Shown here piece by piece: positions 1 to 64,000 of a DNA stretch of 64,000 nt. Below the pieces are notes generated by a model. That model had not been told where the DNA came from. It did not search any database and saw nothing but the letters and a program-made list of their open reading frames with translations. The translations under genes and the position numbers were made by a program. The DNA lies in contig JACCXN010000020.1 of assembly GCA_013696965.1 (NCBI GenBank), positions 1 to 64,000 of the forward strand, written 5' to 3'. The stretch's first letter is position 1. The number at the start of each line of letters is the position of its first letter. The DNA is from Bacteroidota bacterium (GTDB lineage: Bacteria; Bacteroidota; Bacteroidia; JACCXN01).

Positions 1-3000
1 CCCCTCAGTAAGCATTACTAGATCACCTTTGGGGGCAATTTGCGCTGGGACTTCTGTTACATTTACAGCAACCCCCACAAACGGTGGAACTACTCCTGTT
101 TATCAATGGAAATTAAATGGGGCCAATGTGGGAACAAATTCTCCTACTTATACCAATGCTACCCTTATAAACGGAAATACTGTTTCCTGCGAGATGACAT
201 CGAATGCTGTTTGTGCCAGTCCAACAACAGTTGCATCTAATGTAATTACTATGACGGTGACACCAACTGTTACTCCCTCAGTAAGTATTGCACGTTCACC
301 TTCAGGCACAATTTGCGCTGGAACTTCTGTTACATTTACAGCAACTCCAACAAATGGAGGAACTACTCCTGTTTATCAATGGAAATTAAACGGGGCCAAT
401 GTGGGAACAAATTCTCCTACTTATACCAATGCTACCCTTATAAACGGAAATACTGTTTCCTGCGAGATGACATCGAATGCTGTTTGTGCCAGTCCAGCAA
501 CAGTTACATCTAATGTAATTACTATGTCGGTTTCATTAACAGTTGCACCATCTGTAAGCATTTCTATGTCCCCGTCCGGAGAAATTTGTGCTGGAACTAA
601 CCTTACCTTCACAGCAACTCCAACAAATGGAGGAGTAAATCCAGGCTATCAATGGAAATTAAATGGAGCAAATGTGGGAACAAATTCTATAAATTATTCC
701 AATTCTTCATTGGTCAGTGGTGATGTAATTCATTGTGAAATAACCTCAAGCTTAACATGTTCAAGTCCAGCAACTGCAAGTTCCAATACCATAACTATTA
801 CCATTTCTTCATCCATTACTCCTTCAGTTAGTATATCTCAAACACCAGCGGGGTCATTTTGCTCTGGCACTACCCTTAGCTTTACCGCAACACCTGCCAA
901 TGGGGGGTCTGTACCTTCTTATCAATGGTTATTAAACGGATCTAACGTAGGACCGAACTCAAGCACTTATTCTAGTTCTATGCTCAATGACGGGGATGTA
1001 ATAAGTTGTATTATGACTTCTGAATTATCCTGCGCTAGTCCAACTGCAGCAACTTCTAATTCCATTACCATTACAGTTATTCCTAATGTTGTTCCTATTG
1101 TTAGTATTGCAGCATCACCTTCTGAGACAATATGTGAAGGAACTGCAGTTACATTTACAGCAACTTCTTCAAATGGTGGAACTAATCCTATATATCAGTG
1201 GAAATTAAACGGAATTAACGTGGGTACTAACTCTGCAACATATTTCAATTCTTCCCTTGTCAATGGAAATAGTATAAGCTGTGAAATAACATCTAACGCT
1301 GCATGTGCAAGTCCAACCAATGTTACTTCCAATACTGTGACCATGTCTGTAACCCCAACCGTTGTGCCTTCTGTAAATATTACTGCATCACCCTCAGAGA
1401 CAATTTGCGAAGGGACTTCAGTTACCTTTACTGCCTTAGCATCTAATGGCGGTGCCGCACCGGATTACCAATGGAAACTAAATGGAGCAAATGTAGGAAC
1501 AAATTCAAGTACTTATACCAATTCTACTTTACTTAATGGTGATGTACTTACTTGCCAAATGACTTCAAATGCCACTTGTGCGAATCCTCAAATGGCAACT
1601 TCAAATTCTATATCTATAACCGTAAGTCCAACTGCTGTTCCAACTGTAAGCATTGTAGCATCACCTACAGGAACAATTTGTGAGGGAACCACGGTTACTT
1701 TTACTGCAAGTGGAATAAACGAAGGCAACACTCCAATTTATCAGTGGAAATTAAACGGAAACAATGTTGGATCTAATTCTCCTATTTATACCAATGCAAC
1801 ACTATCCAACGGGAATACTATTACTTGCGAATTAACATCAAATGCTGCCTGTGCAAATCCAACAACTGTTTTTTCCAATAGTATTTCAATTACAGTAAGT
1901 CCAAGTGTTGTTCCTTCATTAAACATAAGCTCTTCGCAAACAGGTGTAATATGTAATGGAACCTCTGTTTCCTTTACTGCAAGCCCTGTTAATCAAGGAG
2001 CCTCTCCATTATATCAATGGACGTTAAACGGAACATTTGTTGGTACAAATTCAGCAACTTATTCAAATACATCTTTAAGTAATGGTGATGTTATTGTCTG
2101 CCAAATGACTTCAGATGCATCCTGTGCAAGCCCCTCCACTGTTACTTCCAATACAATAACTATTACAGCTAGTCCAAATGTTGTTCCCTCAGTAAATATT
2201 GTAGCCTCACCTTCAAGTGCAGTTTGCTTTGGAACTGCAGTTACCTTTATAGCTACCCCTACTAATGGAGGAGCAACACCAGTTTATCAATGGAAATTGA
2301 ATGGTGTAAATGTAGGTACAAACGCTGCTTCTTATAGCAACTCGACATTGACAAATGGAAATATAATAAGTTGTGAAATAATATCAAATGCTCCCTGTGC
2401 AAGTCCAACAATGGCTAATTCCAATGTTATTTCCATGTCCATATCCAACATTAGTTTAATCACTACAACTTTTAATGCTTCCTGTTTTGGTTCGAGCAAT
2501 GGAAATGCATCAGTAAGTGCAAACGGAGGACAAGCTCCTTATACTTTTTTATGGAATGATGCATCATCTCAAACAACAAATACAGCAAGTGCTCTGACTG
2601 CGGGCAATTACACGGTTATCGTTACAGATAACAACGGATGTGTTCAAACTTCAGAAGTTATAATTACTCAACCTGCTCCAATTAATTTAACTGTAACATC
2701 AGTTAGTAGTAAATGCGGTCAAAACAATGGAAGTGCTACTGTTCTTGCTTTGGGAGGAACGGGCATTTACACCTATTTATGGAACGATCCACTTAATCAA
2801 AGCACATCCACTGCAAATGCCTTAGCAGAAGGAATTTATACTGTAACTGTAATGGATGGCAATAACTGCTCTAAATCTACCGGAGTTCAAATTGACAATA
2901 TTAGCACTATGGAACTAACAGTAGATATTAGCAGTGTTACTTGTTTTGGCGCAAACAATGGATCAGCTACTGTGAATGTAAGTGGCCCGGGTGGAATAAC

Positions 3001-3640
3001 TTCTCCTTACTCTTATTTATGGAATGATTCATTATCTCAAACAACTCCTATTGCCTCCAATTTGACTGCCGGCACTTATAAAGCAACCGTTACAGACAAT
3101 GGAGGTTGTTCACAATCAATATCTGTAATTATTCATGAGCCTTTAGCACTTTTAAATGCCACAACCAGTGTTAATACTAGTTGTGGTGATAACAAGGGGG
3201 AAATATCTCTTGAAACATCGGGTGGAATTGCACCCTATACATATCTGTGGAGTAATATGCAAACCACCAAGCAAATTTCACAGTTATTGGCAGGGGATTA
3301 CACGGTTCTTACCAAAGATGCCAATAATTGCTCAAGAACGGATGCTGTGCTAGTTTCAGATAGTGTAACTGAAGATTGTTTATTCATTCCTAATGCTTTT
3401 TCACCAAATGGCGATGGGAACCATGATTTATGGGTAATTGGCAACAGTGACATTTATTCTCAAATTTCCGTAGAAATATACAACAGATGGGGAAACAAGG
3501 TATATGCATCAGATAATTATGCAAATGACTGGGATGGAATTAGAAATGGTGAAAAGCTTCCTGGAGGAGTTTACTTTTATACAATTAATTTAAATAATGG
3601 CCAAAAACCCATTTCAGGTTCATTAACATTGTTACACTAA
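1..3640 (+). CDS. Giant Ig-like/SprB-repeat surface protein with gliding-motility C-terminal domain (5' end outside window)
   Basis: The reading frame is open from base 2 and already matches the repeat pattern there, so the TTG at 29 is not the start and the N-terminus lies upstream. Nine Ig-like units of about 91 residues (first one partial) share the pattern ICAGTSVTFTA..YQWKLNG..NSxTY..S/C..SNxI. They are followed by four SprB-type repeats (about 2450-3370; pattern CFGxxNGxA..GGxxPYxYLW..NLTAGxYxxxVTDNxGC). The end is a CHU_C/type B T9SS sorting domain (about 3373-3640; FIPNAFSPNGDG, YNRWGNKVY, GGVYFY). Proteins of this kind are secreted by the type IX system and act as adhesins or gliding proteins; that role is inferred from the family. 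The PorP/SprF gene downstream fits the usual pairing. The exact ligand cannot be predicted. Confidence 0.9.
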   Translation, partial: PSVSITRSPLGAICAGTSVTFTATPTNGGTTPVYQWKLNGANVGTNSPTYTNATLINGNTVSCEMTSNAVCASPTTVASNVITMTVTPTVTPSVSIARSPSGTICAGTSVTFTATPTNGGTTPVYQWKLNGANVGTNSPTYTNATLINGNTVSCEMTSNAVCASPATVTSNVITMSVSLTVAPSVSISMSPSGEICAGTNLTFTATPTNGGVNPGYQWKLNGANVGTNSINYSNSSLVSGDVIHCEITSSLTCSSPATASSNTITITISSSITPSVSISQTPAGSFCSGTTLSFTATPANGGSVPSYQWLLNGSNVGPNSSTYSSSMLNDGDVISCIMTSELSCASPTAATSNSITITVIPNVVPIVSIAASPSETICEGTAVTFTATSSNGGTNPIYQWKLNGINVGTNSATYFNSSLVNGNSISCEITSNAACASPTNVTSNTVTMSVTPTVVPSVNITASPSETICEGTSVTFTALASNGGAAPDYQWKLNGANVGTNSSTYTNSTLLNGDVLTCQMTSNATCANPQMATSNSISITVSPTAVPTVSIVASPTGTICEGTTVTFTASGINEGNTPIYQWKLNGNNVGSNSPIYTNATLSNGNTITCELTSNAACANPTTVFSNSISITVSPSVVPSLNISSSQTGVICNGTSVSFTASPVNQGASPLYQWTLNGTFVGTNSATYSNTSLSNGDVIVCQMTSDASCASPSTVTSNTITITASPNVVPSVNIVASPSSAVCFGTAVTFIATPTNGGATPVYQWKLNGVNVGTNAASYSNSTLTNGNIISCEIISNAPCASPTMANSNVISMSISNISLITTTFNASCFGSSNGNASVSANGGQAPYTFLWNDASSQTTNTASALTAGNYTVIVTDNNGCVQTSEVIITQPAPINLTVTSVSSKCGQNNGSATVLALGGTGIYTYLWNDPLNQSTSTANALAEGIYTVTVMDGNNCSKSTGVQIDNISTMELTVDISSVTCFGANNGSATVNVSGPGGITSPYSYLWNDSLSQTTPIASNLTAGTYKATVTDNGGCSQSISVIIHEPLALLNATTSVNTSCGDNKGEISLETSGGIAPYTYLWSNMQTTKQISQLLAGDYTVLTKDANNCSRTDAVLVSDSVTEDCLFIPNAFSPNGDGNHDLWVIGNSDIYSQISVEIYNRWGNKVYASDNYANDWDGIRNGEKLPGGVYFYTINLNNGQKPISGSLTLLH
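40..531 (+). repeat. Near-identical 273-bp tandem duplication inside the Ig-like repeat gene
   Basis: About 220 bases from 40 recur almost unchanged 273 bases later (from 313), equal to one 91-residue Ig-like unit. Later units in the same gene are clearly more diverged at the DNA level. This indicates a recent unit duplication or gene conversion. Short-read assembly could also miscount copies here. Confidence 0.8.
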
Positions 3641-3741
3641 TTAATATTAATATGATTTTTTTGCTATGATAAAGCATGCATCAAACCATACTTACACTAT
3701 TGATTATTACATGACATATGGATAAACAGGGAAAACAATAA

Positions 3742-3904
3742 AAAAACGAATAAATTAAAAATTATGAAATAGCCATGAAGCGAACTTTGCACAAACAGCA
3801 ATGAATACAACATGGCTATCCCGATAAATCGGGATGACAATTAAAAAACAAATGCTGTAGCATTCATGAGTTCCTTAGAGGAATTATTAAAAACGAATAA
3901 ATTA
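3742..3904. repeat. Dispersed palindromic repeat element flanked by 16-bp direct repeats
   Basis: The sequence AAAAACGAATAAATTA occurs at 3742-3757 and again at 3889-3904, bracketing an element of about 131 bases. Inside are an 8-bp inverted repeat TAGCCATG (3770-3777) / CATGGCTA (3811-3818) and, directly adjoining it, a hairpin ATCCCGAT-AA-ATCGGGAT (3818-3835). The core from GAAATAGCCATG to CGGGATGAC recurs at 57426-57497. The second direct repeat is the leader of the porP/sprF gene that starts at 3912. This looks like a REP- or MITE-like insertion, but no transposase is present to confirm mobility. Confidence 0.65.
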
Positions 3905-3911
3905 TATACAT

Positions 3912-4829
3912 ATGAAAAAAACGATAGGTTTTATTGTATCCATTTCATTGATGGGTTGCTTTACTTTATCTGCGCAACAGTTACCTCTTATAAGCCAGTA
4001 CGTGCAAAATGATTTTGTATTAAACCCTGCCATTGCAGGCAATAAGGATTATGCTCCCATTCGAACTTCAATACGGAATCAATGGGCCGGGTTAGAAGGA
4101 AACCCTAACTCGCAAACATTAAGTTTTCATAGTGCAATGAAGAACCCAAAAGTCGGAATAGGCGCTTTCCTATTTAATGATAAAATCGGGCCAATCTCCC
4201 AAACAGGCATAAGTGCCTCTTATGCATATCATCTTAAATTATCCAATGAGTCAAAATTATCCTTTGGGTTATCCGGCTTGCTCTCGATTCATCAATTAAA
4301 TACAAATCAACTTAAATTTGATCAGCAAAACAATACAGACAATGTGCTAACTACAGGGGATTTCAAGGCTTATTATCCTAATTTTAGTTTTGGAACTTAT
4401 TATACAGGAAAAAATTATTATGTAGGCTTATCCATACCTGAATTAATTCAAACCAAAATATCAAACTCCAAGGATTATTTTATAATTCAACAGGCCAGGC
4501 ATTATTATTTAACGGGTGGATATAAATTCAAGTTGAATGAAAACTATACTGTTTTACCATCCTTTCTAATAAGATATGTAAGTGCCGCACCAATTGGAAT
4601 TGATATTAATGCCTCTTTTGAAGCTTTTGAAAAATTCAATTTCGGTATTTCATATAGAAAAGCTGACGCAATTGTGCCTTTTTTCGGATTCAGAATTAAA
4701 GAAACTTACATTTTGTGTTACTCCTATGACATTACAATGAGCGGATTAAACAAACATACCAGGGGTTCCCATGAAATAACATTGGGATATAATTTACATC
4801 GTAAAAAATCAAATGCAAGCATTCAATAG
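3912..4829 (+). CDS. PorP/SprF family type IX secretion membrane protein
   Basis: A 305-residue outer-membrane protein. The signal peptide (residues 1 to about 21) ends in TLSAQQ, followed by the family hallmark start LPLISQYVQNDFVLNPAIAG. The rest alternates short beta-strand-like stretches, as expected for a 14-strand barrel. Family members partner with a specific giant T9SS adhesin (SprF with SprB), and the repeat adhesin ending at 3640 is the obvious partner; that pairing is inference. The ATG at 3912 is the first in frame and is followed by a lysine-rich signal. A dispersed repeat sits in its leader and may affect transcription or translation. Confidence 0.88.
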   Translation: MKKTIGFIVSISLMGCFTLSAQQLPLISQYVQNDFVLNPAIAGNKDYAPIRTSIRNQWAGLEGNPNSQTLSFHSAMKNPKVGIGAFLFNDKIGPISQTGISASYAYHLKLSNESKLSFGLSGLLSIHQLNTNQLKFDQQNNTDNVLTTGDFKAYYPNFSFGTYYTGKNYYVGLSIPELIQTKISNSKDYFIIQQARHYYLTGGYKFKLNENYTVLPSFLIRYVSAAPIGIDINASFEAFEKFNFGISYRKADAIVPFFGFRIKETYILCYSYDITMSGLNKHTRGSHEITLGYNLHRKKSNASIQ

Positions 4830-5133
4830 TTGTGCATTTTAAAAAACTGTATAAATTCCTTAACTTAATAGTTGAAATTTTAATGCAATATTGAATGTAT
4901 TGGTTATTTACCAAATAAAAGCAGGAATTTGATCAAAATCCAAATGAAAAAACAAATTAAATTAGTGACCTTTTTATATTGATACTTTCTGTTAGGCAGT
5001 ACTATTGGTGATTACAGATTATTAAAGGCGATTTACAATTATTTACCCTTATAAAGAGCCTAGCCTTATTTTGTTTTTTTTGCAAAAAAGACTATTATTG
5101 TACTAGGGAAACTTTTAAATACAAGAATAAAGG
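4830..5133. other. Intergenic stretch with no recognised feature
   Basis: 304 AT-rich bases between the PorP/SprF gene and the small secreted HMA-like gene. I see only a short perfect palindrome TTTGATCAAA (4928-4937) and a 12-codon open frame at 4944 that I do not accept as a gene. There is no clear terminator and no good TAnnTTTG promoter. Confidence 0.5.
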
Positions 5134-5484
5134 ATGGGAAATATTTACATAAAATCAGCTCTATTAATTTGCTTTTTACTTATCGCTAATTTATGCAAAA
5201 GCCAATCTAACGAGCTGAAAGAAACAAGCACTAGTTTTATACATGAAAAATCGAATACATTCCAATACATTTTAACGGGGTTAAAAACACCTTCAGATGC
5301 AGGGGATTTAGAAAGCATTTTCAAGACACGTCCAGGAATTTATGATGTTAAAGTAATTCTTTCTACACATACAATAATTATCTACAGTGAGCAAAAAATG
5401 CAGGAGACAGATATAAAAGAAATATTAAAATTTGCAGGGAAAGAAATTATTGGTAGTGAAAAAGAGTTGTCAAAATATTATTGA
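5134..5484 (+). CDS. Small secreted protein with HMA-like (ferredoxin-like) fold, metal cysteines absent
   Basis: A 116-residue protein. Residues 1 to about 23 form a signal peptide (YIKSALLICFLLIANLCKSQS). Residues 40-110 follow the beta-alpha-beta-beta-alpha pattern of heavy-metal-associated domains: a strand ending in GLKTPSDAGDLE, then IFKTRPGIYDVKVIL, then a strand and a last helix. At the position of the usual GMxCxxC metal loop it reads GLKTPSDA, so both metal-binding cysteines are missing. It would act in the periplasm or outside the cell. The domain call rests on pattern and spacing only; it may bind something other than copper, or nothing. It stands alone between two T9SS-related genes. 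Confidence 0.5.
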   Translation: MGNIYIKSALLICFLLIANLCKSQSNELKETSTSFIHEKSNTFQYILTGLKTPSDAGDLESIFKTRPGIYDVKVILSTHTIIIYSEQKMQETDIKEILKFAGKEIIGSEKELSKYY

Positions 5485-5589
5485 ATGGCATATCTATTTT
5501 CTTGTGTCTTTTAGGAGAAAATCAAGTATAAATAAGAATACTAATTACGGGAAAAGATTTTTTCTTTTTAAAATACTTTAAGAACTTTT

Positions 5590-8500
5590 ATGATGAGAAT
5601 ATTTCTATTTTTTTGTTTTGGATTCTTTTTTTTAACCAGTTTTGCTCAGGATTATAATATGCCAGCTGGCACAACAAATACATGTTCCGGCAATTTTTAT
5701 GATAGTGGGGGCTCTGCGGGCTCTTATGGTAATAATGAATCAAAAACCACTACTTTTTGTTCTAATGCGGGGAATTGCGTCAGAGTAATATTTTCTTCCA
5801 TTGCACTTTCTAACAATGATGTTTTAAAAATATATGATGGCCCAAACACCACCTCAACATTACTTGGCACATACACTAACACAACAACTAGCCCAGGGAC
5901 AATTACTTCATCGAATGGTTGTTTAACCTTTGAATTCACCTCAAACAATAGCGGAATTAATAATGGATGGGCGGCAGCAATTTCATGTGTTGCTTGTCCC
6001 GTATTAAATTACAATATGCCAACAGGAACAACAAATACTTGTTCTGGTAATTTTTATGATAATGGAGGTTCTGGAGGGAGCTATACCAATAGTCAAAATA
6101 ACACAACAACATTTTGTTCAAATGCTGGCAATTGCACACAAGTCACTTTTTCATCTTTTAATACCGAGAACAACTATGACATTCTTTCAATTTATGATGG
6201 ACCCAATACTTCTTCTACTCTAATTGGATCATATAGCGGCTCTAATTCACCCGGAACAATAACCTCAACAAGTGGTTGTCTTACTTTTAGATTTGTTTCT
6301 GATGGATCTGTTACTTATACAGGATGGGAAGCCTCCCTTTCATGTGTAATTTGCCCTCCACCTCCAGTTCCACCTGCGAATGATGAGTGCACAGGTGCAG
6401 TAACCCTTGTTTCCAATACAACTTGCTCAAATACATCGGGTACTATTACCTTAGCAACTGCATCTTCACAGGCAAATACATGTGGAGGAACAGCCAATAA
6501 TGATGTATGGTTTAAATTTGTTGCCACAGCAACAACACAAAACATAACAATTTCAAATGTTGCAGGATCTACCACAGATTTATATCATTCGGTTTATGGT
6601 GGCACATGTGCCAGTATTGGTGCTCCTCTTGTTTGTAGTGATCCCAACAGCAGTACAGTAACAGGTTTAACAATAGGAAATACATATTATGTCAGGGTTT
6701 TTTCCTGGGGTAGTGTAACAGCAAATGCAACTTTTGATATCTGTATAACAGGTTGCTCCAGTGGTGCAGCCAATGACGATTGCGCTGGAGCTATTACCTT
6801 AACCATGAATACTTTTGGGTCTTGTGCTTCAACTTCCTCTGGAAACGTAAGTTGCGCTTCTCCTTCTGGAACAAGCTCAGGAGCTTGCTTTGGAACCCCA
6901 AATGATGATATCTGGTTTAAATTTGTAGCTACCGCTAGCGCTCATACTTTAACCTTAACAACTTCTTCAGGATTTGATGCTTATATGCAATTGTATTCAG
7001 GCACCTGTGCTTCATTAACTTCCATTCAATGTTCGGATCCAAACACTTTTAATGCTTCCGGTTTAGTAATTGGTCAAACTTATTTTGTAAGAGTTTATTC
7101 TTATTATTCAAGCGCAATTACAAATGGAAGCTTAACGCTTTGTGTTGCTGAACCTCCTTCATGTCCAGCTAATTTGGGTTCGGGAAATATAACCATTGCC
7201 TCTTTGCCTTATAATGGAACAGGGCAAACCACCTGCGGAGCGGGTAATGAAATTACAGCCAGCAATGCTATAACCTGTGGAAGCGATTATTACTTAGGAG
7301 ATGCAGATAAAGTTTACATTTTTACTCCCTCAAGTTCAGGTCAGGTAACGGTAACCTTAAACTCTACCCAAAGCTGGACTTCAGCTACCCTTTATGAGGG
7401 TTGCCCTTTTTCTGGTTCTTGTGTTGCATTTGTTCAAACCTCAAGTTCAGGCTCAAAAAACTTTTGTACCAGTGTTGTTTCAGGAACAACTTATTACCTG
7501 GTTATTGATGGCTGGGGTACATCAGGGGCTTGTATTTCAAGTTATACACTTAACATTACAGCCCCTTCATCAGGAGTGGCCAATGATTTGCCCTGTAATG
7601 CTACTTCATTAGCCTTAGGAGCTGCATCAAGCGGCACCAATTTCTGTACTTCAGGTGCTGGAGAACCTGCTGCCGCATCCTGCTGGACAAGTGGGAATTT
7701 AAATACCGTTTGGTATTCATTTGTTTCACCAGCCTCAGGTACTGTATATATTGAGGCTACCCCTTCAACTATCACTTCTAACCAGATTGCTTTGTATTCA
7801 GGAACCTGTAGTTCATTAACACTTGTTTTCTGTAATCAATATCCTGGTACAGGATGTAGTGGCACAACAGGAACCAATTCAATAATAAACGCAACAGGGT
7901 TAACTCCAGGAGCTACTTATTATATAAGAGTAGATGGAAGAAACGATAATACAGGAACATTTTCCATACTTGTTGACAATGGAAGCTCATCCGGAACCTC
8001 ACCAGTACCAGGGCAAGACTGCCTTTCTCCACAAGTGGTTTGTAGTTCTGTAATGACAATTGGGAACCCTGGCTATGCCAATACCGGTAATATTTGTGAT
8101 TTTACTGGAACAGGGAATTGTACAGGAGGAGAAAAAAATTCCGTATGGTATCAGGTTAATATTTCGAGCACAGGTAATTTCAACTTTACTATAAAGCCTA
8201 ATGATGCGGCAAATGCTTCTTGCGGTGCAGAAACTGATTACGATTTTCTTCTTTGGAAAATATCAGGATCAGGTACCACAACCAATTGCAATACAATTTC
8301 TTCTTCAAGTGGTACAGCATTATTGGCTTGTAATTACAATAGTTATGGCGTAACTGGTGTTGCCCCTGGAGGGAACGCTCCGGCTCCTTATAACACATGT
8401 TTTGATGGGGCTTTTGAGCCTACGGTTTCGGTTACTGCAGGGGATGTTTTGTATTTAGTTATTCAGAATTTCTCAAGTAGTACCCAAGGATTTACCCTTG

Positions 8501-10308
8501 ACATGACAAGCTCAGGATCAGGTGTTGTAAATTATACTGCACCTCCTACAGTTTATTGGACTGGTGGAGCAAATACTACCTGGACCAATGCTACTAATTG
8601 GGGTGGTTGTGCAACATATCCAATTTGTGGAATAAATGCGGTTATAACAGCAGCCTCCACAACTCAGCCGATTATTACAGGAACAGAAAATGTGAAAGAT
8701 ATAACCATTAACCAAGGCTCTACTCTTACATTGGGCGCTAATGCAATTCTAAACGTATGTGGGAATTTCACAAACAATGGAACATTAATTTGTGATCCCA
8801 CTTCAACCATTAGATTTAATAATGGATCTGTAATTCATAACATAAGCGGTAGTTTAACAGGTGGAAATAAGTTAGGCCATTTGGTAATTGATAAAACAGG
8901 AGGAAGCGTAATTTTGAATAACAGTATTGATATTGGAGGCAACTTCACCACCTCAAATGCCACAAGTATTTTTAATTCAAATGAGGAATATGTTAAAATT
9001 GCTGGAAATTTTATTAACAACAGAGGAAATACAACTTATGTAAATACTGGATCTTCCGGAATTTTAGAATTCAATGGATCACAGGCACAGACTTACAATC
9101 AAGGTTCTCTTCAACTTGATTTGAATAATGTAATTATGAATCATACAAGCACAGGACTTACTTTGTTAACCAATATGCATGTAAAAGCTAACTCTGGAAC
9201 ATTAGTCCTAACTCTTGGTAAAATTATTACAAATGCATTTGAAGTGAATGTAGCAAATACAACACCCACTTCAGTAAGCACAGGAAACAGTAGTAGTTAT
9301 GTTGAGGGTAATTTAAGAAGATCTTTACTTTCGGTAGGTTCTTATGACTTCCCTGTTGGTTTTTCAACAAAGGGTTATCAAAGAGCAAATGTTAATTTTA
9401 CTGCTTCAACAAGTATAGGCAATTTACTGGCAAGGTTTGATCCTTGGGCAACTACTCCACCTACCCAGGGAGGAACAGAATGCGCAACAACCTACGATCA
9501 ACCTTCAGAAAACAATGGATACTGGACAATTACTGCAAATGCAAATGCTGCCACAGGAATTTACAATTTGACTCTTTATCAAACAAGTGCAACAAATACC
9601 ACAGGAATGGCTGCATGGACTGTTATTAAAAACCCTTCTATTGCTTCTGGGACCTGGTCCTTGAATGGAACTTGCGATCCTAGTTCAACTGCTGCTATTG
9701 TAAAAAGAAATAGCATGAGTGGCTTTTCAGTATTTGGTATAGCGCAGGCTTTAACTCCTCTTCCTATTCAATTATTAAGTTTTACAGGTAAAAACCAAGG
9801 AAAGGCTAATATTTTAGAATGGATAACTGCTTCTGAAATCAACAATGATTATTTCACAATTGAAAAATCTGATGATTCAAACAATTTTGAAGAAATGGCT
9901 ATTATTGATGGTTCAGGAAACAGCAGGGATCTTATAAAATATGACCAGTATGATCACAACCCTTATAATGGAACAACCTATTACCGTTTAAAACAAACAG
10001 ACTTTGACGGAAAATTTGAATATTCCGATATAGTGGCTGTAGAATCTACTAAAGATGATGAAATATTTACTGTTTTTCCAAACCCTGTGGCAAACACTGC
10101 CAATGTTTCTTTTCATGGTTACCAAACGGATGAAGTGGTTTTAAATATAATGGATGCAACTGGACGTTTAGTTTTAACCAAAAAGGCAATTTCACAAAAG
10201 GGGATGAATACAGTTAAAATAGATACAAGTAATTTAACAAGAGGAATTTATTTCGTTACTCTTATAACAAATAATGAAGTTTTAAAAACTAAGTTTATGA
10301 AAGAGTAG
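5590..10308 (+). CDS. Large CUB/PPC multidomain T9SS cargo protein
   Basis: A 1572-residue exported protein with signal peptide 1-19 (ending FAQ). Two CUB-like domains (about 20-133 and 140-250) carry CSGNFYDSGGxxGSY and DxLxIYDGPN patterns. Several pre-peptidase C-terminal (PPC)-like domains start near residues 264, 395, 524, 663 and 808, with NDxCxGAxTL, VWFKFVATA and GLxxGxTYYVRV. A YWTGGANTTWTNATNWG segment near 988 leads into a beta-rich, beta-helix-like stretch. The last 80 residues are a type A T9SS sorting domain (VFPNPVANTANVSF, GIYFVTL). No catalytic domain is visible, so a binding or adhesive role is likely. A clear terminator follows at 10364-10400. Confidence 0.88.
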   Translation: MMRIFLFFCFGFFFLTSFAQDYNMPAGTTNTCSGNFYDSGGSAGSYGNNESKTTTFCSNAGNCVRVIFSSIALSNNDVLKIYDGPNTTSTLLGTYTNTTTSPGTITSSNGCLTFEFTSNNSGINNGWAAAISCVACPVLNYNMPTGTTNTCSGNFYDNGGSGGSYTNSQNNTTTFCSNAGNCTQVTFSSFNTENNYDILSIYDGPNTSSTLIGSYSGSNSPGTITSTSGCLTFRFVSDGSVTYTGWEASLSCVICPPPPVPPANDECTGAVTLVSNTTCSNTSGTITLATASSQANTCGGTANNDVWFKFVATATTQNITISNVAGSTTDLYHSVYGGTCASIGAPLVCSDPNSSTVTGLTIGNTYYVRVFSWGSVTANATFDICITGCSSGAANDDCAGAITLTMNTFGSCASTSSGNVSCASPSGTSSGACFGTPNDDIWFKFVATASAHTLTLTTSSGFDAYMQLYSGTCASLTSIQCSDPNTFNASGLVIGQTYFVRVYSYYSSAITNGSLTLCVAEPPSCPANLGSGNITIASLPYNGTGQTTCGAGNEITASNAITCGSDYYLGDADKVYIFTPSSSGQVTVTLNSTQSWTSATLYEGCPFSGSCVAFVQTSSSGSKNFCTSVVSGTTYYLVIDGWGTSGACISSYTLNITAPSSGVANDLPCNATSLALGAASSGTNFCTSGAGEPAAASCWTSGNLNTVWYSFVSPASGTVYIEATPSTITSNQIALYSGTCSSLTLVFCNQYPGTGCSGTTGTNSIINATGLTPGATYYIRVDGRNDNTGTFSILVDNGSSSGTSPVPGQDCLSPQVVCSSVMTIGNPGYANTGNICDFTGTGNCTGGEKNSVWYQVNISSTGNFNFTIKPNDAANASCGAETDYDFLLWKISGSGTTTNCNTISSSSGTALLACNYNSYGVTGVAPGGNAPAPYNTCFDGAFEPTVSVTAGDVLYLVIQNFSSSTQGFTLDMTSSGSGVVNYTAPPTVYWTGGANTTWTNATNWGGCATYPICGINAVITAASTTQPIITGTENVKDITINQGSTLTLGANAILNVCGNFTNNGTLICDPTSTIRFNNGSVIHNISGSLTGGNKLGHLVIDKTGGSVILNNSIDIGGNFTTSNATSIFNSNEEYVKIAGNFINNRGNTTYVNTGSSGILEFNGSQAQTYNQGSLQLDLNNVIMNHTSTGLTLLTNMHVKANSGTLVLTLGKIITNAFEVNVANTTPTSVSTGNSSSYVEGNLRRSLLSVGSYDFPVGFSTKGYQRANVNFTASTSIGNLLARFDPWATTPPTQGGTECATTYDQPSENNGYWTITANANAATGIYNLTLYQTSATNTTGMAAWTVIKNPSIASGTWSLNGTCDPSSTAAIVKRNSMSGFSVFGIAQALTPLPIQLLSFTGKNQGKANILEWITASEINNDYFTIEKSDDSNNFEEMAIIDGSGNSRDLIKYDQYDHNPYNGTTYYRLKQTDFDGKFEYSDIVAVESTKDDEIFTVFPNPVANTANVSFHGYQTDEVVLNIMDATGRLVLTKKAISQKGMNTVKIDTSNLTRGIYFVTLITNNEVLKTKFMKE

Positions 10309-10363
10309 TTATCCTTAAGTAATTGCCCCTATAAACTCATTCTGAGTTTCACTAAAATCATTA

Positions 10364-10400
10364 TAAAAAAGTCGTTCCTATTTAAGAGCGACTTTTTTTT
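10364..10400 (+). terminator. Intrinsic terminator after the CUB/PPC cargo gene
   Basis: Stem GTCGTTC (10371-10377) pairs with GAGCGAC (10386-10392) with one G-T wobble, flanked by A-rich sequence before and eight T after. It ends 10 bases before the next gene. Confidence 0.85.
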
Positions 10401-10410
10401 ATATTTACAA

Positions 10411-10977
10411 ATGATTTATATTATAGATTGTGGAAGTAAAAAAACACCTGCAATAGTGCATGTGGTGGAAGAATTTGGGTATCAGGTAAAGGTGATTTCC
10501 ATAGACCATATCCCTTCCAAATTCCCGGATGAAGCCAAAGCAGTTATAGTAAGCGGTTCTCCTGTATTACTGTCAAAAGTTGAAACCCGCGCGTTGATCG
10601 AAAAATTCCATTTCCTTAACAATGAAGAATTTCCTGTGCTTGGTATTTGTTTTGGCCACCAAATAATAGGATTGCATTTTGGAGCCTCAGTATTCCTGGG
10701 AAATCCTGTTAGGAAATCAGTAAAAATTGAAGTTCTGATTAAAGATGCTCTTTTCGAAAACATACCTGAAAATCCTGTATTTCTTCAAGATCATACTGAA
10801 GGCATTAGCTTACCGGAAAATTTTGTTCATATAGCTAAATCCAGGGAATACCAAGTGGAAGCCATGAGACATACCCACAAAAATATTTATGGTGTACAAT
10901 TCCATCCTGAAGTTTCACCAGAAAACGGAAGAATACTAATAGGAAATTTTTTAAGATTAATACCTAATCTGCTTTAG
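10411..10977 (+). CDS. Stand-alone class I glutamine amidotransferase (GMP synthase GATase-like)
   Basis: A 188-residue protein made only of a type I glutaminase domain. The nucleophile elbow is GICFGHQ with Cys80; the rest of the triad is His165 and Glu167 in GVQFHPEVSPE. The closest pattern is the amidotransferase half of GMP synthase (GuaA), but the ATP-pyrophosphatase half is absent and does not follow. It could be a glutaminase subunit of a split enzyme encoded elsewhere, or a stand-alone hydrolase of gamma-glutamyl compounds. It starts at ATG 10411 immediately after a terminator, so it probably has its own promoter; I see no strong -7 element. Confidence 0.75.
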   Translation: MIYIIDCGSKKTPAIVHVVEEFGYQVKVISIDHIPSKFPDEAKAVIVSGSPVLLSKVETRALIEKFHFLNNEEFPVLGICFGHQIIGLHFGASVFLGNPVRKSVKIEVLIKDALFENIPENPVFLQDHTEGISLPENFVHIAKSREYQVEAMRHTHKNIYGVQFHPEVSPENGRILIGNFLRLIPNLL

Positions 10978-11087
10978 TTTATGAACCTTATTTTAAATAT
11001 TCAAAGTCATAAAAAATCATAATATTTGTATCAGAATTAAAACATTGAATTTAATTTAAAATTACAAGGGCTAATCCACTACTATAT

Positions 11088-12368
11088 ATGGCACTCAATT
11101 ACATCTGGCTTGGCTTTTTCCTAATTGCATTTGTTGTAGCTTTAGTAAGACTACTGGGGTATTATTACCGTGAGAACATTGCTGAAATCACAGGAATTAT
11201 TTTTGACAAAGCAGATGAACAAGTATTTACCGCTATTGTTGAAAGCACATTTAAAATGGCAGAAACAGGAGTTACAATTTCCATTTTCCTAATAGGAGTA
11301 ATGACTCTTTGGTTGGGAATAATGCGCATAGGTGAGGCTGGTGGAGCAATTCATATTCTATCCAGATTTATTTCTCCCTTTTTCAGAAAATTGTTTCCGG
11401 AACTACCGGAAAATCATCCGGCAGGAGGTTCAATGCTGATGAATTTTTCTGCAAACATGCTTGGTCTTGACAATGCTGCCACTCCCCTTGGTTTAAAGGC
11501 TATGAACGAATTGCAGGAAATAAACCCCCAAAAAGATACTGCTTCGAATGCCCAAATAATGTTCCTTGTGCTCAACACCTCCGGATTAACTGTAATTCCT
11601 GTTAGTGTAATGGCCCTAAGGGCAGCAGGAGGGGCCGCCAATCCTTCTGATGTTTTTTTGCCTATTTTGCTTGCTACTTATTTTTCCACCCTTGCCGGTT
11701 TAATTGCTGTTGCTATTTATCAAAAAATAAATCTTTTTAATGCAGTTGTAATAAGTTATATAGGATCAATCACAGTTGTTATTGGAATAATTATCTGGTA
11801 TTTCAGTACGCTTCCTGCAGAGGATGTTGGAAGAGCATCAGGAATTGTAGGCAACCTGTTACTTTTTTTAATAATCACCGGTTTTTTAACAATGGCTGCC
11901 AGAAAAAAGATTAATGTTTTTGAAACATTTATTGATGGGGCCAAGGATGGTTTTAATATCGCAGTTAAAATTATTCCATATCTTGTTGGTATGCTTGTGG
12001 CTATTGGCGTTTTTAGGGCATCAGGCGCGCTTGATTTCCTGGTAGATTCTATTGCAGCCCTGGTAAGTTTGACAGGCCTGGACACACGATTTGTTGATGC
12101 TTTGCCAACCGCATTTATGAAACCTTTAAGCGGAAGTGGTGCCAGAGGAATGATGGTGGAAACCATGGCGACCCATGGTGCTGATTCCTTTGCAGGAAAG
12201 CTAGCTTCGGTTTTTCAAGGTTCTACAGAAACTACCTTTTATACTTTAGCCGTTTACTTTGGCTCAGTAGGAATCCGAAAAAGTCGTTATGCAGTTACCT
12301 GTGGCTTAATTGCTGATTTTGCCGGTATTACTGCTGCTATTTTTATTGCTTATATGTTTTTTGGTTAA
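11088..12368 (+). CDS. SpmA-SpmB fusion: nucleoside-recognition (Gate) domain membrane protein
   Basis: A 426-residue polytopic inner-membrane protein with about ten hydrophobic segments. The N-half matches SpmA (GEAGGAIHILSRFISPFF, GSMLMNFSANMLGLDNAATP, LNTSGLTVIPVSVMALR). The C-half matches SpmB (DGAKDGFNIAVKIIPYLV, MKPLSGSGARGMM, GSTETTFYTLAVYFG). In Firmicutes these are two spore-maturation genes; here they form one chain, as is common in non-sporulating Bacteroidota. The transported substrate is unknown. It converges on alaS with only 26 bases between the stops and no clear terminator. Confidence 0.85.
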   Translation: MALNYIWLGFFLIAFVVALVRLLGYYYRENIAEITGIIFDKADEQVFTAIVESTFKMAETGVTISIFLIGVMTLWLGIMRIGEAGGAIHILSRFISPFFRKLFPELPENHPAGGSMLMNFSANMLGLDNAATPLGLKAMNELQEINPQKDTASNAQIMFLVLNTSGLTVIPVSVMALRAAGGAANPSDVFLPILLATYFSTLAGLIAVAIYQKINLFNAVVISYIGSITVVIGIIIWYFSTLPAEDVGRASGIVGNLLLFLIITGFLTMAARKKINVFETFIDGAKDGFNIAVKIIPYLVGMLVAIGVFRASGALDFLVDSIAALVSLTGLDTRFVDALPTAFMKPLSGSGARGMMVETMATHGADSFAGKLASVFQGSTETTFYTLAVYFGSVGIRKSRYAVTCGLIADFAGITAAIFIAYMFFG

Positions 12369-12394
12369 CGCTCTCTTAAAAGGCTTTCTTTTCC

Positions 12395-15010
12395 CTAAAC
12401 TAATATTTTCCCAGCCTTTTCAAGAGCAGAATTTATTCCTGCAGGATTGTTTCCTCCAGCCGTTGCATAAAAAGCCTGTCCTCCTCCTCCCCCTTGTATT
12501 TCTTTAGCAAGTTCACGAATTATGGAGCCTGCATTAAATCCTTTTTCCTTTACTAAATTATCAGCAATCATAACTGTAATGTTTGGTTTGCCTTTAATAA
12601 TTGAACCTGCTACAAAAAACAAATTTTCCACCTCGCCTCTTAATTGAAAAGCAAGATCCTTAATGGCATCAGCTGAATCAATATCCACAGTTTCTATTAT
12701 GGAATTTACACCATTTATTAACTGGATTTTGTTTTTCAATTCAGTTTTCAGGGCTTTTATTTTTTCCCTTATCAGAACTTCTATCTGGGCAGTTAAATCA
12801 GCATTTTGCTGTATGAGGTTTTCAGTGCTTTTTAAAACATCATTCGTTTTCAAAACATCCCTTAGATTATTAAGCAGAGATAATTCTGAATTTATAAGAG
12901 CTTCTGCTTTATCTGCTGTAAGGGCTTCAATTCTCCTGATTCCTGCAGCCACTGCACCTTCTGAAACAATTTTAAACAAACCTATTTGCCCTGTTGCAGA
13001 AACATGAGTACCACCACAAAGTTCAATGGAATAATCTTTGTCAAAAGTAACCACACGCACTGTATCGCCATATTTTTCGCCAAAAAGAGCCATAGCTCCC
13101 ATTTCCCTTGCTTTATCAATTGGCACAACTTGTACGTTCAAGGCTATATTATCCCTAATCTTTTCATTAACAATCTTTTCAATTTCAGCTATTTGTTCAT
13201 CCGTTACTTTAGAAAAATGAGAGAAATCAAACCTTAAGTTTTCTTCATTTACCAATGAACCTTTTTGCTCAACATGGGTCCCTATTACCTTTCTTAATGC
13301 CGCATGTAAAAGATGGGTAGCCGAATGATTGTTTTCAATAAGAGTTCTTTTCTTTTTATCAACAACAGCCTGGAAAGAGCCCAATAAATTTTCAGGCATT
13401 TTTTCTGCATAATGAACAATTACACCATTCTCTTTTTTAGTGTCAACAATATTGATGGTTGTATTGTCCTCTGTTCTTTTGAGTATTCCAGTATCGCCAA
13501 TCTGTCCACCACTTTCAGAATAAAAAGGAGTTTGATTTAGCACCAATTGGTATTGTTCTTTCCCTTTTGATTTCACTGTGCGGTATCTGAGTATTTCAAC
13601 AGGGGAATTCAACAACTCATAACCCACAAATTGAGTTTCCCTTCCTGGTTTTAATTCTATCCAATCACCTGTGTCCATGCTTGTTGCAGCTCTGGATCGG
13701 TCTTTTTGCTTTTGAAGTGCCTGATTGAATTCTTCCATTTCCACTTGCACCTTATTTTCTCTGGCAAGTAGCTGGGTTAAATCAACTGGAAACCCATAAG
13801 TATCGTATAATTCGAAAGCAAATTGACCATCAATATTTCCGGGTGTTTTAGATATGTATTCTTGGAACCTGACAATACCTTTATCGAGTGTTCTTAGAAA
13901 TGAAATTTCCTCTTCCTGGATCACCTTTTTTATTAATGCCCTCTGAGAAATAAGCTCCGGAAATTCAACACCCATTTTTTCACTTAAAATATCAGTAAGC
14001 TCAAAAATAAATGGTTCTTTAAAATCCAAAAAACTATATCCATATCTAACAGCCCTTCTTAATATCCTTCGGATAACATATCCGGCACCTGTATTGGAAG
14101 GAAGCTGCCCATCAGCGATGGCAAAAGCAATAGCACGTAAATGATCGGCAATAACACGCATAGCAACATCCGGTTTTGCATCACTACTTGAATAATTAAT
14201 TCCTGATTTAGCGGATAAGAATTTAATGTAATCCTGAAAAACATCGGTATCGTAATTTGATTTTTTTCCTTGTATTACCATGCAAAGCCTTTCAAAACCC
14301 ATCCCTGTATCTACATGCTTTGCAGGAAGTTTTTCCAGGGAATTATCCGCTTTCCTGTTAAATTCCATAAAAACCAGGTTCCATATTTCTATAACCTGGG
14401 GATGGTCATTGTTAACTAAAGTTTTTCCATCAATGAGTCTTTTTTGAGCTTCATCTCTAATATCAACATGGATTTCCGAACAAGGCCCACAAGGCCCAGT
14501 ATCGCCCATTTCCCAAAAGTTATCCTTTTTACTGCCATTAATAATTCTTTCCGGGGAAATATGTTTTTTCCAAAAATCATAAGCATCCTGATCGAAAGGC
14601 AGCCCATCCTCTTTGCTTCCTTCAAAAACAGTGATATAGATATTGTCTTTGGATATTTTATAAACCTCGGTTAATAGCTCCCAGGCCCAGTCAATTGCTT
14701 CCTTTTTAAAATAATCACCAAAAGACCAGTTTCCTAACATCTCAAACATGGTGTGATGGTAGGTATCTACCCCAACTTCTTCCAGATCATTGTGTTTCCC
14801 TGAAACCCTAAGGCATTTTTGAGTATCAGCAACACGTGGAAATTTTATTGGTGCATTTCCTAAAAACAAGTCCTTAAACTGGTTCATTCCTGCATTTGTA
14901 AACATCAAAGTGGGGTCGTTTTTTACCACCATTGGGGCAGATGCTACTATATTATGCTCTTTACTTTTAAAGAACTCCAGAAATGACTTTCTTATCTGAT
15001 TTGAATCCAT
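12395..15010 (-). CDS. alaS: Alanyl-tRNA synthetase
   Basis: An 871-residue cytoplasmic class II synthetase that charges tRNA-Ala. It has the full architecture: N-terminal catalytic core beginning [19 protein letters not shown], then the editing domain with the zinc-binding HSATH motif (residues 562-566) and CGGTH (665-669), and a C-terminal domain ending in a glycine-rich [14 protein letters not shown] segment. Length is normal for the family. ATG at 15010 is the first in frame. It diverges from the M23 peptidase gene across a 160-bp region with face-to-face promoter-like motifs; a TATTTTTG (minus strand, 15062-15069) may be its -7 element. Confidence 0.97.
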
Positions 15011-15059
15011 TTTTATCTTTTTCTTTCTATAAAACGCTTGAAAACACTATTAAATTCGG

Positions 15060-15089
15060 TTGCAAAAATAGATTTTTTAATTAACTTTG
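15060..15089 (+). promoter_or_regulatory. Bacteroidota-type promoter for the M23 peptidase gene
   Basis: TTG at 15060-15062, 19 bases, then TAACTTTG at 15082-15089. This matches the TTG-N(17-23)-TAnnTTTG consensus of the Bacteroidota housekeeping sigma factor. It lies about 80 bases before the ATG at 15171. Confidence 0.6.
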
Positions 15090-15170
15090 GCTCTGCTCCA
15101 ATAAAAATAGGCACAAACAGTGCACTGTAAATAACAGGAAAAGCAAAATTAATTAAAAGTACCAAAGAAA

Positions 15171-16142
15171 ATGTCGAAAATCAAGTACCGTTTCGATACC
15201 AAATCACTCACTTATCAAAGGGCAAATTTAAGCACCAAAGACCTTCTGCTTAAATTATTTTCCTATTTAGCAACTGGACTTGTTTTTTCTACCGTTGTAA
15301 TTCTTTTTGCATATAAATTCCTTGATTCTCCTAAAGAAAAAAAACTAGAGCGCGATAACAAGCAATTGCTGCTTCAATATGAATTGTTAAATAAAAGAAT
15401 CGCTCTTATTTCCTCTGTTTTAGAAGACATTCAACACAGGGATGACAATGTATACCGTGTAATTTTTGAGGCTGAACCAATTTCTGATAATATTCGAAAA
15501 GCAGGATTTGGAGGAGTAAATAGATATGTTGATTTAGAAGGATATACAAATGCTGATTTAATTATTGAAGCATCGAAAAAACTGGATAAAATATCCAAAC
15601 AATTATACATCCAAAGTAAGTCCTTTGATGATGTTTTTAAAATGGCAAAAAACAAAACTGAAATGCTTGCCTCCATTCCAGCCATTCAACCTATTTCAAA
15701 TAAAGATCTTAGAAGGCTTGCATCTGGTTTTGGCTATCGTACCCATCCGATTTACAAAATTCAGCATTTACATACAGGACTTGACTTTTCGGCTCCCACA
15801 GGAACTGAAATTTATGCTACCGGAAACGGAGTGATAGTTAGCGCTGACAGTGAAAGCAGAGGATATGGCAACAATGTTGTTATTGATCATGGCTATGGAT
15901 ATCAAACTTTATACGCACACATGAGTACCTTCGCTGTAAAGCCAAGGCAAAAAGTAAAACGCGGTGATGTTATTGGCTATGTAGGCAGTACCGGTACATC
16001 CACAGCCCCCCACGTACATTATGAGGTTATAAAAAACGGACAAAAAATAAATCCAATTAACTTCTTCTTCAATGATCTTACACCTGAAGAATTCCATCAT
16101 ATTATTGAAATATCAACACAGTCTAACCAATCCTTTGATTAA
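15171..16142 (+). CDS. M23 family (LytM-type) metallopeptidase, membrane anchored
   Basis: A 323-residue protein with an N-terminal cytoplasmic stretch, one transmembrane helix (about 33-51), a coiled-coil (about 54-90) and a C-terminal M23 domain. Zinc ligands are visible: His201 and Asp205 in HLHTGLDF, and His283 in APHVHYEV, with His250 (LYAHMS) as the usual catalytic helper. All catalytic residues are kept, so it is probably an active peptidoglycan endopeptidase working in the periplasm. A MerR-type regulator gene follows 5 bases downstream, suggesting co-transcription. Confidence 0.92.
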   Translation: MSKIKYRFDTKSLTYQRANLSTKDLLLKLFSYLATGLVFSTVVILFAYKFLDSPKEKKLERDNKQLLLQYELLNKRIALISSVLEDIQHRDDNVYRVIFEAEPISDNIRKAGFGGVNRYVDLEGYTNADLIIEASKKLDKISKQLYIQSKSFDDVFKMAKNKTEMLASIPAIQPISNKDLRRLASGFGYRTHPIYKIQHLHTGLDFSAPTGTEIYATGNGVIVSADSESRGYGNNVVIDHGYGYQTLYAHMSTFAVKPRQKVKRGDVIGYVGSTGTSTAPHVHYEVIKNGQKINPINFFFNDLTPEEFHHIIEISTQSNQSFD

Positions 16143-16147
16143 AGCCA

Positions 16148-16483
16148 ATGCCGTACATAGAAAAAGAAATTGAAAAATTATATTATACTATTGGTGAGGT
16201 TTCAGAAATGTTCAAGGTTAACACTTCCTTAATAAGGTTTTGGGAAAAAGAATTTGAAATAATAAAGCCCCATAAAAACAACAAAGGAAACAGGCTTTTT
16301 ACCAATACTGACATTTCCAATTTTCACGTTATTTTCCATCTGGTAAAAGAAAGAGGCTTTACCCTGCAAGGGGCAAAAACAAAATTAAAAGAAAATCAAA
16401 AAGATACGGTTGACTCAATTGAAATTATCAAAAGTTTAAATAAAGTAAAGCTTTTCTTGCTTGATGTAAAGAAGGAATTGTAA
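16148..16483 (+). CDS. MerR-type HTH transcriptional regulator, short
   Basis: A 111-residue protein with an N-terminal MerR winged helix (about residues 12-85): YYTIGEVSEMFKVNTSLIRFWEKEF, then IKPHKNNKGNRLFTNTDI and a GFTLQGAKTKL helix. The C-terminus is a short helix with no effector domain or metal-binding cysteines, as is typical for this Bacteroidota subfamily found next to LytM peptidases. It lies 5 bases after the M23 gene and is probably in the same transcript. Its target is unknown. Confidence 0.85.
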   Translation: MPYIEKEIEKLYYTIGEVSEMFKVNTSLIRFWEKEFEIIKPHKNNKGNRLFTNTDISNFHVIFHLVKERGFTLQGAKTKLKENQKDTVDSIEIIKSLNKVKLFLLDVKKEL

Positions 16484-16536
16484 TTTGCTTTATTTGCAAC
16501 TAATCTCTTTCAGCCCTTTAAAAGCTAATTTAATTT

Positions 16537-16727
16537 CTGCAAGTGTAGCTGAAAGCTACACGGCAATTGGGCGTAGTTGAAAACTACGCCAAGCGCTAGT
16601 GCTACCTTAGTCGCTGGCAGAAAAGCAAAAGTCTTTTTTTTCATTTTTAAAAAAAATCAATTTTTACCGCTGGGCGTAGTTTTTAACTACGACCGAAAAT
16701 TCAGGTAGCTTTCAGCTACTCTTGCAG
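16537..16727. repeat. Nested inverted-repeat element with four internal hairpins
   Basis: The ends are a 23-bp inverted repeat (16537-16559 and 16705-16727, 22 of 23 matching), each arm being itself a hairpin GTAGCT-GAA-AGCTAC. Inside lie two more hairpins built on another word: GGCGTAGTT-GAA-AACTACGCC (16570-16590) and CGTAGTT-TTT-AACTACG (16675-16691). It sits between the convergent merR-type and hldD genes, so it may also act as a transcript end. It is non-coding. The layout resembles a REP-derived bimodule or a MITE. Confidence 0.7.
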
Positions 16728-16749
16728 TGTTTTTTAAATCGAACTCAGA

Positions 16750-17715
16750 TTAATAATATTTTCCTTCTTTTAGATAATTGGATACATAATCTTCAATTCC
16801 CTCTTCAAGTGATGTAAAGGGTTGATGGTATCCCGCAGCAGCTAATTTTGCCATATTCGCTTTTGTAAAATATTGATATTTATCTCTAATATCCAAAGGT
16901 GTATCAACAAATTCGATTTCCGGCTCCTTTTTAAGTGCTGCAAAGGTGGCTTTAACAAGGTCCAGAAAACTTCTTTCTTTGCCTGTTCCCACATTATACA
17001 AGCCACACCAGGGACGAAAATTCATCAGGAATAAACATATGTCAACAAGATCTTTTACATAAATGAAATCCCTTAGCTGCCCACCATCCGTATAGTCTGG
17101 GTTATGGGAACGAAAAAGTTTAACTTTTCCTGACTCATTAATTTGATTAAAAGCGTGCATTATAACCGAGGCCATTCTGCCTTTATGATATTCATTGGGG
17201 CCATACACATTGAAAAATTTCATTCCTGCCCAAAATGGAGGGGTTATATGTTGTTCTAAAACCCACTTGTCGAAATCATTTTTAGATTCTCCATAAGGAT
17301 TAAGAGGCTTTAAGGCCGATACAATTTCATGGCTGTCATCATAACCAAATTCACCTAGCCCATAAGTAGCTGCTGAAGATGCATAAACAAAGGGAATATG
17401 GTATTTAGTACACAAATTCCACAAGTCTTTGCTGTAATTAACATTCAATGAATCGAAAATATTTTTATCTAATTCCGTTGTATTGGTGCGTGCTCCAAGG
17501 TGAAATACAAATTTTATTTTACTATGGTTATCCTCAAGCCAACTATTCAAAACCATCCTATCCACTTTAAGCAAATAATTATTGTTGGAATAATTAAGAC
17601 TCTTTTCCGGATTGCTAAAATCATCAGCAATTACAATATCTTTAAATCCTTCCTTATTTAACCTGCTTAATAAGCAACTTGCAATAAAACCTGCAGCTCC
17701 TGTAATTACTATCAT
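16750..17715 (-). CDS. hldD: ADP-L-glycero-D-manno-heptose 6-epimerase
   Basis: A 321-residue extended SDR that converts ADP-D-glycero- to ADP-L-glycero-D-manno-heptose for the LPS inner core. The NAD-binding GAAGFIAS loop is at residues 6-13, with serines in YASSAATYG (111-119) and the catalytic pair Tyr141/Lys145 in NPYGESK. HldD-specific blocks are NVYGPNEYHKGRMASV and the end segment KYQYFTKANMAKL. The ATG at 17715 directly abuts the mqnD stop (no bases between), so both are surely on one transcript. It points to a cell with heptose-containing LPS. Confidence 0.92.
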   Translation of the reverse strand: MIVITGAAGFIASCLLSRLNKEGFKDIVIADDFSNPEKSLNYSNNNYLLKVDRMVLNSWLEDNHSKIKFVFHLGARTNTTELDKNIFDSLNVNYSKDLWNLCTKYHIPFVYASSAATYGLGEFGYDDSHEIVSALKPLNPYGESKNDFDKWVLEQHITPPFWAGMKFFNVYGPNEYHKGRMASVIMHAFNQINESGKVKLFRSHNPDYTDGGQLRDFIYVKDLVDICLFLMNFRPWCGLYNVGTGKERSFLDLVKATFAALKKEPEIEFVDTPLDIRDKYQYFTKANMAKLAAAGYHQPFTSLEEGIEDYVSNYLKEGKYY

Positions 17716-18549
17716 TTATGTTAAAAATAAATTATTTGAAATAACTGGAATAATATTTTTTTCTTTGGCTTTGTCAAATAAGAGTTCAATTGCTTTTTTC
17801 CCTTCAATTCCTAAATTTAAAGAAAATTTATTTACATACAGATTAATATGGTCATAAATTACTTTTTCGTTTATTTCCTGCGCATTAAATTTAATGAAAT
17901 CATACCCGGATAAAGGATTTGCCATTGCATAGGAAACACTTTGTTTTAAAACCTTGTTTATTTTATGTTTAATTTCATGTGGCAGACTTCTTTTTACTGC
18001 TATTCCCCCAAGTGGAATTGGCGCGCCTGATAAAGACTCCCAATACTCTCCCAAATCAATTACCTTATGTAATCCTTTTTGAAGATAGGTAAACCTACTC
18101 TCATGAATAATTAATCCTGCATCCACGCTGCCATTTATAACAGCATCTTCAATTTCAGAAAAAAGCATTTCAATTTTATTTTCCGCATCTTCCAGTGCAA
18201 GGTTAAGCAAAAAATTAGCTGTGGTTAATTTTCCGGGAATGGCTATTTTTTTATTTTTAAAAAAAGAAAGTTCTTTACCCGGCTCTTTTGAAATAAGTAT
18301 AGGACCGCAATTATTTCCCAAAGCACTTCCTGAATCAAGCAATTCATATTTTTCAGTTAAAAATGCAAAGGCATGAAAACTGAGTTTAATAATATCTGTA
18401 TCCCCATTAAATGCTTTCTTATTCAGCTTTTCCACATCGGCCATTTCCAGGTCGAAACTTAATCCATGGGTATCTATCTTTTGATGCAGCATAGCGTCAA
18501 AAATAAATGTATCATTTGGGCAGGGAGAACAAGCAAGGCTTAATTTCAT
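17716..18549 (-). CDS. mqnD: 1,4-dihydroxy-6-naphthoate synthase (futalosine menaquinone pathway)
   Basis: A 277-residue enzyme with the periplasmic-binding-like fold of the MqnA/MqnD family. Family marks are CSPCPNDTFIFDAML at the start, DIIKLSFHAFAFL, GSALGNNCGPILI and GLIIHESRFTY. It converts cyclic dehypoxanthine futalosine to 1,4-dihydroxy-6-naphthoate, so menaquinone is probably made by the futalosine rather than the classical Men route. No other mqn gene lies in the window. It is the first gene of a pair with hldD. Confidence 0.92.
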   Translation of the reverse strand: MKLSLACSPCPNDTFIFDAMLHQKIDTHGLSFDLEMADVEKLNKKAFNGDTDIIKLSFHAFAFLTEKYELLDSGSALGNNCGPILISKEPGKELSFFKNKKIAIPGKLTTANFLLNLALEDAENKIEMLFSEIEDAVINGSVDAGLIIHESRFTYLQKGLHKVIDLGEYWESLSGAPIPLGGIAVKRSLPHEIKHKINKVLKQSVSYAMANPLSGYDFIKFNAQEINEKVIYDHINLYVNKFSLNLGIEGKKAIELLFDKAKEKNIIPVISNNLFLT

Positions 18550-18887
18550 TTTTTTTTAAGGACTTTAAAATTTTATCACTTTCATCAGGCAAAAATAAGA
18601 ATAACAAACTGCTATTTTCTTTTCTATTTTGTGTTGTTCACCTAAATTAAGAAAAAAATGAATTCTTATTAATCCATCAAATTAAAATAAATTTCATGGA
18701 AAACAATTTTCCAAAGCTTTAATGACTATTGAAAAAACTCCTAAAAAATTGATAAGGCATCAGTCCATCGTACCTCTTTTAACTTTTCGCATTTTTGCAA
18801 ACTTCCTGATTTTAAATCACATAGTCAAACATAGATGAAGTGAATTATTTTTATCCTTATATTTATATCTTAACCTAATTATGAAAC
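18550..18887. other. Divergent intergenic region, no gene seen
   Basis: 338 AT-rich bases between the divergent mqnD and T9SS cargo genes. The only structure I see is a hairpin TGGAAAA-CAA-TTTTCCA (18697-18713) with no U-run. Promoters for both genes must lie here, but no motif is good enough to place. Confidence 0.5.
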
Positions 18888-20828
18888 ATGAAAAAAACAT
18901 ACTTATTACTCGTATTTGGAATAATCAGTATTTCAACTTACGCCCAGCGTGTTACAAACTATCACTTGTTTACCAAGAACCTTCTACCAGAACTGGCTGA
19001 ATTAGAAGAAAAACCAGTAAAACTGACAGAAACGATAAATGCATCAAGGGCAATGTTTGACACCATTTATTACGATGATTTCAGGAATGGGCTGGCAGGA
19101 ACCAATGGGGCGTGGACAGCAAATGCTGTAGCTGCCTTTTGCAATTGGAAACATACCACATTGCCTCCTCGAGGTCAATATTCAACAACTATTGGAACCT
19201 TGAATTCTACTTCAAAAGACAATGGTTATATGATATTGGATGGAGATTCTGCCAATACTCCTCAATCTTGGTTTGGATCGGGTCAACTTCCTGGCTCAAT
19301 GGGGACAAATTCAAACGTTGTTAATGCATACCTTGAAAGCCCCATAATTAATTTTTCTGATTATCCTGGTGTAATTCTAACTTTTCAGCATGCTTTCAGA
19401 TATTGCTGTTCAAATGCAAATATAGTTTTGGAGCTAGAGGTAAGCAATGATGGAGGAAGTACATGGACTACTTTTAATTTAAGGGATCAAATTAATGCTA
19501 ATACTCCTACAACAAATGCTTTAACAAAATCAATTAACATTTCTGCTGTTGCAGGAAATCAAGCCAACGTTAAACTAAGATTTCATAAAACTGGAGCAAG
19601 CCATTATTATTGGATGATTGATGATGTTTTACTTACGGAGGCACCGGAAAATGATATGGTACTTGAACGTCCTTATATCGATTTGGCAGGAAGGTCAGGA
19701 TATTATCATCAAACCCCAATTGGCAATGTTAGCCCTGCTTCATTTTACGGGGCAGTTTTTAATAATGGCAACGCGGTTCAAAATGATGTGAAACTGAATG
19801 TTGAAATAAGTGATTCAACAGGCGGAATTGAATACAACAAAACCAATATAGGGAAAATATTGAATACCCTGCAAAGAGATACTTTGGAAATTATAAGTCC
19901 AGACACATTCACACCTTTAAAAACCGGTGCGTATACAGCTGTTTTCAATACCCTTCAGACTGAAATTGATGAAGTTCCCTCAAATAATGTTAGAACATTA
20001 AATTTCGCAATTAGCGATACTGTATTTGCAAGAGACAACGGACTTGGTAATTCACAAGTGGGGCCAAGTAGTTATGTGGGGGGAAATGTAGATGCAGCAA
20101 TGATTGGTGTTCTTTATGAAATAACTTCTTTAGCAGAGTTAACCTCCATGAGTGTGTTTATTCATGCTAATACAGCTAATGAAACAGCTATTATCGGCAG
20201 GGTGTTCAGTTACGATCATATTGCAGATACTGTAAAAAATCAGCTTATGGAAACTGAAATCTATGATGTCCTTGATACTACCAGTAAAGGCAAATGGGTT
20301 AGTCTTGAATTTAAAGACAAAAATGGCATTGTGGACATGATTGACTCAGGGAAAACAGTTTTAGTTGCTATTCAGGTTTATGGGATAGATGTTGCAACAA
20401 GTAAATATGTTTTTACCAGGAATGATATTACAACCTACCATAACGGCTGGTTGGTTTCCCGCACCTTCTTTGCCAATTCCTGGGGATGGAATAGCAGTAC
20501 TCCCTGGATAAGACTTAATGTTGCATTTAGTGATGTAGGAATTAATGAAACTTCAAAAACAGATTCTGGAATTAAACTTTTTCAGAACCAACCAAACCCC
20601 GCACAGGATCACACAGCAATTTCTTATGTAATAAAGGATTTTGCAAATGTGAAACTTAAAGTATATAACATGACAGGTAGAGAAGTATTAAATGTAAATG
20701 ATGGACCCAAATCACCTGGAAGCCATACTATCAATTTAAATACTGCTTCTCTTTCCGGTGGAGTTTATTATTATACTTTAACCGCAGGAGACAAGAATAC
20801 CACAAAAAAAATGATTGTTATCAAATAA
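18888..20828 (+). CDS. T9SS type A-sorted secreted protein with an N-terminal jelly-roll domain
   Basis: A 646-residue protein with a signal peptide ending TYAQ (residues 1-20). Residues about 60-260 contain FRNGLAGTNGAWTAN, VVNAYLESPIINFSDYPG, LELEVSNDGGSTWTTF and YYWMIDDVLL, the pattern of choice-of-anchor/MAM-like beta-sandwich domains. The middle is beta-rich with no known catalytic motif. The last 80 residues are a type A T9SS sorting domain (NQPNPAQDHTAISYVI, LSGGVYYYTL). It is exported to the surface or medium; its function is unknown. It ends at a strong bidirectional terminator. Confidence 0.85.
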   Translation: MKKTYLLLVFGIISISTYAQRVTNYHLFTKNLLPELAELEEKPVKLTETINASRAMFDTIYYDDFRNGLAGTNGAWTANAVAAFCNWKHTTLPPRGQYSTTIGTLNSTSKDNGYMILDGDSANTPQSWFGSGQLPGSMGTNSNVVNAYLESPIINFSDYPGVILTFQHAFRYCCSNANIVLELEVSNDGGSTWTTFNLRDQINANTPTTNALTKSINISAVAGNQANVKLRFHKTGASHYYWMIDDVLLTEAPENDMVLERPYIDLAGRSGYYHQTPIGNVSPASFYGAVFNNGNAVQNDVKLNVEISDSTGGIEYNKTNIGKILNTLQRDTLEIISPDTFTPLKTGAYTAVFNTLQTEIDEVPSNNVRTLNFAISDTVFARDNGLGNSQVGPSSYVGGNVDAAMIGVLYEITSLAELTSMSVFIHANTANETAIIGRVFSYDHIADTVKNQLMETEIYDVLDTTSKGKWVSLEFKDKNGIVDMIDSGKTVLVAIQVYGIDVATSKYVFTRNDITTYHNGWLVSRTFFANSWGWNSSTPWIRLNVAFSDVGINETSKTDSGIKLFQNQPNPAQDHTAISYVIKDFANVKLKVYNMTGREVLNVNDGPKSPGSHTINLNTASLSGGVYYYTLTAGDKNTTKKMIVIK

Positions 20829-20844
20829 AAAACCAGGTAACTAA

Positions 20845-20890
20845 TTAAGCAAAAAAAAACCGGAAAATTTTCCGGTTTTTTTTTGCTTAA
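20845..20890. terminator. Perfect 46-base palindromic bidirectional terminator
   Basis: The two 23-base arms are exact reverse complements: CCGGAAAA/TTTTCCGG at the centre, flanked by nine A and nine T, then TTAAGC/GCTTAA outside. It serves the convergent T9SS cargo and the ABC ATPase gene. Confidence 0.92.
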
Positions 20891-20900
20891 ATGATATAAA

Positions 20901-21659
20901 TTAAATTCTTCCGCCTTCTTTAAGTTTTTTCATGAACTTGGAAGCATAAACAAAATCATTTATTTCCAAATTATCCGTGTGCAGAATATCTTCTTTATTT
21001 CCTTTCCACCAAATTTCTCCTTTATACAGGAAATTTATGTAATCCCCAATTTCAATAACTGAATTCATATCATGGGTAATTACAATGGTGGTCATGTTGT
21101 ATTCCTGGGTGAGTTCTGCTATTAAATTATCTATAATAATTGCAGTAGTTGGGTCGAGGCCGGAATTAGGTTCATCGCAGAAAAGGTATTTTGGATTCAT
21201 TGAAATTGCCCTGGCAATAGCAACTCTTTTTTGCATCCCACCGCTTAATTCAGCGGGAAACAATTTCTTTGAATTTATCAGATTTACTCTTTCCAGGCAA
21301 AAATCCGCCCTGTCCTGCTGTTCGGCAATAGTCATAGTGGTGAACATTGAAAGGGGAAATTTTACATTCTCCTCAACAGTCATATAATCAAAAAGAGCCC
21401 CGCCCTGAAAGAGCATTCCCAGTTCTTTCCTTATTTCTTTTTTTTCATTTAAAGGCATGTTCAGAAAATCGCTGCCCTCAAAAAGCACATTCCCTTGATC
21501 AACATCATGCAATCCTACCAGGCATTTCAACAAAACTGTTTTGCCTGATCCGCTCTGACCAATAATTACATTAACATTTCCTTTTATAAATTGAATATTG
21601 ATATTCTTAAGCACTGGAGTGCCATTGAACGATTTTATTAGATTTTTAACCTCTATCAT
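20901..21659 (-). CDS. ABC transporter ATP-binding protein, MlaF-like
   Basis: A 252-residue ATPase with Walker A GQSGSGKT (34-41), signature LSGGMQ (138-143), Walker B YLFCDEP (158-164), and the MlaF-type GLDP following. With the permease gene just upstream (4-bp overlap) it forms the cytoplasmic half of an Mla/Mce-type phospholipid transporter that keeps outer-membrane lipid asymmetry; that role is taken from the family. No MlaD-type Mce protein is encoded nearby, so the partner must be elsewhere. Confidence 0.88.
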   Translation of the reverse strand: MIEVKNLIKSFNGTPVLKNINIQFIKGNVNVIIGQSGSGKTVLLKCLVGLHDVDQGNVLFEGSDFLNMPLNEKKEIRKELGMLFQGGALFDYMTVEENVKFPLSMFTTMTIAEQQDRADFCLERVNLINSKKLFPAELSGGMQKRVAIARAISMNPKYLFCDEPNSGLDPTTAIIIDNLIAELTQEYNMTTIVITHDMNSVIEIGDYINFLYKGEIWWKGNKEDILHTDNLEINDFVYASKFMKKLKEGGRI

Positions 21660-22396
21660 ACAAGCAAAATTTGTGTAATGAGGAAGTTGAACAGCAATAT
21701 AACAATGCTGCTGTAAACTACGGCTTTTGTACTGGAAACACCCACTTCCAAAGCTCCACCTCTTGTGAAATAACCATGGTAAGCAGAAACAGAAGTAATG
21801 ATAAATGCAAATACAACAGTTTTTATTAAAGCATAATTAATGTGATAAGGCTTAAACTGGTACTGGATTCCATAAATATATTCATAGGAGCTAACTACTC
21901 CGGTAAGTACACCAAAAACCCATCCTCCAAAAATACCAAGGAACATACTCAATATTATAAGAAATGGATTAATAAAAACAGCGGCTAAAATTTTAGGCAG
22001 TATTAAATAACCAGAGGAATTAATACCCATAATTTCAAGGGCGTCAATTTGCTCTGTAACTCTCATTGTTCCTATTTCAGAGGCGATATTAGAGCCAACC
22101 TTTCCTGCTAATATCAAACTTACTATTGTAGGGGAAAACTCAAGGATTATGGAATCCCTGGCGGCAAAACCCACTGCATATAAAGGAATCCAGGGATTAT
22201 CGAAACCAACCGCAGACTGAATTGTAATTACTGCGCCCATAAAAATGGAAATAATGGCCACAATACTAAAAGATCCAATTCCCAGGGAATCAATTTCTTT
22301 AAGGGTTTGCCACCAATAAACCTTAAAATTTTCAGGTTTACTGAAAGCTCTCCAAATTAAATGATAATACCTGCCTACGTGAAAAAATAGCTTCAT
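21656..22396 (-). CDS. MlaE-type ABC transporter permease
   Basis: A 246-residue inner-membrane protein of the MlaE family. Its hallmarks are GAVITIQSAVGFD near the first membrane helix, then ILEFSPTIVSLILAGKVGSNIASEIGTMRVTEQIDALEIMG-type sequence in the family's conserved order, and five or so hydrophobic helices. It overlaps the downstream ATPase gene by four bases, so the two are translationally coupled. It would move phospholipids between the membranes together with the ATPase and an Mce protein. Confidence 0.88.
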   Translation of the reverse strand: MKLFFHVGRYYHLIWRAFSKPENFKVYWWQTLKEIDSLGIGSFSIVAIISIFMGAVITIQSAVGFDNPWIPLYAVGFAARDSIILEFSPTIVSLILAGKVGSNIASEIGTMRVTEQIDALEIMGINSSGYLILPKILAAVFINPFLIILSMFLGIFGGWVFGVLTGVVSSYEYIYGIQYQFKPYHINYALIKTVVFAFIITSVSAYHGYFTRGGALEVGVSSTKAVVYSSIVILLFNFLITQILLV

Positions 22397-22553
22397 TTAA
22401 AAAATATTCAACAATTGCTCAAATATCTTAATTCATTGGGGATTAAAAAAATTTAAAAATATCTATTCTAACAATACGTTGTGTTAAAATAAAAATAACG
22501 ATTAACTTTTTTACTAATTATGCCCTTGTTACTTTTACCTTTTTCAATAAAAC

Positions 22554-22709
22554 ATGATTTTACAAAAGATATATAAACGCTGTTTTTTACTTGTTCTTGC
22601 AGCTTTAATAACCTTATCTTCGGGTTGTTCTTTGTTAAGGAAAAAGAATCGTTGCAATGATTGTCCAAAATGGAGCAATTTGTTAAGCAACAATAAGAAT
22701 TGTATATAA
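22554..22709 (+). CDS. Small cysteine-rich lipoprotein upstream of feoA (51 residues)
   Basis: ATG at 22554 opens a 51-codon frame ending in TAA at 22707-22709. It encodes a basic start (MILQKIYKRC), a hydrophobic stretch (FLLVLAALITL) and a lipobox-like SSGC with Cys25, leaving a mature lipopeptide of 27 residues with a CNDCPKW segment (Cys34, Cys37) and a terminal Cys50. It lies 42 bases before the feoA ATG on the same strand. It is too short for common ORF cut-offs. I do not recognise a named family. A periplasmic or outer-membrane lipid-anchored peptide tied to ferrous iron uptake is a guess from position and the CxxC motif. Confidence 0.6.
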   Translation: MILQKIYKRCFLLVLAALITLSSGCSLLRKKNRCNDCPKWSNLLSNNKNCI

Positions 22710-22717
22710 TAATTGCT

Positions 22718-22725
22718 TACTTTTG
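22718..22725 (+). promoter_or_regulatory. Possible -7 element for feoA
   Basis: TACTTTTG matches TAnnTTTG and lies 26 bases before the feoA ATG at 22752. The nearest TTG (22700-22702) is only 15 bases upstream, a little short, so this is tentative. Confidence 0.35.
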
Positions 22726-22751
22726 CCTTATTAAGAATTAATCTAAATAAA

Positions 22752-22994
22752 ATGAACAATTGGCGTAAGCTTTCTGATCTCAAAATAGGTGAATCTGCTG
22801 TTATTGAAGAATTTTCCGATGATTTTCTTTCTCTTAAATTTTTGGAAATGGGTTGCCTTCCTGGTGAATCAATCACACTGGAAAGAATTGCACCCATGGG
22901 AGACCCGATAATTGTAAATGTATCCGGTTACTTAATGACTATGAGAAAATCAGAAGCCAAAACTATACTGGTTTCCTATTTAGGATCAGCATAA
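22752..22994 (+). CDS. feoA: Ferrous iron transport protein A
   Basis: An 80-residue SH3-like FeoA domain: KLSDLKIGESAVIEEF, LKFLEMGCLPGESITLERIAPMGDP and the closing VSGYLMTMRKSEAKTI. I use ATG 22752 because the longer frame from TTG 22713 adds thirteen residues that do not fit the family, and a promoter-like motif overlaps them. FeoA binds the cytoplasmic part of FeoB and modulates Fe(II) uptake. feoB begins 15 bases downstream. Confidence 0.92.
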   Translation: MNNWRKLSDLKIGESAVIEEFSDDFLSLKFLEMGCLPGESITLERIAPMGDPIIVNVSGYLMTMRKSEAKTILVSYLGSA

Positions 22995-23009
22995 ATAATG
23001 TTATAAAAT

Positions 23010-25169
23010 TTGCCCGTGCCAATTGCTGCTGATAAAAATACACTTGCCCTAAAACATAATGCAATTTCATCCAAACCAGTTAAAATTGCACTTGCTGGCA
23101 ATCCAAACAGTGGAAAAACAACCCTGTTTAATTCCTTAACAGGATTAAATCAAAAAATTGGAAATTTCCCGGGAGTAACCGTGGATAAAAAAACGGGTAA
23201 ATGCATTTTGCCCAATGGAAGGGAAGCGATATTAACAGATCTTCCTGGCACTTATAGCCTGTATCCAAAATCAATTGATGAATCCGTTACGCATAAAGTG
23301 TTGTGCAATCCTGCCGATAGTGACTTTCCTGACATAATAGTGGTTGTTGCAGACGGGTCTAACTTAAAAAGAAACTTACTTCTAGCTACCCAAATTATTG
23401 ATCTTAAGATTCCATGCATACTGGTTCTTAATATGATGGATTTGGTTTTAAAACAAAAGAAACAGATAAATATTGAATGTTTATCTCAAAAGCTGGGAAT
23501 CAAGGTAATTTCAATGAATGCCAGGGAAAGTAAAGGGATTCTTGATTTAAAAACAGCAGTTCAAGAACCATTGGAAAAACCTGCATTTTCAATTTATGAT
23601 ATTCAGTTATCCTCTCCCGATTTTTCATCTGATATTAACGCCTTATTTAAAAACTCAACTAATTCAGCATACAGCAATTACCAGTTGGCCTGTAATTTTA
23701 AATTAAGTGAGGAAAAAGAACATGAATCGGATATAAAAACAATTGCTGAAATTATTCACAAACACAGTTTCAATGAAAAGCAGCACCAGAATGATGAGAC
23801 TTTAATACGATACAAGTTTATTTCTGACCTTCTGTTCAACTGTAGTTCATCAGAACATTTGGTTGAACAAAACAATTTTACCTCAAAAGCAGATAAAATA
23901 CTTACGCATAAAATAGGGGGGTTTTTAATCTTTGTGGGTATAATGTTCCTGATTTTTCAGACAATTTTCAATCTTTCGGTTTATCCTATGCAATTTATTG
24001 AGTGGAGCTTTATTCAGTTGTCCATTTCTGTATCTTCCTTAATGCCTCCAGGGATTTTAAACAGCTTGATTGTAGATGGCGTAATTGCAGGACTAAGTGG
24101 AATAATGATCTTCATACCTCAAATTGCATTTCTTTTTGCATTTATAGGAATAATGGAGGACACGGGTTATATGGCAAGAGTGAGTTTTATTATGGACAGG
24201 CTCATGCGAAAATTTGGTTTAAATGGAAAATCTGTTATTCCCCTTCTAAGTGGAACTGCCTGTGCCATTCCTGCTATTATGGCAACCCGAACAATAGGAA
24301 ACTGGAAAGAAAGAATGATTACAATTATGGTTGTCCCTCTTATTAGCTGTTCGGCCAGGATTCCCGTTTATACCCTTTTGATTTCCCTTGTAATTCCTTC
24401 AAGTAAATTGTTAGGGATTTTCAACCTTCAAGGGATTGCACTATTAATTTTATATTTAATTGGATTTGCAGGGGCAATAGCAGCAGCATTTGTGTTTAAA
24501 CTAATTCTTAAATCAAAAGAACGCAGTATTTTTATTATGGAAATGCCTGTTTATCGTGCTCCACGATGGTCATCCATAGGATTAACTATTTTTGAAAAAA
24601 CAAAAACATTCGTATTTGAAGCAGGAAAAGTAATTATTGCAATTTCCATTATTCTTTGGGGGTTATCTTCTTATGGCCCCTCTGATGATTTTGCAAAAAT
24701 TGAACAGAAATACAAGAAAAATCCCAACGCAACTGAAGTTGAAGAAAAAATGGCATCCGATAAACTTGAGGCTTCGTATGCAGGAAGATTTGGAAAAGCA
24801 ATTGAACCGGCAATCAAACCCTTGGGTTTTGATTGGAAAATAGGCATTGCCCTTATTACCTCTTTTGCAGCCAGGGAAGTATTTGTAGGAACGATGGCAA
24901 CAATTTACAGTGTTGGTGATCCTGACAATACTTCCTCAATCCGTAAAAAAATGTCAGCTGACACGAATACAATTACAGGTAAAAAGACCTATAGCCGAGC
25001 AACAGGTATTTCTTTAATGGTGTTTTTTGCCTTTGCATTGCAATGCATGAGTACTTTGGCTGTAACCCTAAGAGAAACAAAACATTGGAAATGGCCCCTA
25101 TATCAGTTTCTTTTTATGGGAGCAATGGCCTATGTGGCAAGTTTTATCGTTTTTAATTTATTTAAATAA
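23010..25169 (+). CDS. feoB: Ferrous iron transport protein B (GTPase-permease)
   Basis: A 719-residue inner-membrane Fe(II) transporter. The N-terminal G domain shows G1 GNPNSGKT (30-37), FPGVTVDKKTG, DLPGTYSLYP and NMMD (G4). The membrane part has the two Gate regions (LSGTACAIPAIMATR and PLISCSARIPVYTLL) and about eight to ten helices. No ATG lies in frame before the G1 motif; the upstream ATG at 22998 runs into TAA after one codon. Translation must therefore start at TTG 23010 or GTG 23016. It is coupled to feoA (15-base gap) and followed 8 bases later by the SprT-like gene. Confidence 0.95.
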   Translation: MPVPIAADKNTLALKHNAISSKPVKIALAGNPNSGKTTLFNSLTGLNQKIGNFPGVTVDKKTGKCILPNGREAILTDLPGTYSLYPKSIDESVTHKVLCNPADSDFPDIIVVVADGSNLKRNLLLATQIIDLKIPCILVLNMMDLVLKQKKQINIECLSQKLGIKVISMNARESKGILDLKTAVQEPLEKPAFSIYDIQLSSPDFSSDINALFKNSTNSAYSNYQLACNFKLSEEKEHESDIKTIAEIIHKHSFNEKQHQNDETLIRYKFISDLLFNCSSSEHLVEQNNFTSKADKILTHKIGGFLIFVGIMFLIFQTIFNLSVYPMQFIEWSFIQLSISVSSLMPPGILNSLIVDGVIAGLSGIMIFIPQIAFLFAFIGIMEDTGYMARVSFIMDRLMRKFGLNGKSVIPLLSGTACAIPAIMATRTIGNWKERMITIMVVPLISCSARIPVYTLLISLVIPSSKLLGIFNLQGIALLILYLIGFAGAIAAAFVFKLILKSKERSIFIMEMPVYRAPRWSSIGLTIFEKTKTFVFEAGKVIIAISIILWGLSSYGPSDDFAKIEQKYKKNPNATEVEEKMASDKLEASYAGRFGKAIEPAIKPLGFDWKIGIALITSFAAREVFVGTMATIYSVGDPDNTSSIRKKMSADTNTITGKKTYSRATGISLMVFFAFALQCMSTLAVTLRETKHWKWPLYQFLFMGAMAYVASFIVFNLFK

Positions 25170-25177
25170 ATTAGTAA

Positions 25178-25831
25178 ATGCAGGTATTAATGGATTTTGG
25201 TGATTATTCTGATTTGGAGCTGCACTACAGGCAACTTCTCTTACCTTATGTTCCCCAGGAAACTATTTTTTATTTATGCAGATATTTTTCACAAAAGCCT
25301 GTTGAAGTACAGATTACCAGGAGCAGAAAAACCAAGTTTGGCGATTTCAGGCCTTCTTTAAATGAAAAATTGAATAAAATAACCATTAATAAAGATTTAA
25401 ATCCTTATTCATTTATTATTACCCTTATCCATGAGGCTGCTCACCTTGAATGTTGGTTAAAACATAAAAACAAAATTAAGCCCCATGGAAAAGAATGGAA
25501 AATGAACTTCAAAACACTCATGGAACCCTATATTAAACTTGAAATTTTTCCTGTTGATGTTGTTTCTGCCCTTAATAATTACCTTGTTAATCCTGCTGCT
25601 TCGAGTTGTTCTGATATGGCCCTGATGAAAGCATTAAAAGCGTTTAACCCGGTTAGGGATGATGTTTTTTTTCTTGAAGATATTCCCGAAAACACAATCT
25701 TTATGCTTAACAACAACCGTATTTTTCAAAAAGGTGTTAAAAGAAGAAAACTATTTAAGTGTAAGGACTTGAAAAATAAAAGATTTTATCTTATCAATCC
25801 TTTATGTGAGGTAAAACCAATAAATAATTAA
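25178..25831 (+). CDS. SprT-like zinc metalloprotease-domain protein
   Basis: A 217-residue protein with an HEAAH zinc motif (85-89) and a third ligand His103 in HGKEWKMNF, the arrangement of SprT/Spartan-like domains. The C-terminus ends with a beta-rich segment (IFQKGVKRRKLFKCKDLKNKRFYLI) where SprT proteins carry a zinc ribbon; here only one cysteine is present, so the ribbon looks degenerate. The biological role in bacteria is not established. It follows feoB by 8 bases and is likely in the same transcript, but no link to iron is known. Confidence 0.82.
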   Translation: MQVLMDFGDYSDLELHYRQLLLPYVPQETIFYLCRYFSQKPVEVQITRSRKTKFGDFRPSLNEKLNKITINKDLNPYSFIITLIHEAAHLECWLKHKNKIKPHGKEWKMNFKTLMEPYIKLEIFPVDVVSALNNYLVNPAASSCSDMALMKALKAFNPVRDDVFFLEDIPENTIFMLNNNRIFQKGVKRRKLFKCKDLKNKRFYLINPLCEVKPINN

Positions 25832-25836
25832 TAGCG

Positions 25837-25862
25837 AAACAGGCTGTTATTAACCCTGTTTT
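25837..25862 (+). terminator. Weak hairpin after the feoAB-sprT unit
   Basis: AAACAGG (25837-25843) pairs with CCTGTTT (25855-25861) across an 11-base loop, followed by an interrupted T-rich stretch. It may be a weak terminator. A TATTTTTG just after it (25865-25872) could be the -7 element of the aminotransferase gene. Confidence 0.3.
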
Positions 25863-25906
25863 ACTATTTTTGCTTAAAATAAAAAACAAGCTAATTTACT
25901 GAAACA

Positions 25907-27202
25907 ATGAATCAGAATTTGACAGAAAAAACCCCAGCTAATTTAAGAGTATCCAAAATGGCTGAAAACCTTATTGGGTCAGAGATTATTAAATTAGCAA
26001 GTGAAGTTACAACAAAAATAAAAAATGGAGAAAAAATATATAATCTAACCATTGGTGATTTTAATCCAAAAATTTTTCCCATTCCAACTGAATTAAAAAA
26101 TGAGATTATTCAGGCTTATCAAAATGAAGAAACCAATTATCCACCTGCCAATGGAATTGCGGAATTAAGACAAGCGGTTTCCTCCTTTATTAAAAGATAC
26201 ACTGATCTTGAATATTCTGCAGATGAAATATTAATTGCCGGTGGGGCAAGGCCGTTAATTTATGCTACTTACAAAGCTTTAATTGACCCGGGTGATGTTG
26301 TATTGTTTCCAGTTCCATCATGGAACAACAATCATTATTGTCATCTTTCAGAAGCTCAACAGGTTTTTATTGAAACCAAAGCAGAGAATAATTTTATGCC
26401 CTCAGCTGAGGAACTACAGCCATATATTGCAAATGCTCAAATGCTCGCTTTATGTTCTCCCCTTAATCCAACCGGGACAACTTTTACCAAAGAAGGTTTG
26501 AAAAAAATATGTGAAATGGTTCTTGAAGAAAATAAGAGAAGAACCCATGGCGAAAAGCCCTTATATATTCTTTATGACCAAATATATTGGGCTTTAACTT
26601 ATGGTGATACTAAACATTATGATCCTATTAGCCTTTATCCTGAACTGAGGGATTACACCATTTTTATTGATGGTTTATCAAAGGCTTTTGCTGGTACAGG
26701 TGTACGGGTTGGATGGGCATTTGGTCCACAAAGAATTATTGATAAAATGAAATCTATTCTGGGCCATATTGGCGCTTGGGCTGCAAAGGCAGAGCAAGTA
26801 GCATCAGCAAAATATTTGAATAATACAGAAAAAACAGATGAGTTTTTAATTGCTTTCCGTGGCCAGATACAGCAAAGGCTGCAGGGATATTATGCAGGAT
26901 TCCTTGCCCTTAAATCGGAAGGATTTGAAGTAAATGCAATTGCTCCTCAGGCAGCGATTTACCTCACTGTTCAACTAAATCTTCATGGATATACTACCGA
27001 TCAAAACACTGTTTTAACAAATACAAGTGATATTACAAAATACATTCTGGATGAGGCTAAAATAGCAATTGTTCCCTTTTCGGCCTTTGGAGCTTCGCAG
27101 GATTCCACTTGGTACAGGATTTCTGTTGGAACAAGTACTATTTCTGACATTGATGGCGTAATTAGCAATTTACGCATTGCTTTGAAAAAATTAAAAAAAT
27201 AA
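25907..27202 (+). CDS. Pyridoxal-phosphate aminotransferase, class I (aspartate aminotransferase-like)
   Basis: A 431-residue fold-type I aminotransferase. Visible motifs are NYPPANGIAELRQAV, CSPLNPTG (183-190), ILYDQIYWAL with the PLP-ring Asp, and IDGLSKAFAGTGVRVGW with Lys259 as the Schiff-base lysine, followed by WYRISVGTS with the carboxylate-binding Arg. It transfers amino groups between amino acids and 2-oxo acids in the cytoplasm; aspartate is the likely donor, but substrate cannot be fixed from motifs alone. Length is slightly above average. It stands alone between the sprT-like and GDP-mannose genes. Confidence 0.88.
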   Translation: MNQNLTEKTPANLRVSKMAENLIGSEIIKLASEVTTKIKNGEKIYNLTIGDFNPKIFPIPTELKNEIIQAYQNEETNYPPANGIAELRQAVSSFIKRYTDLEYSADEILIAGGARPLIYATYKALIDPGDVVLFPVPSWNNNHYCHLSEAQQVFIETKAENNFMPSAEELQPYIANAQMLALCSPLNPTGTTFTKEGLKKICEMVLEENKRRTHGEKPLYILYDQIYWALTYGDTKHYDPISLYPELRDYTIFIDGLSKAFAGTGVRVGWAFGPQRIIDKMKSILGHIGAWAAKAEQVASAKYLNNTEKTDEFLIAFRGQIQQRLQGYYAGFLALKSEGFEVNAIAPQAAIYLTVQLNLHGYTTDQNTVLTNTSDITKYILDEAKIAIVPFSAFGASQDSTWYRISVGTSTISDIDGVISNLRIALKKLKK

Positions 27203-27285
27203 TTTTAAGCTGTAAGCATTACATTTTATTTTTTTAGGGAGGTCTTTTTACTTTTTAATTTCAGTGAATTAGAGATAATCAAAAA

Positions 27286-28371
27286 ATGAAAAATAATTAT
27301 TGTGTTATAATGGCCGGGGGTATTGGCAGCAGATTTTGGCCAATGAGCAGAACAGCTCATCCCAAACAATTCCTTGATATATTAGGAACTGGTCGTACTT
27401 TACTTCAACAAACATACGATAGGTTTTTACTACTTTGCCCACCAGAAAACATTTATATCGTAACCAACGAAGATTATACTAAACTGGTAAAGGAGCAACT
27501 CCCGGATTTAAACCAGGATCAAATATTATCAGAACCAGCAAGAAAAAACACTGCACCATGTGCTGCTTATGCGAGTTATAAAATAGGAAGTATTAATCCT
27601 GATGCAATCATTGTTATTGCTCCTTCAGATCATTTGATAACTAAGGAAGAAACATTTGTTAAGGCAATTAATTCATGTATTTTAAAAGCTCAGGAAGAAG
27701 ACTGTCTTGCAACCCTTGGTATTAAACCAACCAGGCCCGATACTGGATATGGATATATTCAATTCTATGAAACAGAATGGAAATATGATAAAAGACTAAA
27801 AAAAGTTAAAACCTTCACAGAAAAGCCAGATCATGAAATGGCAAAATTTTTTATCGAGAGTGGCGACTTCCTTTGGAATTCGGGAATCTTTATTTGGAGC
27901 TTTAAAAGTTTTGTAAAAGCACTGGAAAGGCATTTACCTGAAACTGCTGCTGTTTTTAAAGAAGGCATGGATAAATACAATACTCCTGCCGAAAAAGCTT
28001 TTATTGTTCAGGCTTACGCACAATGTTCAAGCATTTCAATAGATTATGCCATAATGGAAAAGGCAGACAATGTATATGTGCGTTCTTCTGCCATTGGCTG
28101 GTCTGATTTGGGCACCTGGGGTTCACTTTATGCCAATTCAAAAAAAGATGAAAACAGGAATGCTGTTGTAGGAAATAATGTAATGCTTTACGAATCATCA
28201 AACTGTATTGTGAATGTTCCTAAAAACAAACTTGTGGTAGTACAGGGATTGGAGGATTATATAATAGTTGAATCTGATAACATACTGCTTATTTGCAAAA
28301 AAGAAGATGAACAACAAATAAAGACCTTTGTAAATGAAATTAAAATAAAAAAAGGAGAGAAGTATATTTGA
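27286..28371 (+). CDS. manC: Mannose-1-phosphate guanylyltransferase
   Basis: A 361-residue nucleotidyltransferase that makes GDP-mannose from GTP and mannose 1-phosphate. The nucleotide-binding signature is MAGGIGSRFWPMSR, with HPKQF just after. Other family blocks are IVIAPSDHLI, GIKPTRPDTGYGYIQ, FTEKPD and WNSGIFIW. It has no C-terminal phosphomannose isomerase domain, as in the short Bacteroidota form. GDP-mannose feeds surface polysaccharide or fucose synthesis. It ends at a strong terminator shared with fumC. Confidence 0.9.
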   Translation: MKNNYCVIMAGGIGSRFWPMSRTAHPKQFLDILGTGRTLLQQTYDRFLLLCPPENIYIVTNEDYTKLVKEQLPDLNQDQILSEPARKNTAPCAAYASYKIGSINPDAIIVIAPSDHLITKEETFVKAINSCILKAQEEDCLATLGIKPTRPDTGYGYIQFYETEWKYDKRLKKVKTFTEKPDHEMAKFFIESGDFLWNSGIFIWSFKSFVKALERHLPETAAVFKEGMDKYNTPAEKAFIVQAYAQCSSISIDYAIMEKADNVYVRSSAIGWSDLGTWGSLYANSKKDENRNAVVGNNVMLYESSNCIVNVPKNKLVVVQGLEDYIIVESDNILLICKKEDEQQIKTFVNEIKIKKGEKYI

Positions 28372-28430
28372 ACAGTCAAAATTCAATTGTGAAATTGAAA
28401 TTACAAATGCTTTTGTTTTAAACACAAATA

Positions 28431-28491
28431 AAATAAATAAGGGCTTAAAAACCATAGTTAAAAACCCTGAATTCTAAGCCCTTATTTATTT
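28431..28491. terminator. Bidirectional terminator between manC and fumC
   Basis: A perfect 17-bp inverted repeat (28431-28447 and 28475-28491; core AAGGGCTTA/TAAGCCCTT) with A/T-rich outer arms and a 27-base loop. Confidence 0.85.
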
Positions 28492-28550
28492 ACCAAAGGC
28501 ATTTGATTATAAACTTCCCCTAGCCTCTTTATGAATTCTTCTCTTCGATT

Positions 28551-29942
28551 TTAAATAGAGCCTATCATTTCGTTAGGATTAACCCACTGGGTAAATTGAT
28601 CCTCGGTAAGCAATCCAAGTGCAATGGCTGATTGGCGAAGTGTACTACCTTCCTTATGTGCTTTTTTAGCAATTTTAGCAGCGTTTTCGTATCCAATGTG
28701 TGGATTCAGGGCTGTTACAAGCATAAGTGAGTTTTCAAGGTTTTGTTTTATTCTTGCATGATTTGGTTCTATTCCTATGGCGCAGTTTTCATTAAAGGAA
28801 ACACAAGCATCTCCAATTAACCTGGCTGCCATTAGGAAGTTGTAAATCATTACTGGTTTAAAAACATTTAATTCAAAATGTCCGTTCATCCCACCTATGG
28901 TTATTGCCGCATCATTACCAATTACCTGAGCACAAACCATAGTCATGGCTTCACATTGAGTAGGATTAACTTTACCTGGCATAATAGAAGAACCAGGTTC
29001 GTTTTCAGGGATATTTATCTCTCCAATTCCACAACGAGGGCCAGAGGCAAGCAATCGAATGTCGTTTGCTATTTTCATAAGGCTTACTGCTACGGTTTTT
29101 AATGCTCCTGATGTCTCAACAATTGCATCATGGGCAGCAAGTGCTTCAAATTTATTCTCTGCGCTAACAAAAGGTATACCTGTAAGCATTGCAATTTTTT
29201 CAGCAACAAGCTTTGAATATCCTTTTGGTGTATTAATTCCTGTTCCCACAGCCGTGCCTCCAAGTGCGAGTTCAGAAAGATGCGACAAACTGTTTTTTAT
29301 AGCTTTTATACCATGATTCAGTTGTGCAGCGTAACCTGAAAACTCCTGGCCAAGGGTAAGTGGAGTTGCATCCATTAAATGGGTTCTGCCAATTTTAACA
29401 ATTTCATTAAAATCAATAGACTTTTGGGAAATTGTATCGTTTAAAACCTGAATTCCCGGAATTGTGGTTTTTACAATTGATTTATACGCTGCAATATGCA
29501 TTGCAGTAGGAAAAGTGTCGTTTGAAGATTGTGATTTGTTTACATCATCATTGGGATGAATAAATGTTTTACCTTCTCCCAATTTATTTCCCTGCAGTAC
29601 ATGAGCACGATTGGCAATTACTTCATTCACATTCATGTTGGACTGCGTTCCAGAACCTGTTTGCCATACTACCAGGGGAAACTGATCATCAAGATGACCT
29701 GCAAGTATTTCATCGCATACTTTTGCAATCAATTCTGCTTTATCATTTGCTAAAACTCCTAACTCACAATTGGTTAAAGCTGCCGCCTTTTTAAGGTAAG
29801 CAAAAGCTCTTATAATTTCAACCGGCATTAATTGTCCGCCAATTTTAAAGTTATTTCTAGAGCGCTCTGTTTGTGCCCCCCAATATTTATCTGCAGGAAC
29901 ATTAACATCCCCCATTGTATCTTTTTCAATTCTATATTCCAT
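28551..29942 (-). CDS. fumC: Fumarate hydratase, class II
   Basis: A 463-residue TCA-cycle enzyme that interconverts fumarate and malate without an iron-sulphur cluster. It carries the superfamily signature [15 protein letters not shown] near residue 317, the substrate-binding [12 protein letters not shown] and the [19 protein letters not shown] block typical of fumarases rather than aspartases. Length is normal. It is a single gene, converging on manC. Confidence 0.96.
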
Positions 29943-30034
29943 GGCCTTTTGTATTATATGAGTATTTGTTTTGTTGTATCAAGAGATGAATAACATCTGA
30001 ATATTTTAATAAAATCGATTAAAAAAAAGCGCCC

Positions 30035-30382
30035 TCACTTTTTGAATAGGTCTGCTATTTTTTCAATATCCCTGCCAACAACAGCCCTATTGCCTTTTAC
30101 AATGATAGGACGTTCAATAAGTTCTGGGTTTTCCAACATAATATGAATCCATTCATCGTCTGATAAATTTAAATTTTTGAGCTTTTCCTTATACAACTTT
30201 TCCCCTTTTCGCAGTAATTGTTCAGGCTTCATGTTAAGTTTTGCCAATACTTTTTTAAATTCTTCAATCGAAGGAATCACCTTTAAGTATTCGGTGACTT
30301 CAGGTTCAAGCCCGTTTTCTTTCATGTAATCAAGCGCCTGTCTGCTTTTACTGCATTTTGTATTATGGTATATCTTTATCAT
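30035..30382 (-). CDS. ArsC/Spx-family (glutaredoxin-type arsenate reductase-like) protein
   Basis: A 115-residue thioredoxin-fold protein. Cys10 in YHNTKCSKSRQAL is at the catalytic position of ArsC, and the C-terminus has the RPIIVKGNRAVVGR block containing the arginines of that family. It may reduce arsenate using glutathione/glutaredoxin-like thiols, but there is no ars operon here, so a general redox or YffB-like role is as likely. It starts one base after the prfB stop and is probably co-transcribed with recX and prfB. Confidence 0.85.
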   Translation of the reverse strand: MIKIYHNTKCSKSRQALDYMKENGLEPEVTEYLKVIPSIEEFKKVLAKLNMKPEQLLRKGEKLYKEKLKNLNLSDDEWIHIMLENPELIERPIIVKGNRAVVGRDIEKIADLFKK

Positions 30383-30383
30383 T

Positions 30384-31482
30384 TTACTTTGCTTTATTGG
30401 TGCTGTTTTCCATCAAATAGGATTTAATAAACCCATCCAGGTCACCATCCATAACCGCTTGTACATTTGATGTTTCATGACCTGTTCTTATATCCTTAAC
30501 CAATTTATAGGGATGGAAAACATAATTTCTAATTTGCGATCCCCATTCTATTTTTTTCTTCCCTGCTTCAATTTCTGCAATGGCTTCATTGCGTTTGCGC
30601 ATTTCAATTTCGAAAAGTTGGGATTTTAGCATTTGAAGCGCTTTGTCTTTATTTTGAAGTTGCGAACGCGATTCCTGATTTTTAATAATAATCCCGCTTG
30701 GTTTATGGGTTAATCTAACTGCTGTTTCTACTTTGTTAACATTTTGACCTCCTGCTCCACCAGCTCTAAAAGTATCCCACTCAATATCTCCCGGGTTAAT
30801 ATTAATATCTATGGTTTCGTCCACTATGGGATATACATAAATAGAGGCGAAAGAAGTATGTCTTTTGGCATTTGCATCAAAAGGTGAAATTCTTACCAAC
30901 CTGTGCACACCGTTCTCTCCTTTAAGAAACCCATAGGCAAAATCTCCTGCAACTTCAATGGTAGCAGATTTTATTCCTGCTCCATCACCATCCTGGTAAT
31001 CAATTTGAGAAACTTTATATCCATGTTTTTCACTCCACATAATATACATTCTCATTAACATTTCTGCCCAATCCTGGCTTTCTGTGCCTCCTGCTCCGGA
31101 ATTAATTTCAACAATAGCCCCTAGTTTATCTTCCTCACCACCCAACATGTTTTTAAATTCCAGGTCGTCAATCTTTTTCGTTGTTTGAGCATACTGCTCA
31201 TCCACCTCATCCTCGGATGCTTCTCCTTCCTTATAAAAATCAAAAAGCACATTCAAATCTTCAAGATGGGCAGCAGCTTCTGAAAAAGCATCAACCCATA
31301 TTTTTTTTGATTGTATTTTTTTTAGTACAACTTCCGCCTTTTTGGGATTATCCCAAAATCCGGGAGCCTGTGTTAATTGCTCCTCTTCAGCTATTTGTCT
31401 TATTTTCAGGTCAACGTCAAAGATGCCTCCTTAAGGCTTCCAGGCGATCATTGAGCTCTTTTACTTGTTCTATATTTATCAT
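30384..31482 (-). CDS. prfB: Peptide chain release factor 2, expressed by programmed +1 frameshift
   Basis: Translation starts at ATG 31482 and reads 21 codons (ending ALRRHL) to an in-frame TGA at 31419-31417. Shifting +1 at CTT-TGA-C continues as [14 protein letters not shown] and stays open to 30384, giving a 365-residue RF2, the normal length. The domain order is normal, with [13 protein letters not shown] (recognition-loop region) and the GGQ motif at residues 244-246. RF2 releases peptides at UGA and UAA; the internal UGA makes its own synthesis self-regulated. The long open frame from TTG 31256 is therefore only the C-terminal 290 residues. Confidence 0.95.
31416..31431 (-). promoter_or_regulatory. 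RF2 programmed frameshift site
   Basis: Minus strand reads AGGAGG-CAT-CTT-TGA-C. The Shine-Dalgarno-like AGGAGG (31431-31426), 3-base spacer, slippery CTT and weak stop context TGAC are the same arrangement as in Escherichia coli prfB. Confidence 0.95.
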
Positions 31483-31539
31483 CGGTCAAATTTAACTATT
31501 TTTAACTCCTTTTTAAACAAAATTTCCCATTAAATTATT

Positions 31540-31998
31540 TCATTTTTTATTTACTATATCCCACACTAAATCATGTTCATATCCCTTGGATAATACAAAT
31601 CGCGCAACCTTTAATTTAGCCTGTTCAGCATCTTTTGTATTAATTTCTTTGCGTTTTTTATCAACCAATAATTTCAATGTTTCTATATACTCTTTTTCAT
31701 CAATAAGCAGCAATGCAGATTTTATAAGGTTTGGTTCAATTTTTTTACTCACCAGGCTAGCCTTTATTTTATGTTTTCCCCATTTCTTAATTTTGAATTT
31801 ACCCCTTGCAAAACTCTCGGCATACCTTTTTTCATCTATAAACTTCTCCTTCTTTAACTCATCAATTATAGAATCATAATCTGAAGCAGGAAGATCAAAT
31901 TCATTTAATTTTTGCTTTACTTCATCCATACACCTATCCCGGTATGCACAATAATACTCAAGCTTTTTTACAGTTTCAATGTATTTTTTTGTGGACAT
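31540..31998 (-). CDS. recX: Regulatory protein RecX
   Basis: A 152-residue all-helical protein with the three-helix repeats of RecX: YYCAYRDRCMDEVKQKL, then DELKKEKFIDEKRYAESFARGKFKIKKWGKHKIKASL-like order, and a last repeat ending in LSKGYEHDLVWDIV. RecX binds RecA filaments and limits recombination. No recA is nearby, as in most Bacteroidota. It precedes prfB by 57 bases in the same direction. Confidence 0.88.
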   Translation of the reverse strand: MSTKKYIETVKKLEYYCAYRDRCMDEVKQKLNEFDLPASDYDSIIDELKKEKFIDEKRYAESFARGKFKIKKWGKHKIKASLVSKKIEPNLIKSALLLIDEKEYIETLKLLVDKKRKEINTKDAEQAKLKVARFVLSKGYEHDLVWDIVNKK

Positions 31999-32197
31999 GT
32001 ATTTGTGTATTGTTTAATGCAAAGTTAAAATGAAAAATTGTTTTTAATTCATCCTGAGATACATTTTGAAATAAGCTCCGGCTTTGTTAAACTTTGGTAT
32101 TGATTGCTGCAGACCTAGCTATTAGCTGTGATGTTTTAAGATGTGTTAAAACTATACAAAGCTCCTGTATTTATATTAGGATAAGCTTATTAAAAAT

Positions 32198-32231
32198 AAA
32201 AAGGGGCTGATGTTTCCAACAGCCCCTTTTC
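32198..32231 (-). terminator. Intrinsic terminator of the yqeY transcript
   Basis: AAAAGGGGCTG (32199-32209) pairs perfectly with CAGCCCCTTTT (32220-32230); on the minus strand it is followed by a T-rich run. It lies 17 bases after the yqeY stop. Confidence 0.88.
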
Positions 32232-32247
32232 CACACACACTATTTTT

Positions 32248-32688
32248 TTAATTTAACAATTCTTTTGCAATTTGAGAGATCATTTTACCATCTGCTTTCC
32301 CAGAGAGCCTTTTTGTTGCTGCACCCATTACTTTGCCAAAATCAGCTTGTGAAGATGCTCCGGTTTCTGCAATCACTTCTTTTAACTCCTGGGTTAACTC
32401 CTCATGGCTTAATTGCTTTGGAAGATACATTTCGATAATGTTAGCCTGAGCTATTTCTGAATGGGCCAAATCACCCCTATCCTGAGAGAAAAATATTTCA
32501 GCGCTCTCCTTTCTTTGTTTGACCATTCTTTGCAGGGCCTTTATTTGAGAATCTTCATTAAACTCTTCCCCTGAGGTTTTCAGTTTAAGGATTTCTGCTT
32601 TTATAGCCCGCAAAGCTTCCAGTTTTGCTGCCTCTTTTGCCAACATCGCTGTTTTTATGTCAATATTTATTTTTTCTTCCAAATTCAT
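32248..32688 (-). CDS. YqeY/GatB C-terminal-like domain protein
   Basis: A 146-residue protein covering the whole YqeY family: an N-terminal helical part (LEEKINIDIKTAMLAKEAAKLEALRAIK) and the C-terminal GatB/YqeY tail domain (SQADFGKVMGAATKRLSGKADGKMISQIAKELL). It is related to the tRNA-binding tail of the amidotransferase subunit GatB, but its own function is not established. It follows ftsZ at 73 bases and probably shares its transcript. Three tandem copies of its start-codon sequence lie at the 5' end. Confidence 0.88.
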   Translation of the reverse strand: MNLEEKINIDIKTAMLAKEAAKLEALRAIKAEILKLKTSGEEFNEDSQIKALQRMVKQRKESAEIFFSQDRGDLAHSEIAQANIIEMYLPKQLSHEELTQELKEVIAETGASSQADFGKVMGAATKRLSGKADGKMISQIAKELLN

Positions 32689-32713
32689 TTTAATTCATTT
32701 TAATTCATTTTAA
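32684..32713 (-). repeat. Triplicated 10-bp translation-start sequence before yqeY
   Basis: On the minus strand the unit AATTAAAATG is repeated so that ATG occurs at 32708, 32698 and 32688. The first two each read ATG-AAT-TAA (Met-Asn-stop); only the third opens yqeY. The period of 10 puts the three ATGs in different frames. Confidence 0.85.
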
Positions 32714-32761
32714 CGTTATCAAAATTAGAAATCAATTGCATCCTTTTATTAAAGATACAAA

Positions 32762-34336
32762 TTAATCTACATTGTCATGTAAAAATGAATTGTTTGGTTT
32801 TATCTCTGTTTTTTTCTCTTCATTTTCACTTAATGTATACCGTGAAACCTGTGATTGTGAAGAATGAGGAACATTATCTAAATGAATATTCCTTCGCTTG
32901 TAAGCAGGCTCATTTTCCATCCCGGTGATATTTCCAGGTCTTGAAAAATTTCTGAATGTAAGTTCTTTTAACCTGTTAACTCTTTCCTGAGCTTTGTTCA
33001 TTTGTTCATCAGCGGTTGGAGTATCCGATTTTTTCTCAGACTTAAATTCCAGTTGTATGGCTTCCTCTTTTTTTGAAAAAATCTCTGCATTTTCATCATC
33101 CGCTTTTTCATCCAAAACGTGTACAATTTTTTGCTCATGGTTTGGAACAACAAATTCAATACTTACCTGCTCTTCTGACTGAGTATTTTTCAGGTACATT
33201 TCCGGTTCTGTTGGTTTATCCTGCTGAATTGCTTGAATAATTGGAGCTTTAACCTCTGTGTTTTCTGTTACTGGATTTTGAACGATGAATAAAGGTTTTT
33301 CTACTTCGCTTTTCACATCCGTATTTAATTTATATACAGTTTTTTCAGGTTTTTTCATCATGTCGGTTCCAAAATCCTTGGTAGCACTAAAGCCTGTAGC
33401 AATAACAATAGCCCTGATGTTTTCTCCCAGGGTTTCATCAAAACTAACCCCAAAAATTATATTAGCAGTAGAACCTGCCTCTTCCTGGATATAATCTGAA
33501 ATTTCACCAACCTCATCCATTGTAACTTCTTTGGTTCCACTTGAAATGTACAACAATACCTGGCTTGCACCTTTTATATTGTTGTCATTTAATAAAGGTG
33601 AAGCAAGGGCTTGTTCAACCGCTCTTATGGCTCTGTCATCACCTTCGGCAAGCGCGTGTCCCATAATTGCTGTACCACCGTTTGTCATAACAGTGCTTAC
33701 GTCATTAAAATCCACGTTAACATAACCAGGAACTGTGATAACTTCCGCAATTCCTTTGGCTGCAGTTGTTAGTACATTATCTGCATGAGCAAAAGCATCT
33801 TTCAAGGAAAGATTCCCATACATTTCCCTTAACTTATCATTGTTGATGATAATCATAGTATCAACGCTATTTCTAAGGGCTTCCAATCCCTCCTCAGCCT
33901 GGATCTTTCTTTTTTTACCTTCAAAAACGAAAGGAATGGTAACAATTCCTACGGTAAGGATTCCCATTTCTTTTGCAGCTGCAGCAATTACTGGAGCAGC
34001 TCCTGTTCCTGTTCCTCCGCCCATTCCAGCTGTAATGAATACCATTTTGGTATCATACCCAATCATCTCTTTTACCTGATCAATGCTTTCAATGGCAGAA
34101 TTCTTACCTATTTCAGGTAATGAACCAGCTCCTAATCCTTGAGTCAAGGATTCTCCCAATGGTATTTTGTTTGGTACCGGGCTTTTACTTAATGATTGTT
34201 GATCTGTGTTACAGATAATAAAATCTACCCCATTTATGCCCTGGGCATACATGTGGGAAACGGCATTGCTGCCTCCCCCTCCAACTCCAATAACCTTGAT
34301 TATTGATGGTTGTTCTTTTGGTAATGCAAATTCCAT
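32762..34336 (-). CDS. ftsZ: Cell division GTPase FtsZ
   Basis: A 524-residue tubulin homologue that forms the Z-ring. It has VGGGGSNAV near the N-terminus, the tubulin signature GGGTGTGAAP, and the T7 loop NVDFNDVSTVM needed for GTP hydrolysis in the polymer. After the core (about residue 320) comes a long acidic linker of some 190 residues and a short C-terminal tail ending FLHDNVD, typical of Bacteroidota rather than the proteobacterial tail. It is the last gene of the division cluster, 113 bases after ftsA. Confidence 0.97.
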   Translation of the reverse strand: MEFALPKEQPSIIKVIGVGGGGSNAVSHMYAQGINGVDFIICNTDQQSLSKSPVPNKIPLGESLTQGLGAGSLPEIGKNSAIESIDQVKEMIGYDTKMVFITAGMGGGTGTGAAPVIAAAAKEMGILTVGIVTIPFVFEGKKRKIQAEEGLEALRNSVDTMIIINNDKLREMYGNLSLKDAFAHADNVLTTAAKGIAEVITVPGYVNVDFNDVSTVMTNGGTAIMGHALAEGDDRAIRAVEQALASPLLNDNNIKGASQVLLYISSGTKEVTMDEVGEISDYIQEEAGSTANIIFGVSFDETLGENIRAIVIATGFSATKDFGTDMMKKPEKTVYKLNTDVKSEVEKPLFIVQNPVTENTEVKAPIIQAIQQDKPTEPEMYLKNTQSEEQVSIEFVVPNHEQKIVHVLDEKADDENAEIFSKKEEAIQLEFKSEKKSDTPTADEQMNKAQERVNRLKELTFRNFSRPGNITGMENEPAYKRRNIHLDNVPHSSQSQVSRYTLSENEEKKTEIKPNNSFLHDNVD

Positions 34337-34449
34337 AGTTTTTGTTTTTTAGTTAAATTAATTGGTGTGTTTGTGTGTGTGTTTATTTTTAAATGTTGTT
34401 CCTGTTATTATATTCTCCCTGGTTTTAATGAGTAATTGTTGAAAAGGAT

Positions 34450-35718
34450 TTAATTCTGCTCCTTATCTTCATCAAACCACTGCTGTGTTTTATTAAATAA
34501 TTTATCAAAAAAGCCACCCTTTGTTTTCTTGGAATGGGTTGTAATTCTGTTGTTTTTATTTCTTTGTTTATCGTAATATTCAAGGCCTTTTATCACTAGT
34601 CCCACGCTTGTTGCGAAAATAGGGCTGGTGATTTCCATTGATCCTTTTCCCAAATGTTCATTTGGATAACCAATTCTTGTATCCATTCCTGTAAGATACT
34701 CTACCAGTTGAGAAACATGCTTTAACTGAGCGCCACCACCTGTAAGTACGATTCCAGCTATAAGTTTTTTTTCATACCCTGAACTTTTAATCTCATAATA
34801 CACATGCTCTATAATTTCTTCCATTCTTGCCTGAATAATATTGGAAAGATTCTTTACAGAAATTTCTTTTGGTTCTCTTCCTTTTAATCCAGGTATTACC
34901 ACTACTTCATTATCCAGGTTTTCATTTGCCAGAGCTGAGCCGAACTTCATTTTTAATTGCTCTGCCTGGTATTTTAGTATGGTGCATCCCTCTTTAATAT
35001 CCTCAGTAATAATATTTGCCCCAAAAGGAATAACAGCAGTATGCCTGATAATTCCATCCTGAAAAATGGCCACATCTGTTGTGCCACCACCAATGTCAAC
35101 TAAAACAACACCTGCTTCTTTTTCCTCTTCACTTAAAACTGCCTCAGATGATGCCAATGGCTCAAGGATAAGTTCAGTAACCTCAAGTTCAGCTTTACTT
35201 ACACATTTAAAAATGTTTTTTGCGGCTGTTACTTGTCCGGTTATAATATGAAAATTTGCTTCGAGTCTTATACCTGACATTCCAATGGGATTTTTAATTC
35301 CCATCTCATTATCAACAATATATTCCTGAGGAAGCACGTGTATAATCTCCTCTCCCGGAAGCATTACCAGCTTATACATATCCTCCACAATAGTATCGAT
35401 ATCAACCTGACTAATTTCATCATCAAGACTGTTTCTGGTACGCATTCCCCTATGCTGCAAACTTTTAATATGCTGGCCGGCAATACCCACATTCACATAT
35501 TTAATTTCAACTCCTGATGCATTGCTTGCTTCCTCAACAGCTGTCTTAATGGATTGTACAGTTTGTTCGATATTAGCAACAACGCCTCTTTTTACCCCAA
35601 TTGATTCGGCCTTGCCATAACCCAGGATTTCTATTTTTCCATATTCATTTCTGCGCCCTACCATAGCAACAATTTTTGTTGTCCCTATATCAAGTCCGAC
35701 TACAATTTCTGAATCCAT
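34450..35718 (-). CDS. ftsA: Cell division actin-like ATPase FtsA
   Basis: A 422-residue actin-like protein that anchors FtsZ to the membrane. It shows the phosphate-1 motif GLDIGTTKIVAMVG, phosphate-2 VLVDIGGGTTDVAIF and adenosine motif GIVLTGGGAQL. I choose ATG 35718 (MDSEIVVGLDIG); the frame extends to a TTG at 35742 but that overlaps ftsQ and adds unfamiliar residues. Only 8 bases separate it from the ftsQ stop. The C-terminal end is charged and includes the likely membrane-targeting helix (GGFFDKLFNKTQQWF). Confidence 0.95.
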   Translation of the reverse strand: MDSEIVVGLDIGTTKIVAMVGRRNEYGKIEILGYGKAESIGVKRGVVANIEQTVQSIKTAVEEASNASGVEIKYVNVGIAGQHIKSLQHRGMRTRNSLDDEISQVDIDTIVEDMYKLVMLPGEEIIHVLPQEYIVDNEMGIKNPIGMSGIRLEANFHIITGQVTAAKNIFKCVSKAELEVTELILEPLASSEAVLSEEEKEAGVVLVDIGGGTTDVAIFQDGIIRHTAVIPFGANIITEDIKEGCTILKYQAEQLKMKFGSALANENLDNEVVVIPGLKGREPKEISVKNLSNIIQARMEEIIEHVYYEIKSSGYEKKLIAGIVLTGGGAQLKHVSQLVEYLTGMDTRIGYPNEHLGKGSMEITSPIFATSVGLVIKGLEYYDKQRNKNNRITTHSKKTKGGFFDKLFNKTQQWFDEDKEQN

Positions 35719-35726
35719 AATTTTAT

Positions 35727-36530
35727 TTATATTTTGGTGCAAACAATTTGATTTTTGTATTTCAGGTTAATGGTTTCGTATTCATTCCACCCCGTTTTAC
35801 TTAATCCTTCCTTATAAAAAATCATTAATCGCTCAAGCTTTTCCTCCAGGTCTTGTATATCTCCCAATATTATTCGGTGGCTTCCAACCCGTGGTATCAG
35901 TTCAATTTGCTGATCCATATCTACATAAATTTGTTGAATTTGTGCTTTCCAGAAATCATCCCGGTTAATAAAATCAGCCAATATGTATAAATCATCCAAT
36001 ATTGTTTTTTTTGCCAATGAATCATTTTGCATTATTTCACCTATATCCGTTCCATGCAGCGTGTTAAAACCTGAAGGAATATTCCCACTCGCCATTAATA
36101 CTCTTGCTGCATATTTTTGTGAAAGTGGCATAAAAGAACCTTTTTCATCAATATAAAAACCATCATTGTTTGAAGAAAAAACCCTGATTATTGGGTTACG
36201 TTGTTTAACTATTATTTTTACCTCTCCGCTTATGGTTTTGAAAACTTCTGCAATGGAAACAAAGGGATTGTTTTGAACTAGTTTTTCAATCAAAACAATA
36301 TCAATACTAGCCATAGACTGACCATAAACTGAATCTCCATTGTTTTTAACTATAGAGCGAATATCTTGCTCGTCAATGAATTCATGCTCCATATCTCCCT
36401 CAATAACAATTTTAAAATCCTTGCAAACAAGGTTTTGTTGTTCGCCCCAAACAAAGCTGAGTATAACAATAAGTCCTGTTAGCAAGAACAGCCAGAAAAA
36501 TATTTTCGCTATTTTTTTAAAAAGCATCAT
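35727..36530 (-). CDS. ftsQ: Cell division protein FtsQ
   Basis: A 267-residue bitopic membrane protein: short cytoplasmic start, one helix (about 8-27, IFFWLFLLTGLIVILSFVWG), then a periplasmic POTRA-like region (IDEQDIRSIVKNNGDSVYG, IVKQRNPIIRVFSSN) and a C-terminal beta domain. It links early and late divisome proteins. Sequence is weakly conserved in this family, so position between murC and ftsA is strong support. It overlaps murC by four bases (ATGA). Confidence 0.88.
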   Translation of the reverse strand: MMLFKKIAKIFFWLFLLTGLIVILSFVWGEQQNLVCKDFKIVIEGDMEHEFIDEQDIRSIVKNNGDSVYGQSMASIDIVLIEKLVQNNPFVSIAEVFKTISGEVKIIVKQRNPIIRVFSSNNDGFYIDEKGSFMPLSQKYAARVLMASGNIPSGFNTLHGTDIGEIMQNDSLAKKTILDDLYILADFINRDDFWKAQIQQIYVDMDQQIELIPRVGSHRIILGDIQDLEEKLERLMIFYKEGLSKTGWNEYETINLKYKNQIVCTKI

Positions 36531-37909
36531 TCCTGTAATTGCCTTCCTATTATTTCTACCAGTTTATCAATATCACCAGCGCCTAATGTTAACAGCACCT
36601 GTGGTTTCCTCTTTTTAAGCTCGGTTACCAAATCCTGCTTTTGCACAAGTTTTTTCTCTTGAATTTTCATCCTATCCAGTAGCATTTGGGAAGAAACTCC
36701 AGCTAAAGGAAGTTCCCTAGCAGGGTAAATATCAAGCAAAATACAATCATCCAACAAATCAAGGCTTTCAGCAAAAGCATCAGCGAAATCATTTGTTCTG
36801 GAGAAAAGATGAGGCTGAAAAACACCTGTAATCCTTTTATTTGGATAAAGTTCTTTAACAGCGGCAATACAGGCTTTAAGTTCTTCAGGATGATGGGCAT
36901 AATCATCAATAAAAACAAACTCTTCTGATTTAACAATATATTCGAATCTTCTTTTAACTCCCCTGAAAGATTCCAAAGCAATTTTTACTTGTTGTGGTTC
37001 AATGCCAGCCAAAATTGCTGCTGCTGATGCGGCAACTGCATTTTCTATATTATGTCTTCCTGGCATATTAAAAGAAATATTCTTGATACTGGCTGCACTG
37101 CTTATAAAATCGAAGGAGAAACTTTCATTTTCCATACGAATATTATCTGCATAGTAATCAGCTTCGCTATTCACTGAATAAGTTTCAACGCTTGCATTGC
37201 CAGGGGGAATTAAAGGAAGTTGCTTGCGGTATATTATGTTTCCATTTGGCTTTATTTGTGCGGCAAACAAATTAAATGATTCTTCTAAAAATCTCGCCTC
37301 ACCATATATATCAAGGTGATCAGCATCCATTGAAGTAATAATTGCAATATCAGGATGAAGTGTTAAAAATGATCTGTCATATTCATCTGCTTCTACAATT
37401 GTAATTGTTTCTTTTCCAGGCACAGTGGGAAGAATAATATTAGAATTGTAATTAACTGAAATTCCACCCATAAAAGCACAGCAATCTTTTCCTGAATGTT
37501 TGAAAATATGAGCTAAAAGGCATGAAGTTGTAGTTTTACCATGCGTACCAGCAACTGCTATTGTGAATGAACCACGGGTAATTTCACCCAACACTTCTGA
37601 ACGTTTTTTTACAGTAAACCCTTTGTCTGTAAAATAATTCAACTGCTTGTGTCCCTTAGGAACAGCAGGGGTATATACTACCAGTACTTTATCAATATCT
37701 GAATTAACAATTTGGTGCAAAACAACCTCCATGCTATCTTCAAAATTAATTGCAATTCCTTCTAATGCCAATGAATCCGTAAGCTTTGTTGAAGTTTTAT
37801 CATATCCGCTTACATTTTTTCCAAGTGCATGAAAATAACGGGCAAGAGCACTCATTCCGATGCCTCCGATGCCTATAAAATACACGTTATGGAAATTATT
37901 TAAATTCAT
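36527..37909 (-). CDS. murC: UDP-N-acetylmuramate--L-alanine ligase
   Basis: A 460-residue ATP-dependent ligase adding L-alanine to UDP-MurNAc. The N-terminal Rossmann part reads YFIGIGGIGMSALARYF, the ATP loop is GTHGKTTTS, and DDYAHHPEELKA is the MurC-specific block. All three Mur-ligase domains are present. It overlaps ftsQ downstream and murG upstream by four bases each, so translation is coupled. Confidence 0.96.
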   Translation of the reverse strand: MNLNNFHNVYFIGIGGIGMSALARYFHALGKNVSGYDKTSTKLTDSLALEGIAINFEDSMEVVLHQIVNSDIDKVLVVYTPAVPKGHKQLNYFTDKGFTVKKRSEVLGEITRGSFTIAVAGTHGKTTTSCLLAHIFKHSGKDCCAFMGGISVNYNSNIILPTVPGKETITIVEADEYDRSFLTLHPDIAIITSMDADHLDIYGEARFLEESFNLFAAQIKPNGNIIYRKQLPLIPPGNASVETYSVNSEADYYADNIRMENESFSFDFISSAASIKNISFNMPGRHNIENAVAASAAAILAGIEPQQVKIALESFRGVKRRFEYIVKSEEFVFIDDYAHHPEELKACIAAVKELYPNKRITGVFQPHLFSRTNDFADAFAESLDLLDDCILLDIYPARELPLAGVSSQMLLDRMKIQEKKLVQKQDLVTELKKRKPQVLLTLGAGDIDKLVEIIGRQLQE

Positions 37910-39015
37910 TTTGTTTTTACAAGGTTTAATATTTCGCTGGCAATTACTCCGGCAGAATCTTTAAAGGCGAGTTTTGCTATATTTTCAGATAATTTATATT
38001 GTTTTTCTTCAGAATTCAAAAGATCAATGGCGGCAATAGCCAGATTCTGAAAAGAATCAGAATCTTTAATCATTATGGCTGCATTATGATTTACAAGGGC
38101 CATGGAATTTTTTGTTTGGTGATCTTCTGCAACATTGGGAGAAGGAACAAGAATTGATGGCTTTTTCACTAAACACAATTCAGAAACAGAACTTGCTCCT
38201 GCTCTTGATACAACTACATCCGCTATTGCATAGGCCAGATCCATCTTACTTATAAAATCAAAAACTTTTAAAGAAGATGAATCCAGTTTATCTACAGCTT
38301 GTTTTGCCTCTGGATAAAATGTCTTACCCGTTTGCCAAACAAGTTGGATGTCATTCTTTTTAAACAAATCAAGGTTGTTTAGTATGCTCTGGTTAATTGT
38401 TCTTGCACCAAGGCTTCCTCCAATAACCAACAATGTTTTTTTTTCTGTTTTAAGATCGAAATGTTCCAGTGCCCTGTCCTTTTTACCTACCAGGTTAAGA
38501 ATGTCTTGCCTTACAGGATTACCTGTAAGAATAATTTTATTTTTCGCAAAAAATTTCTCCATTCCATCATATGCAACACAAATTTTATCTGCTTTTTTTC
38601 CCAGAATTTTATTTGTAATTCCAGCATACGAGTTTTGTTCTTGTATTAGAGTCGGAATTTTTTTGAAAATAGCAGCGGCTAAAATGGGACCGCTTGCATA
38701 TCCCCCAACACCTACAACAACATCAGGTTTAAATCTGTTTAATATTTTTTTTGCTTTTAAAAAACTCGACAATACCTTAAATGGAAATGAGAGATTTTTT
38801 ATGGATAGACTTCTCTGCAATCCACTGATCCAAAGTCCTTCTATTTTAAAACCGGCTGCAGGAACTTTTTCCATTTCCATTCGCCCAAGGGCTCCTACAA
38901 ATAGAATTTCAACATTATCCTGTAACTTTTGTTTAAGGGCATTTGCAATTGCAATTGCAGGAAAAATATGCCCTCCGGTTCCACCACCACTTATGATTAC
39001 TTTATACTGCCGCAA
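37906..39015 (-). CDS. murG: UDP-GlcNAc--lipid I N-acetylglucosamine transferase
   Basis: A 369-residue GT28 glycosyltransferase that turns lipid I into lipid II on the inner face of the membrane. It shows SGGGTGGHIFPAIAIA at the N-terminus, GGSLGART, and the C-terminal VVSRAGASSVSEL donor-binding block. No in-frame ATG precedes the glycine loop, so translation seems to start at TTG 39015, inside the end of ftsW (14-base overlap). Confidence 0.96.
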   Translation of the reverse strand: MRQYKVIISGGGTGGHIFPAIAIANALKQKLQDNVEILFVGALGRMEMEKVPAAGFKIEGLWISGLQRSLSIKNLSFPFKVLSSFLKAKKILNRFKPDVVVGVGGYASGPILAAAIFKKIPTLIQEQNSYAGITNKILGKKADKICVAYDGMEKFFAKNKIILTGNPVRQDILNLVGKKDRALEHFDLKTEKKTLLVIGGSLGARTINQSILNNLDLFKKNDIQLVWQTGKTFYPEAKQAVDKLDSSSLKVFDFISKMDLAYAIADVVVSRAGASSVSELCLVKKPSILVPSPNVAEDHQTKNSMALVNHNAAIMIKDSDSFQNLAIAAIDLLNSEEKQYKLSENIAKLAFKDSAGVIASEILNLVKTK

Positions 39016-40180
39016 GATCTGCTCCTTTCTGCTTTACAAGATTATTAACTTCCGGTTCAGTTTTAACAGACTGGCTAACACTCAATATCATTCCAATTGC
39101 TATACCGGTAAAAATTACGGAAGTGCCACCTTTACTAATAAAAGGAAGGGGTTGACCGGTTACAGGAATTAAATTAACAGCAACTGCCATATTAATCATT
39201 GCTTGAAACACAAGCAAAAAACAACATCCTAATGCCAAAAAGGCTCCAAAATCATTATCTGCATTATTGGCTATTCGAATAGTGCGTAATAGAAGCAAAA
39301 CATATAAAAACATTACAAACAAGCCTCCTGCCAATCCATATTCTTCAATAATAAAAGCATAAATAAAATCTGAATAAGGATGTGGAAGGAAATTTCTTTG
39401 AGTGCTTCCTCCCGGTCCTTTACCTAATATACCCCCTGTTGCTATTGCAATTTTTGCCTGATTAACCTGATAATTAGAATCCGTGTTAGCAGAACCTCCA
39501 CTCATAAAGTTTTCAATACGGTTTTTCCAGGTTCCAATTCGGCCTTTATCTGCCGAATTAAGAGCTATTAGGACAAATACTGAAAACAAAAGAATTCCTG
39601 TGCCTACCAGGGCAAACAAATAATTAATATTCACTCTTCCTATAAACATAAGTACAAGACAAGTGGCAAATAAAACTGCAGCTGTAGAAAAATTAGCAGG
39701 CAGAATTAAACCGCAAATCACAAAAACAGGAAACAAAACTGGTATAAAAGTGGATTTAAAATCTTTAATCTGATCTTGCTTTTTAGCCAGCAATCTGGCC
39801 ACAAACATAATTAGAGCAAGTTTTGCAAAATCAGAAGTCTGAAATGATATTCCAAGGCCGGGAACAACCAGCCAGCGGCTTGCATCATTAAGACTTACAC
39901 CCAAAATTAATGTTAAGGCAAGTAATGGAATGGCCACCCAATAGGCTAGTTGAGCTATCCGTGAATAATAGGTGAATTTTAGCTTATGCACAAAAAACAT
40001 TAGAGATAAACCCAACAACATTGTAATTGCATGCTTTATTAAAATAATTTCCTGGTTTGTTGAACCACTTTTATAAGCAAGGGAGGAAATAGAACTGTAT
40101 ACGGCCAACATAGATATAATGGATAAGAGCACAACTATTGCCCAAATCACCTTATCTCCTTTTATTTGACTTAAATACAT
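39002..40180 (-). CDS. ftsW: Lipid II polymerase / cell division protein FtsW
   Basis: A 392-residue SEDS-family membrane protein with about ten transmembrane helices. Family marks include the large loop with GGSTQRNFLPHPYSDFIYAFIIEEYG and the C-terminal GLPLPFIS-like block, here TGQPLPFISKGGTSV. It polymerises septal glycan strands together with the FtsI transpeptidase, which is encoded in the same cluster. Its C-terminal codons overlap murG. Confidence 0.95.
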   Translation of the reverse strand: MYLSQIKGDKVIWAIVVLLSIISMLAVYSSISSLAYKSGSTNQEIILIKHAITMLLGLSLMFFVHKLKFTYYSRIAQLAYWVAIPLLALTLILGVSLNDASRWLVVPGLGISFQTSDFAKLALIMFVARLLAKKQDQIKDFKSTFIPVLFPVFVICGLILPANFSTAAVLFATCLVLMFIGRVNINYLFALVGTGILLFSVFVLIALNSADKGRIGTWKNRIENFMSGGSANTDSNYQVNQAKIAIATGGILGKGPGGSTQRNFLPHPYSDFIYAFIIEEYGLAGGLFVMFLYVLLLLRTIRIANNADNDFGAFLALGCCFLLVFQAMINMAVAVNLIPVTGQPLPFISKGGTSVIFTGIAIGMILSVSQSVKTEPEVNNLVKQKGADLAAV

Positions 40181-40214
40181 TTCTATTTATTTAATGTTTC
40201 GTAAAATCTGTTTA

Positions 40215-41552
40215 TTAAAGTCCTCTTACAGCTTCCTTAAATTGTCTTCCCCTGTCCTCATAATTCTGAAATAAATCAAAACTCGCACAAGCAGGAGAAA
40301 GCAAAACAGTGTCCTCAGTTGTTCCCAACATATAAGCCTTCATTACAGCTTCCTGAGCCGAACCTGCTACTTCTATTATTGGAATAACATTAGCAAAAGC
40401 GGCTAATAATTTTTCATTATCTATACCCATGCAAATTAGGACCTTAACCTTATCCTTGGCAATTTCTGCTAACGAGGCATAATCATTTCCTTTATCTACC
40501 CCTCCGGCAATCCAGATAACAGGGCTTTGCATACTCTCAAGAGCATACCAGGTGGAATTCACGTTGGTAGCTTTAGAATCATTAATAAATTCGATTCCAT
40601 TTATCTTGGCAACAAATTCCAAACGATGTTCTATGTTTTGAAAATCAGCCATACTTTCCCGGATCAGATCTTTTCTGATATCTAAAATTTTTGCTGCAAT
40701 GCCTGCTGCCATTGAATTGTAGAGATTGTGTTTTCCCTGGAGGGCTAATTCGTGAATAGACATACTTATCGGATCGTTATTTGTTTGTATAATTAATTGT
40801 TCTTCATTTAAATAAGCTCCTTGCTCAACCTTTTCCTTAATGGAAAAGGGAAATTGCACAGCATTTATCTCAAGTTTTTTCAATTCATTTGTGATATTTT
40901 CATCATCCAGGCAATAAATAAATACATCATCCTTTTGCTGATTCTGAATTACTCTTAGTTTAGAGCTTATGTAATTCTCCATTTTATATTCATACCGGTC
41001 CAGGTGATCAGGTGAAATATTTAACAAAATTGCTATGTCTGCTTTAAAATCAAACATTCCATCTAATTGAAAACTGCTTAATTCAACTACGAAATAATCA
41101 TAAGTGCCCTCTGCAACTTTTTTTGCCAGGCTTTCGCCTACATTTCCTGCCAACCCAACATTTAAACCTGCTTTTTTAAGTATATGGTAGATAAGTAAGG
41201 TTGTTGTTGTTTTCCCATTACTCCCTGTGATGCAAATCATTTTGGCTGTGGTATGTCTTCCCGCAAATTCTATTTCAGAAATAACGGGAATACCTTTTGC
41301 CTTTATTTTTTTTATTAGTTCAGAATTCTCTGCTATTCCAGGGCTTTTAATTACTTCAGCGGAATTTAGGATTTCAATTTCTGAATGTTTACCCTCTTCC
41401 CAGGTTATATTGCTATGAGTAAGAACACTTTTGTGTTTTTCAGCTATTATTCCTTTATCAGAAACAAAAACTTCATAACCCTTTTGTTTGGCAAGAATAG
41501 CAGCCCCAATCCCACTTTCTCCCGCTCCTAATATGGCTATTTTTGCTCCCAT
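40215..41552 (-). CDS. murD: UDP-N-acetylmuramoylalanine--D-glutamate ligase
   Basis: A 445-residue Mur ligase adding D-glutamate. It has AILGAGESGIGAAILAKQKG at the start, ATP loop GSNGKTTTTLL, NISPDHLDRYE, FINDSKATNVNST and WIAGGVDKGNDY, all in MurD order. The start ATG at 41552 touches the mraY stop (no gap), so the genes are coupled. Confidence 0.96.
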   Translation of the reverse strand: MGAKIAILGAGESGIGAAILAKQKGYEVFVSDKGIIAEKHKSVLTHSNITWEEGKHSEIEILNSAEVIKSPGIAENSELIKKIKAKGIPVISEIEFAGRHTTAKMICITGSNGKTTTTLLIYHILKKAGLNVGLAGNVGESLAKKVAEGTYDYFVVELSSFQLDGMFDFKADIAILLNISPDHLDRYEYKMENYISSKLRVIQNQQKDDVFIYCLDDENITNELKKLEINAVQFPFSIKEKVEQGAYLNEEQLIIQTNNDPISMSIHELALQGKHNLYNSMAAGIAAKILDIRKDLIRESMADFQNIEHRLEFVAKINGIEFINDSKATNVNSTWYALESMQSPVIWIAGGVDKGNDYASLAEIAKDKVKVLICMGIDNEKLLAAFANVIPIIEVAGSAQEAVMKAYMLGTTEDTVLLSPACASFDLFQNYEDRGRQFKEAVRGL

Positions 41553-42806
41553 TTATCTTAATTTTAAGGTTACGAAAGTTAAAATTGCCAGTGCCACACC
41601 AATAATCCAAAATCGTGAAACAATCTTAGCCTCATGCATTCCTGATTTTTGATAATGGTGGTGAAGTGGAGCCATTTTAAATATCCTTTTACCTTCACCG
41701 AATTTCTTTTTTGTGTATTTAAAGTAACCCACCTGTAACATAACAGAGACATTTTCAACAAGGAAAATCCCACAAAGTATTGGTATAAGTAATTCTTTTC
41801 GGATAGCAATTGCGAATACAGCAATTATACCCCCAAGAGCAAGGCTTCCAGTATCTCCCATGAAAACCTGGGCAGGATATGAATTGTACCAAAGGAAGCC
41901 TACGCAAGCACCAACAAAAGCGGCAATAAACACAACAAGTTCTCCAGAATCTGGGATATACATGATATTTAAATAATCAGCAAAAAAGACGTTTCCAGAT
42001 ACATAAGCAAATATGCCAAGTGTGGCTCCAATTATGGCAGAAGTGCCAGTTGCAAGACCATCCAAGCCGTCTGTAATGTTAGCACCGTTTGAAACAGCCG
42101 TTACAATTATAATTACAATTGGAATAAATATCAGCCAAGCCCATTTCTCATAATTATCTCCCAAAAACATTAGTATTTTGGAATAGTTAAATTCATTGTC
42201 TTTTATAAAAGGAATGGTTGTTTTTAATGATTTGGTTTCCTTCCAGGAATAATTTTTTGGCTGATGCGTTGTTAAATCATCTTCGAAAACCTCAACTCCC
42301 TTTGCAATTGCACTATCCATCAACACCTTTTCTTTTACTTTTACACCGTCACTAAAATAAAGAGCAATACCTACAATAAGCCCGATTCCTATCTGGCCAA
42401 CCAATTTGAATTTTGCAGCAAGTCCATCTTTGTTTTTTTTGAACACTTTGATGTAATCATCAGCAAACCCGATAAGTCCAAGCCAGACTGTAGAAGCAAT
42501 CATCAGGATTATATAAATATTATCAAGCTTGGCAAATAAAAGAGTAGGAATTAGGATTGCCGCAAGAATTATCAAACCTCCCATTGTTGGTGTTCCCTGC
42601 TTCTGCATTTGTCCTTCAAGACCAAGGTTTCGCACTATTTCGCCTACTTGTTTTAATTGCAGATAATTAATTATTCGTCTTCCAAAAATCAACGAAATGA
42701 TCAGTGAGAAAATAACAGCCATTGCCGCTCTAAAAGAAATAAATTGAAATACCCCGGCACCGGGATAATTCATTTTGTCTAAATAATCGAATAAATAGTA
42801 AAACAT
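41553..42806 (-). CDS. mraY: Phospho-MurNAc-pentapeptide transferase
   Basis: A 417-residue polytopic enzyme that transfers phospho-MurNAc-pentapeptide to undecaprenyl phosphate, giving lipid I. Catalytic aspartates are in GFADDYIK (residues 113-120), with [12 protein letters not shown] (243-254) and the C-terminal [11 protein letters not shown] block. It is about 55 residues longer than the E. coli enzyme because of an extra hydrophilic segment around residues 152-210, a known trait of Bacteroidota MraY. Confidence 0.96.
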
Positions 42807-42811
42807 ATTCT

Positions 42812-44278
42812 TTAGTTGTATTGTAGCATTATAAACGTATCCTTAATTACTTCCAAATCATCAAATGGATGTTTTATCCCTTTGATTTCCTGGTATTTTT
42901 CATGTCCTTTTCCTGCAACAAGTATAATATCTCCTGGCTTTGCGAAAGTGCATGCAGTTTTAATAGCTTCCTTGCGATCAGTTATAGCAAGTGCCTTTTT
43001 GAAATTTACCGCATTAATCCCTTTTTTCATATCAGAAATAATGGCATCAGGCTCTTCTGATCTTGGATTATCAGAGGTCAATATTACTTTATCACTAAAA
43101 TCACAAGCTATTTCAGCCATTAAAGGCCTTTTGGCAGCATCCCTGTCACCTCCGCAACCCACTACTGTTATCACCTGCTCGTTTCCTGTCCTTATTTCCT
43201 TTATTGTTTTTAGTACATTTAACAATGCATCTGGAGTGTGGGCATAATCAACAACAGCAGTAATATTGTTCTTTGATTTTAAATATTCAAAGCGCCCTTC
43301 TACGGATTCCAAGGCACTTATTGCAGTCATCACTTTTAATTTATCCTGATTTAATAGCATGGCTGTACCGTACACAGCAAGAACATTATAAGCGTTGAAG
43401 CTTCCAATTAGTTTAACCCATAGCTCCTGTCCATCAATGTTCAACATCATTCCAGATAGTTGGCTTTCAATAATTTTCGCTTTATAATCTCCTCCTGCAA
43501 AAAGAGAATATGTTTTTTTCCTTGCTTTTGAGTTTTGCACCATTACTCCCGAATGTTTATCATCGCGATTAATAAGGGCAAAAGCATTCTCAGGCAACAT
43601 ATCAAAAAATCCTTTTTTGGCCTTTATATATTCATCAAACGTTTTGTGATAATCTAAATGGTCGTGGGTGATATTTGTAAATATTCCACCTGCAAAGGTC
43701 AATCCTGTGGTTCTGTGTTGAACAATTGCATGAGAACTTATTTCCATGAAACAATATTTACAGCCAGAATCCACCATTTTGCGAAGCAAGGCATTCAATT
43801 GCAGCGCATCAGGGGTAGTGTGGGTTGCCTCAATTGTTTCTTTTCCTATTTTATTTACAACTGTTGAAAGCAATCCCGTTTTATGGCCCAATTCCAGAAA
43901 AAGGTTGTATAAAAGGGTAACTGTGGTAGTTTTCCCGTTTGTTCCGGTAACACCAATTACATTCAAAGAGGATGATGGATTGTCATAAAAATTGCTGGCA
44001 ATATAGGAAAGTGCAAGAGCAGCATCCTTTACTTTAATATAACTTATCTTAGGCTTTAATTCACTTGGCATTTCCTGGCATACCACTGCAACTGCACCTT
44101 TGGCAATTGCCTGATCTATAAAGTGGTGCCCATCCACATTTACGCCAACAACGGCAACAAAAAGGCCATCTCTTTCCACTGTTCTTGAATCAAAAGCAAC
44201 AGAGCTTATGGCAATATTTGTAGATCCGGCTACATCAATGAGCCCCGCCTTATATAATATGTCTTTTAAAAGCTTCAT
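42812..44278 (-). CDS. murE: UDP-MurNAc-tripeptide synthetase (meso-DAP-adding)
   Basis: A 488-residue Mur ligase. ATP loop [14 protein letters not shown], the ligand-carrying [12 protein letters not shown] region and the third-amino-acid motif DNPRSEEPD are present. The DNPR form of that motif is diagnostic for meso-diaminopimelate rather than lysine, so the peptidoglycan is of the Gram-negative type. It lies between ftsI and mraY with gaps of four and five bases. Confidence 0.96.
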
Positions 44279-44282
44279 ATTT

Positions 44283-46382
44283 TTATGCTAATTCAAGTAA
44301 AATGATGTTTCCCTTTTCAATTCTTGTACCTGCAGGAACCGACTGTCTTTTAACCATTCCTCTTCCTGTTACTCTTACAGAATAACCTTTATTCTCAAGA
44401 AGGTAGGAAGCATCCTGCAAACCCATTCCAATTACGTTTGGCGTAAGTCCTGAAGTATAATTAATATCATAAATTTCAACATGCTTTTCGGTGGTGGAAG
44501 TGCGCACCCATTCCTTGGTTTGTGCTTTATTATCTAGTGCAATTTGTAATGTTTCAAAAACCTTTTTTAAATCATTATAATAACCATGCTTGGAATAGGG
44601 CACAGAAGTTTTTGCAAGATGTGGTTCAAAATCAATTGGCTTATGGATATCCAGATTAGTTGCATATACCTTATCTGCAATTTCTTTAAAAATAGGCCCT
44701 GCAACCAGGTTTCCATAATAAACATTATTGGATGGTGCATTCACCACTACAATGCAAGAATATTTTGGCTTATCAGCAGGAAAATATCCAACAAAAGAAG
44801 CCTGATGGCTTAATTTACCTTTATATCCATATTTATCATTTGCAATCTGCGCTGTGCCAGTCTTTCCGGCAATTTTATAACTTGCGTTTTTTAAGTTTAT
44901 TGCAGTTCCGTTTTCAACCACTCCTTCCAACATTCTTTGTGCATTATCAATGGTTTTCTTTGAACAAATGGCATCATTCAGTATTTCCGTTTTAAATCTC
45001 TTCACAACCTTTCCTCTTTGCTTTATTTCTTTCACAAACATAGGTTTAACCATTTTCCCATTATTGGCCACCGCATTGTAAAAAGTTAAAATTTGCGTAG
45101 GCGTAAGTCTTGTTTCATATCCTATAGACATCCATGGCAAAGAAACTCCAGACCAACCCGGGTCATTCGCATTTTTAATTTTCGGTTTTCCTTCTCCAGG
45201 AATTTCTAAATTGAGTTGATTGTTTAAATTCATGCTGTTAAGCCTGTCTATAAACTTTTGTGGATTTTTAGCGTAACTGCTGTTTATTAATTTAGAAACT
45301 CCAACATTGGTAGAGACTTCAAAAGCACGCTGAACAGTTATTTTTCCATAACCTCCTTTATGAGAATCATACATTACCCTGTCATAAAATTTCATTGAAC
45401 CATCTTCTGTATCTACGCTGTCTGTTGGCTTTATTAAGCCATCTTCCATTGCCGCCATTAAAGTGGCAAGCTTAAAAGTTGAACCAGGTTCTGTACTTGC
45501 CCCAATTGCATAATTGTAATTCTCATAATAACTACCCTCGGTTGTTTTAGATAAATTGGCAATTGCTTTTATATGTCCAGTGGAAACTTCCATCAATACA
45601 ACACATCCATGTGCGGCATTATGCTTTATTAACTGGGTAAGCAAAGCATATTCAGCCACATCCTGAATATTTATATCCAGAGTTGTAACTAAATCGCTAC
45701 CATCCTCTGGTTCTAGTTCTGTATCATCATTTACGGGCATCCAAACCCCACCTGCTATTTTTTGCATCAATCGTTTTCCTCCTACTCCTCCAAGTTCTTT
45801 TGTATAAGCACCCTCTAACCCTACCGGATTAACACCTTCTCTGGCATAACCAATAGTGCGGGCAGCCAATACCTGGAAAGGGCGTTCGCGCACGTTTTTC
45901 TGCAAATAAATAAAACCGCCTTTATATTTACCCAACCTGCATATTGGAAAGTTCCTGATTTTTTTAAGTTGGTTATAGTTTACATTTCTCCTTATTAGAT
46001 GATACCTATCTCCAGCCTTTTTGGCACTTACTAATTGTTTTTTATACTCATTAGCAGATTTATCATTAAAAAGTGAAGACAAACAAAAAGCAAGCGAATC
46101 AACCTTCTCACTAAATACTTCTTGTGAGCCTACTTTCATATCCATTCTGATTTCATAATTGGGTATTGAAGTGGCTAACAGACTTCCATCTGCTGCGAAT
46201 ATATTTCCTCTTACTGCTTCAATTTCCCTATAATCTAAAGTCTGATTTTCTGATTGCATTTTCCAATGCTCCCCTTCCCAAAATTGTATAGCAAAGGCTC
46301 TGGCTATTATAGCCAGGCCAAACAAGGCGAAAACTAAATACACCAAATAAACCCTGAGGATTATGCCTTTTTTTGCTTCCAT
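44283..46382 (-). CDS. ftsI: Septal transpeptidase (penicillin-binding protein 3) with PASTA domain
   Basis: A 699-residue class B PBP. One N-terminal membrane helix (about 8-28), a pedestal domain, then the transpeptidase with SxxK in EPGSTFKLA near residue 301, SxN in FEVSTNVGVSKL and KTG in IAGKTGTAQ. The last 60 residues form a PASTA domain (TPNVIGMGLQDASYLLENKG), which is common in Bacteroidota FtsI but absent from E. coli. It crosslinks septal peptidoglycan together with FtsW. The start overlaps the ftsL-like stop by one base. Confidence 0.95.
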   Translation of the reverse strand: MEAKKGIILRVYLVYLVFALFGLAIIARAFAIQFWEGEHWKMQSENQTLDYREIEAVRGNIFAADGSLLATSIPNYEIRMDMKVGSQEVFSEKVDSLAFCLSSLFNDKSANEYKKQLVSAKKAGDRYHLIRRNVNYNQLKKIRNFPICRLGKYKGGFIYLQKNVRERPFQVLAARTIGYAREGVNPVGLEGAYTKELGGVGGKRLMQKIAGGVWMPVNDDTELEPEDGSDLVTTLDINIQDVAEYALLTQLIKHNAAHGCVVLMEVSTGHIKAIANLSKTTEGSYYENYNYAIGASTEPGSTFKLATLMAAMEDGLIKPTDSVDTEDGSMKFYDRVMYDSHKGGYGKITVQRAFEVSTNVGVSKLINSSYAKNPQKFIDRLNSMNLNNQLNLEIPGEGKPKIKNANDPGWSGVSLPWMSIGYETRLTPTQILTFYNAVANNGKMVKPMFVKEIKQRGKVVKRFKTEILNDAICSKKTIDNAQRMLEGVVENGTAINLKNASYKIAGKTGTAQIANDKYGYKGKLSHQASFVGYFPADKPKYSCIVVVNAPSNNVYYGNLVAGPIFKEIADKVYATNLDIHKPIDFEPHLAKTSVPYSKHGYYNDLKKVFETLQIALDNKAQTKEWVRTSTTEKHVEIYDINYTSGLTPNVIGMGLQDASYLLENKGYSVRVTGRGMVKRQSVPAGTRIEKGNIILLELA

Positions 46383-46747
46383 TAATTTTTTGCTACTACT
46401 ATTTTTTTTGGAGGAACAATTGATTCCCTAATCCCATATTTTTCTAAACTATTGGCAACCTCTGACTGCTTGCTCCTGAACATCAATTCAGACTTTGTTG
46501 TTATATATTCAGATCTTAATTCCTTCAGTTCATTGGTCATATTGTTTATCGCTCTTACTTTATTCTCGGCAAAATATCCGTTACCTATATAAATTAAAGC
46601 CACCATGGTTAAAAAAAGTATAAAAGGAAGAAGACCAACAACACTTTCACTGGTTAGGAAATTGCCATTAACAACATCAAGCAGTGAACGGGAAATTTTT
46701 CCCTGCTTTTTATGTTTAATCTTTTTTTCTTCTTTTAACTTATTCAT
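46382..46747 (-). CDS. FtsL-like divisome protein
   Basis: A 121-residue bitopic protein: basic cytoplasmic start (KEEKKIKHKKQGK), one transmembrane helix (about 36-56, VVGLLPFILFLTMVALIYIG), then a coiled-coil stretch (NNMTNELKELRSEYITTKSEL). This layout and the position between rsmH and ftsI fit FtsL; the family is too diverged for sequence proof. FtsL would stabilise the FtsQ-FtsB-FtsL complex. It is coupled to ftsI by a TAATG junction. Confidence 0.8.
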   Translation of the reverse strand: MNKLKEEKKIKHKKQGKISRSLLDVVNGNFLTSESVVGLLPFILFLTMVALIYIGNGYFAENKVRAINNMTNELKELRSEYITTKSELMFRSKQSEVANSLEKYGIRESIVPPKKIVVAKN

Positions 46748-46773
46748 TTTTAATTTCCCTTTAAGAAACTTGT

Positions 46774-47670
46774 TTAGATTTTTTCTGCTATCCTTAACTT
46801 TGCACTTCTTGCTCTGTTGTTTTCTTTGGTTTCTTTTTCACTGGGAACAATAGGTTTTGAGGTAATGGATTTAAATGGTGTAAGTGGATTTCCATAAAAA
46901 TCTTTTTCCACTTCGCCTTCAAATTTTCCCGATCTTATAAAATTTTTAACTGGTCTGTCTTCCAGGGAATGGTAGGAAATTACAGCAAGCCTTCCTCCCA
47001 CTTTTAACACCTCTACACTTTGCTTTAAAAATTCTTTTAAATCCTCCATTTCCCCGTTTACTTCAATTCTTATAGCCTGGAAAACCTGTGCAAAAAAGCT
47101 ATTCTCCTTGGGCTTAATGGTTAAACACTTCAAAGTGTTCCTTAACTCATTTACTGTTCTTATTTGCTTTTCAACCCTTGTCTCTGCAATTAATTTTGCA
47201 ATCCTGGCGGCATTATGCAGTTCTCCGTACTCTTTAAAAACCCTCTTAAGTTCGCTTTCTTCATAAGTATTAATCACATCCAATGCTGATTTTCCCGATG
47301 TTGGATCCATCCTCATGTCCAGCACTGCATCATATCTAATTGAAAAACCACGTTCAGCAACATCAAATTGGTGGGATGAAACTCCCAAATCTGCTAGTAT
47401 TCCATCAACAGGAACAGCATTATATAGTTTGAGGAAGTTTTTCAAATACCTGAAGTTTTGTTTAATCAGGATAAAGCGTTCATCATTAATTATATTAGCA
47501 ACAGCATCAGGATCCCGGTCAAAAGCTATTAATTTCCCGTTTCTTAATTTCTTTAGTATTTCCCTGGAATGACCTCCTCCACCAAAAGTAACATCCACAT
47601 AAGTCCCATCCGGATTGATATTTAAACCCTCAATACATTCTTTTAATAAAACAGGATTATGATATGACAT
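46774..47670 (-). CDS. rsmH: 16S rRNA (cytosine1402-N4)-methyltransferase
   Basis: A 298-residue SAM-dependent methyltransferase (also called MraW). It shows HNPVLLKECIEGL at the start, the SAM loop VDVTFGGGGHSREIL, ADLGVSSHQFD and the family end block VISYHSLEDRPVKNFIR. It modifies the ribosomal decoding site. It overlaps the mraZ stop by 14 bases, the standard start of division clusters. Confidence 0.96.
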   Translation of the reverse strand: MSYHNPVLLKECIEGLNINPDGTYVDVTFGGGGHSREILKKLRNGKLIAFDRDPDAVANIINDERFILIKQNFRYLKNFLKLYNAVPVDGILADLGVSSHQFDVAERGFSIRYDAVLDMRMDPTSGKSALDVINTYEESELKRVFKEYGELHNAARIAKLIAETRVEKQIRTVNELRNTLKCLTIKPKENSFFAQVFQAIRIEVNGEMEDLKEFLKQSVEVLKVGGRLAVISYHSLEDRPVKNFIRSGKFEGEVEKDFYGNPLTPFKSITSKPIVPSEKETKENNRARSAKLRIAEKI

Positions 47671-48142
47671 TTTCCTCCTCCGTATTTGTTGATGTTTTTC
47701 CCATTACATCCTCAGCTAGTGAAGCAAAGTCTTCTCCTGAATCTTCCGCCATTAGTTTTTCATAAGCCGCTTTGCTCCAGATTTCAATCCGGTTAGCAAA
47801 AGCAAAAAGCACAATTTCCTTTTCAATCCCTGCATATTCCATCATTTTCTTAGGCATCAAAAAACGGCTTGTAGTATCCAATTCAAGTTCTGTAGCACCA
47901 TTGTTGAACTTCCTTAAAAACTCCCTGTTCTTGGCAACATACAAATTAAGCTTGTTTACCTCTTTACTGATTTTCTGCCATTCATCCATTGGATAAAGGT
48001 TCAAATGCTTTTCAAAACCTCGATTTACAACAAACTTTTCCTGAGCCGCAGGTGAAATCTGCTTCTTTAATCCTGAAGGAAGCATAACTCTTCCCTTGGA
48101 ATCCACCTTACACTCATACTCACCTATGAAGTTTGTCATCAT
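47657..48142 (-). CDS. mraZ: Transcriptional regulator MraZ
   Basis: A 161-residue protein with two SpoVT/AbrB-type half-domains, each with its DxxxR signature: DSKGRVMLP (residues about 14-22) and DTTSRFLMPKKM (about 88-99). MraZ forms rings that bind direct repeats in front of its own gene and adjusts division-cluster expression. Three such repeats are present at 48176-48205. It is the first gene of the cluster; the double ATG start leaves a one-codon ambiguity. Confidence 0.95.
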   Translation of the reverse strand: MMTNFIGEYECKVDSKGRVMLPSGLKKQISPAAQEKFVVNRGFEKHLNLYPMDEWQKISKEVNKLNLYVAKNREFLRKFNNGATELELDTTSRFLMPKKMMEYAGIEKEIVLFAFANRIEIWSKAAYEKLMAEDSGEDFASLAEDVMGKTSTNTEEENVIS

Positions 48143-48175
48143 TTTTTCTTAATGCCGTAAATTTATGGAAATTTT

Positions 48176-48205
48176 TACCACTTTCTACCACTTTTTACCA
48201 CTTTT
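48176..48205 (-). promoter_or_regulatory. Three direct MraZ-type boxes upstream of mraZ
   Basis: On the minus strand AAAGTGGTA occurs three times with an exact 10-base period (48176-48184, 48186-48194, 48196-48204), starting 34 bases before the mraZ ATG. The core AAAGTGG is the box known for MraZ in mollicutes, and one-helical-turn spacing fits binding by a ring-shaped MraZ oligomer. Autoregulation is inferred. Confidence 0.8.
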
Positions 48206-48413
48206 GTTGAAAACTTTTCTATTTACAGAAGAAAAATTGTTAAAAAACCCACTAATGAATTTCAAATAAATTCTTCAAATGGTTTTTACCGGCCGGGAAC
48301 AGAAGGAAAATTTTTATTCTGCTAATTTGTTGAGGCTGAATAATTAAGTTAAGCTGTTTAATAAAAAAGGAAATTTTGTTGATTCTGCCTTTACAGGAAT
48401 TGGTATAATTGTT

Positions 48414-48421
48414 TAACTTTG
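48414..48421 (+). promoter_or_regulatory. Possible -7 element for the alpha/beta hydrolase gene
   Basis: TAACTTTG matches TAnnTTTG, 20 bases before ATG 48442. No good TTG lies 17-23 bases upstream, so the call is tentative. Confidence 0.35.
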
Positions 48422-48441
48422 GCAAAAGCATCAACATAAAT

Positions 48442-49212
48442 ATGGATTTCAATATAATTAAAGAAAAGCGGTTTCAATACGTGGAAAAAGGCGAAGGGCC
48501 TGTAATTCTGCTGCTTCATGGATTGTTTGGAGCATTAAGTAATTTCAAAGATGTTATCAACCATTTTTCGAAAGATTATAAGGTTGTAATTCCTTTGCTT
48601 CCAATTTATTCACTTCCTGTTTTCAGTACAAATGTGGTAAGTTTAGCCAAATATGTTCACCGTTTTATTGAACATAAGAAATTTGAAAAAGTGAACCTTG
48701 TTGGAAATTCCCTTGGAGGACATATTGCTCTTGTTTATTCACTTAAACATCCTTTAAAAGTTAACACCATGACTCTTACAGGAAGCTCTGGATTGTATGA
48801 AAATGCTTTAGGCGGATCTTTTCCTAAAAGAGAAGATTATAACTACATTAAAGAAAAAGTAAAATACACCTTTTACAATCCTGAACATGCCACTCCTGCT
48901 TTGGTTGATGAAGTATATGGGATCATTAATGACAAATCAAAACTAATTCGTGTTCTTTCTCTTGCAAAATCTGCCATAAGACACAATATGGCCCATGATC
49001 TTGAAAAATACAAAATGGATGTGTGTTTAATATGGGGGAAAAACGATACCATAACTCCTCCACCTGTTGCAGAGGAATTTCACTACCTTTTGCCAAGTTC
49101 AGAACTGTTCTGGATTGATCAATGCGGACATGCTGCAATGATGGAAAAATCAGAAGAATTCAACAACATTCTTAGCACTTGGTTAGACAAAAAAGTGCTT
49201 AACAAGAAATAG
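48442..49212 (+). CDS. Alpha/beta hydrolase
   Basis: A 256-residue hydrolase with the oxyanion block LLHGLFGAL, nucleophile elbow GNSLGG (Ser90), acid Asp202 in WGKNDTITPP and base His230 in DQCGHAAMME. I start at ATG 48442; the frame extends to TTG 48409 but a promoter-like motif (48414-48421) overlaps that stretch. The substrate is not predictable; the MhpC/BioH-like group includes esterases and C-C hydrolases. It diverges from mraZ and precedes engB by 78 bases. Confidence 0.85.
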   Translation: MDFNIIKEKRFQYVEKGEGPVILLLHGLFGALSNFKDVINHFSKDYKVVIPLLPIYSLPVFSTNVVSLAKYVHRFIEHKKFEKVNLVGNSLGGHIALVYSLKHPLKVNTMTLTGSSGLYENALGGSFPKREDYNYIKEKVKYTFYNPEHATPALVDEVYGIINDKSKLIRVLSLAKSAIRHNMAHDLEKYKMDVCLIWGKNDTITPPPVAEEFHYLLPSSELFWIDQCGHAAMMEKSEEFNNILSTWLDKKVLNKK

Positions 49213-49290
49213 TATTACTTGTTAGCGTTTATGTTTAAACTACAATTAATATAGAGGTTAACATTTTTAATAATCAATAAATTTAAGTAG

Positions 49291-49899
49291 ATGCATATAA
49301 AAAGTGCTGAATTTGTTTTAAGCAGCACTGAACTAAAAAGCTGTCCAAAACCGGAATTCCCGGAATACGCTTTTATTGGCAGGTCCAATGTTGGAAAATC
49401 ATCCTTAATAAATATGCTTACTGAGCGTATTGGACTTGCCAAAACATCATCTAAACCTGGAAAAACACAACTCATTAATCATTTTTTAATAAATGAATCC
49501 TGGTATCTTACTGATTTACCTGGTTTTGGATTTGCAAAAGTTCCAAAAGCAATAAAATCAAAGTGGGAGAAAATGATCAAAGATTACCTGCTTCTGAGGG
49601 AAAATTTAATGTGTGTATTTGTTTTGCTCGATTCCCGGCTTGAACAGCAAAAAAAAGACAAGGAGCTGATTGATTTTCTTGGAGAAGAACAAATTCCATT
49701 CGTAATGATTTTTACTAAAACTGATAAATTATCCCCACCACAATTAGATAAAAACATTGCTGCATATAAGAAAACTTTAAAAAGCCAATGGGATCAACTG
49801 CCTGATATATTTTTATCTTCAGCTGAGAAAAAAACAGGAAGGGATGAAATAATGGCTTTTATTGAAAACACCAATACTTATTTTCAAAAACCTAAATAA
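49291..49899 (+). CDS. engB: Ribosome biogenesis GTPase EngB/YsxC
   Basis: A 202-residue TrmE-Era-EngA-like GTPase. G1 is GRSNVGKSSL, G2 region SKPGKTQLINHF, G3 DLPGFG, G4 TKTD. It acts in late assembly of the large ribosomal subunit and in some bacteria affects division. Start ATG 49291 gives the family's typical N-terminus (IKSAEFVLSS). The GNAT gene follows 6 bases later. Confidence 0.95.
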   Translation: MHIKSAEFVLSSTELKSCPKPEFPEYAFIGRSNVGKSSLINMLTERIGLAKTSSKPGKTQLINHFLINESWYLTDLPGFGFAKVPKAIKSKWEKMIKDYLLLRENLMCVFVLLDSRLEQQKKDKELIDFLGEEQIPFVMIFTKTDKLSPPQLDKNIAAYKKTLKSQWDQLPDIFLSSAEKKTGRDEIMAFIENTNTYFQKPK

Positions 49900-49905
49900 T
49901 TTCAG

Positions 49906-50400
49906 ATGATTGCATTTAGAATGGCAACTATTGAGGATATCATTACTATAACAGAGATATACAATGAAGCAATCCTTAACACAACAGCAACATTTGATAC
50001 TGAATTAAAAACCATAGAAAACAGAACTAACTGGTTTTTACAAAGGGATGCTAATTTTCCGGTAATGCTTGTTGAATACCATCAAAAAATAGTTGGATAT
50101 GCAGCCCTGAATAAATGGTCAGATAAAAAGGCTTACGATATTACAGCAGAAATTTCCCTTTACATTGAAGCCCAATCAAGAGGAAATGGAATTGGAAAAA
50201 AATTAATTCAGGTTATTGTTGAAATTGCAAAGGAAAAAACCAATCTGCATTCCATAATTGCAAGAATAACACAGGGAAATGATCACAGTATTTACCTGCA
50301 TGAAATCAATGGTTTTGATAAAATTGGCATTATGAAAAGTGCGGGCCAAAAATTTGGAAAACTTCTGGATGTAACACTAATGCAAAAGATGCTGAGATAA
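49906..50400 (+). CDS. GNAT N-acetyltransferase (phosphinothricin acetyltransferase-like)
   Basis: A 164-residue acetyltransferase with the acetyl-CoA loop RGNGIGKKL, the early block IYNEAILNTTATFDTE and NDHSIYLHEINGFDKIG typical of the PAT/YwnH group. Its members acetylate small amines such as methionine sulfone/sulfoximine; the real substrate here is unknown. It is 6 bases after engB, so co-transcription is likely. Confidence 0.85.
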   Translation: MIAFRMATIEDIITITEIYNEAILNTTATFDTELKTIENRTNWFLQRDANFPVMLVEYHQKIVGYAALNKWSDKKAYDITAEISLYIEAQSRGNGIGKKLIQVIVEIAKEKTNLHSIIARITQGNDHSIYLHEINGFDKIGIMKSAGQKFGKLLDVTLMQKMLR

Positions 50401-50601
50401 AATTAAAACCATTAATTTATTCCAATCTTTTTTACTCTTTCAAGCTTTTTTCTATTTTTTCATGCTTTTTGATTTGGATTCAAGCTGTTTTCATACATTA
50501 TTCAAAACAATAAATAGTCTGTTTAACCTGTTTTTAAAGAGGTTGGGACTTATGGCATAGATTTTGAAAATTGTCCGAAAGTTCTACTAAAAACAACAGC
50601 C

Positions 50602-51450
50602 ATGAAAAAAGCTATTATCATCTTATTTGTATTCTTAAGTTTTTACACATTGGCCGAAATGACTTTCATAAAAGATTTCACCAATGAAAATAAAGCATTT
50701 TCAGGATTTTCAGAAACTGAAATTGAATCAGGAGAACTCAGAAAACTGGAACAAAAGGCATTTAAGCCAGGGGAAATACTTGAATATGTTGTACATTATG
50801 GCCTTATTGATGCTGGTACAGCTCGTATTGAATTGCGTGATGAGGGAAAAACAATGGCGGGCAGAAAAGTATTTCATGTAATTGGAACAGGTGTTACAAA
50901 GGGAGCTTTTGATTGGTTTTTCAAAGTAAGAGACAGGTATGAAACTTTTATTGATGCCGAAGGAATTTTCCCCTATCTTTTTGTTAGAAGAGTGGACGAG
51001 GGTGGATATATTATCAATCAGGATTACAAGTTTTCACACCATAAAAAGCAGGTGGATGTAGGAAACGGGAAAGTTTTTGATTCTCCGGAATATGTTCAGG
51101 ATATGATATCTGCTATTTACTTTGCAAGAACTATAAATCTAAAAAACATTAAACCCGGTGATGTTATTACAATAGATGCTTTTGTAGACAATGAAGTTTG
51201 GCCGGCCAAAATACGATATGTAGGAATCGAAAATGTATCGATTCGAAATGGAAAATACAATTGTTTGGTGTTTAACCCTGTAATTCAACAAGGAAGAATT
51301 TTTAAAAAAGAAAGTGATATGCGTGTTTACATTACCAATGACGAAAACAAAATACCAATTTTAGCAGAAGCTAAAATCCTTGTTGGTTCAGTAAAAATGG
51401 AGCTTACAAAATATGAAGGCATTGCCAATCCCCTGGCAAAAATAAAGTAA
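50602..51450 (+). CDS. DUF3108 family secreted protein
   Basis: A 282-residue protein with a signal-like N-terminus (residues 1-18, KKAIIILFVFLSFYTLAE) and a DUF3108 beta-rich domain over most of its length: FKPGEILEYVVHYGLIDAGTARIE, RKVFHVIGTGVTKGAFDWFFKVRDRYET and YRVEEGG-like RRVDEGGYIINQDY. It is probably periplasmic. The family has no assigned function. No operon partner is evident; the nearest genes on both sides are about 180-200 bases away. Confidence 0.82.
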   Translation: MKKAIIILFVFLSFYTLAEMTFIKDFTNENKAFSGFSETEIESGELRKLEQKAFKPGEILEYVVHYGLIDAGTARIELRDEGKTMAGRKVFHVIGTGVTKGAFDWFFKVRDRYETFIDAEGIFPYLFVRRVDEGGYIINQDYKFSHHKKQVDVGNGKVFDSPEYVQDMISAIYFARTINLKNIKPGDVITIDAFVDNEVWPAKIRYVGIENVSIRNGKYNCLVFNPVIQQGRIFKKESDMRVYITNDENKIPILAEAKILVGSVKMELTKYEGIANPLAKIK

Positions 51451-51628
51451 TTCTTCATTAAAGGTTTATGTTTCGTTATGTTTAACCACAAGGCATAAAT
51501 AAGTAATGATAAAAAGAAAAACAACACCTTTGAATTCAAAATTGTCTTTTTTAACTTAATATACATAAGTTCTAAAGCAATTGCTACTTTTTTTTCCGTA
51601 ATTTGTGGCCCTATAAAAGCGCGTAAAA

Positions 51629-52594
51629 ATGGAATTAAAGCCTGAAATTCTTGACCGATTAAAAAAGCTGGATGAAAAATACCAGTCTATGGGACAAGAT
51701 CTTGTTTCATACCTGGATGGTTTGTTGTATGCGGATTACCTTACCTATTGGGATTACATTCATCTTGATACTCTTTTAAGTCTTCAAAATCCTAAAACAA
51801 GTATTCCTGATGAAGAGATATTCATTATGTACCACCAAATTACTGAATTGTATTTTAAGCTATGTATGCACGAATTCAATCAGCTGGAGAAAAAAGAAAA
51901 AATTGACGCTGCTTTTTTAACTTCACGTGTAAATAGGATAAACAGGTACTTCGGAGCTTTAACCCATTCATTTTCTGTTATGGTAGATGGAATGGATCCG
52001 GATCAATTTCTTAAGTTCAGAATGTCCTTATTACCTGCTAGTGGATTTCAGTCGGCACAATACCGGGAAATTGAAATTTGCAGCACAAGTTTTATTAATT
52101 TAGTAGAAAAAGATCAAAGGCAAAAATTTTCAGAATTTCCTGAAAACAATGAAATCGAAGAAATGTATGCGTTTCTTTATTGGAAAAAAGGGGCTACCGA
52201 ACTTTCTTCAGGAAAAAAGACTTTGACTCTTAAGCAATTTGAAGATAAATACAATAAGAAGCTCATTGATTTGGCAATAAATAAAAGAAAATTCAATTTA
52301 TTGGCCATTTACAACTCCTTAAGTGAGGAAGAAAGGAAAGATGAAGGACTTATTAATGCTTTAAAATTACTTGATGTAAATGTAAACATAAACTGGCCTT
52401 TATCTCATTATAAATCTGCAGTGAGGTATTTACAAAAAGACCCGGTAGATATTGCTGCAACCGGAGGTACAAATTGGCAAAAGTACTTGCCTCCTCGCTT
52501 TCAAAAACGAATATTTTATCCGGAATTATGGAATGATGAAGAGGTAGAAAACTGGGGTAAGAACTGGGTAAAGACAGAAGTTTTTGGCATGTAA
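51629..52594 (+). CDS. Tryptophan 2,3-dioxygenase
   Basis: A 321-residue haem enzyme converting tryptophan to N-formylkynurenine, the first step of kynurenine catabolism. Residues expected from the characterised Xanthomonas enzyme are in place: Phe65 and His69 in IFIMYHQITEL, Arg131 in FLKFRMSLLPASGFQS, proximal haem His260 in SHYKS and the ATGGT loop (277-281). The C-terminal PPRFQKRIFYPELW block is also typical. Two later-step genes (3-HAO and ACMSD) are encoded 3-5 kb further on, minus strand. Confidence 0.92.
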   Translation: MELKPEILDRLKKLDEKYQSMGQDLVSYLDGLLYADYLTYWDYIHLDTLLSLQNPKTSIPDEEIFIMYHQITELYFKLCMHEFNQLEKKEKIDAAFLTSRVNRINRYFGALTHSFSVMVDGMDPDQFLKFRMSLLPASGFQSAQYREIEICSTSFINLVEKDQRQKFSEFPENNEIEEMYAFLYWKKGATELSSGKKTLTLKQFEDKYNKKLIDLAINKRKFNLLAIYNSLSEEERKDEGLINALKLLDVNVNINWPLSHYKSAVRYLQKDPVDIAATGGTNWQKYLPPRFQKRIFYPELWNDEEVENWGKNWVKTEVFGM

Positions 52595-52658
52595 CCGGTT
52601 TTCTAAAATCAATACATAATTTCTCGCATCATTTCAAAATCATACAAGGTTTTTAACC

Positions 52659-53464
52659 TTAAATCATAGTATGATATCCAAAAATCAAATCGGGCAAGGT
52701 TGCAACTGTAGGTTCCCAGGCACTGATTGTTGCTCCTACCACTTTTTTCTTACCATTCCAATCCCTGTGGTAAATTAACATTCCATCTTCAGGAGCTATA
52801 ATAGTAAACTCTTTCAACAGCTTTTGCATGAGTTCCAATTTATATTCTGCCTGTTTAAGTGAAGCAGTTACTTCCTGCATTTTAGCCTTTGCCTGGTTTA
52901 CTTTAAGTTTATAATTTTCATGCTGCTGATCCATGGATCTATTGGTTTTCTCCAGGTCTAGGTTAGCTTGCCTTATTGTTGCAGGAGGTTCATACGTTGA
53001 TTGTTCCAGCACAATTTGTTTTTCTTTTACATTAAACGATGTGTTTGAAATTTCATCTCTTGCCTGTCTAAGATCTAGTGTTGTATCCAGTTTGGTTTGA
53101 ATGTATTTTGATTGGATTTTAGAAAGTTCACTCTCTTCATCCTTAATTTTATTCATTATTTCTGTTTTATCCAAGGTAGCTATGAAGTCTCCTTTTTTTA
53201 CAACAGTTCCTTCGGCAATCAAATCAGAAATTTTCACCTGCCATATTCCTACTCCCCTTATTCCTCCCGGCCCCATAATATTCACAGAGTTTTTAGCTTC
53301 TAATTCACCCGAAGTGACCACACTAACCTCAAATGCTCCTCTTTTTACAATGGCATTTATTAAGGATTCATTTTTTGATTTAAATGGATTAAAAATAATG
53401 AAAAGGGCAATTACAATAGCGAATGCAGGTATAAAAGCCAGTAGTTTTTTTGTTTGAGTTTCAT
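52659..53464 (-). pseudogene. Decayed HlyD-type membrane fusion protein gene
   Basis: The frame from 53505 to 52659 holds an N-terminal membrane helix (LLAFIPAFAIVIALFIIF), a biotinyl-lipoyl half (GIWQVKISDLIAEGTVVKKG), a long coiled coil and part of the second half (IIAPEDGMLIYH), then stops after WEPTVATLPDL-IFGYHTMI. About 270 residues remain of the usual 400; the beta-barrel and membrane-proximal domains are missing. It has no in-frame ATG. The natural start, ATG 53464 (MKLKQK), is one base out of frame across a run of seven A. No ABC transporter partner is nearby. A terminator lies just upstream, so it is probably poorly expressed. Confidence 0.65.
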
Positions 53465-53509
53465 AAAAATCAAATTGACCTAAAAAATAATTAACAGCTA
53501 GGTGTTAAA

Positions 53510-53550
53510 TTTAAAAACCCAATTCAAAAATTTCGAACTGGGTTTTTAAA
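53510..53550 (-). terminator. Terminator of purF
   Basis: Perfect 12-bp arms (53510-53521 and 53539-53550; TTTAAAAACCCA with its complement) extended by TTC/GAA inside. It lies 25 bases after the purF stop and can work in both directions. Confidence 0.85.
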
Positions 53551-53574
53551 ATCTTGTATAAATGTAAGAATAAT

Positions 53575-55476
53575 TTAATACGCTCTCACATTTTTTCCTT
53601 CCATATAATTGATAAAGGCCTTATTCACAACCTTGTTACCACCAGGTGTGGGGTAATCCCCCGAAAAATACCAGTCTCCTTTAGAATCAGCACAAGCATT
53701 ATGCAATCCTTCCAGGGATTGGTAAATTATTTCAACTTCAGCTTTTAAGTCTGCAGGTTTTAGCAATTCAGTAATTTTAGATGAAATTTCTTCTGCTGTA
53801 AAAGGTTTATAAATTTCTTTCACCACATTTACTATTTGTTCTTTGGGTAGAAATTCCTGGCTTTTGGCCTTTTCATAAACTTCATCTATAATATTCTCCA
53901 TGAAATTATCTTTTAACAAGGCTATAGCAGCCTGAAAAGCGACAAAATCACCTAGTTTTGCCATGTCTATACCATAGCAATCCGGATATCTTAATTGTGG
54001 TGCGGAAGAAACAACTATTATTTTTTTAGGACCAAGCCTGTCAAGTATTTTAAGAATACTTTGTTTAAGGGTGGTTCCACGAACAATTGAATCATCTATA
54101 ACAACAAGATTATCCTCACCGTTTCTTATCACACCATAAGTAGTATCATAAATATGGGCTACCAAATCTTCTCTGTTGCTATCATCGGTGATAAAGGTTC
54201 TTAATTTGGCATCCTTTACTGCAATTTTTTCAACCCTGGGACGCTGCGAAAGAATTTGGGTAAGAGCAGGATCGGATATTTTATCGCCTAATTTTAATAT
54301 CTCAAGTCTTTTAACTTTGTTTAAATGGTGGTGCATTCCTTCAATTACACCAGCAAATGCCACTTCTGCAGTATTTGGTATAAAAGAAAAAACAGTATTT
54401 TTTAAATCATAATCTACAGCTTTTAGTATTGCCGGACATAAGAAACTACCGAGTTTTTTTCTTTCAAGATAAATATCCTTATCACTTCCTCTGGAAAAAT
54501 AAATACGTTCAAATGAGCAGGATTTTTTCTCCAGTTGTTCTGTAATTTGCTGTTCCTTAAATTGTCCGTCCTTTTTAATAATAAGAGCACATCCCGGTGT
54601 AATTTCCTTTACTTTATTTGCTGCAACATTAAATGCTGTTTGAATAACCGGTCTTTCAGAAGCAACAACTACCACCTCATCATCGGAATAATAAAATGCC
54701 GGTCGTATTCCTGAAGGATCCCTTAAAACAAAAGCATCACCATGGCCGAATAAACCTGCCATTGCATAACCGCCATCCCATTTTTTACTTGCATCAGAAA
54801 GAATTCTTGCTATATCTAATTCCTTTGCGATAAGAGGAGAAATTTCAGTATTACTGTATCCTTGTTTTTTAAATTCTGCAAATTTTCTTTCATTTTCAAC
54901 ATCCAAAAAATGTCCAATCTTTTCCATTACAGTAACAGTATCTGCTCTTTCTTTGGGATGTTGTCCTAGTTCTACCAGTTCCTCAAAAAGTTCATCAACA
55001 TTGGTAAGGTTAAAATTTCCAGCAACTGCTAAATTTCTTGTCATCCAGTTGTTTTGCCTTAAAAATGGATGGCAGTTTTCAATACTGTTCTTACCATAGG
55101 TTCCATATCTTAAATGACCAAGAAAAAGTTCACCTGTAAATCCTAAATTTTCTTTAAGCCATTGTGCATCATTAAACTTATCGGGATTTGTTTTTTTAAC
55201 CTCAATGAATTTAGCATTTATCTTTCCGAAAATCTCCTGTATTGCTCCTGTTGAAACTGATCTATAACGACTAATATACCTTGTTCCTGGTTTAACATCA
55301 AATTTAATATTAGCAACACCTGCACCATCCTGTCCCCTGTTATGTTGCTTTTCCATCAATAGGTACAACTTATTAATTCCATAAAGCGGAGTTCCGTATT
55401 TATCTATGTAATATTGAAGTGGTTTTAGTAATCGGATCAATACAATTCCGCATTCATGTTTAATTTTATCGCTCAT
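53575..55476 (-). CDS. purF: Amidophosphoribosyltransferase, long form
   Basis: A 633-residue enzyme for the first committed step of purine synthesis. The N-terminal glutaminase starts after a short propeptide: Cys9 in KHECGIV is the nucleophile. NRGQDGAGVA and GHLRYGTYG follow. The phosphoribosyltransferase half has the PRPP loop VVIDDSIVRGTT. It is longer than the 500-residue E. coli form, with inserts seen in Bacteroidota homologues. It appears to be a single-gene unit with its own promoter and terminator. Confidence 0.93.
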   Translation of the reverse strand: MSDKIKHECGIVLIRLLKPLQYYIDKYGTPLYGINKLYLLMEKQHNRGQDGAGVANIKFDVKPGTRYISRYRSVSTGAIQEIFGKINAKFIEVKKTNPDKFNDAQWLKENLGFTGELFLGHLRYGTYGKNSIENCHPFLRQNNWMTRNLAVAGNFNLTNVDELFEELVELGQHPKERADTVTVMEKIGHFLDVENERKFAEFKKQGYSNTEISPLIAKELDIARILSDASKKWDGGYAMAGLFGHGDAFVLRDPSGIRPAFYYSDDEVVVVASERPVIQTAFNVAANKVKEITPGCALIIKKDGQFKEQQITEQLEKKSCSFERIYFSRGSDKDIYLERKKLGSFLCPAILKAVDYDLKNTVFSFIPNTAEVAFAGVIEGMHHHLNKVKRLEILKLGDKISDPALTQILSQRPRVEKIAVKDAKLRTFITDDSNREDLVAHIYDTTYGVIRNGEDNLVVIDDSIVRGTTLKQSILKILDRLGPKKIIVVSSAPQLRYPDCYGIDMAKLGDFVAFQAAIALLKDNFMENIIDEVYEKAKSQEFLPKEQIVNVVKEIYKPFTAEEISSKITELLKPADLKAEVEIIYQSLEGLHNACADSKGDWYFSGDYPTPGGNKVVNKAFINYMEGKNVRAY

Positions 55477-55549
55477 GTCTAAGGTTTTAATATAAACGTC
55501 AAAAGTTAATGCTTATTGATGTTATATAAGGGTTTTGGAAGAACACAGA

Positions 55550-55582
55550 CAAAGGTAATTTATATTTGCTTTTCTTTAGCAA
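55550..55582 (-). promoter_or_regulatory. Bacteroidota-type promoter for purF
   Basis: Minus strand: TTG (55582-55580), 22 bases, TACCTTTG (55557-55550), about 73 bases before the purF ATG. Confidence 0.45.
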
Positions 55583-55606
55583 AACAACTTGGTTAATTAA
55601 AGAAAA

Positions 55607-56638
55607 TCAAGGCTTGCCAGTTAAAAAATACTCTTTTTTTATATTCAACCATTCCAAGGCAGAACCATTTAAAAGCAATTCCTTAATGTTATCAGGGTAA
55701 GCTGAAGTTTTGATAAGTTTTCCTGGCTCAAGCTCTCCAAGTGGAAAAGGATAATCTGTTCCTAGTGCAACTCTGTTGGGGCCAGCTAAATCAACTAAAA
55801 ATTCCAGCATTTTTGGGTCGTGGACCAAGGAATCAAACCAGAATTTTCCAAGATACTCGCGGGGGTTTTTATTATTGTCTATTGCTACAAGATCAGGGCG
55901 GCAATTAAATCCATGTTCAATGCGTCCAATTGTTGATGGAAAGGAGCCTCCCCCATGAGCAAAAGCAACTCTTAATCCTGGTAGTTTTTCAAAGACACCT
56001 CCAAATATCATGGAACAAATGGCAAGGGAGGTTTCTGCAGGCATTCCTACAAGCCAGGGGAGCCAATAGCGTTGCATTTTCTCCTGGCCCATCATTTCCC
56101 AGGGATGAACAAAAACTGCCATGTCGAGTTCCTGGCATGCTTGAAAAATCGGGAAAAGGTTTTCATCATTCAGGTTCCAGTCATTTACATGGGAACCAAT
56201 TTGAATTCCTACAAGTCCTATTTTTTTACACCTTTCCAGTTCCTTTATTGCTAAATCAGGTGCTTGTAAAGGAATAGTTCCAAGGCCTGCAAACCGTTTC
56301 GGATATTTTTGAACAATTCCGGCAATATGATCGTTTAAAAATTGAGATAAATCAAGACAGTCCTGTGGCTTTGCCCAATAACTGAACATCACCGGAACTG
56401 TTGACAATACCTGAACATCAACATGATGGTGTTTGCATTCTTTTATTCTTGCCTCCGCACTCCAACAATTGTCCTCAACTTCCCTGAAAAATTTGTCGTC
56501 CATCATCATCCGGGCACAACAAGGTTTGTGATGGTCAAGTTGAATAAAACCGCCATATCCAAATTTCTCCTTCCAATTTGGAATATGTTCGGGAAGTATA
56601 TGCGTATGAATGTCTATGGTAAGAACTGGATTTTGCAT
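55607..56638 (-). CDS. 2-amino-3-carboxymuconate-6-semialdehyde decarboxylase (ACMSD)
   Basis: A 343-residue zinc-dependent amidohydrolase-fold decarboxylase. Metal ligands fall at the positions known for the Pseudomonas enzyme: His11 and His13 (DIHTHILPEH), His178 (VFVHPWEM) and Asp295 (GTDYPFPLGE), with catalytic His228 (AFAHGGGSFP). It removes CO2 from the unstable product of 3-HAO and so diverts carbon from NAD synthesis into degradation. The 3-HAO gene lies just upstream on the same strand (172-base gap). Confidence 0.92.
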   Translation of the reverse strand: MQNPVLTIDIHTHILPEHIPNWKEKFGYGGFIQLDHHKPCCARMMMDDKFFREVEDNCWSAEARIKECKHHHVDVQVLSTVPVMFSYWAKPQDCLDLSQFLNDHIAGIVQKYPKRFAGLGTIPLQAPDLAIKELERCKKIGLVGIQIGSHVNDWNLNDENLFPIFQACQELDMAVFVHPWEMMGQEKMQRYWLPWLVGMPAETSLAICSMIFGGVFEKLPGLRVAFAHGGGSFPSTIGRIEHGFNCRPDLVAIDNNKNPREYLGKFWFDSLVHDPKMLEFLVDLAGPNRVALGTDYPFPLGELEPGKLIKTSAYPDNIKELLLNGSALEWLNIKKEYFLTGKP

Positions 56639-56810
56639 TTTTGATTAAGGTTTGGATTTTCGAAAAAAACATTTTCAAATTAAAGAGTGCTTTTTCAAGA
56701 ACAAGCAGGAGGATTTATAGTTATAAATCAGTTCTATTTCCCAATTCAATTCCAAGCAGTTTCTGGTACCAAATGATGAGAAATAAAAAAAATCAATCAA
56801 AAAACCATGA

Positions 56811-57326
56811 CTATTTTGGTGGTTCCATTATTGTTCCGCATTTTTTACAGGTTCTATTTTCCTGGCTCCCGTAAAAATTCTTGAAAACTCCTTGAAATTG
56901 AGTCATAATGTTAGTCATCTCAAAATACTCTTCGTATAGTTTATGATTGCATTTTTCACAAAACCATAACAATCCATCCTTTTCTCCGGCACGTCTTTTT
57001 CTTTCTATTACCAGCCCAACTGTACCTTCTCCTCTTATTGGGGAATGCGGGATCATGGGAGGAAGCAGAAAAATATCACCTTCATTAATTGGAATTGTTA
57101 TGGCCTTGCCCTCTTCTTGAATGCGCACTTTTACATCGCCCTCAAGTTGATAGAAAAACTCTTCACTTTCATTGTAATGATAATCTTTACGGGAATTAGG
57201 TCCACCTACTACCATTACAATAAATTCAGCATTTTCCCATATTTGCTTATTGCCAACTGGAGGCTTTAACAGAGGACGATTTTCATCAATCCATTTTTTT
57301 ATATTAAAAGGGTGTTGTACACTCAT
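56811..57326 (-). CDS. 3-hydroxyanthranilate 3,4-dioxygenase
   Basis: A 171-residue cupin. Active-site iron ligands are His50, Glu56 (DYHYNESEEFFYQ) and His94 (PPMIPHSP), with Arg46 nearby. The C-terminus has a second rubredoxin-like metal site: Cys123, Cys126, Cys160, Cys163. It opens the ring of 3-hydroxyanthranilate. I start at ATG 57326; the open frame runs to 57551, but those 75 extra residues are translated repeat DNA and do not belong to the family. Confidence 0.93.
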   Translation of the reverse strand: MSVQHPFNIKKWIDENRPLLKPPVGNKQIWENAEFIVMVVGGPNSRKDYHYNESEEFFYQLEGDVKVRIQEEGKAITIPINEGDIFLLPPMIPHSPIRGEGTVGLVIERKRRAGEKDGLLWFCEKCNHKLYEEYFEMTNIMTQFQGVFKNFYGSQENRTCKKCGTIMEPPK

Positions 57327-57415
57327 TTCTTTTGATTTTGTTAGTACGGCTAAAGTAAAAAAAAATGCTGAGCTAGTAACATATTCAATGTGCTTCTTTT
57401 CAAATAATATTAATT

Positions 57416-57620
57416 TACAAATTATGAAATAGCCATGCACGAACCGTTCACAAACGCTAATGAATATAACATGGCTATCCCGATAAATCGGGATGACCTT
57501 TAAAAAACAAATTATATACATATGAAATAGCCATGCACAGAACGTGCGCAAACACGCATGAAGATAACCTGGCGTATTCCATATGACAACTAAAAAATCA
57601 AATTATCTACATATGAAATA
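57416..57620. repeat. Tandem array of the dispersed palindromic repeat (two units plus a partial third)
   Basis: Unit A (from about 57416) has TAGCCATG (57430-57437) / CATGGCTA (57470-57477) and the hairpin ATCCCGAT-AA-ATCGGGAT (57477-57494), matching the copy at 3764-3838. Unit B follows 98 bases later with a degraded core (no CCCGAT hairpin), and the boundary ACATATGAAATA recurs once more 91 bases on. The link ATTATATACATATGAAA is the same as the leader of the PorP/SprF gene at 3901-3917. Confidence 0.7.
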
Positions 57621-57663
57621 AGTAGGCTTGCTCTATATTCTGCAGATGGTGCTTTTTTTTTAA

Positions 57664-57900
57664 TTTCACAGAGCGCACAGAGGAGTCACAGAGGATCAAA
57701 AAAATCAGGGAATCTCTGTGGTCCTCTTTGACTTTTCTGTAAAACTCTGTGAAACTATACTTTTTAAACTACACAAAGGGCACAAAGGAGTCACAGAGTT
57801 GCACAGAGCGAAAAAAACAAAAAAATCAGGGAATCTCTGTGACTTCTCTGTGGGACTCTGTGAAGCAATGAATCAGTGCAGTTTTTTTGCCCTTTGTGAA
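57664..57900. repeat. Paired 'CACAGAG' long-hairpin repeat
   Basis: Two imperfect long hairpins in tandem. Unit 1 runs from TTTCACAGAG (57664-57673) to its complement CTCTGTGAAA (57745-57754). Unit 2 runs from ACACAAAGGGC (57771-57781) to GCCCTTTGTGA (57889-57899). Both loops end with the same 23-base stretch (57698-57720 and 57819-57841; ATCAGGGAATCTCTGTG core). Words such as CACAGAG and CACAAAG recur throughout. It is non-coding. Confidence 0.75.
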
Positions 57901-57922
57901 CGATTATAATTTTTTAACTTTG
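57893..57922 (+). promoter_or_regulatory. Promoter of the SDR gene, -33 box supplied by the repeat edge
   Basis: TTTG at 57893-57896, inside the last arm of the CACAGAG repeat, then 18 bases, then TAACTTTG (57915-57922), 31 bases before ATG 57954. Confidence 0.5.
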
Positions 57923-57953
57923 GCTCATATTACAAATAAAACAAAGTTGAAAT

Positions 57954-58742
57954 ATGAATCTTGATCTTACAAACAAACATGCTATTGTATGTGGAAGCAC
58001 GCAGGGAATAGGCAAAGCAGTTGCTATGGAATTAGCAAGAATGGGAGCCAATGTAGTTCTTGTTGCACGTAATATTGATAATTTAACCGCTACAAAATCA
58101 GAATTAGATACTTCTAAGGGTCAGTTACATAATGTGATTTGTGCTGATTTTTCTTTTCCTGAAGATTTAAAAATCAAAATGGAGCAATATATAACAATGC
58201 ATAAAGAAGTAGATATCCTTGTAAATAACACAGGAGGGCCTTCGGGAGGGCCAATTGTAGATGCCAAAACAGAAGATTTCATAAAAACATTTTCAAATCA
58301 TCTCCTTTGTAACCACATTCTTGTTCAATCCGTTGTTGAAAGCATGAAAAACAAAGGTTCTGGAAGGATTATAAATATTATTTCAACTTCTGTAAAACAA
58401 CCCTTAAAAGGACTTGGAGTTTCCAATACCATAAGGGCTGCTGTTGCAAATTGGGCTAAAACATTATCCCTGGAATTGGCTCCTTTTGGTATAACTGTAA
58501 ACAACGTACTTCCAGGTGCCACCAATACTGTTAGGTTATCCTCTCTTCTTCAGGCAAAAGCACTAAAAACAGGACATTCCATTGAATTTTTAAAAGATGA
58601 GATGATAAAAGAAATTCCTGCAGGCCGTTTTGCTGAAGCCCATGAAATTGCAAATGCAGTGGCTTTCCTTGCCTCTCCTGCTGCAGCTTATATTAATGGG
58701 GTTAATATTCCTGTTGATGGAGGAAGAACTGGATGTCTTTAA
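57954..58742 (+). CDS. Atypical short-chain dehydrogenase/reductase-like protein
   Basis: A 262-residue SDR-fold protein. The cofactor loop is GSTQGIG (14-20) and the motif VNNTGGPSGGP (90-100) replaces the usual NNAG. At the catalytic YxxxK position it reads SNTIR (157-161), so both Tyr and Lys are replaced (Ser157, Arg161), while a serine in IIST is kept. This matches a beta-ketoacyl-reductase-like SDR subgroup known to lack the standard tetrad. It may use a different mechanism or not be an oxidoreductase. It lies opposite the 3-HAO gene, so a role near tryptophan breakdown is possible but unproven. Confidence 0.8.
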   Translation: MNLDLTNKHAIVCGSTQGIGKAVAMELARMGANVVLVARNIDNLTATKSELDTSKGQLHNVICADFSFPEDLKIKMEQYITMHKEVDILVNNTGGPSGGPIVDAKTEDFIKTFSNHLLCNHILVQSVVESMKNKGSGRIINIISTSVKQPLKGLGVSNTIRAAVANWAKTLSLELAPFGITVNNVLPGATNTVRLSSLLQAKALKTGHSIEFLKDEMIKEIPAGRFAEAHEIANAVAFLASPAAAYINGVNIPVDGGRTGCL

Positions 58743-58968
58743 TGTAAAACACAAGCCTTTTTAATTTTAAATGAACCTGTATTTGCCTACTTATAAATTG
58801 CGGGATTTTATTGCTTTTTGTTGGCCCTTGTTTTTGAAATCCTTAAATCTGCCAATAACGAATCCTGCTAAATTTTTTATTGCAATACGAATGTCATAGT
58901 TTAAAGTTTGATTCTTTACTAAACAACCACTTTTAAATGTAGTTTAGTTTGTTTCAACTTCAAATTGA

Positions 58969-58997
58969 TTGAAAATCTAATTGAAAACTTATATTTG
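58969..58997 (+). promoter_or_regulatory. Bacteroidota-type promoter for lysS
   Basis: TTG (58969-58971), 18 bases, TATATTTG (58990-58997), 24 bases before ATG 59022. Confidence 0.55.
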
Positions 58998-59021
58998 CAC
59001 AACTATTTTTGAAAACATCTT

Positions 59022-60731
59022 ATGGAATATACTGATCAGGAGATATTAAGACGACAGTCTCTGGAGGAAATTATTAAACTTGGAATTAATCCATATCCTG
59101 CTGAATTATTTGAAATAAATGCTTCAGCAGAAGATATAAATAAAAATTACGAAAGAGATAAGCTAAGTTACAAGAATATAAGCATTGCCGGAAGAATAAT
59201 GACAAGGCGTATTATGGGAAATGCATCATTTGTAGAAATACAAGATGCAAGTGGTAGAATTCAGGCCTATGTAAAACGTGATGACATTTGCCCTGATGAA
59301 GATAAAACCCTTTACAATACAGTATTTAAAAAGCTTCTTGACATAGGCGATATAATTGGTATAACCGGTTATGTTTTTACAACCCAAACTGGAGAAACAA
59401 CCATTCATGTGAATACCTTAAAAATACTTTGCAAATCACTAAAACCATTACCCATTGTAAAGGTTGATGCTGAAGGCAAAATACATGATGCTTTTTCTGA
59501 TCCGGAACAACGTTACCGCCAGCGTTATGTGGACTTAATTGTTAATCCCCATGTAAAGGAAGCTTTTATAAAACGCACCAGGCTTACCAATTCCATGCGC
59601 TCATTTTTGAACAACAAAGGGTATCTTGAAGTGGAAACTCCTGTTTTGCAACCTATTTATGGTGGAGCTGCTGCACGTCCTTTCAAAACCCATCACAATA
59701 CCCTTGACATGGATTTGTACCTGCGTATTGCAAACGAATTGTACTTAAAAAGATTAATTGTAGGTGGTTTTGATGGGGTTTATGAATTTGCCAAAGATTT
59801 TCGAAATGAAGGAATGAGCAGGTTTCATAACCCTGAATTTACTCAAATGGAACTTTATGTGGCTTATAAGGATTATTTGTGGATGATGGAACTGGTGGAG
59901 GAAATGGTTGAACGCATTGCTATGGATCTTCATGGTTCCACAGAGGTTAAATATGGTGATAACATCATCAATTTTAAAAGTCCCTGGAAAAGATACACCA
60001 TGTATGAAGCTATTATGGAATTCACAGGCGTTGATATTTCTGCAATGAGCGAAGAGGAAGTTGCAAAAGCTGCAACAGAAATGGGTGTTAAAGTGGATTC
60101 AACAATGGGCAGGGGGAAAATTATTGATGAGATATTCGGAGAAAAATGCGAGCCGAAATTAATTCAGCCTACTTTTATTATGGATTATCCAAAAGAAATG
60201 TCCCCACTGGCAAAAAGACACCGAAGCAGAGAGGGCTTAGTTGAACGCTTTGAAGCCATTTGCAATGGGAAAGAAATCTGCAATGCATATTCTGAGCTTA
60301 ACGATCCCGTGGATCAGAGAAGAAGATTTGAGGAGCAATTGGAACTTGGAAAAAGAGGAGATGAAGAAGCAATGATGCTGGATGAAGATTTCTTAAAAGC
60401 AATAGAATATGGAATGCCACCTACTTCAGGTCTGGGTATAGGAATTGACCGTCTTAGCATGATTATGACCAACTCAAAATCCATTCAGGATGTTTTGTTT
60501 TTCCCTCAAATGCGCCCCGAGAAAAAGAAAACAGCGATTGACTTTAAATCCCTTGGTATACCTGAACCCTGGTCAACTATTTTGGTTAAAATAGGAATAG
60601 CAACTTTAGAAGATTTAAAAGCTGCAAATCCTAATAAATTATTCAATGATTTATGTGGTATGCGAAAAAAATTAAAACTTGAAGTACCAGCACCAAGCAT
60701 AGATGATGTAAAGGCTTGGGTTAATCAATAA
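59022..60731 (+). CDS. lysS: Lysyl-tRNA synthetase, class II, with C-terminal extension
   Basis: A 569-residue synthetase. The OB-fold anticodon-binding domain (about 50-155) includes IAGRIMTRRIMGNASFVEIQD. Class II motif 1 is near LEVETPVLQPI, motif 2 is KDFRNEGMSRFHNPEFTQME and motif 3 is GLGIGIDRLSMI. The usual protein ends near residue 502; here about 67 more residues follow (IGIATLEDLKAANPNKLF, MRKKLKL), which look like a helix-hairpin-helix module. gpsA follows 11 bases later. Confidence 0.96.
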   Translation: MEYTDQEILRRQSLEEIIKLGINPYPAELFEINASAEDINKNYERDKLSYKNISIAGRIMTRRIMGNASFVEIQDASGRIQAYVKRDDICPDEDKTLYNTVFKKLLDIGDIIGITGYVFTTQTGETTIHVNTLKILCKSLKPLPIVKVDAEGKIHDAFSDPEQRYRQRYVDLIVNPHVKEAFIKRTRLTNSMRSFLNNKGYLEVETPVLQPIYGGAAARPFKTHHNTLDMDLYLRIANELYLKRLIVGGFDGVYEFAKDFRNEGMSRFHNPEFTQMELYVAYKDYLWMMELVEEMVERIAMDLHGSTEVKYGDNIINFKSPWKRYTMYEAIMEFTGVDISAMSEEEVAKAATEMGVKVDSTMGRGKIIDEIFGEKCEPKLIQPTFIMDYPKEMSPLAKRHRSREGLVERFEAICNGKEICNAYSELNDPVDQRRRFEEQLELGKRGDEEAMMLDEDFLKAIEYGMPPTSGLGIGIDRLSMIMTNSKSIQDVLFFPQMRPEKKKTAIDFKSLGIPEPWSTILVKIGIATLEDLKAANPNKLFNDLCGMRKKLKLEVPAPSIDDVKAWVNQ

Positions 60732-60742
60732 AACTAAATAAT

Positions 60743-61741
60743 TTGAAAGAAGAACCAAAAATAGCCGTTATTGGCGGTGGAAGCTGGGCAACTGCTTTAG
60801 TTAAATTATTAAGCAATAATTTAACAGTGGTAACCTGGTGGATGAGAGATAAGGAAGCAATTGAACACCTGAAAAAATTCCACCACAATAAAAATTATTT
60901 AAGTTCCATTGAATTTGACATTCACAAGCTTAATTTAACCAGTGATTTAAAATTCGCTATTAAGTCAAACGATATTATTATTCTTGCTGTTCCTTCCGCT
61001 TTTGTTAAACAGGCACTTGAAAGCATAAAACCAGAAGATGTTGCAGGAAAAATGATTTATTCTGCAATCAAAGGAATTGTTGCCGAAGACAATATGATTA
61101 TTGGAGAGTTTTTGAATAAACAATTTGAAATTGGCTTCAATAATATTGGTGTTATAATGGGCCCTTGCCATGCAGAGGAAGTTGCTCTTGAAAAACTCTC
61201 TTATCTTACTATTGCATGTCCTTCTGTTGAAAATGCTGAAGTACTGGCGCAAAAACTCGCCTGCAGGTATTTAAAAACAACAGTTTCAGATGATATTTTC
61301 GGAACTGAATATGCAGCTGTTTTGAAAAATGTTTTTGCCCTTGCCTGTGGCATTTCAATTGGACTCGCTTATGGCGATAACTTCAGGGCGGTTCTTATTT
61401 CTAATTCTATACAAGAGATTGAACGTTTTGTAGAAAAAGTGCATCCAATTAGCAGGGATATAAAAAGTTCAGCTTACTTAGGAGATTTACTAGTTACTGC
61501 ATATTCTCAATTCAGTCGTAACCGGGCTTTTGGTATTATGATTGGAAAAGGACATTCAGTTAAACACACTCAGCTTGAAATGAACATGGTTGCAGAGGGC
61601 TATTATGCTGCCAAATGCATTTATGACATGAATCGTGAACATAAGGTTTACATGCCAATTACAGATGCGGTTTACAATATGCTTTACGAGAAGATTTCTC
61701 CAATGGTGGAGATGAAAATACTATCTGATAAATTATCTTAA
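60743..61741 (+). CDS. gpsA: Glycerol-3-phosphate dehydrogenase [NAD(P)+]
   Basis: A 332-residue enzyme making sn-glycerol 3-phosphate for phospholipids. The dinucleotide loop is AVIGGGSWATALVKLL, followed by AVPSAFVKQAL, MGPCHAEEVA and EYAAVLKNVFALACGI with the catalytic lysine. No ATG lies before the glycine loop, so the TTG at 60743 (11 bases after the lysS stop) appears to be the real start. The stop overlaps the convergent hydrolase gene by four bases. Confidence 0.93.
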   Translation: MKEEPKIAVIGGGSWATALVKLLSNNLTVVTWWMRDKEAIEHLKKFHHNKNYLSSIEFDIHKLNLTSDLKFAIKSNDIIILAVPSAFVKQALESIKPEDVAGKMIYSAIKGIVAEDNMIIGEFLNKQFEIGFNNIGVIMGPCHAEEVALEKLSYLTIACPSVENAEVLAQKLACRYLKTTVSDDIFGTEYAAVLKNVFALACGISIGLAYGDNFRAVLISNSIQEIERFVEKVHPISRDIKSSAYLGDLLVTAYSQFSRNRAFGIMIGKGHSVKHTQLEMNMVAEGYYAAKCIYDMNREHKVYMPITDAVYNMLYEKISPMVEMKILSDKLS

Positions 61742-62568
61742 GTATTTGCTTTCCTTTTCCCATGCACTTTTCCTGAAAAAGCTTTTTTGGCAAAACCAGC
61801 TATTATTTCAATTGTTTGATCCTTGGCCTCTATAAAGCCCATGTGAGCAACAGAATCTAATATATAAGTTGTTGCATTCCTTGGTAGTTCAGCCTGTTCA
61901 ACAATAACTTCAAAAGGAATAACAGGATCTTGTTTCCCGATAATAAATAAAACAGGATAAGTTGAAAAACGAAGAATAATTTCCCGCTCTACCCTCTCCT
62001 TCATTCCTTCAAGTGAAGCTATTATTCCTTGTTTGGAAATTTTACCGGCCCTTTTAATTAATAGTTTTATTTCCTTGGAATGTTTTTTTTGGTTTTCCTT
62101 GGTAAATAAACCCGGAATAAGGTTTTTTACGAAATCCTTTTTACTTTGCTTAATTAGGTTTATCACCCTTTCTCGCTCCTGTTTTTTTATTTGATTATCT
62201 GCTGCCGCAGAAGAATGGAAAAGGCAAAGACCTTTAACATTTTCAGGAAAAAATTCAGCATAGGCCATTGCAACATAACCCCCCATAGAATGGCCAATCA
62301 GGATAGATTTTTTTACTCTTAGTTGTTTCAGCACTGATTGTACGCATTCTGCCATTAAATCCATGGAATGTACGTATCCAAGACATCCTGTTTGCCCATG
62401 TCCGGGAAGATCTATACAAATTACACGGTATTTTAATGAAAGGGGGTCTACAAACTCCTTCCAAATATCCGAGGATTCCAAAAAACCATGAAGAAAAACC
62501 AAGGCCCTTCCTCTTCCTTTATCAATAACCCGTACAGGCGCATTTTTAAATGCCAGGTTTTTTATCAT
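61738..62568 (-). CDS. Alpha/beta hydrolase
   Basis: A 276-residue hydrolase with LVFLHGFLESSDIW, nucleophile elbow GHSMGG (Ser94), acid Asp in IIGKQDPVIP and His in DSVAHMGFIE. The substrate is unknown; such proteins include esterases and lactonases. It is unrelated at motif level to the hydrolase at 48442 apart from the fold. It converges on gpsA with a four-base overlap of the stops and no terminator between. Confidence 0.85.
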   Translation of the reverse strand: MIKNLAFKNAPVRVIDKGRGRALVFLHGFLESSDIWKEFVDPLSLKYRVICIDLPGHGQTGCLGYVHSMDLMAECVQSVLKQLRVKKSILIGHSMGGYVAMAYAEFFPENVKGLCLFHSSAAADNQIKKQERERVINLIKQSKKDFVKNLIPGLFTKENQKKHSKEIKLLIKRAGKISKQGIIASLEGMKERVEREIILRFSTYPVLFIIGKQDPVIPFEVIVEQAELPRNATTYILDSVAHMGFIEAKDQTIEIIAGFAKKAFSGKVHGKRKANT

Positions 62569-62644
62569 TTGAATTCATTTTGTATTGATCATTAAATCAA
62601 TATAGCTGCGCGCAAATAAACGCTTTATATAGTATGTGAAAATC

Positions 62645-63952
62645 CTATGTACTGGCCACAGTTAAAGCTGACATTAATTCTTCAATTTCATCTGCTTCAA
62701 TTGGAATATTAGCCATTAAATCAACAGGGCCATTTTCTGTAATTAAAATGTCATTTTCTAATCTTATTCCCAAATTTTCTTCTCTTATATAAATTCCCGG
62801 TTCACAGGTAAAAACCATTCCATTCTGAAATACTAGATCCGGTTCACCTATATCATGTACATCAAGACCAAGCAGGTGAGAAGTTCCATGCATAAAATAT
62901 TTTTTATACAGAGGTTTGTTTGGGTTTTGATTGGTCACTTCTGATGCATTCAACAAGCCAAGTCTAATTAATTCTGCTTCCATTATAAATCCCACTTCTT
63001 TGTGGTAATCTACAATTTTTGTTCCCGGAACCAGTAATTTAATGGCTGCCCTCATTACATTTAAAACAGCATTGTAAACATCTTTTTGTCTTTGGGTAAA
63101 TCTTCCACTTACAGGCACGCAACGCGTCATGTCTGAGGCATAATTTGCATATTCGGCTCCCACATCCAATAAAATAACATCTCCTGCTTTACATTCCTGG
63201 TTATTTTCTATATAATGCAAAACACAGGCATTGAAACCTGAAGCGATAATGGGAGTATAGGCAAATCCACGTGAACGTTTACGAACAAATTCATGGATCA
63301 ATTCAGCCTCAATTTCATATTCCATAACTCCTGGCTTAACAAATCCCAACAATCTTCTAAACCCATCTTCAGTAATATTGCAAGCTTTTTGAAGTAAATC
63401 AATTTCATGTTGAGATTTAATCTGCCTTAGTTTTTTCATAATAGGTGCAGACCTATTATACTTATGCAAAGGATAATTTTGTTTGCACCAATTTATAAAT
63501 CTTGAATCTCTTGTTTCAACTTCTACTACTGCCCTTGTATGTTCATTAGTGTTAAGATAAATATTTTCACACTCTGACATTAATATGTTTAATATGTTTT
63601 TAAATTGATTTATCCAGAAAACAGTTTTTATACCAGAAATCTTAAATGCTTCTTCCTTGTTTAATTTGGCACCTTCCCAAATGGCTATTTCCTCATTTGT
63701 TTCTTTTACAAAAAGTATTTCACGGTATTCAGGGTTAATTGCATCAGGAAAAATTATTAATATGCTTTCCTCCTGATCAATACCTGATAAATAAAACAAA
63801 TCATTGTTCTGTCTAAAAGGCATTGTGCCATCCGCATTGGTTGGCATAATATCATTGGAATTAAATACTGCCAAGGAATTCGGCATCAACATTTCAGAAA
63901 ATTTTTTTCTGTTTTTTAGGAACATCTCACTATTAAGAGGCAAATATTTCAT
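62645..63952 (-). CDS. Xaa-Pro aminopeptidase (aminopeptidase P family)
   Basis: A 435-residue M24B peptidase that cuts an N-terminal residue preceding proline. The N-terminal creatinase-like domain is followed by the pita-bread catalytic domain, with metal ligands in LLDVGAEYANYASDMTR (two Asp), HGTSHLLGLDVHD (His), TCEPGIYI (Glu) and IRLENDILITENG (Glu). All five ligands are in place. Probably cytoplasmic: no signal peptide is seen. A TAATTTTG (minus strand, 63988-63981) may be its -7 element; the matching -33 would lie outside the window. Confidence 0.93.
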   Translation of the reverse strand: MKYLPLNSEMFLKNRKKFSEMLMPNSLAVFNSNDIMPTNADGTMPFRQNNDLFYLSGIDQEESILIIFPDAINPEYREILFVKETNEEIAIWEGAKLNKEEAFKISGIKTVFWINQFKNILNILMSECENIYLNTNEHTRAVVEVETRDSRFINWCKQNYPLHKYNRSAPIMKKLRQIKSQHEIDLLQKACNITEDGFRRLLGFVKPGVMEYEIEAELIHEFVRKRSRGFAYTPIIASGFNACVLHYIENNQECKAGDVILLDVGAEYANYASDMTRCVPVSGRFTQRQKDVYNAVLNVMRAAIKLLVPGTKIVDYHKEVGFIMEAELIRLGLLNASEVTNQNPNKPLYKKYFMHGTSHLLGLDVHDIGEPDLVFQNGMVFTCEPGIYIREENLGIRLENDILITENGPVDLMANIPIEADEIEELMSALTVAST

Positions 63953-63980
63953 GATACACGAATTTTTATATGAAAAACAA

Positions 63981-63988
63981 CAAAATTA
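63981..63988 (-). promoter_or_regulatory. Possible -7 element for the aminopeptidase P gene
   Basis: TAATTTTG on the minus strand matches TAnnTTTG, 28 bases before the ATG at 63952. The upstream box would fall beyond the window. Confidence 0.35.
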
Positions 63989-64000
63989 GGAAATCTTACA

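Follow-up and report, generated by a model that had tools for sequence, protein, structure and literature searches.

Comparative evidence for a mobile repeat element that may restore start codons in Bacteroidia

Repeat units in the 64-kb window

The window, meaning the whole 64-kb stretch of DNA analysed, comes from contig 20, one of the 106 contigs that make up a 3.86-Mb genome, and carries three short repeat units, all on the plus strand (Table 1). A first-pass annotation had described two copies of a palindromic core (3764–3838 and 57426–57497), both of which are present, with arms and palindrome located in each and 88% identity over a 73-nt core. Beyond that description, a third and more diverged unit follows the second in tandem, the rightward extent of copy 1 reaches the ATG at 3912 and that of copies 2 and 3 reaches 57612, and the right end of copy 1 coincides exactly with a gene start codon, start-codon insertion being the key property of the family. 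With up to two mismatches, ATGAAATAGCCATG occurs five times in the window, a count that 0 of 100 shuffles reached. The gene upstream of unit 1 (window 2–2458) contains nine 273-nt direct repeats of 60–91% identity, and behind the second array (window 57656–57798) lie imperfect CACAGAG/GTCACAGAG repeats together with one 38-nt direct repeat pair.

Table 1. Repeat units and associated features in the 64-kb window
Feature	Position	Strand	Basis or remark
Unit 1, long (~150-bp) subtype	3764..3911	+	from left ATGAAA to last base before porP/sprF start codon
Unit 1, left ATGAAA (target copy in the insertion model)	3764..3769	+	sequence; analogy with empty sites
Unit 1, hairpin 1; arms TAGCCATG/CATGGCTA at 3770–3777/3811–3818 flank a variable loop	3770..3818	+	stem covariation across genomes
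Unit 1, nested palindrome CCCGATAAATCGGG	3820..3833	+	sequence
Unit 1, right end: A-rich leader and ATGAAA (ATG 3912–3914)	3886..3917	+	match to right-end model R1
porP/sprF, start codon at unit 1 right end	3912..4829	+	Pfam PorP_SprF, E 5.5e-82; ORF list
Unit 2, 98 bp; arms TAGCCATG/CATGGCTA at 57430–57437/57470–57477, nested palindrome CCCGATAAATCGGG at 57479–57492	57424..57521	+	sequence; BLAST; right-end model
Unit 3, 91 bp, without nested palindrome; guide region CCATATG; head to tail with unit 2	57522..57612	+	sequence; right-end model
Terminal ATGAAA of second array	57613..57618	+	stop codon next (M-K-stop), no gene start

The units follow a common plan, ATGAAATAGCCATG – loop – CATGGC(G)TATTCCATATGAC – A-rich stretch – TATACATATGAAA, in which each unit spans one ATGAA to the next and consecutive units, which often stand head to tail, have the final ATGAAA in common. 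Three subtypes of about 90 bp, 98 bp and about 150 bp were distinguished, the 98-bp subtype bearing the palindrome CCCGATAAATCGGG in place of part of the CCATATG region and the longest one a further insert. Similar CCCGAT palindromes occupy other positions in the units of another genome (G266), and nested CCCGAT-ATCGGG palindromes vary in position by genome (both copies in the window; loci L182, L183, L187 and L189). Because these palindromes sit at differing positions, the nested palindrome is apparently a separate repeat, seemingly a second palindromic one that inserts into the first.

Copy number, spread and position at start codons

The suggestion that the two copies belong to a genome-wide family was borne out, as the unit query gave 90 places by BLAST in the same genome and 129 matches were obtained with a model of the 50 rightmost bases, corresponding to about 130 units; the tail of the long subtype, as in copy 1, gave 59 places. 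The opposite case, of only two copies without structure, is excluded. Many units are found at contig ends, so the arrays probably break the assembly.

In a model search, the architecture recurred in 75 of 395 Bacteroidia genomes and 36 of 197 genera, to which a phylum-wide sample added single-contig genomes and one genome outside the class (G500). Between genomes the loops and stems diverge and the plan stays constant, with the right end again mostly at a gene start codon. In two species (G568 and G683; L256 and L257) one and the same gene, whose protein begins MKEQDLFYLLALQRIEGVGDI, has a unit at its start codon, an inherited insertion. An Rfam scan of ten loci left the units without a match, and no description of start-codon insertion, the sequence motifs or matching Bacteroidetes REPs was found in the open-access literature.

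The preference for start codons was quantified in the genome of the window, where the terminal ATG of 22 of 41 array ends opens an ORF of at least 100 aa on the same strand, against a baseline of 9 in 124 window ATGAAA sites opening an ORF of at least 60 aa. In this genome roughly every second array end lacks a long ORF after it, the second array of the window among them, which weighs against the start-codon reading. Compared with 94 native start contexts from sampled loci, the right end, consisting of the A-rich leader as ribosome-binding stretch and the ATG, ranked at the 98th percentile; since it brings both leader and ATG, insertion swaps the leader and does not break the gene. The downstream genes are unrelated to one another, encoding PorP/SprF, ThiC, Maf, an FAA hydrolase, an M61 peptidase, a response regulator and others. 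At the thiC locus (L041:2472–2748, minus strand), four units lie between a TPP riboswitch (L041:3028–3125) and the gene, an array tolerated inside a regulated leader or operon.

On the left side, conservation of the flanks begins only at ATGAA. A role of the left ATGA as a stop/start overlap signal was considered and dropped as evidence, the count being 6 of 40 with 5 and 2 in the other two frames. Some left ends read AAGAA or GTGAA instead of ATGAA, which counts against the insertion model.

Empty sites, arrays and stems

Predicted empty sites were built from filled loci of two genomes (G266 and G156) by joining the left flank up to ATGAA with the codons after it, and were then searched in congeners. 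Contiguous empty alleles were recovered for five loci in seven species comparisons, each joined exactly at ATGAA. In the genome of the window, one unit (L073:1674–1770) interrupts a RAYT-type gene (L073) at an internal AATGAA, and once 90 bp are subtracted the resulting reading frame of 183 aa can be aligned gap-free with L072, an intact paralogue in the same genome, the two being 88% identical. This insertion at an internal AATGAA indicates that the target is ATGAA and not the start codon as such. Comparison of filled and empty alleles shows an element that is mobile and targets ATGAA(A), often at a gene start codon, and the excess at start codons would reflect the survival of harmless insertions. 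In a second genome (G250) a reverse-orientation unit apparently lies inside another RAYT gene (L165, near 1369–1480); for units inside RAYT genes in two genomes there are two readings, RAYT genes as neutral ground or a genuine link.

By this comparison, the element inserts at an existing ATGAA, often that of a gene start codon, leaving the left ATGAA on the old 5' leader, and places its own terminal A-rich leader and ATGAA where the start codon of the gene stood. A single insertion adds about 90 bp, one ATGAA included; the one extra ATGAA per insertion is invariant, so that duplication of the target and a copy borne by the element look identical. Insertions elsewhere in genes would mostly be purged, and those at start codons would persist since translation is restored. 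A mobile, start-codon-restoring element is judged highly probable from these sequence comparisons, a judgement that covers this reading and not the enzyme.

Neighbouring units within arrays share a mean identity of 91.8% and random units 90.8%, and as neighbours are hardly more alike than random units, the arrays are not local duplications. The alternative that they are local tandem duplications of 5' leaders, produced by slippage or recombination with transposition playing hardly any part or none, would account for the head-to-tail order and for the variants shared between neighbours in a few arrays (L050, L031), but it is at odds with these near-equal identities, with the existence of single units and empty sites and with flanks that differ from locus to locus, and is extremely improbable. 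Repeated insertion as the origin of the head-to-tail arrays is supported. New units would enter at the regenerated start codon beside the gene, older and more decayed units lying upstream. The gene-distal unit is more diverged from the family than the gene-nearest one in 17 arrays, with the reverse in 5, a pattern in line with growth at the gene end but equally predicted by stronger selection on the unit next to the gene.

Two stems are evident within the unit. The arms of hairpin 1 pair over a mean of 7.0 bp within units and 3.6 bp with shuffled arms, and the second stem joins the internal CCATNTG to the right end CAN'ATG, where 70 of the 82 distinct strings show pairing at N and 27 would be expected to. 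For the two stems together, an alignment of 30 sequences with one row misplaced gave 22 double-change cells against 5.4 in shuffles, with 0 of 500 shuffles as high, and slid controls failed. In a tandem or a circle the N:N' pair would extend hairpin 1 instead, and covariation alone does not pick the structure. The internal TTCCATNTG is a putative guide that would pair with both the left ATGAA and the right-end CAN'ATGAA; the left ATGAA does pair with it but is invariant.

The same stems could belong to a cis-regulatory RNA (an attenuator, thermometer or translational switch) retained because it acts on the gene that follows, in which hairpin 2 would hide the start codon. The location of the units in 5' leaders, the folding of both hairpins as RNA, their covariation and the ATG within the second stem agree with such a function, yet covariation is equally expected of single-stranded DNA, the genes downstream are unrelated, congeners have the same genes without a unit, units also occur inside a RAYT gene and before no gene, and Rfam offers no match. 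A regulatory RNA is accordingly considered very unlikely. A further reading goes beyond the insertion model and is put forward tentatively, with somewhat less than even confidence: the units would constitute a distinct class of single-stranded DNA element homing to start codons through base pairing, a single internal guide, TTCCATNTG, reading both the target ATGAA and the element's own right-end CAN'ATGAA, with the inserted end serving as the translation start of the host gene, widespread in Bacteroidia over long evolutionary time.

Candidate enzyme, related systems and significance

The element may move as single-stranded DNA, with an HUH/Y1 enzyme of RAYT-like type acting in trans to cut and rejoin it, and a Y1-type single-strand mechanism with the TTCCATNTG guide is a serious possibility, although short of probable. 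Y1 genes are present in 259 of 395 genomes of the class and correlate with the element, occurring in 64 of 75 element-positive and 195 of 320 element-negative ones; the 11 positives without any Y1 gene include G214, which carries units. With a protein from the genome of the window as query, assigned by motifs and phylum, RAYT subclass 2.6 was found in 47 of 75 positive genomes (63%) and 90 of 320 negative ones (28%; p 4e-8, phylogeny ignored). Among the 28 positives without this subclass, 17 have another Y1 gene, near background, which adds little. No autonomous copy with a gene replacing the loop between the same ends was encountered among 203 scanned right ends and the Y1 loci, and none of 42 Y1 loci and 26 subclass 2.6 loci holds a Y1 or RAYT gene flanked by units. 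The few units near a Y1 gene are inside a gene or at neighbouring genes; one in G089 (L190) lies 280 bp behind an IS200-type gene and occupies the start codon of an epimerase-like gene; its proximity to the former was put down to chance.

Of subclass 2.6 (Bertels group 5, Bacteroidetes), only the genes are known, described as having 'atypical secondary structures' (PMC6006769). The hypothesis that a resident RAYT of this subclass mobilises the units as a REP family concerns the enzyme and family, is compatible with the insertion model and is rated less likely than not. The excess of such genes in positive genomes (phylogeny ignored), a GTCA near the hairpin foot on the other strand and the high copy number speak for it; the absence of a flanking unit at all 26 subclass 2.6 loci, the other repeats that accompany the Y1 genes of the genome of the window, the units of G214 and the 28 positive genomes without the subclass speak against it. 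One of these Y1 genes (L067:1140–2450) is set amid many ATCCCTACGGGAT repeats, a separate REP-like family, and L066 has another (TCCATAACCCCCGGTTTAAACCGGGGG). The window itself contains an inverted repeat, CTGCAAGTGTAGCTGAAAGCTAC/GTAGCTTTCAGCTACTCTTGCAG (16537–16559 and 16705–16727), 96% complementary and 145 nt apart, which resembles repeats flanking the L073 RAYT gene and is possibly the REPIN of that gene.

The initial description as a non-autonomous, REP/MITE-like element stood in part: empty sites support a mobile, non-autonomous, hairpin-forming element and the likeness is fair, but membership in either the REP-RAYT or the MITE group fails on the defining features tested. Like the REPs and REPINs of TnpA-REP (RAYT) systems, the units are short palindromic hairpins in many copies, mainly outside genes, clustered and without a gene of their own, and they tend to co-occur with subclass 2.6 genes (phylogeny ignored). 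Unlike them, they form no REPtron with any RAYT gene examined, measure about 90–150 bp with two stems, target strictly ATGAA at start codons and restore the translation start with their right end. The tetranucleotide GTAG/GT[AG]G is missing from the 5' foot of the hairpin; subclass 2.6 is itself reported without GT[AG]G. MITEs are likewise small, non-autonomous and numerous, with a short direct repeat at the borders, but the units lack terminal inverted repeats (the second arm of hairpin 1 is internal and the ends are not complementary), and their border repeat is always ATGAA.

The ends of IS200/IS605 elements and of derived non-autonomous elements share with the units the terminally placed hairpins and an insertion point 3' of a short, fixed target without variable target duplication, as seen in the empty sites joined at ATGAA; pairing of a guide with both cut sites, as in those elements, is suggested for the units by covariation. 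The units differ in having no Y1 gene inside and no full-length Y1 relative found with the same ends, in a putative guide on the gene strand, located at the 3' foot of hairpin 1, that is seemingly common to both ends, and in an identical pentamer at both borders. MIRU or integron-type arrays also consist of head-to-tail units of about 100 bp near genes with possible growth from one end, but they differ from the dispersed insertion at ATGAA found here (empty sites, a unit inside an unrelated gene), and the units carry no cassette genes. Some integrative elements insert into the end of a tRNA gene and restore that end; the units similarly insert into a gene end and rebuild it, but act on protein start codons, are tiny and have no integrase.

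Some mobile DNA spares its host by landing where genes are few or by reconstituting a tRNA gene end. In the insertion model the safe site is the start codon itself, and any protein gene starting with ATGAA is a possible landing place; homing by base pairing, if true, would make this a safe-site strategy. Each landing would replace the 5' leader of the gene with a standard and apparently strong one, with the potential to rewire the translation signals of dozens of genes in a genome. The arrays may account for assembly breaks, and their recognition would aid the reading of start sites in Bacteroidota. The family also lends itself to tests of how start codons might be located through base pairing.
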